The notes under the pieces were generated by a model. That model was not told the origin of the DNA. It saw only the letters and a list, made by a program, of their open reading frames with translations, and ran no database searches. A stretch of 13,254 nt of DNA, from the NCBI GenBank assembly GCA_015521275.1, contig WAOJ01000148.1:1-13254 (forward strand). The letters run 5' to 3'. The translations under genes and the position numbers were made by a program. Source of the DNA: Desulfurococcales archaeon (GTDB lineage Archaea > Thermoproteota > Thermoprotei_A > Sulfolobales > Ignicoccaceae). Positions 1 to 13,254 of this stretch are shown here, piece by piece. The number at the start of each line of letters is the position of its first letter. Within the stretch, counting starts at the first letter, position 1.

Positions 1-429
1 AGCTTCTCCCCCGCTGCCTATGGGCTTCTTTATGCTCTTCTTAAAGCCTCCTCTGGGTGGATGGAGGCGGAAGAAGGGCTTTATGGCATCTTGCTTGTGG
101 AACACTACCTCACCGTTGAGTATTTTCTCTGCGAGTTCTTCGAAGCTATTTACACCGAACTTCTCTTTTATGTACTCTATGGTGAGCTTCTTGTCTCCGG
201 GCGCTCTTCCTCTAACCTCCAAGAGCTTAGCCAAGATCTCCTTGTTTATTTCTCCCCACGTTATCCAAGCTTGAGCCTTCCTAAGCATGTTCTCTATGCC
301 CGGTAAGTCTGCCGGGTAAAGCGACGCGGAGTACCTCCTCAGAAGCCTCAAGTTCTGGAGGGTCTTCTTCACGTCCGGCGGGGTATCGGGCTCGCCCCTA
401 ATCCTTATTATTAAGTACATCTTCTTCAT
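1..429 (-). CDS. rpl30: 50S ribosomal protein uL30, archaeal type (3' end outside window)
   Basis: Large-subunit ribosomal protein of the spc operon. The frame read back from ATG at 429 gives 143 residues without a stop and runs off the left edge. It starts MKKMYLIIRIRG and carries the archaeal L30 signature LRLLRRYSASLYPADLPG (about residues 27-44), followed by a WITWGE stretch. Archaeal uL30 is about 150-160 residues, so only a short C-terminal piece is missing. The gene begins 14 bases after the uS5 stop, and a GGGGGTGA ribosome-binding site lies in that gap. A second ATG three codons in is a possible alternative start. It is surely co-transcribed with uS5; uL15 and secY would be expected next, outside the window. 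Confidence 0.95.
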   Translation of the reverse strand, partial: MKKMYLIIRIRGEPDTPPDVKKTLQNLRLLRRYSASLYPADLPGIENMLRKAQAWITWGEINKEILAKLLEVRGRAPGDKKLTIEYIKEKFGVNSFEELAEKILNGEVVFHKQDAIKPFFRLHPPRGGFKKSIKKPIGSGGEA

Positions 430-443
430 GACTCTTCACCCCC

Positions 444-1064
444 TTAGACCCAGTCCCAAGGTGCGTAGAACTTGGTTGTCTGCTTTAGCGCGTTTAGGGT
501 TGCCTTGGCGAAGTTGTGGGTGGTCCTAGTTTCGCCCTCGGTGTGAGTCCACACGTCTTGAATTCCGGCGTACTTCAAGACAGTCTTGGCCACGTCACCG
601 GCTACTAGGCCGGTTCCTCTGGGGGCTGGCTTTAGGATTACCTCAACACTTCCGCTCTTACCTCTAACGGTGAAGGGTACGCTGTGTGGCTCACCACAAG
701 TGCACTCCCAGCTTCCACAGCCTCTCCTAACCGGAACTATGTTCAACTTCGCGTTAGTCACAGCCTTTTGAATGGCGAACCTCATTTGCTTGGCCTTGCC
801 CATTCCTAGGCCCACTATACCGTTCATGTTGCCAACAACTACTAGCACCCTGAGCCTCGTTATCCTTCCAGCATCGGTAACCTTCTGAACCAAGCTGACG
901 TTTAGGACTTCGTGCTTCAAGTCGGGGACCAAGTAATCGACTATTTCAGGCTCCAATATCGGTAGGTTCTTTTCGAATAGCTCGTAAATACTCTTTATCT
1001 TCCCCTCCTTAACCATTCTACCTACTCTTGTCCTAGGGACCCATTCTTCCAAGCTCACTGACAT
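444..1064 (-). CDS. rps5: 30S ribosomal protein uS5
   Basis: Small-subunit protein that contributes to decoding accuracy and lies at the mRNA entry side. The 206-residue length fits archaeal S5. The N-terminal double-stranded RNA binding-like part shows [20 protein letters not shown] (about 87-106). The C-terminal part shows [14 protein letters not shown] (about 143-156), the family signature, and the protein ends at YAPWDWV. The start at ATG 1064 is supported by a GGGGGTG site a few bases upstream, inside the 21-base gap after uL18. It lies between uL18 and uL30 as in other archaeal spc operons. Nothing unusual was seen. Confidence 0.97.
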
Positions 1065-1085
1065 CTTTCAACACCCCCGGCGCCT

Positions 1086-1688
1086 TCATTGAGTGGCTTT
1101 ATAGTCTTCGATAATGCGGTTCTTTACCTCCTCGAAGTGTTCTGGGTACTTCTCCGGTTCGAAGCCCTTTTGTAACAACGTCGCAAACCTCTTGCGGTAC
1201 TCTTCTGGATTCTCGGCCTTCAGCTTCTCAGCGTATTGGGCTATGTGTTCACCTTTGATCCTCTCTTCTGAGGGCACTACCTCCTCTCCCACGGGCACTT
1301 CCAAACCCACGTCGTTCGCAGCCTTTATGGCTGCAAATACCCTAGCGCCCTTTGTAGCCTTGTGAAGGCCTATGTCTGGAGCAGCGTACTCTATCCCGGC
1401 CTTCTTCGCTCTTAGAGCGGCTAACAAGCCGGTCAAGTAGACGGCGGGCAACGAGTTACCGGAGCCCTTCCAGCCGTACTTCTTCTCCAGCTCTCTGGAG
1501 TGTGCGGCTGCCACTACCTTATCTCCCTCCGGCGCGAACTGGATCACTTGGACCCAGACGTACTTGTTGGTCTTCCTAACCACGAATCTGGGGTGTTTGC
1601 TCAGTACCATCCTGTACCTCTTATGGTAGTTGGTCTTACCTTCCCTCCTTCTCCTCCTCGGAACCTTATACCTAGGTCCGTGCGCCAC
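1086..1688 (-). CDS. rpl18: 50S ribosomal protein uL18
   Basis: 5S rRNA-binding protein of the large subunit. The 200-residue product begins [19 protein letters not shown] and contains the [12 protein letters not shown] and [16 protein letters not shown] stretches of archaeal and eukaryotic L18/L5. It also has [21 protein letters not shown] in the middle, and a charged C-terminal extension typical of the archaeal form. The start is GTG at 1688, one base after the eL19 stop (TGA at 1692-1690). Its ribosome-binding site is a repeated GGTGAGGTGA inside the end of eL19, so translation is probably coupled. It is part of the spc operon tail. Confidence 0.97.
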
Positions 1689-1689
1689 C

Positions 1690-2145
1690 TCACCTCACCT
1701 CAATACCATACCTCTCCTTCAAGTGCATCTTAAGGGAGCTCAAGCTATCGAACATTCCGCCCTTGGCCTTCATGTACAGTTCTCTGTACGTCTTCCTATC
1801 TATTATATCGTGATCCCTCAAGTACCTCAAGAATCTCCTTATCTTCCTTATCCTGTACATCCATGCCTCCTTGGGGTCTTGCCTAGCGGTGGCTTTGCCC
1901 TTCCTCTTCCCGTAGCCCCTCCTCCTTCCCTTCTTCCTTTGTTCATGCCTCACTTTCCACCTAGCTCTGGAATTACCCTTCTCGGGCTCAACCTTTATTA
2001 CTCCCTTCTTTATGAGCTTTCTCACGTCCTCCTTGGAGACGACCTCTCCTACTTCTTCGAGCTTCCTATGGTCAATCCATATTCTGCTCTCCCCTACGCC
2101 GAGGACCTCCGCCGCGAGCTTGGCGACCTTGTCGGCCCTCATCAC
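1690..2145 (-). CDS. rpl19e: 50S ribosomal protein eL19 (L19e)
   Basis: Archaeal/eukaryotic-specific large-subunit protein, 151 residues, the usual archaeal length. The N-terminal part reads [20 protein letters not shown] (about 6-25). The very basic central helix has [16 protein letters not shown] (about 82-97), followed by [19 protein letters not shown], which is characteristic of L19e. The start ATG at 2145 overlaps the eL32 stop in an ATGA. A strong AAGGAGGTGA site sits eight or so bases upstream, within eL32, so translational coupling is likely. Confidence 0.97.
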
Positions 2146-2591
2146 TTCTTCACCTCCTTAACGTTGGGATTGGCCACCCTTATGCCCAGCTCTTGTGCCT
2201 TTTTAATTATCTCTAGTCTCTTCCTCTTCCCCACAGAACTGGCTATGTATACTATGTGTTTATTCTTATCGACCTTTTCTAAGTCCTTGACGTTGTGGAC
2301 TATTATGGGCTCTAAGCCGCTCGGATGGAGACCTCTAACCTCCTTTGGGGTCCTATAGCCTATCTTGACTATTGGGGGATAGCCTTTCAATTGTAACCTG
2401 CTTTTATTGTCGTTGCCCTTGGGTTTCCTCCACTTGTAGCCCCTCTCCAGCCTCCAGTACCTCCACCAGTGATACCTTATGAACTCCGGTAAGTCGTTCC
2501 TTATCTCAACTGCCTTCTTCATTGCCTTCCTCTTCTTCCTTATTTCTTTGAGTACTTGCTTCCTCTTTTCCATTATCTCGTTCAAGTTCAT
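2142..2591 (-). CDS. rpl32e: 50S ribosomal protein eL32 (L32e)
   Basis: Archaeal/eukaryotic-specific large-subunit protein, 149 residues. The core carries FIRYHWWRYWRLERGYKWRKP (about 37-57), PPIVKIGYRTPKEVRGLHPSG (about 72-92) and the C-terminal HIVYIASSVGKRKRLEIIKKA, which together identify L32e. An N-terminal stretch of about 35 lysine- and arginine-rich residues is somewhat longer than in minimal archaeal forms. The start ATG at 2591 shares one base with the uL6 stop (TAATG), with a near-perfect GGAGGTGAT site just upstream in uL6. Confidence 0.97.
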   Translation of the reverse strand: MNLNEIMEKRKQVLKEIRKKRKAMKKAVEIRNDLPEFIRYHWWRYWRLERGYKWRKPKGNDNKSRLQLKGYPPIVKIGYRTPKEVRGLHPSGLEPIIVHNVKDLEKVDKNKHIVYIASSVGKRKRLEIIKKAQELGIRVANPNVKEVKK

Positions 2592-3151
2592 TATGCCATC
2601 ACCTCCTTCTGGTAAATGTATATACCATCCATGAACACCCTGCGATCGAAGTCCTTTATTTTGGTAGCTTGTTCTATATTAGCAGCCGTCTGAGCTACCT
2701 TTTCGATGTCTATTCCTTCTATGACCAAGTCCCTACCTTGAACCTTCACGGTAACTCCAGGCAAGATCTTGGCTATCCTGGGGGCTTTCTCTCCTATGAA
2801 GTTGTGTATTTCAACTCTGTCTCCAACTATTTTGACGTTTATAGGGAAGTGCGAGAATATGATCTTCATTTTATACCTCCAACCCTTGCTCACTCCGGTT
2901 ATCATGTTCTTTATGTGCGCGGCTACAGTGTTCACCAGAGCCTTCCTCTTCCTGTTCGCGAAGAACGTCTCTACCAGGACAAACTCCTTCCCATCCTTCT
3001 CGAACTTTCTAATCCTGATGCCCTTTGCGTGCGAGAAGTCCCTCTCCAGCTCTCCCTTGGGACCCCTCACTCTGACCTTGGGACCCTCTATCTCGACGGT
3101 CACTCCCTCTGGTATCTCAACGAGTGAGTGGACCCAGACTGCTTTGGCCAT
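2591..3151 (-). CDS. rpl6: 50S ribosomal protein uL6
   Basis: Large-subunit protein near the factor-binding site, 186 residues, made of the two repeated L6 domains. The first domain reads IPEGVTVEIEGPKVRVRGPKG (about 13-33). The second holds INVKIVGDRVEIHNFIGEKAPR (about 104-125) and the VTVKVQGRDLVIEG strand pair. The start is ATG at 3151, with a short leader. In most archaea uS8 directly precedes uL6; here there is a 92-base gap and then aIF1, so uL6 appears to be the first gene of this operon, served by its own TATA-like element at about 3186-3192. Confidence 0.97.
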   Translation of the reverse strand: MAKAVWVHSLVEIPEGVTVEIEGPKVRVRGPKGELERDFSHAKGIRIRKFEKDGKEFVLVETFFANRKRKALVNTVAAHIKNMITGVSKGWRYKMKIIFSHFPINVKIVGDRVEIHNFIGEKAPRIAKILPGVTVKVQGRDLVIEGIDIEKVAQTAANIEQATKIKDFDRRVFMDGIYIYQKEVMA

Positions 3152-3185
3152 AATTCGGTTCCCCGGAGGCGAGGACCAATAGGGG

Positions 3186-3192
3186 ATATTAA
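3186..3192 (-). promoter_or_regulatory. Probable TATA element for the uL6 ribosomal operon
   Basis: Read on the minus strand the 92-base gap upstream of uL6 contains CCCTTAATATCCCC, with TTAATAT centred near 3189. A start site about 25 bases downstream would fall near 3163, giving a leader of about 12 bases before ATG 3151. This matches the short leaders common in Crenarchaeota. It is a pattern judgement only. Confidence 0.45.
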
Positions 3193-3235
3193 GGGATTGT
3201 TCATGTAGCGATTAACAAAGCCTTACTCATAAATC

Positions 3236-3242
3236 AAAAAAA
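3236..3242 (-). terminator. T-run terminator after aIF1
   Basis: The minus strand has seven consecutive T residues one base after the aIF1 stop codon, followed by GATTTATGAG. Archaeal RNA polymerase terminates at T-runs without needing a hairpin, so this probably ends the aIF1 transcript and separates it from the uL6 operon promoter about 45 bases on. Confidence 0.5.
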
Positions 3243-3243
3243 C

Positions 3244-3579
3244 TTAGCCGACGATGACTATGTTCTCCTCGGGGTAACCCATCTCTACCAGCAGCTCCTT
3301 CACCCTATCCCTGTGATCTCCTTGTAGTTCTATCTTGCCGTTCTTCACCGTACCCCCAGTCGCAAGTTTGCTCTTCAGCTTTTTCGCGAGAGCCTTCATC
3401 CTCTCATTATCCAAGTTTAGGCCCTCGATGATGGTTACTTCTCTGCCCCACTTCCTCTTCTCTACCTTTATCTTTATTAGCATCTGGTTCTCCATCATTA
3501 GTTGCTCGCATAGCTCTGGTGGCAAGCCTCCACAAACGGAGGGGTCTAGCGTCCCCATCTTCAGCCCTTCGGTTATCAC
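3244..3579 (-). CDS. Translation initiation factor aIF1 (SUI1 family)
   Basis: Archaeal homologue of eIF1/SUI1, which binds the small subunit and polices start codon choice. The SUI1 core is unmistakable: [12 protein letters not shown], then [20 protein letters not shown] and [18 protein letters not shown] before the terminal IVIVG. Two starts are possible: GTG at 3579 (111 residues) and ATG at 3558 (104 residues). The palindromic TTTTAAAA at 3594-3601 predicts a transcript start near 3570, downstream of the GTG, so ATG 3558 is the better choice. The N-terminal zinc site of the family (as I recall, CxxCGLPxxLCxC) is half lost: [14 protein letters not shown] keeps two cysteines and has an extra glycine. 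In many archaea aIF1 sits between uL29 and the Rpp29/uS17 genes; here it directly precedes uL6. Confidence 0.93.
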
Positions 3580-3593
3580 AGGCTAATGTTATC

Positions 3594-3601
3594 TTTTAAA
3601 A
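3594..3601. promoter_or_regulatory. Palindromic TATA element shared by aIF1 and rpoP
   Basis: TTTTAAAA is its own reverse complement and lies between the divergent aIF1 and rpoP genes. Start sites about 25 bases to either side would fall near 3622 (plus) and 3572 (minus). Leaders would then be about 10-13 bases to GTG 3634 (rpoP) and ATG 3558 (aIF1). This makes the outer starts (GTG 3579 on minus, ATG 3586 on plus) unlikely because they would not be transcribed. Confidence 0.45.
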
Positions 3602-3633
3602 TCTTAACGGAATGGGTTCGAAGGGTCTGGAGG

Positions 3634-3798
3634 GTGTCGGCTGAAAAGGAGGTCTTGTACAAATGTGCTAGGTGCGGTCATATAGTAACGAAGAGCGAAC
3701 TAGAAAGCATGGGACTTGGCATAAAGTGCCCCAACTGTTATTATAAGATTTTATATAAGGTAAGAACGTCCGGCAGTGTATGCGTGAAGGCGGTCTAA
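3634..3798 (+). CDS. rpoP: DNA-directed RNA polymerase subunit P (Rpb12-like zinc ribbon)
   Basis: Small zinc-ribbon subunit of archaeal RNA polymerase, equivalent to eukaryotic Rpb12, which stabilises the Rpb3/Rpb10-like subassembly. From GTG 3634 the product is 54 residues. It has VLYKCARCGHIV, then IKCPNCYYKILYKVR, giving two CxxC pairs that bind one zinc, and a basic tail ending VCVKAV. The spacing and the CPxCxYKILYKVR ending match archaeal RpoP (about 45-50 residues). The frame is open back to ATG 3586, but that start lies upstream of the probable TATA element, and the family has no such N-terminal extension; TTG 3655 would also be possible. It diverges from aIF1 and is followed at once by a candidate guide RNA. 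Confidence 0.9.
   Translation: MSAEKEVLYKCARCGHIVTKSELESMGLGIKCPNCYYKILYKVRTSGSVCVKAV
3749..3757 (+). promoter_or_regulatory. TATA-like element inside the 3' end of rpoP
   Basis: TTTTATATAAGG inside the rpoP coding sequence is the best-looking TATA box in this part of the window. A start about 25 bases on would be near 3780, just before the rpoP stop and about 25 bases before the first C-like box of the candidate guide RNA. The bases also encode conserved residues (KILYK), so it may be coincidence. Confidence 0.3.
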
Positions 3799-3803
3799 GC
3801 CGG

Positions 3804-3857
3804 ATGATCGTGTCTTCGATCTCTGAAGGATGATGAGTGTAGCCCGCGAGTGACTCA
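3804..3857 (+). ncRNA. Candidate box C/D guide sRNA
   Basis: The gap after rpoP shows the archaeal C/D arrangement in order. There is a C-like box ATGATCG (3804-3810, two mismatches to RUGAUGA), a 12-base first guide, a perfect D' box CTGA (3823-3826), a 3-base spacer and a perfect C' box ATGATGA (3830-3836). A second guide GTGTAGCCCGCGAG (3837-3850) and a weak D box follow (GTGA at 3850-3853 or CTCA at 3854-3857). The second guide is complementary to CGCGGGCUACAC; GGGCUACAC is highly conserved in 16S rRNA near E. coli position 1220-1230, so 2'-O-methylation there is the predicted job. No rRNA match could be recalled for the first guide. The weak outer boxes and lack of a clear terminal stem limit confidence. 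Confidence 0.45.
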
Positions 3858-3898
3858 AAAAGAAAAAAAAATGTAATGGGAAGGAGGTCGTATGCGAG

Positions 3899-4501
3899 TT
3901 GAGAAGTGCTACCGTTAGGGTTGGTGTCCAGCTCTCGAAACAGTTGGACGCTCAGAGGATGGTAGATTACGCAGCTACCAAAGGTCTGATAACATTTAAG
4001 GTTTACCCTCGCGAGACAGGTTTTGACATAATTTCTCCCGAACCAGGGTTGGTGGTGGTCAGAGGATTCGAGAACGAGGTTGAGTACAAACTCTATATGA
4101 CGAACGACGCATCAACGCTAACCATAATAATGTATTTCAACAAGAGTATAATGCCGGCCAAATACTTGGCAGAAATGTTAGAACTTCTGAGGGCTGGAGG
4201 CGCTTCTGAAAAGGATATCATGGCTTCGGAAGCCTCTGTCGTTGTATATGAGGAAAGGGCACTGCCTACCTTTGCGACTACAAAGAAGGAGTATTTGGGC
4301 GAGGCAAGAGTAAAGGGCTTGACGATATATATTAGTAACGGTATGGTTGTACTAACCCCGATAAATAATAATAGCGATAGGACCATAGTCACTATCATAC
4401 TCAAGGGACCTTGGCCAGACATCAAGAGACGGGTTTTGGTTTTAGACTCCCTAGTCGAGGAAGCCTTTGAGGTGGTTGACGAGTGGAGTTCTCAGAAATA
4501 A
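3899..4501 (+). CDS. Conserved-looking protein of unknown function, 200 residues
   Basis: No family is recognised. The product is soluble, with no signal peptide or membrane segment, and looks like a mixed alpha/beta protein. Strand-like stretches such as GLVVVRGFENEVEYKLYM (about 51-68) and LTIIMYF alternate with a helix YLAEMLELLRAGGASEKDI. A second half ends in VTIILKGPWPDIKRRVLVLD and an acidic tail. The only in-frame start before the body is TTG 3899, with AAGGAGGTCG 10 bases upstream. An out-of-frame ATG at 3892 sits closer to that site but opens only eight codons. It overlaps the next gene by 19 bases and so is probably co-translated with the phosphatase. The long open frame and coupling to a real gene support it as a gene. 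Confidence 0.75.
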   Translation: MRSATVRVGVQLSKQLDAQRMVDYAATKGLITFKVYPRETGFDIISPEPGLVVVRGFENEVEYKLYMTNDASTLTIIMYFNKSIMPAKYLAEMLELLRAGGASEKDIMASEASVVVYEERALPTFATTKKEYLGEARVKGLTIYISNGMVVLTPINNNSDRTIVTIILKGPWPDIKRRVLVLDSLVEEAFEVVDEWSSQK

Positions 4502-5226
4502 AGGTTGTTGCGGCTGACGTCGATGGAACACTGACGGAGGGCATATCCTTCCTTTTGGACATAGACGCGATAAAGGCGTTGAGGGAACTCGAGAAGAACG
4601 GGGTGAAGGTGATACTTGTTTCCGGCAACAGTAGACCAATAACCTTGGCCCTGAAGAGGTACTTGGGTACCACCGCTCCAGTGGTATTCGAGAACGGGTG
4701 TGGAATCTCCGACTTCAACTGGGAAGAGTTGGTCGTAAACGAGGACATGTGTAATAGGAGTAAGGAAGCTGCGGATATGCTCCTTAAAGTGCTAGCGGTT
4801 AAGGGCTGGAGGCCTTCGTGGCAGAACCCTTGGAGGAGGTGCGACTTCGCCTTAAACGCTCCCGGAGGTAAGGTAAGCGAAAGCGACACCAAGAAAGCAA
4901 TTGAGATATTGAAGGAGTTAGGCTTGCTTGACGGAATAGAGGTAATGGCTAGTAGACACGCAATACACGTAATGCCGGAGAAGTGTGGTAAGGGTAAGGG
5001 TGTCGAGAAAGTTGTGGAGAAGCTAGGCTACACCATGAACAACGTCTTGGCTATCGGAGATGCTGAAAATGACATTGACATGATAAAGAAAGCGAGAATA
5101 GGTGTGGCAGTGGCGGACGCTCAGGAGGTATTGAAGAGGGAAGCCGACATTATAGCCCCGGAGCCCGCCGGGAAGGGGTTCGCTTGGGTCGCGAAGAAGA
5201 TTCTAGAGGCGAAGCGCTCGTCATAA
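4483..5226 (+). CDS. HAD-superfamily phosphatase, archaeal phosphoglycolate phosphatase type
   Basis: A 247-residue HAD hydrolase of the Cof/sucrose-phosphate-phosphatase-like archaeal group usually annotated phosphoglycolate phosphatase (2-phosphoglycolate to glycolate). Motif I is AADVDGTLTEG with nucleophile D12 and acid D14, and motif II is LVSGNSRP (S47). A C2-type cap follows between about 80 and 160. Motif III is the lysine in PEKCGKGKGVEKV (K172 or neighbour), and motif IV is AIGDAENDIDM (D193, D197). The start is GTG 4483 with GAGGTGG about 8 bases upstream, overlapping the preceding gene by 19 bases. Exact substrate cannot be told from sequence; other small phosphate esters are possible. 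The end overlaps the DUF6884-like gene by 43 bases if that gene starts at TTG 5184. Confidence 0.88.
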   Translation: MEFSEIKVVAADVDGTLTEGISFLLDIDAIKALRELEKNGVKVILVSGNSRPITLALKRYLGTTAPVVFENGCGISDFNWEELVVNEDMCNRSKEAADMLLKVLAVKGWRPSWQNPWRRCDFALNAPGGKVSESDTKKAIEILKELGLLDGIEVMASRHAIHVMPEKCGKGKGVEKVVEKLGYTMNNVLAIGDAENDIDMIKKARIGVAVADAQEVLKREADIIAPEPAGKGFAWVAKKILEAKRSS

Positions 5227-5756
5227 GCATGTGTAGCAAGAGGAAGGTCCTCGAGAGAGGTCCGGCGAAGTACGTGTATGGAGGAACCCTCATTAAGCTG
5301 GTCTCAAACTTGGTTTTGAAATTAAAGGCCACTTGGCTCATCCTCAGTGCCAAATACGGCTTGATAGGTTCAGATGAGGTAATTGAGAGTTATGACGCTT
5401 ACTTGCCCGAGCTCCCCACTTCAGAGAAGGAACATCTCAAGGAACTTGTTAAGTCCAAATGTAAAGAGTTGAGGGCCAAAGTTATCGTAACCGTTCTGAG
5501 TAAGCATTACGCATCGCTTTTGGACTGTAGCTTGAAGGCAGACGTAGCCATAGTTGTAGGCCACCCACCTCCCAAACTCTCTGCAAAAGAGATCATAAAC
5601 CTTAAACCTAGGGGCATAGGTCAGTATTACAAGGCTTTGAAGGTCCTCGAAGGGTGTGGTGGGAAGCTTGAAGAGTTTGTTCGATGTGTTGAAGAGAGAA
5701 TTGGAAACGGAGACTTTAATTTCGTTGAGCTACAACGAATGGGAGGAAATAAGTAG
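5184..5756 (+). CDS. DUF6884-like protein, CSxRK motif
   Basis: Up to 190 residues. A hydrophobic strand ends in VISMCSKRKVLERGPAKYVYGG (about 13-34). It is followed by WLILSAKYGLIGSDEVIESYDAY (about 51-73), a helix, a VIVTVLSKHYASLL segment and a second Cys-containing helix. The C-S-x-R-K, pA..Y, SAKYGL and YD elements fit DUF6884-type proteins as I remember them; the function is not established. The start TTG 5184 (purine-rich GGGAAGGGG upstream) keeps the whole first strand, whereas ATG 5229 would cut through it. The layout resembles the ArcS-like domain of the radical SAM fusion in this window (PCSxRKPY ... SSPG ... YD), so a related nucleoside- or tRNA-handling role is possible but unproven. 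It overlaps the next gene by up to 101 bases. Confidence 0.7.
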   Translation: MGREEDSRGEALVISMCSKRKVLERGPAKYVYGGTLIKLVSNLVLKLKATWLILSAKYGLIGSDEVIESYDAYLPELPTSEKEHLKELVKSKCKELRAKVIVTVLSKHYASLLDCSLKADVAIVVGHPPPKLSAKEIINLKPRGIGQYYKALKVLEGCGGKLEEFVRCVEERIGNGDFNFVELQRMGGNK

Positions 5757-6192
5757 AGAAATAAGGAACTTTGCAATGCAATGCTCGGAGTCCGTGAATA
5801 GAGAGGCTTGCGACAAGAGGTTGGAAGTGTATAAGGACTTATTCAAGGACTTCATAAAGTATAGGCTGTACAAGTCTCTAAAGTATGAGAACGTCCCAGA
5901 GGACAGCATCGACGCACCCTTCTTAAAAGTAATAGTTAACCTGGTGAAGTCTATGGCTAAGACGTTGGATGAGGTAATAGCCGACGAAAAGGGGAACGTG
6001 TTGGTAGTGGTTAAGAAGAGGATAGAGATAAAGGGAGTCGTGGTTAACCCAGGAGAGGCCGTACTGATGAACTTCATAGAGGCAGTAACGTTGAACGCAT
6101 TGGGATACGTGGATATGTTGAGGATACCCGTAGAGGGCGCGAAGGAGTACGAGTGGTTTAAGACCTCACACCTCCGAGCATCGCATCAATGA
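5656..6192 (+). CDS. Probable GINS complex subunit (Gins15/Gins51-like)
   Basis: GINS joins MCM and GAN/Cdc45 in the archaeal replicative helicase. This 178-residue product has the size and layout of an archaeal GINS subunit with an N-terminal helical A domain. That domain runs from LFDVLKRELETETLISLSYNEW through the helix KDLFKDFIKYRLYKSLKYE to about residue 108. A small beta-rich B domain follows at about 114-157 (LVVVKKRIEIKGVVVNPGEA, then NALGYVDML). A-before-B order indicates the Gins15/Gins51 type rather than Gins23. Identification rests on pattern and is not certain. Starts at GTG 5656, GTG 5659, TTG 5668 or TTG 5677 are all possible; the last fits the family best and would reduce the overlap with the preceding gene. 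The 3' end overlaps the Hel308 gene by 35 bases in convergent orientation. Confidence 0.65.
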   Translation: MVGSLKSLFDVLKRELETETLISLSYNEWEEISREIRNFAMQCSESVNREACDKRLEVYKDLFKDFIKYRLYKSLKYENVPEDSIDAPFLKVIVNLVKSMAKTLDEVIADEKGNVLVVVKKRIEIKGVVVNPGEAVLMNFIEAVTLNALGYVDMLRIPVEGAKEYEWFKTSHLRASHQ

Positions 6193-8209
6193 CCTTCTCT
6201 GCCACCTTCCTACCTATTATCTTCGCTACCAAATCCCTCTTCTGTAATATATCCTCGGGCCCCCTTATGCCGGCCTCCCACAGCTTCCTAGCCCTCACTC
6301 TACCTATGTAGGGGAGCTTTACCAAGCTCACCAGCTCTTCCCTCACGCCATACTTCATTCTGACCTCGAGCTTTCCTAGTTCTTCTGCGTGTCTCTTCAT
6401 TCCCAAGAACTTACAAAGTTCAGAGTAAGCGTGTAAGAGCCAAGAGGCCGTGTCGCTGAAGACCCTCACGTCTCCAGGATAGACCTTGTGCCTCTCAGCT
6501 ATAACGTCGTCCGGTACTTCGTTTATCCAGTCTTCCAAGACCAACGCAACCTTCAACGCTGAGGCCCATAGTTCCAGATCTTCGTGATCCTTTACTATGA
6601 GTTCGTACTCCCTTTCGTAGGCTATTCTCCTAAGCTTCTTGAACTCCTTTGCATATACGCTTCTCTTTGGCATGTCAGGAGTCATGGATATTAAGTGCAA
6701 GTAGCCGAGGACGTGAGCTTTGCCAGCCCTTCTCCTAAGCGCGTCTCTTACTACCTTTGCGCCATAAGGGTCTACGTAGAGCTTGGATATCAATGAACCC
6801 AAACGGGTTGGCGCTAGAGACGGAGCAACGGCCCCCATGTTTATTAAGAACCTCAAGGCTTCCTTGGAGGCTTCCATAGCGTCTTGCGTACCCATAGTTA
6901 TCCCAAAGAGCGTTTTGGATATGAAGTCCTCTAGTTCTTCTTCACTCCTCACGATTCTCCTGGTAATTAAACCCAATATGACCTTCCTCAAGGCCCTAGG
7001 GCTATCCAGAGAACTCTTCACCGGCTCCGGCTCGCCCTTGACGTACTTCTCAAAGACTTCCTTCGCGTTATCCTTAGCTATTAATACAGATATGCCGACT
7101 TTGTCCATTCCGGGCCTCCCTGCTCTCCCGGCCATCTGCTTGTACTCGGAAACAGAGATGGGCTCGCTTATTCCCAAGTCCTTATTGTATCTAGTATACT
7201 TCTCTATGATAACGGTCTTGGCTGGCAGGTTCACTCCGGCCGCCAAGGTCGGGGTAGCGGCTATGAGCCTTATGACCCCGGCTCTGAAACCATCCTCAAT
7301 AATCATTCTGGCCTCGTTCGTTAAGCCCGCGTGGTGAAAAGCTACCCTCCTTTCCACTAACTTGGCTATCTTCTCTCCAAACTCTCCCTCAACTTCTAGC
7401 CTTATCTTGTCGGCCCACTCCTTGCTCTCTGAGTCCGGCTTGAAGTACTTTGAGAATTCCTCTGCTACCTTTTCCGCTTTATTTCTGGTTGGGGCGAAGT
7501 ACAGCACTTGCCCCTCCTTCAAGTACTTGTAGGCGGCGTCTAACGCGGCGTTCCCAGTTACCTTCTCAACCCTCTCCACTCCATCTTCAAAAAGGACCTC
7601 GTATTTCTTAGAATCCATAACACCTTCTCTAAGCTCCACGGGTCTCCAGTCATCGTAGACGAGGTCCGCCTCCAACCATTGGGCTATCTCTTCCAAGTTC
7701 CCGACGGTCGCGCTCAAGCCTAGGAGCTGGACGCCCTCCATCTTGAGCTGTGTCACTACAGTCTCCAGCGTGGGCCCTCTCTCGGGTTCTCCCACGTAAT
7801 GGATCTCGTCCACCACCACTACTCCTAGGTCCTCTAACCACTCCGGCTCATGCCTAAGGATGGAGTCCATCCTCTCGTACGTAGCTATGAGTATTCTCTT
7901 GTCGCCCAGCTGAGGGCTGTGGTAATCTCCTACGCTCAACATAACGTTATCTTTTCCGAAGACTGAGCTCAACGACCTATACTTCTCAAATGCTATGCTC
8001 CTCAAGGGCAACAAGTAGGCGACGTTGTAGTTGTGCTTTAGAGCGTTAAATATAGCCATTTCGGCCACTAAGGTCTTCCCGGAGCCCGTGGGGGCCGAAA
8101 CGAGCAAGTTTTTGAAAGATAGCAGCCCCTTCTCTAAGGCTTTCCTTTGGACGGGGAAGAGGTCCTTTATGCCTCTTGACTTCAGCCACTCCGCTAACTC
8201 CTCATTGAT
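6158..8209 (-). CDS. hel308: Hel308-type DNA helicase, apparently non-canonical start codon
   Basis: Superfamily 2 3'-5' helicase acting on lagging-strand fork structures. Counting from 8209 it has about 683 residues. It shows the Q-motif region LFPVQRKALEKG (18-29), Walker A SAPTGSGKT (38-46), DEIH (134-137), LSATVGN (165-171), ATPTLAAGVNLP (motif V) and QMAGRAGRPGMD (motif VI, from 358). A C-terminal winged-helix/ratchet region and the helix-hairpin-helix VKLPYIGRVRARKLWEAGI follow. The first standard start codon in frame is TTG 8107, which would delete the Q-motif. Upstream the frame is open to a stop at 8284 but contains no ATG, GTG or TTG. ATC 8209-8207, preceded by GGGGATC, gives INEELAEWLKSRGIKDLFP, matching the family N-terminus. 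Either the start is ATC or there is a sequence error. Confidence 0.95.
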   Translation of the reverse strand: MNEELAEWLKSRGIKDLFPVQRKALEKGLLSFKNLLVSAPTGSGKTLVAEMAIFNALKHNYNVAYLLPLRSIAFEKYRSLSSVFGKDNVMLSVGDYHSPQLGDKRILIATYERMDSILRHEPEWLEDLGVVVVDEIHYVGEPERGPTLETVVTQLKMEGVQLLGLSATVGNLEEIAQWLEADLVYDDWRPVELREGVMDSKKYEVLFEDGVERVEKVTGNAALDAAYKYLKEGQVLYFAPTRNKAEKVAEEFSKYFKPDSESKEWADKIRLEVEGEFGEKIAKLVERRVAFHHAGLTNEARMIIEDGFRAGVIRLIAATPTLAAGVNLPAKTVIIEKYTRYNKDLGISEPISVSEYKQMAGRAGRPGMDKVGISVLIAKDNAKEVFEKYVKGEPEPVKSSLDSPRALRKVILGLITRRIVRSEEELEDFISKTLFGITMGTQDAMEASKEALRFLINMGAVAPSLAPTRLGSLISKLYVDPYGAKVVRDALRRRAGKAHVLGYLHLISMTPDMPKRSVYAKEFKKLRRIAYEREYELIVKDHEDLELWASALKVALVLEDWINEVPDDVIAERHKVYPGDVRVFSDTASWLLHAYSELCKFLGMKRHAEELGKLEVRMKYGVREELVSLVKLPYIGRVRARKLWEAGIRGPEDILQKRDLVAKIIGRKVAEKVIDAMLGGVRS

Positions 8210-8281
8210 GCTAGATCCCCATGACTTACGTTCGAACGGAAGTATTACTGAATTTAGGGCAATCCAAAAACTTTCGAAGCG

Positions 8282-8290
8282 CTATTATAG
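8282..8290. promoter_or_regulatory. TATA-like element between hel308 and aroA
   Basis: CTATTATAG on the plus strand (CTATAATAG on minus) is nearly symmetric. On plus it would start transcription near 8311, four bases before the aroA TTG start, which means an almost leaderless message. On minus it would start near 8261, about 50 bases before the proposed hel308 ATC. A second minus candidate, CTAAATTC near 8253, would give a leader of about 20 bases. Confidence 0.4.
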
Positions 8291-8314
8291 CCCTTTCAAT
8301 GTCCGCTGGGAGCC

Positions 8315-9583
8315 TTGAGAGTAAGGGTTGAGCCCTCTATTGCTGAGGGTGAGACTGAAGCCCCTCCCAGCAAGAGCTGGAGCCAGAGGGCTCTGTTCCT
8401 AGCGTTGCTCGCGAGAGGAGAGACCGCTTTGGAGGGATTACCCACTTCCGACGACGTGATGGCCAGCTTGGAAGCGGTCAAGGCGTTCGGTGCGGAAGTT
8501 GTGAAAGAAGGGTCCAAGACTAAGATAATCTCTGAAGGAGAAGCCAAAGTGCCGGAAGACGTGATTAATATGAGGGGTTCCGGAACGGGCGCCAGGATAG
8601 CGATAGGGATAGCCACTACCTTGCCGAAGGGCTTCGGAGCGGTCGTGACCGGCGATCATACCTTAAGGAGGAGGCCCATGGGTCCGGTTATAGAACTCTT
8701 CAACTCCTTGGGGGCAGAGGTTAGGAGCGTTAGAGGCGACAAGCTGCCGGTGGTGGCGTTCGGGCACTTGAGGGGAGGAGACGTCGAAACCGATGGGAGC
8801 GTTACTAGTCAGCACGTGACCTCTGCCCTCATAGCTGGCAACAAGGCAGAAGAAACCTTGAAGGTTAAGATAAGGAGGCCCGTCTCTAGGTCTTACATAG
8901 CCCTTACCGTCTCCGTAGCGAGGCTCTTCGGCTCCAAGGTCTCTTGCAATAATGAGATGAGCGAGTGTTCCGTAAGCCCCTCCGACCTAAAGGCCATAAG
9001 AGCCGAGGTGCCCGGCGATTACGCCTTAGCGGCCTTCCCCCTCGTCGCCGGAGCTTTGACTGGGGGCAGAGTTACCGTAAGGGGCTTGCCCGAGCCGGAG
9101 GGCAAGTTCGGCGACCACAAGGTCATTGAATATATGAGGAGGTTTGGGGCCGAGGTAAGGTATTCCAATGGTTCCGTAACGGTTGAGGGAGGCGAGCTGA
9201 GGGGAGCTACGGTCAACTTGAGGGACGAGCCGGACCTAGCCTTGCCCTTGGCGGCCTTGGCGGCAGAGGCCAAGGGGGAGAGCGTATTAACCGGCTTGAG
9301 ACACCTAGCCTACAAGGAGTCTAACCGGATAAAGACGATAGTGGAGACGCTGAGGTGCTTTGGCGTAAGCGCCCAAGCGGAAGGGGGGAGCATAAGGATA
9401 TGGGGAGGGATAAAGAAGAGGTGTAAGCTTAAGTGTCCCGGAGATCATAGAATAGCTATGATGGCAGCGGTAATGGGTACTGTAATGGGTTCAGAGATAG
9501 ATTCAGCTGAGTGCGTTAGCAAGAGTTGGCCCGAGTTTTGGGACGCAATGGAGACATTGGGGGTGAAGGTGTATGTCGGATAG
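8315..9583 (+). CDS. aroA: 3-phosphoshikimate 1-carboxyvinyltransferase (EPSP synthase)
   Basis: Condenses shikimate 3-phosphate and phosphoenolpyruvate to EPSP in the sixth step of the shikimate pathway; cytoplasmic. The 422-residue product is complete. It has PPSKSWSQRALFLA (K20, S21, R25), MRGSGTGAR (86-94), TLRRRPMGP (116-124), TSQHVTSAL (164-172), RDEPDLALPLAALA with catalytic-region D304, LAYKESNRIKTI (K334, E335, R338) and CPGDHRIAMM (D377, R379). The start is TTG 8315, giving LRVRVEPS exactly where the family begins; ATG 8298 is out of frame. It leads a three-gene operon and overlaps the next gene by 11 bases. No other shikimate gene is present in the window. Confidence 0.97.
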   Translation: MRVRVEPSIAEGETEAPPSKSWSQRALFLALLARGETALEGLPTSDDVMASLEAVKAFGAEVVKEGSKTKIISEGEAKVPEDVINMRGSGTGARIAIGIATTLPKGFGAVVTGDHTLRRRPMGPVIELFNSLGAEVRSVRGDKLPVVAFGHLRGGDVETDGSVTSQHVTSALIAGNKAEETLKVKIRRPVSRSYIALTVSVARLFGSKVSCNNEMSECSVSPSDLKAIRAEVPGDYALAAFPLVAGALTGGRVTVRGLPEPEGKFGDHKVIEYMRRFGAEVRYSNGSVTVEGGELRGATVNLRDEPDLALPLAALAAEAKGESVLTGLRHLAYKESNRIKTIVETLRCFGVSAQAEGGSIRIWGGIKKRCKLKCPGDHRIAMMAAVMGTVMGSEIDSAECVSKSWPEFWDAMETLGVKVYVG

Positions 9584-10034
9584 CAAGTGGAAGATAAGTA
9601 GGAAGGATGGTTATGTTGAGATAAAGAGCGAAGACGTTAGGGTCATAGTTAATCCGACTAAGAACGTTGAAGACGCGGTCTCGGCAGACTTCATAATTCT
9701 CACCTCAAAGCCCAAGAACATCAAGAGGATAGAGAAGAGTTTGGTGGAGAGCGGAGCAATAATTGTTAGCAAGGAGAGGCTAGGGAAGAAGATAGAAGGA
9801 AAAGCGTATGTTGAGTACATAGACAAACACAAGGGCTTAACTGAGGGCCTTTGGGTGAGCAGTACAAAGGACAACAAACTCATGATCTTCGTTGAGGGAG
9901 ATGAAGAATACGTGGTCCTAGTGCCGGACCAAGGCTCGGTGGGGGATGCCCTAAAGGTCTCCGGAGAGGTTTACGATAGAGAACCAAAAAAGGTGGTGAA
10001 CTTAAGGACCTTGAGGGAGGAGGAAGTTAAATGA
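9573..10034 (+). CDS. Uncharacterised 153-residue protein in the aroA operon
   Basis: Not recognised. Soluble and lysine-rich, with a beta-rich start (GYVEIKSEDVRVIVNP, about 13-28). ADFIILTSKPKNIKRIEKSLVESGAIIVSKE follows (about 38-68, quoted in parts: ADFIILTSKPKN, then SGAIIVSKE). Later come LMIFVEGDEEYVVLVPDQGS and a charged tail. The order strand, aD.IilTs.p., helix, gaiIvs, then vvLvPDqG recalls the start of metallo-beta-lactamase-fold proteins of the UPF0173 kind, but the HxHxDH metal motif is absent. If the resemblance is real this is a non-enzymatic derivative; confidence in that is low. The start ATG 9573 has a GGTGAAGGTG site inside aroA, and the stop overlaps the next ATG in ATGA, so it is translated as part of the operon. 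Confidence 0.75.
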   Translation: MSDSKWKISRKDGYVEIKSEDVRVIVNPTKNVEDAVSADFIILTSKPKNIKRIEKSLVESGAIIVSKERLGKKIEGKAYVEYIDKHKGLTEGLWVSSTKDNKLMIFVEGDEEYVVLVPDQGSVGDALKVSGEVYDREPKKVVNLRTLREEEVK

Positions 10035-10687
10035 AGAGAATAAACATAACGATAGACCTCAAGGGCAGCACGCCGACAGAAAGCTTGGCCAAGCTAATTT
10101 CCTTTATATTTAATCCATATAGCATGGCGCTTGCACTAATACCGATATCCATGAGGGACGGTAACGTAGGCTTCTCGCTCTTAGCAATGCTATCGCTCGC
10201 CTTAGCTCCTTTGTTAAAGCACATGCACGGCGTACATAAGGGCTTCTGGGACTTGGACATAAGCGACTACAGGAAGAGACCCTCGATATTACTGCTCTCC
10301 GGTTTGACGGGCATATTGGGCTCCTACTTGTTGTTCTTATTGAATGCTAAGTATACCTCATTGGCCACGCTCCTCTATGCAACTACTGGTTTGGTGGCGG
10401 CTGTGGCTTCAAAGTACGTAAAGGTATCCATACACGTTGCTACGGCGAGCATAACTACGGTGGCCCTCGCCTATACCTTCGGCAAGTGGGTCTTAGCGAT
10501 AGCAGTACCCTTGACAGTGCTCATAGCTTGGTCTAGGTTAAGGCTCAGGGCCCACACGCCCTTAGAGGTGAGCGAAGGGATTTCAGTTGCTGGCGTGGGC
10601 TCCACTTTAGCCTTCATAATAATGATGTACATATTCTCTCATTTTCACGTCGGAGTTTTAACTATCGAACAGACCTTAGGGGCCTAA
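10031..10687 (+). CDS. PAP2-like integral membrane phosphatase (divergent)
   Basis: 218 residues with about six hydrophobic segments (roughly 22-42, 47-64, 85-105, 108-128, 134-150, 152-168, 186-206, some short). Between them lie DISDYRKRPSI (about 75-85), KVSIHVATASITTVAL (about 130-145) and AWSRLRLRAHTPLEVSEG (about 165-182). These line up with the three motifs of PAP2 (type 2 phosphatidic acid phosphatase) proteins: a basic-RP motif, a histidine motif in place of PSGH, and SRx5Hx3D with Glu instead of Asp. It may dephosphorylate a lipid or polyprenyl phosphate. The start ATG 10031 overlaps the previous stop and has a GGAGGAGG site. It is the last gene of the aroA operon; link to aromatic synthesis is not apparent. 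Confidence 0.7.
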   Translation: MKRINITIDLKGSTPTESLAKLISFIFNPYSMALALIPISMRDGNVGFSLLAMLSLALAPLLKHMHGVHKGFWDLDISDYRKRPSILLLSGLTGILGSYLLFLLNAKYTSLATLLYATTGLVAAVASKYVKVSIHVATASITTVALAYTFGKWVLAIAVPLTVLIAWSRLRLRAHTPLEVSEGISVAGVGSTLAFIIMMYIFSHFHVGVLTIEQTLGA

Positions 10688-10693
10688 CATTTC

Positions 10694-10710
10694 ACCTGAT
10701 ACGATCAGGT
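10694..10710. repeat. Perfect 7-bp inverted repeat, possible operator
   Basis: ACCTGAT-ACG-ATCAGGT lies between the PAP2-like gene and the winged-helix gene. It abuts the TATA-like GTTATATGA (10710-10717). A symmetric site touching a TATA box next to a small helix-turn-helix gene suggests autoregulation. It could instead form a hairpin at the 3' end of the PAP2-like message, but no T-run follows. Confidence 0.5.
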
Positions 10711-10723
10711 TATATGAAGACCG

Positions 10724-11014
10724 ATGAGTAAGGGACGTGGGAACCGAAGGTTGAAAGGAAAGAAGGCCCTCATCTTGAAAATATTGAGGGAAGGGCCTAA
10801 GAACACTAAAGAGATTTATGCATTTATGGGTGCTAAGACTGAAAGTCAGAAGGCGAACGTCAGGAAGGTCCTCTCCCATTTGAGGCGGAAAGGCTTGATA
10901 GTGAAGGTCCCCGGCAGCAGTTACTGGGCTATAACTGAGAGAGGTCTGAAGGTCTTGGAATGCTTGGAGGTAATAGAGGAGGTAGAGACCCATGGCGCCC
11001 CCGGCGGGATTTGA
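10724..11014 (+). CDS. Small winged-helix DNA-binding protein
   Basis: 96 residues with a single winged helix-turn-helix: KKALILKILREGPKNTKEIY (about 13-32), SQKANVRKVLSHLRRKGLIVK (about 41-61) and the wing VPGSSYWAITERGLKVLE. It is of the MarR/ArsR-like archaeal one-domain kind, so probably a transcription regulator; no ligand domain is visible. The start is ATG 10724, or TTG 10751 if transcription starts 25 bases after the TATA at 10710-10717. The latter loses only a basic N-terminal tail. The last seven codons (10993-11014) lie on the opposite strand of the tRNA-Arg gene. An inverted repeat directly upstream may be its own binding site. Confidence 0.8.
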   Translation: MSKGRGNRRLKGKKALILKILREGPKNTKEIYAFMGAKTESQKANVRKVLSHLRRKGLIVKVPGSSYWAITERGLKVLECLEVIEEVETHGAPGGI

Positions 11015-11069
11015 ACCCGCGACCACGGGCTCCGAAGGCCCGCGCTCTTCCTGGCTGAGCTACGGGGGC
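10993..11069 (-). tRNA. tRNA-Arg (anticodon TCG), CCA encoded
   Basis: The complete cloverleaf reads from 11069 down. It has acceptor GCCCCCG paired with CGGGGGC, D stem GCTC/GAGC and anticodon stem CGGGC/GCCCG. The loop is CTTCGGA (anticodon TCG at 11035-11033). The 5-base variable region is TGGTC, the T stem is GCGGG/CCCGC with TTCAAAT, and the discriminator is G. CCA follows as part of the gene (10995-10993). No intron is seen. A14 and G15 are present; G15 (position 11055) is the site archaea convert to archaeosine. The 3' end overlaps the winged-helix gene by 22 bases. A TATA-like element at 11092-11103 is well placed to transcribe it. Confidence 0.97.
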
Positions 11070-11091
11070 CCTCGGTCGCTTCTCCTTCCGG

Positions 11092-11103
11092 CTTAATACT
11101 TTA
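11092..11103 (-). promoter_or_regulatory. TATA-like element for tRNA-Arg, possibly shared
   Basis: The minus strand reads CCTAAAGTATTAAGCC, centred about 27 bases upstream of the mature tRNA 5' end, the right distance for direct transcription of the tRNA. On the plus strand the same A/T island (CTTAATACTTTA) could serve the radical SAM gene with a leader of about 30 bases. Confidence 0.45.
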
Positions 11104-11153
11104 GGCCGAGCCATTCATTACTCCTACTGCATTGCCTCTCGAGGTCCAAGTAC

Positions 11154-12482
11154 ATGTGTTGGATTGTAAGAGAGAAGAGCGTCGTAACGAATGTGGGAAA
11201 GTGTTCGTGGGGAAAGTGCATCTTCTGCGGCTGGGGCAAGAGAATGGGCAACGAAACTCCGGAGGAGATCAAGGAGAAGTTTGAGAAAGCGATATCGCAG
11301 AGGCCAAAGAGGCTAAAGGTCTTCACCTCTGGCAGCTTCTTCGACGACGCTCAATTCCCCCCTTGGTTAAGGCTTTGGCTTGCGGATCGCTTGGACAGGT
11401 CTTGTGTTGAAGAACTTCAGTTGGAGAGCTTGCCGGACTTCATAACCTACGAGAAGCTTCAGCCGTTCTTGAGGAGGAGCTATGAGCTAATAATGGCTTT
11501 GGGCTTAGAGGTGGCGGACAACGAAGCTCTAAAGGCCTTAGGCAAGTATCCAGCCATGAGCGTTGAGAAATACGTATCCACTGCTTTAACGCTGAAGAAC
11601 TTGGGAATTAGGGTAAAGACGTACGTTTTGGTTAACCCTCCTATAGAGAATTGGAGGGAGCTATTGCCCAAGACCGTAGATCTCGCTTTGAAGCACTCGG
11701 ACGAGGTAGTCTTGATAAATACTTACCCGCACTCCGAGAGTCCGCTATTCGTAATGTGGGTTCAGGGTAAGTGGAAGCCTTTGCCACCGGAGGAGTTCTA
11801 TGAAGCCGTAAAGCCTTGGCTGGGAGACCCTAGAGTACAAGTGGACAGCAGCAACTTCGCTTTCAGACCCAAGTTCCCCAAGCATATGAGGAAGAAGATA
11901 GTTGGAGCAAATGAACAAGCTCTTTTACATCCCTATTACGAGGTCTGGCAGTACTTCCTAGAACACTTCTACGAGCCGCCTAAGAAGAAGAGGATACTGC
12001 TCTTTGTTCCATGCTCATACAGAAAGCCTTACTATAAGAGCAAGACTTGGAGGGCCATAAGGAGGGCTTTGAGAGAGGTAGGCATGCTTAGAAAGGTTCA
12101 CATGGTAGCGATAAGCTCTCCCGGCGTAGTCCCGGAGGAGTTTGCAGATGAATACCCCTTCAACGCATACGACTGGCCAGAGTGGGAAGAGACGGAGGAA
12201 ATAAAGAAGAAGTACATACAAGTTACTAAGGAAAGGGTGAAGAGGTTCCTAAAGGCTCACGCTAGACACTACGATAGGATCTTGGTTTACTTGAAGCCGG
12301 ACAGCGAGAGCTTCAAGGCAGTTATGGGGGCTTGCGAAGAGCTCGGAATAAAGTGCGAACCTTGTATAAAGGAGGAGCATTACGAAGAGGTGAGGGACTT
12401 CAAGCCTCCAGTGGCCCATCCAAAACTCCTGGAGGACTTGAAAGAGTGCTTGAGGAGGTCCTTGAAGCTCGTAAAGGTTTAG
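11154..12482 (+). CDS. Radical SAM / ArcS-like fusion, probable one-chain archaeosine synthase
   Basis: 442 residues in two parts. Residues 1 to about 270 are a radical SAM domain resembling RaSEA, with C17, C22 and C25 in KCSWGKCIFCGWGK, FTSGSFFDDAQFP (57-69), VEELQLESLPDFIT (85-98) and LVNPPIENW. Residues 280 to about 405 resemble the ArcS catalytic domain, with LFVPCSYRKPYYKSK (283-297) and SSPGVVPEEFADEYPFNAYD (321-340). In Euryarchaeota ArcS adds lysine to preQ0 at tRNA position 15 and RaSEA splits the adduct to give archaeosine, as separate proteins. The TGT-like and PUA parts of ArcS are absent. The cluster motif is CX4CX2C, not the usual CX3CX2C. ATG 11154 is the only standard in-frame start between the upstream stop and the Cys motif. 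It is divergent from a tRNA-Arg gene and ends 5 bases from the next, convergent gene. Confidence 0.85.
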   Translation: MCWIVREKSVVTNVGKCSWGKCIFCGWGKRMGNETPEEIKEKFEKAISQRPKRLKVFTSGSFFDDAQFPPWLRLWLADRLDRSCVEELQLESLPDFITYEKLQPFLRRSYELIMALGLEVADNEALKALGKYPAMSVEKYVSTALTLKNLGIRVKTYVLVNPPIENWRELLPKTVDLALKHSDEVVLINTYPHSESPLFVMWVQGKWKPLPPEEFYEAVKPWLGDPRVQVDSSNFAFRPKFPKHMRKKIVGANEQALLHPYYEVWQYFLEHFYEPPKKKRILLFVPCSYRKPYYKSKTWRAIRRALREVGMLRKVHMVAISSPGVVPEEFADEYPFNAYDWPEWEETEEIKKKYIQVTKERVKRFLKAHARHYDRILVYLKPDSESFKAVMGACEELGIKCEPCIKEEHYEEVRDFKPPVAHPKLLEDLKECLRRSLKLVKV

Positions 12483-12487
12483 AAACG

Positions 12488-13254
12488 CTACTTATTACAG
12501 ATCACCATCTTGGGCTCGGAAGCCTTTACCTTTGCCACAACGGTCAACGTAACCGGCCTGTAACCACTAACCATAACGGTCACGACCTTCCCAGAGGTAA
12601 CCAGTCCGCTTCCGTCACACGGGGCCAGCTTGAAGTACCCTTGAGGCATCCACTTCGTTAAGCCGCCTACGTAAACCGGGTAAGCGCTTATGCTCTGACC
12701 TAGGTAGAAGGTTCCCCCGCCGTTACACGCTACGCTGTAAGTGCCCGGGCCGTAGTCCAGCTCCCTTATTGCGTAACTCTTCAAGTTCAGAGTTATGGTC
12801 TTTGTTATCGCTTTGTACTCGACAACGGTGATTGGCTGGTTTAAGGTTAAACAGCTAACCGTTTTAGTTACGTAGACATTCTTGGTTATAGTGTTAAGCA
12901 CGTTGGCGGTTACAGTCTTGGTCATAGTTTCTAATACGGTGGACGTAGTGTATAAGGTCTTAAACATTGTTTCGGTTACCGTGGTCAAGGTAGTTATGAA
13001 CGAAGTCACAAACTTAGTGAACGTTTGGGTTATGGTTATGAACGTTATGCCGGCGGGCGTTGGGCCAGTGGTGGTCTTTGTAACCTTCAAGTTCCCACAC
13101 TGAAGTAGCGAGTAAGCTATCAAGAACTGGGCAGTGTCATAATAGTCTTCTATGTCTGAGCCGGGGAACGGCGTTATTGCGCCGTTGGGCGTCATGTGGA
13201 GGGCAAGCTCCTTTTCCAAGGGGCTCTTCCCGTACAAGAGCTTCTCCAATGCCG
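12488..13254 (-). CDS. Threonine-rich surface or secreted-type protein, partial (5' end outside window)
   Basis: The frame is open to the right edge, so the true start and any signal peptide are not visible; TTG 13249 is not likely to be the start. The visible 254 or so residues begin with a 55-residue globular-looking piece (PNGAITPFPGSDIEDYYDTA). Next comes a threonine-rich stretch at about 57-130 (counting from 13249) with 29 Thr in 74 residues and hydrophobic residues often spaced 3-4 apart. A beta-rich C-terminal part follows (GTFYLGQSISAYPVYVGG, YFKLAPCDGSG, VTVMVSGYRPVTLTVVAK) ending in ICNK. Five cysteines (51, 133, 175, 211, 251) could form disulfides outside the cell. No C-terminal membrane anchor is seen. 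Thr-rich stalks are common in archaeal exported proteins; the family was not recognised. Confidence 0.75.
   Translation of the reverse strand, partial: ALEKLLYGKSPLEKELALHMTPNGAITPFPGSDIEDYYDTAQFLIAYSLLQCGNLKVTKTTTGPTPAGITFITITQTFTKFVTSFITTLTTVTETMFKTLYTTSTVLETMTKTVTANVLNTITKNVYVTKTVSCLTLNQPITVVEYKAITKTITLNLKSYAIRELDYGPGTYSVACNGGGTFYLGQSISAYPVYVGGLTKWMPQGYFKLAPCDGSGLVTSGKVVTVMVSGYRPVTLTVVAKVKASEPKMVICNK

Follow-up and report, generated by a model that had tools for sequence, protein, structure and literature searches.

We analyzed a 13,254-nucleotide stretch of DNA (the window) on contig C148 of a draft genome from a Desulfurococcales archaeon (0.9 Mb in 193 contigs, 56.84% complete). An open reading frame on its forward strand (positions 11154 to 12482, stop codon included) starts with ATG, contains no internal stops, and encodes a 442-amino-acid (aa) protein in which a radical SAM domain is fused to a DUF5591 domain. 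Pfam placed both domains above their cut-offs (Radical_SAM, residues 17 to 170, 42 bits against 29.5; DUF5591, residues 269 to 406, 67.8 bits against 26), bearing out the first-pass annotation, which had claimed RaSEA-like and ArcS-like halves in one chain. The RaSEA-like half covers approximately residues 1 to 243 (11154 to 11882, + strand); matches to solved structures (50 rows) mostly spanned residues 3 to 243, with the C-terminal domain matched in one row. This half carries a C-x4-C-x2-C cluster motif shared with aligned relatives (C17, C22, and C25; residues 17 to 25, 11202 to 11228, +) and an FTSGSFFDD motif (residues 57 to 65, 11322 to 11348, +), of which S59, G60, S61, and D64 are common to classical RaSEA. 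The ArcS-core DUF5591 domain (11958 to 12371, +) contains a P-C-x3-K-P-Y-x2-S motif also seen in aligned relatives (residues 286 to 296, 12009 to 12041, +), and residues 286 to 297 read PCSYRKPYYKSK. Further motifs are LESLPDFI (residues 90 to 97), SSPGVVPEEF (321 to 330), and YPFNAYD (334 to 340); every motif named in the first-pass annotation was present in the frame.

Upstream of the fusion gene lie a tRNA-Arg on the opposite strand (10993 to 11069), a short frame matching winged-helix models below threshold, a PAP2 match that is likewise sub-threshold, and EPSP synthase; downstream is a frame on the minus strand (12488 to 13249). None of the scanned neighbors in the window was an archaeosine-pathway gene, and local context therefore gives no support there. 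Elsewhere in the window, positions 5184 to 5756 (+) encode a protein of the uncharacterized DUF6884 family (53.4 bits), which carries SMCSKRK in its N-terminal part.

The kinship of both halves to the RaSEA and ArcS models was far above chance, though all NCBIfam whole-protein cut-offs were missed. The top match was RaSEA (TIGR01210, 86 bits against a cut-off of 212.15); the ArcS models NF040592 (64.1 bits, cut-off 440) and NF053620 (55.6 bits, cut-off 600) also matched, and MnmL/YtqA (34.2 bits, cut-off 180) came behind RaSEA and ArcS. Among the fusions compared, TIGR01210 scores reached at most 138 bits. In profile-profile comparisons, 54 fused radical SAM rows matched 21 classical RaSEA rows (hhalign, 100.0%, E value of 3.2e-40) and 12 radical SAM rows from a split, two-gene form (99.4%, E value of 3e-21). 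Ten positions (C17, C22, C25, G60, S61, E91, G117, E119, K131, and Y157) were conserved across fused, classical, and split proteins, and the cluster cysteines were retained in aligned fused relatives (C17 and C22 each in 101/102, C25 in 102/102). A pattern search for the CxxC...CxCxxxW auxiliary cysteine region found it in 0/54 fused proteins versus 18/21 classical RaSEA. Among solved structures matching the fusion, queuine lyase, which acts on the free 7-deazaguanine base, was top-ranked, tied with viperin.

For the C-terminal half, ArcS was represented by the NCBIfam and Pfam models and by AF0587, the DUF5591 tree being built without a named classical ArcS. The first-pass annotation had staked its reading on this half matching ArcS profiles, and it matched both DUF5591 and the ArcS models. 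C287, K291, P292, Y293, and S296 were invariant in 102/102 aligned fused relatives, and P286 was kept in 99/102. Position 299, three residues after the serine, was H in 75, W in 25, Y in 1, and F in 1 of these 102 rows; the window protein has Trp299 where His is expected and otherwise matches PC-x3-KPY-x2-S-x2-H, which we take to be the ArcS signature. The same motif letters are carried by AF0587, and C-x3-KPY-x2-S was absent from 7/7 aligned arcTGT domains. By hhalign, the fused DUF5591 half was nearest to the split ArcS cores (E value of 6.4e-45), followed by a second DUF5591 type (5.1e-20) and the arcTGT C-terminal domain (2.2e-16). A tblastn search of plasmids with arcTGT returned named features that were tRNA-guanine transglycosylases. 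The claim that the TGT-like and PUA parts of ArcS are missing also stood: Pfam found neither in the window protein (E ≤ 1) nor in six relatives (E ≤ 0.01).

Far from being confined to the source organism, the fusion family is widespread but patchy. There were 238 homologues at an E value of ≤ 0.001, and both Pfam domains occurred in 110 of the best 120. Among the matches listed, the closest named relatives were a Desulfurococcales metagenome-assembled genome (88%) and Ignicoccus pacificus (68%). Full-length fusions were present in three of the four same-genus genomes (G002, 64%; G003, 74%; and G004, 88%) and not found in the fourth (G001, 81% complete). Named fusion genomes were mostly DPANN (Aenigmatarchaeota, Micrarchaeota, Nanoarchaeota, Diapherotrites, and Nanohaloarchaea), and further named carriers were one Altiarchaeota, one Desulfurococcales, one Thermoproteales, and one Asgard protein. 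Of 397 genomes sampled from the window's phylum, 13 had one frame matching both halves (cut by a contig end in G359), a 14th (G288) had the halves on two contig ends, and 11 others had a separate ArcS core (E value below 1e-30); in the phylum of G036, the fusion occurred in 13/145 genomes. No relative was confirmed on viral contigs. Ten phage records gave partial matches (five Sulfolobus virus, three Vibrio phage, and two Synechococcus phage), of which 0/10 covered 80% of the query. Sulfolobus viruses STSV1/STSV2 gave partial DUF5591 matches, one of which falls within or next to a feature annotated as queuine tRNA-ribosyltransferase.

Phylogenetic placement was obtained from quick trees. The radical SAM tree resolved three clades, namely, fused proteins (support, 95), classical RaSEA (96), and split proteins (100), and grouped the 12 Ignicoccaceae rows in one clade (100). 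In the DUF5591 tree, Ignicoccaceae belonged to a set of 26 rows (95) together with Thermoproteota fusions, an Asgard row, and four further rows, and the support for Ignicoccaceae alone was 68. The 54 fused rows lay on one side of a branch in that tree only at support 0, so the case for a single origin of the fusion comes from the radical SAM tree (95). Transfer from a Nanoarchaeum-type symbiont to Ignicoccus, considered since DPANN genomes dominate the matches, found no support, and a clade of Ignicoccaceae with the three sampled Nanoarchaeota-type rows was rejected in the radical SAM tree (p-AU of 0.00014). One locus that is Diapherotrites by title (L018) grouped with a Thermoproteota fusion (G394; 100 in the radical SAM tree, 99 for a set in the DUF5591 tree), which may reflect either transfer or a mis-binned contig.

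For the split form, we inspected the surroundings of a separate ArcS core (223 to 254 aa) in 14 genomes. A RaSEA-like gene (209 to 267 aa) was adjacent to or overlapped the core in 12/14, with the RaSEA-like gene first in 7 pairs and the ArcS core first in 5; the two genes lay apart in G020, and no RaSEA-like partner was found within the inspected stretch in G017. All 12 aligned split cores had PC-x3-KPY-x2-S-x2-H, the cores leave no room for a TGT-like part, and DUF5591 was the sole domain above the Pfam cut-off in the two that were scanned. One split radical SAM protein compared with TIGR01210 was not named by that model. Because the unfused two-gene form is also short, trimming and fusion are separate features; the first-pass annotation was right about the dropped TGT-like and PUA parts in the fusion, and their loss is not tied to fusing.

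Genome context was examined in 23 fusion genomes outside the genus (G031 to G053; 18 with DPANN or Altiarchaeota names and 5 named "archaeon" only). The fusion was the only DUF5591 protein in 23/23, each of which had one TGT match. In 13 of the 23, TGT and the fusion shared a contig and lay no more than 5 kb apart (no more than 200 b in 6), against an expected 0.36 within 5 kb (P value of 2e-18 on the assumption of independent genomes, which holds only in part). Within the genus, a strong arcTGT match was present in 4/4 relatives, and the source genome had an arcTGT fragment at a contig end (C117:1-231, 30 bits). The short contig with this fragment also encodes a 1,039-aa GGDD protein, Cas10/Cmr2-like by eye (L098:1471-4587, G000:C117).

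QueF was found above the cut-off in 0/39 genomes (27 of them fusion genomes), with the proviso that PF14489 may not detect QueF-like proteins; two sub-threshold QueF matches resembled GTP cyclohydrolase I by eye. QueC occurred in 4/4 genus relatives as frames of 261 to 289 aa, too short for Gat-QueC (judged by length only). The source genome had no strong QueC match; it is 56.84% complete, and absences there therefore mean little. No separate RaSEA above 26 bits was found in the five genus genomes. Outside the genus, G041 had one separate RaSEA above the cut-off (217.7 bits) and a second at 190.4 bits, G050 had a match at 139 bits, and the remaining extra RaSEA matches scored ≤ 58 bits in frames of roughly 270 to 540 aa. 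The two RaSEA-like genes of G041 (L147 and L148; G041:C58 and C61), a genome with no second DUF5591, possibly represent foreign contigs or other functions. QueC above 30 bits was not found in 20 of the 23 fusion genomes outside the genus and was full in two and a contig-end piece in one; that 20/23 have arcTGT and no QueC match suggests either preQ0 obtained from elsewhere or incomplete genomes.

Archaeosine stabilizes archaeal tRNA. On the present evidence, the fusion gene likely encodes a bifunctional archaeosine synthase, which would attach lysine to preQ0-tRNA and then release archaeosine. A separate arcTGT would first place preQ0 at tRNA position 15, and the choice of tRNA site would be left to that enzyme. 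The C-terminal ArcS core would then add lysine to the nitrile of preQ0, yielding preQ0-Lys, with the C-x3-KPY-x2-S motif predicted at or near the lysine-transfer active site. The N-terminal radical SAM domain would cleave the lysine part of the adduct by means of a 5'-deoxyadenosyl radical, leaving archaeosine in the tRNA, and a single chain could hand the adduct from one site to the other. The protein is a trimmed form that retains two catalytic cores; the TGT-like and PUA parts known from ArcS are missing, as is RaSEA's C-terminal cysteine-rich part. We infer both reactions, their order and substrate, the motif roles, and the advantage of fusion. The synthase reading is based on the architecture, homology to both partners, the conserved motifs, and neighborhood and co-occurrence with arcTGT, and further on the absence of QueF and the rarity of separate RaSEA. 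Points against it are the missed RaSEA and ArcS cut-offs, Trp299, the absent auxiliary cysteine region, the lack of a pathway neighbor in the window, the second DUF5591 and TGT-like proteins of the genus (described below), the separate RaSEA matches in G041 and G050, the 20/23 genomes without a QueC match above 30 bits, and placement from quick trees.

The first-pass annotation also held that tRNA recognition must work differently, which is stronger than needed: according to PMC11298593, Thermococcus kodakarensis ArcS transfers lysine even to the preQ0 nucleoside, and the D-arm speeds the reaction. A core without TGT-like and PUA parts plausibly works because preQ0 itself marks position 15.

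A radical SAM enzyme acting on 7-deazaguanine could have another outcome, using a different amino acid or amine, or a non-tRNA substrate, and not making canonical archaeosine-15. We consider this unlikely. It would accommodate the missed curated cut-offs, Trp in place of the motif His, the separate clade in the radical SAM tree, the tied top ranking of queuine lyase (free 7-deazaguanine base) with viperin, and the 20/23 genomes with no QueC match above 30 bits, but it sits poorly with arcTGT beside the fusion in 13/23 genomes, with S59, D64, K131, Y157, and other residues common to classical RaSEA, and with the fact that no alternative archaeosine route was found.

All four genus relatives encode a second DUF5591 protein (PCSKVKPYRDSFMY in Ignicoccaceae), which keeps PCx3KPYx2S, and a weak separate TGT-like protein (~296 aa). 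The loci for these two proteins are L069:728-1525, L070:688-1464, L071:696-1478, and L072:650-1426; L085:340-1227, L086:1-858, L088:385-1290, and L089:503-1390; and L084:850-1458 and 1433-2299. The pair possibly leaves a separate ArcS-like activity in the genus relatives; the expectation that the genome would hold no rival route held for QueF (0/39), the short QueC, and separate RaSEA above 26 bits and is weakened by this second DUF5591. Only one half of the fusion might then be active; for example, the Ignicoccaceae pair, which occurs in 4/4 genus relatives and whose DUF5591 member has its motif intact, could transfer lysine and leave the radical step to the fusion. This is quite improbable, as the motif is preserved in the DUF5591 half of 102/102 aligned fusions, 23/23 fusion genomes outside the genus have no second DUF5591, and the second type also occurs in G006 and G014, where a search with P0001 found no radical SAM half. 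In G014, the second-type DUF5591 and TGT-like genes are adjacent. The source genome encodes a 306-aa protein with weak TGT (24.4 bits) and DpdA (28.9 bits) matches (L087:563-1480, G000:C180), which is unlike the TGT-like protein of the genus relatives. An assembly or annotation artefact joining two neighboring genes, conceivable in a draft of 193 contigs at 56.84% completeness, is refuted by the full-length fusion in the single-contig genomes G002 and G003, which excludes misassembly, and by both Pfam domains in 110 of the best 120 of 238 homologues.

At the level of titles and abstract openings, literature on archaeosine, ArcS, RaSEA, Gat-QueC, DUF5591, DPANN, Ignicoccus, and 7-deazaguanine radical SAM enzymes yielded no such fusion. 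Two JGI rows (P0037 and P0087) are named "archaeosine synthase," so the link was drawn earlier by an annotation pipeline; other names were "hypothetical protein," "DUF5591 domain-containing," and "radical SAM protein." We lean modestly toward a minimal archaeosine system, fused in Ignicoccaceae, other Thermoproteota, an Asgard, and many DPANN and two-gene in relatives from the order and other Thermoproteota, that would carry out the full conversion of preQ0 to archaeosine without a dedicated tRNA-binding domain, would fill part of the "most Crenarchaea lack ArcS" gap, and in many DPANN would use preQ0 that is not self-made. If true, this reading gives a function to a family for which most sources use the names "radical SAM protein" or "DUF5591 domain-containing," suggests that classical ArcS does not need its large TGT-like and PUA parts, and raises a possible dependence of DPANN on host preQ0. 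As a compact single chain that holds both cores, the protein offers a convenient minimal model for studying the ArcS/RaSEA mechanism, including how the adduct moves from one site to the other.

By curated definitions, the fusion is neither a TIGR01210 RaSEA nor an NF040592 ArcS; it probably works as both do, and we place it in a distinct minimal fused subfamily. It shares its predicted end product with the QueF-like and Gat-QueC routes of Crenarchaeota (PMC5485725) but differs in its genomic setting, with QueF above the cut-off in 0/39 genomes and the QueC frames of genus relatives (261 to 289 aa) too short for Gat-QueC. Like some classical RaSEA (TIGR01210), it has C-x4-C-x2-C, together with S-G-S-x-x-D and conserved E91, G117, E119, K131, and Y157, whereas it scores 86 bits against 212.15, lacks the C-terminal CxxC...CxCxxxW region, and joins its radical SAM half, in a clade of its own (95), to DUF5591. 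With ArcS (NF040592) it shares a DUF5591 domain with C-x3-KPY-x2-S, but it has no detectable TGT-like part or PUA and falls below the cut-off (64.1 bits against 440). AF0587 (PDB 2q07) is likewise an ArcS-core domain with the same motif, in a 306-aa chain without a TGT-like domain, but has no radical SAM domain, and its entry states that the function is unknown. The split minimal pair of related Thermoproteota supplies the closest DUF5591 kin, a short ArcS core (hhalign E value of 6.4e-45) adjoining a short RaSEA-like gene in 12/14 genomes, and differs in being encoded by two genes, with its radical SAM protein in a distinct clade (100).
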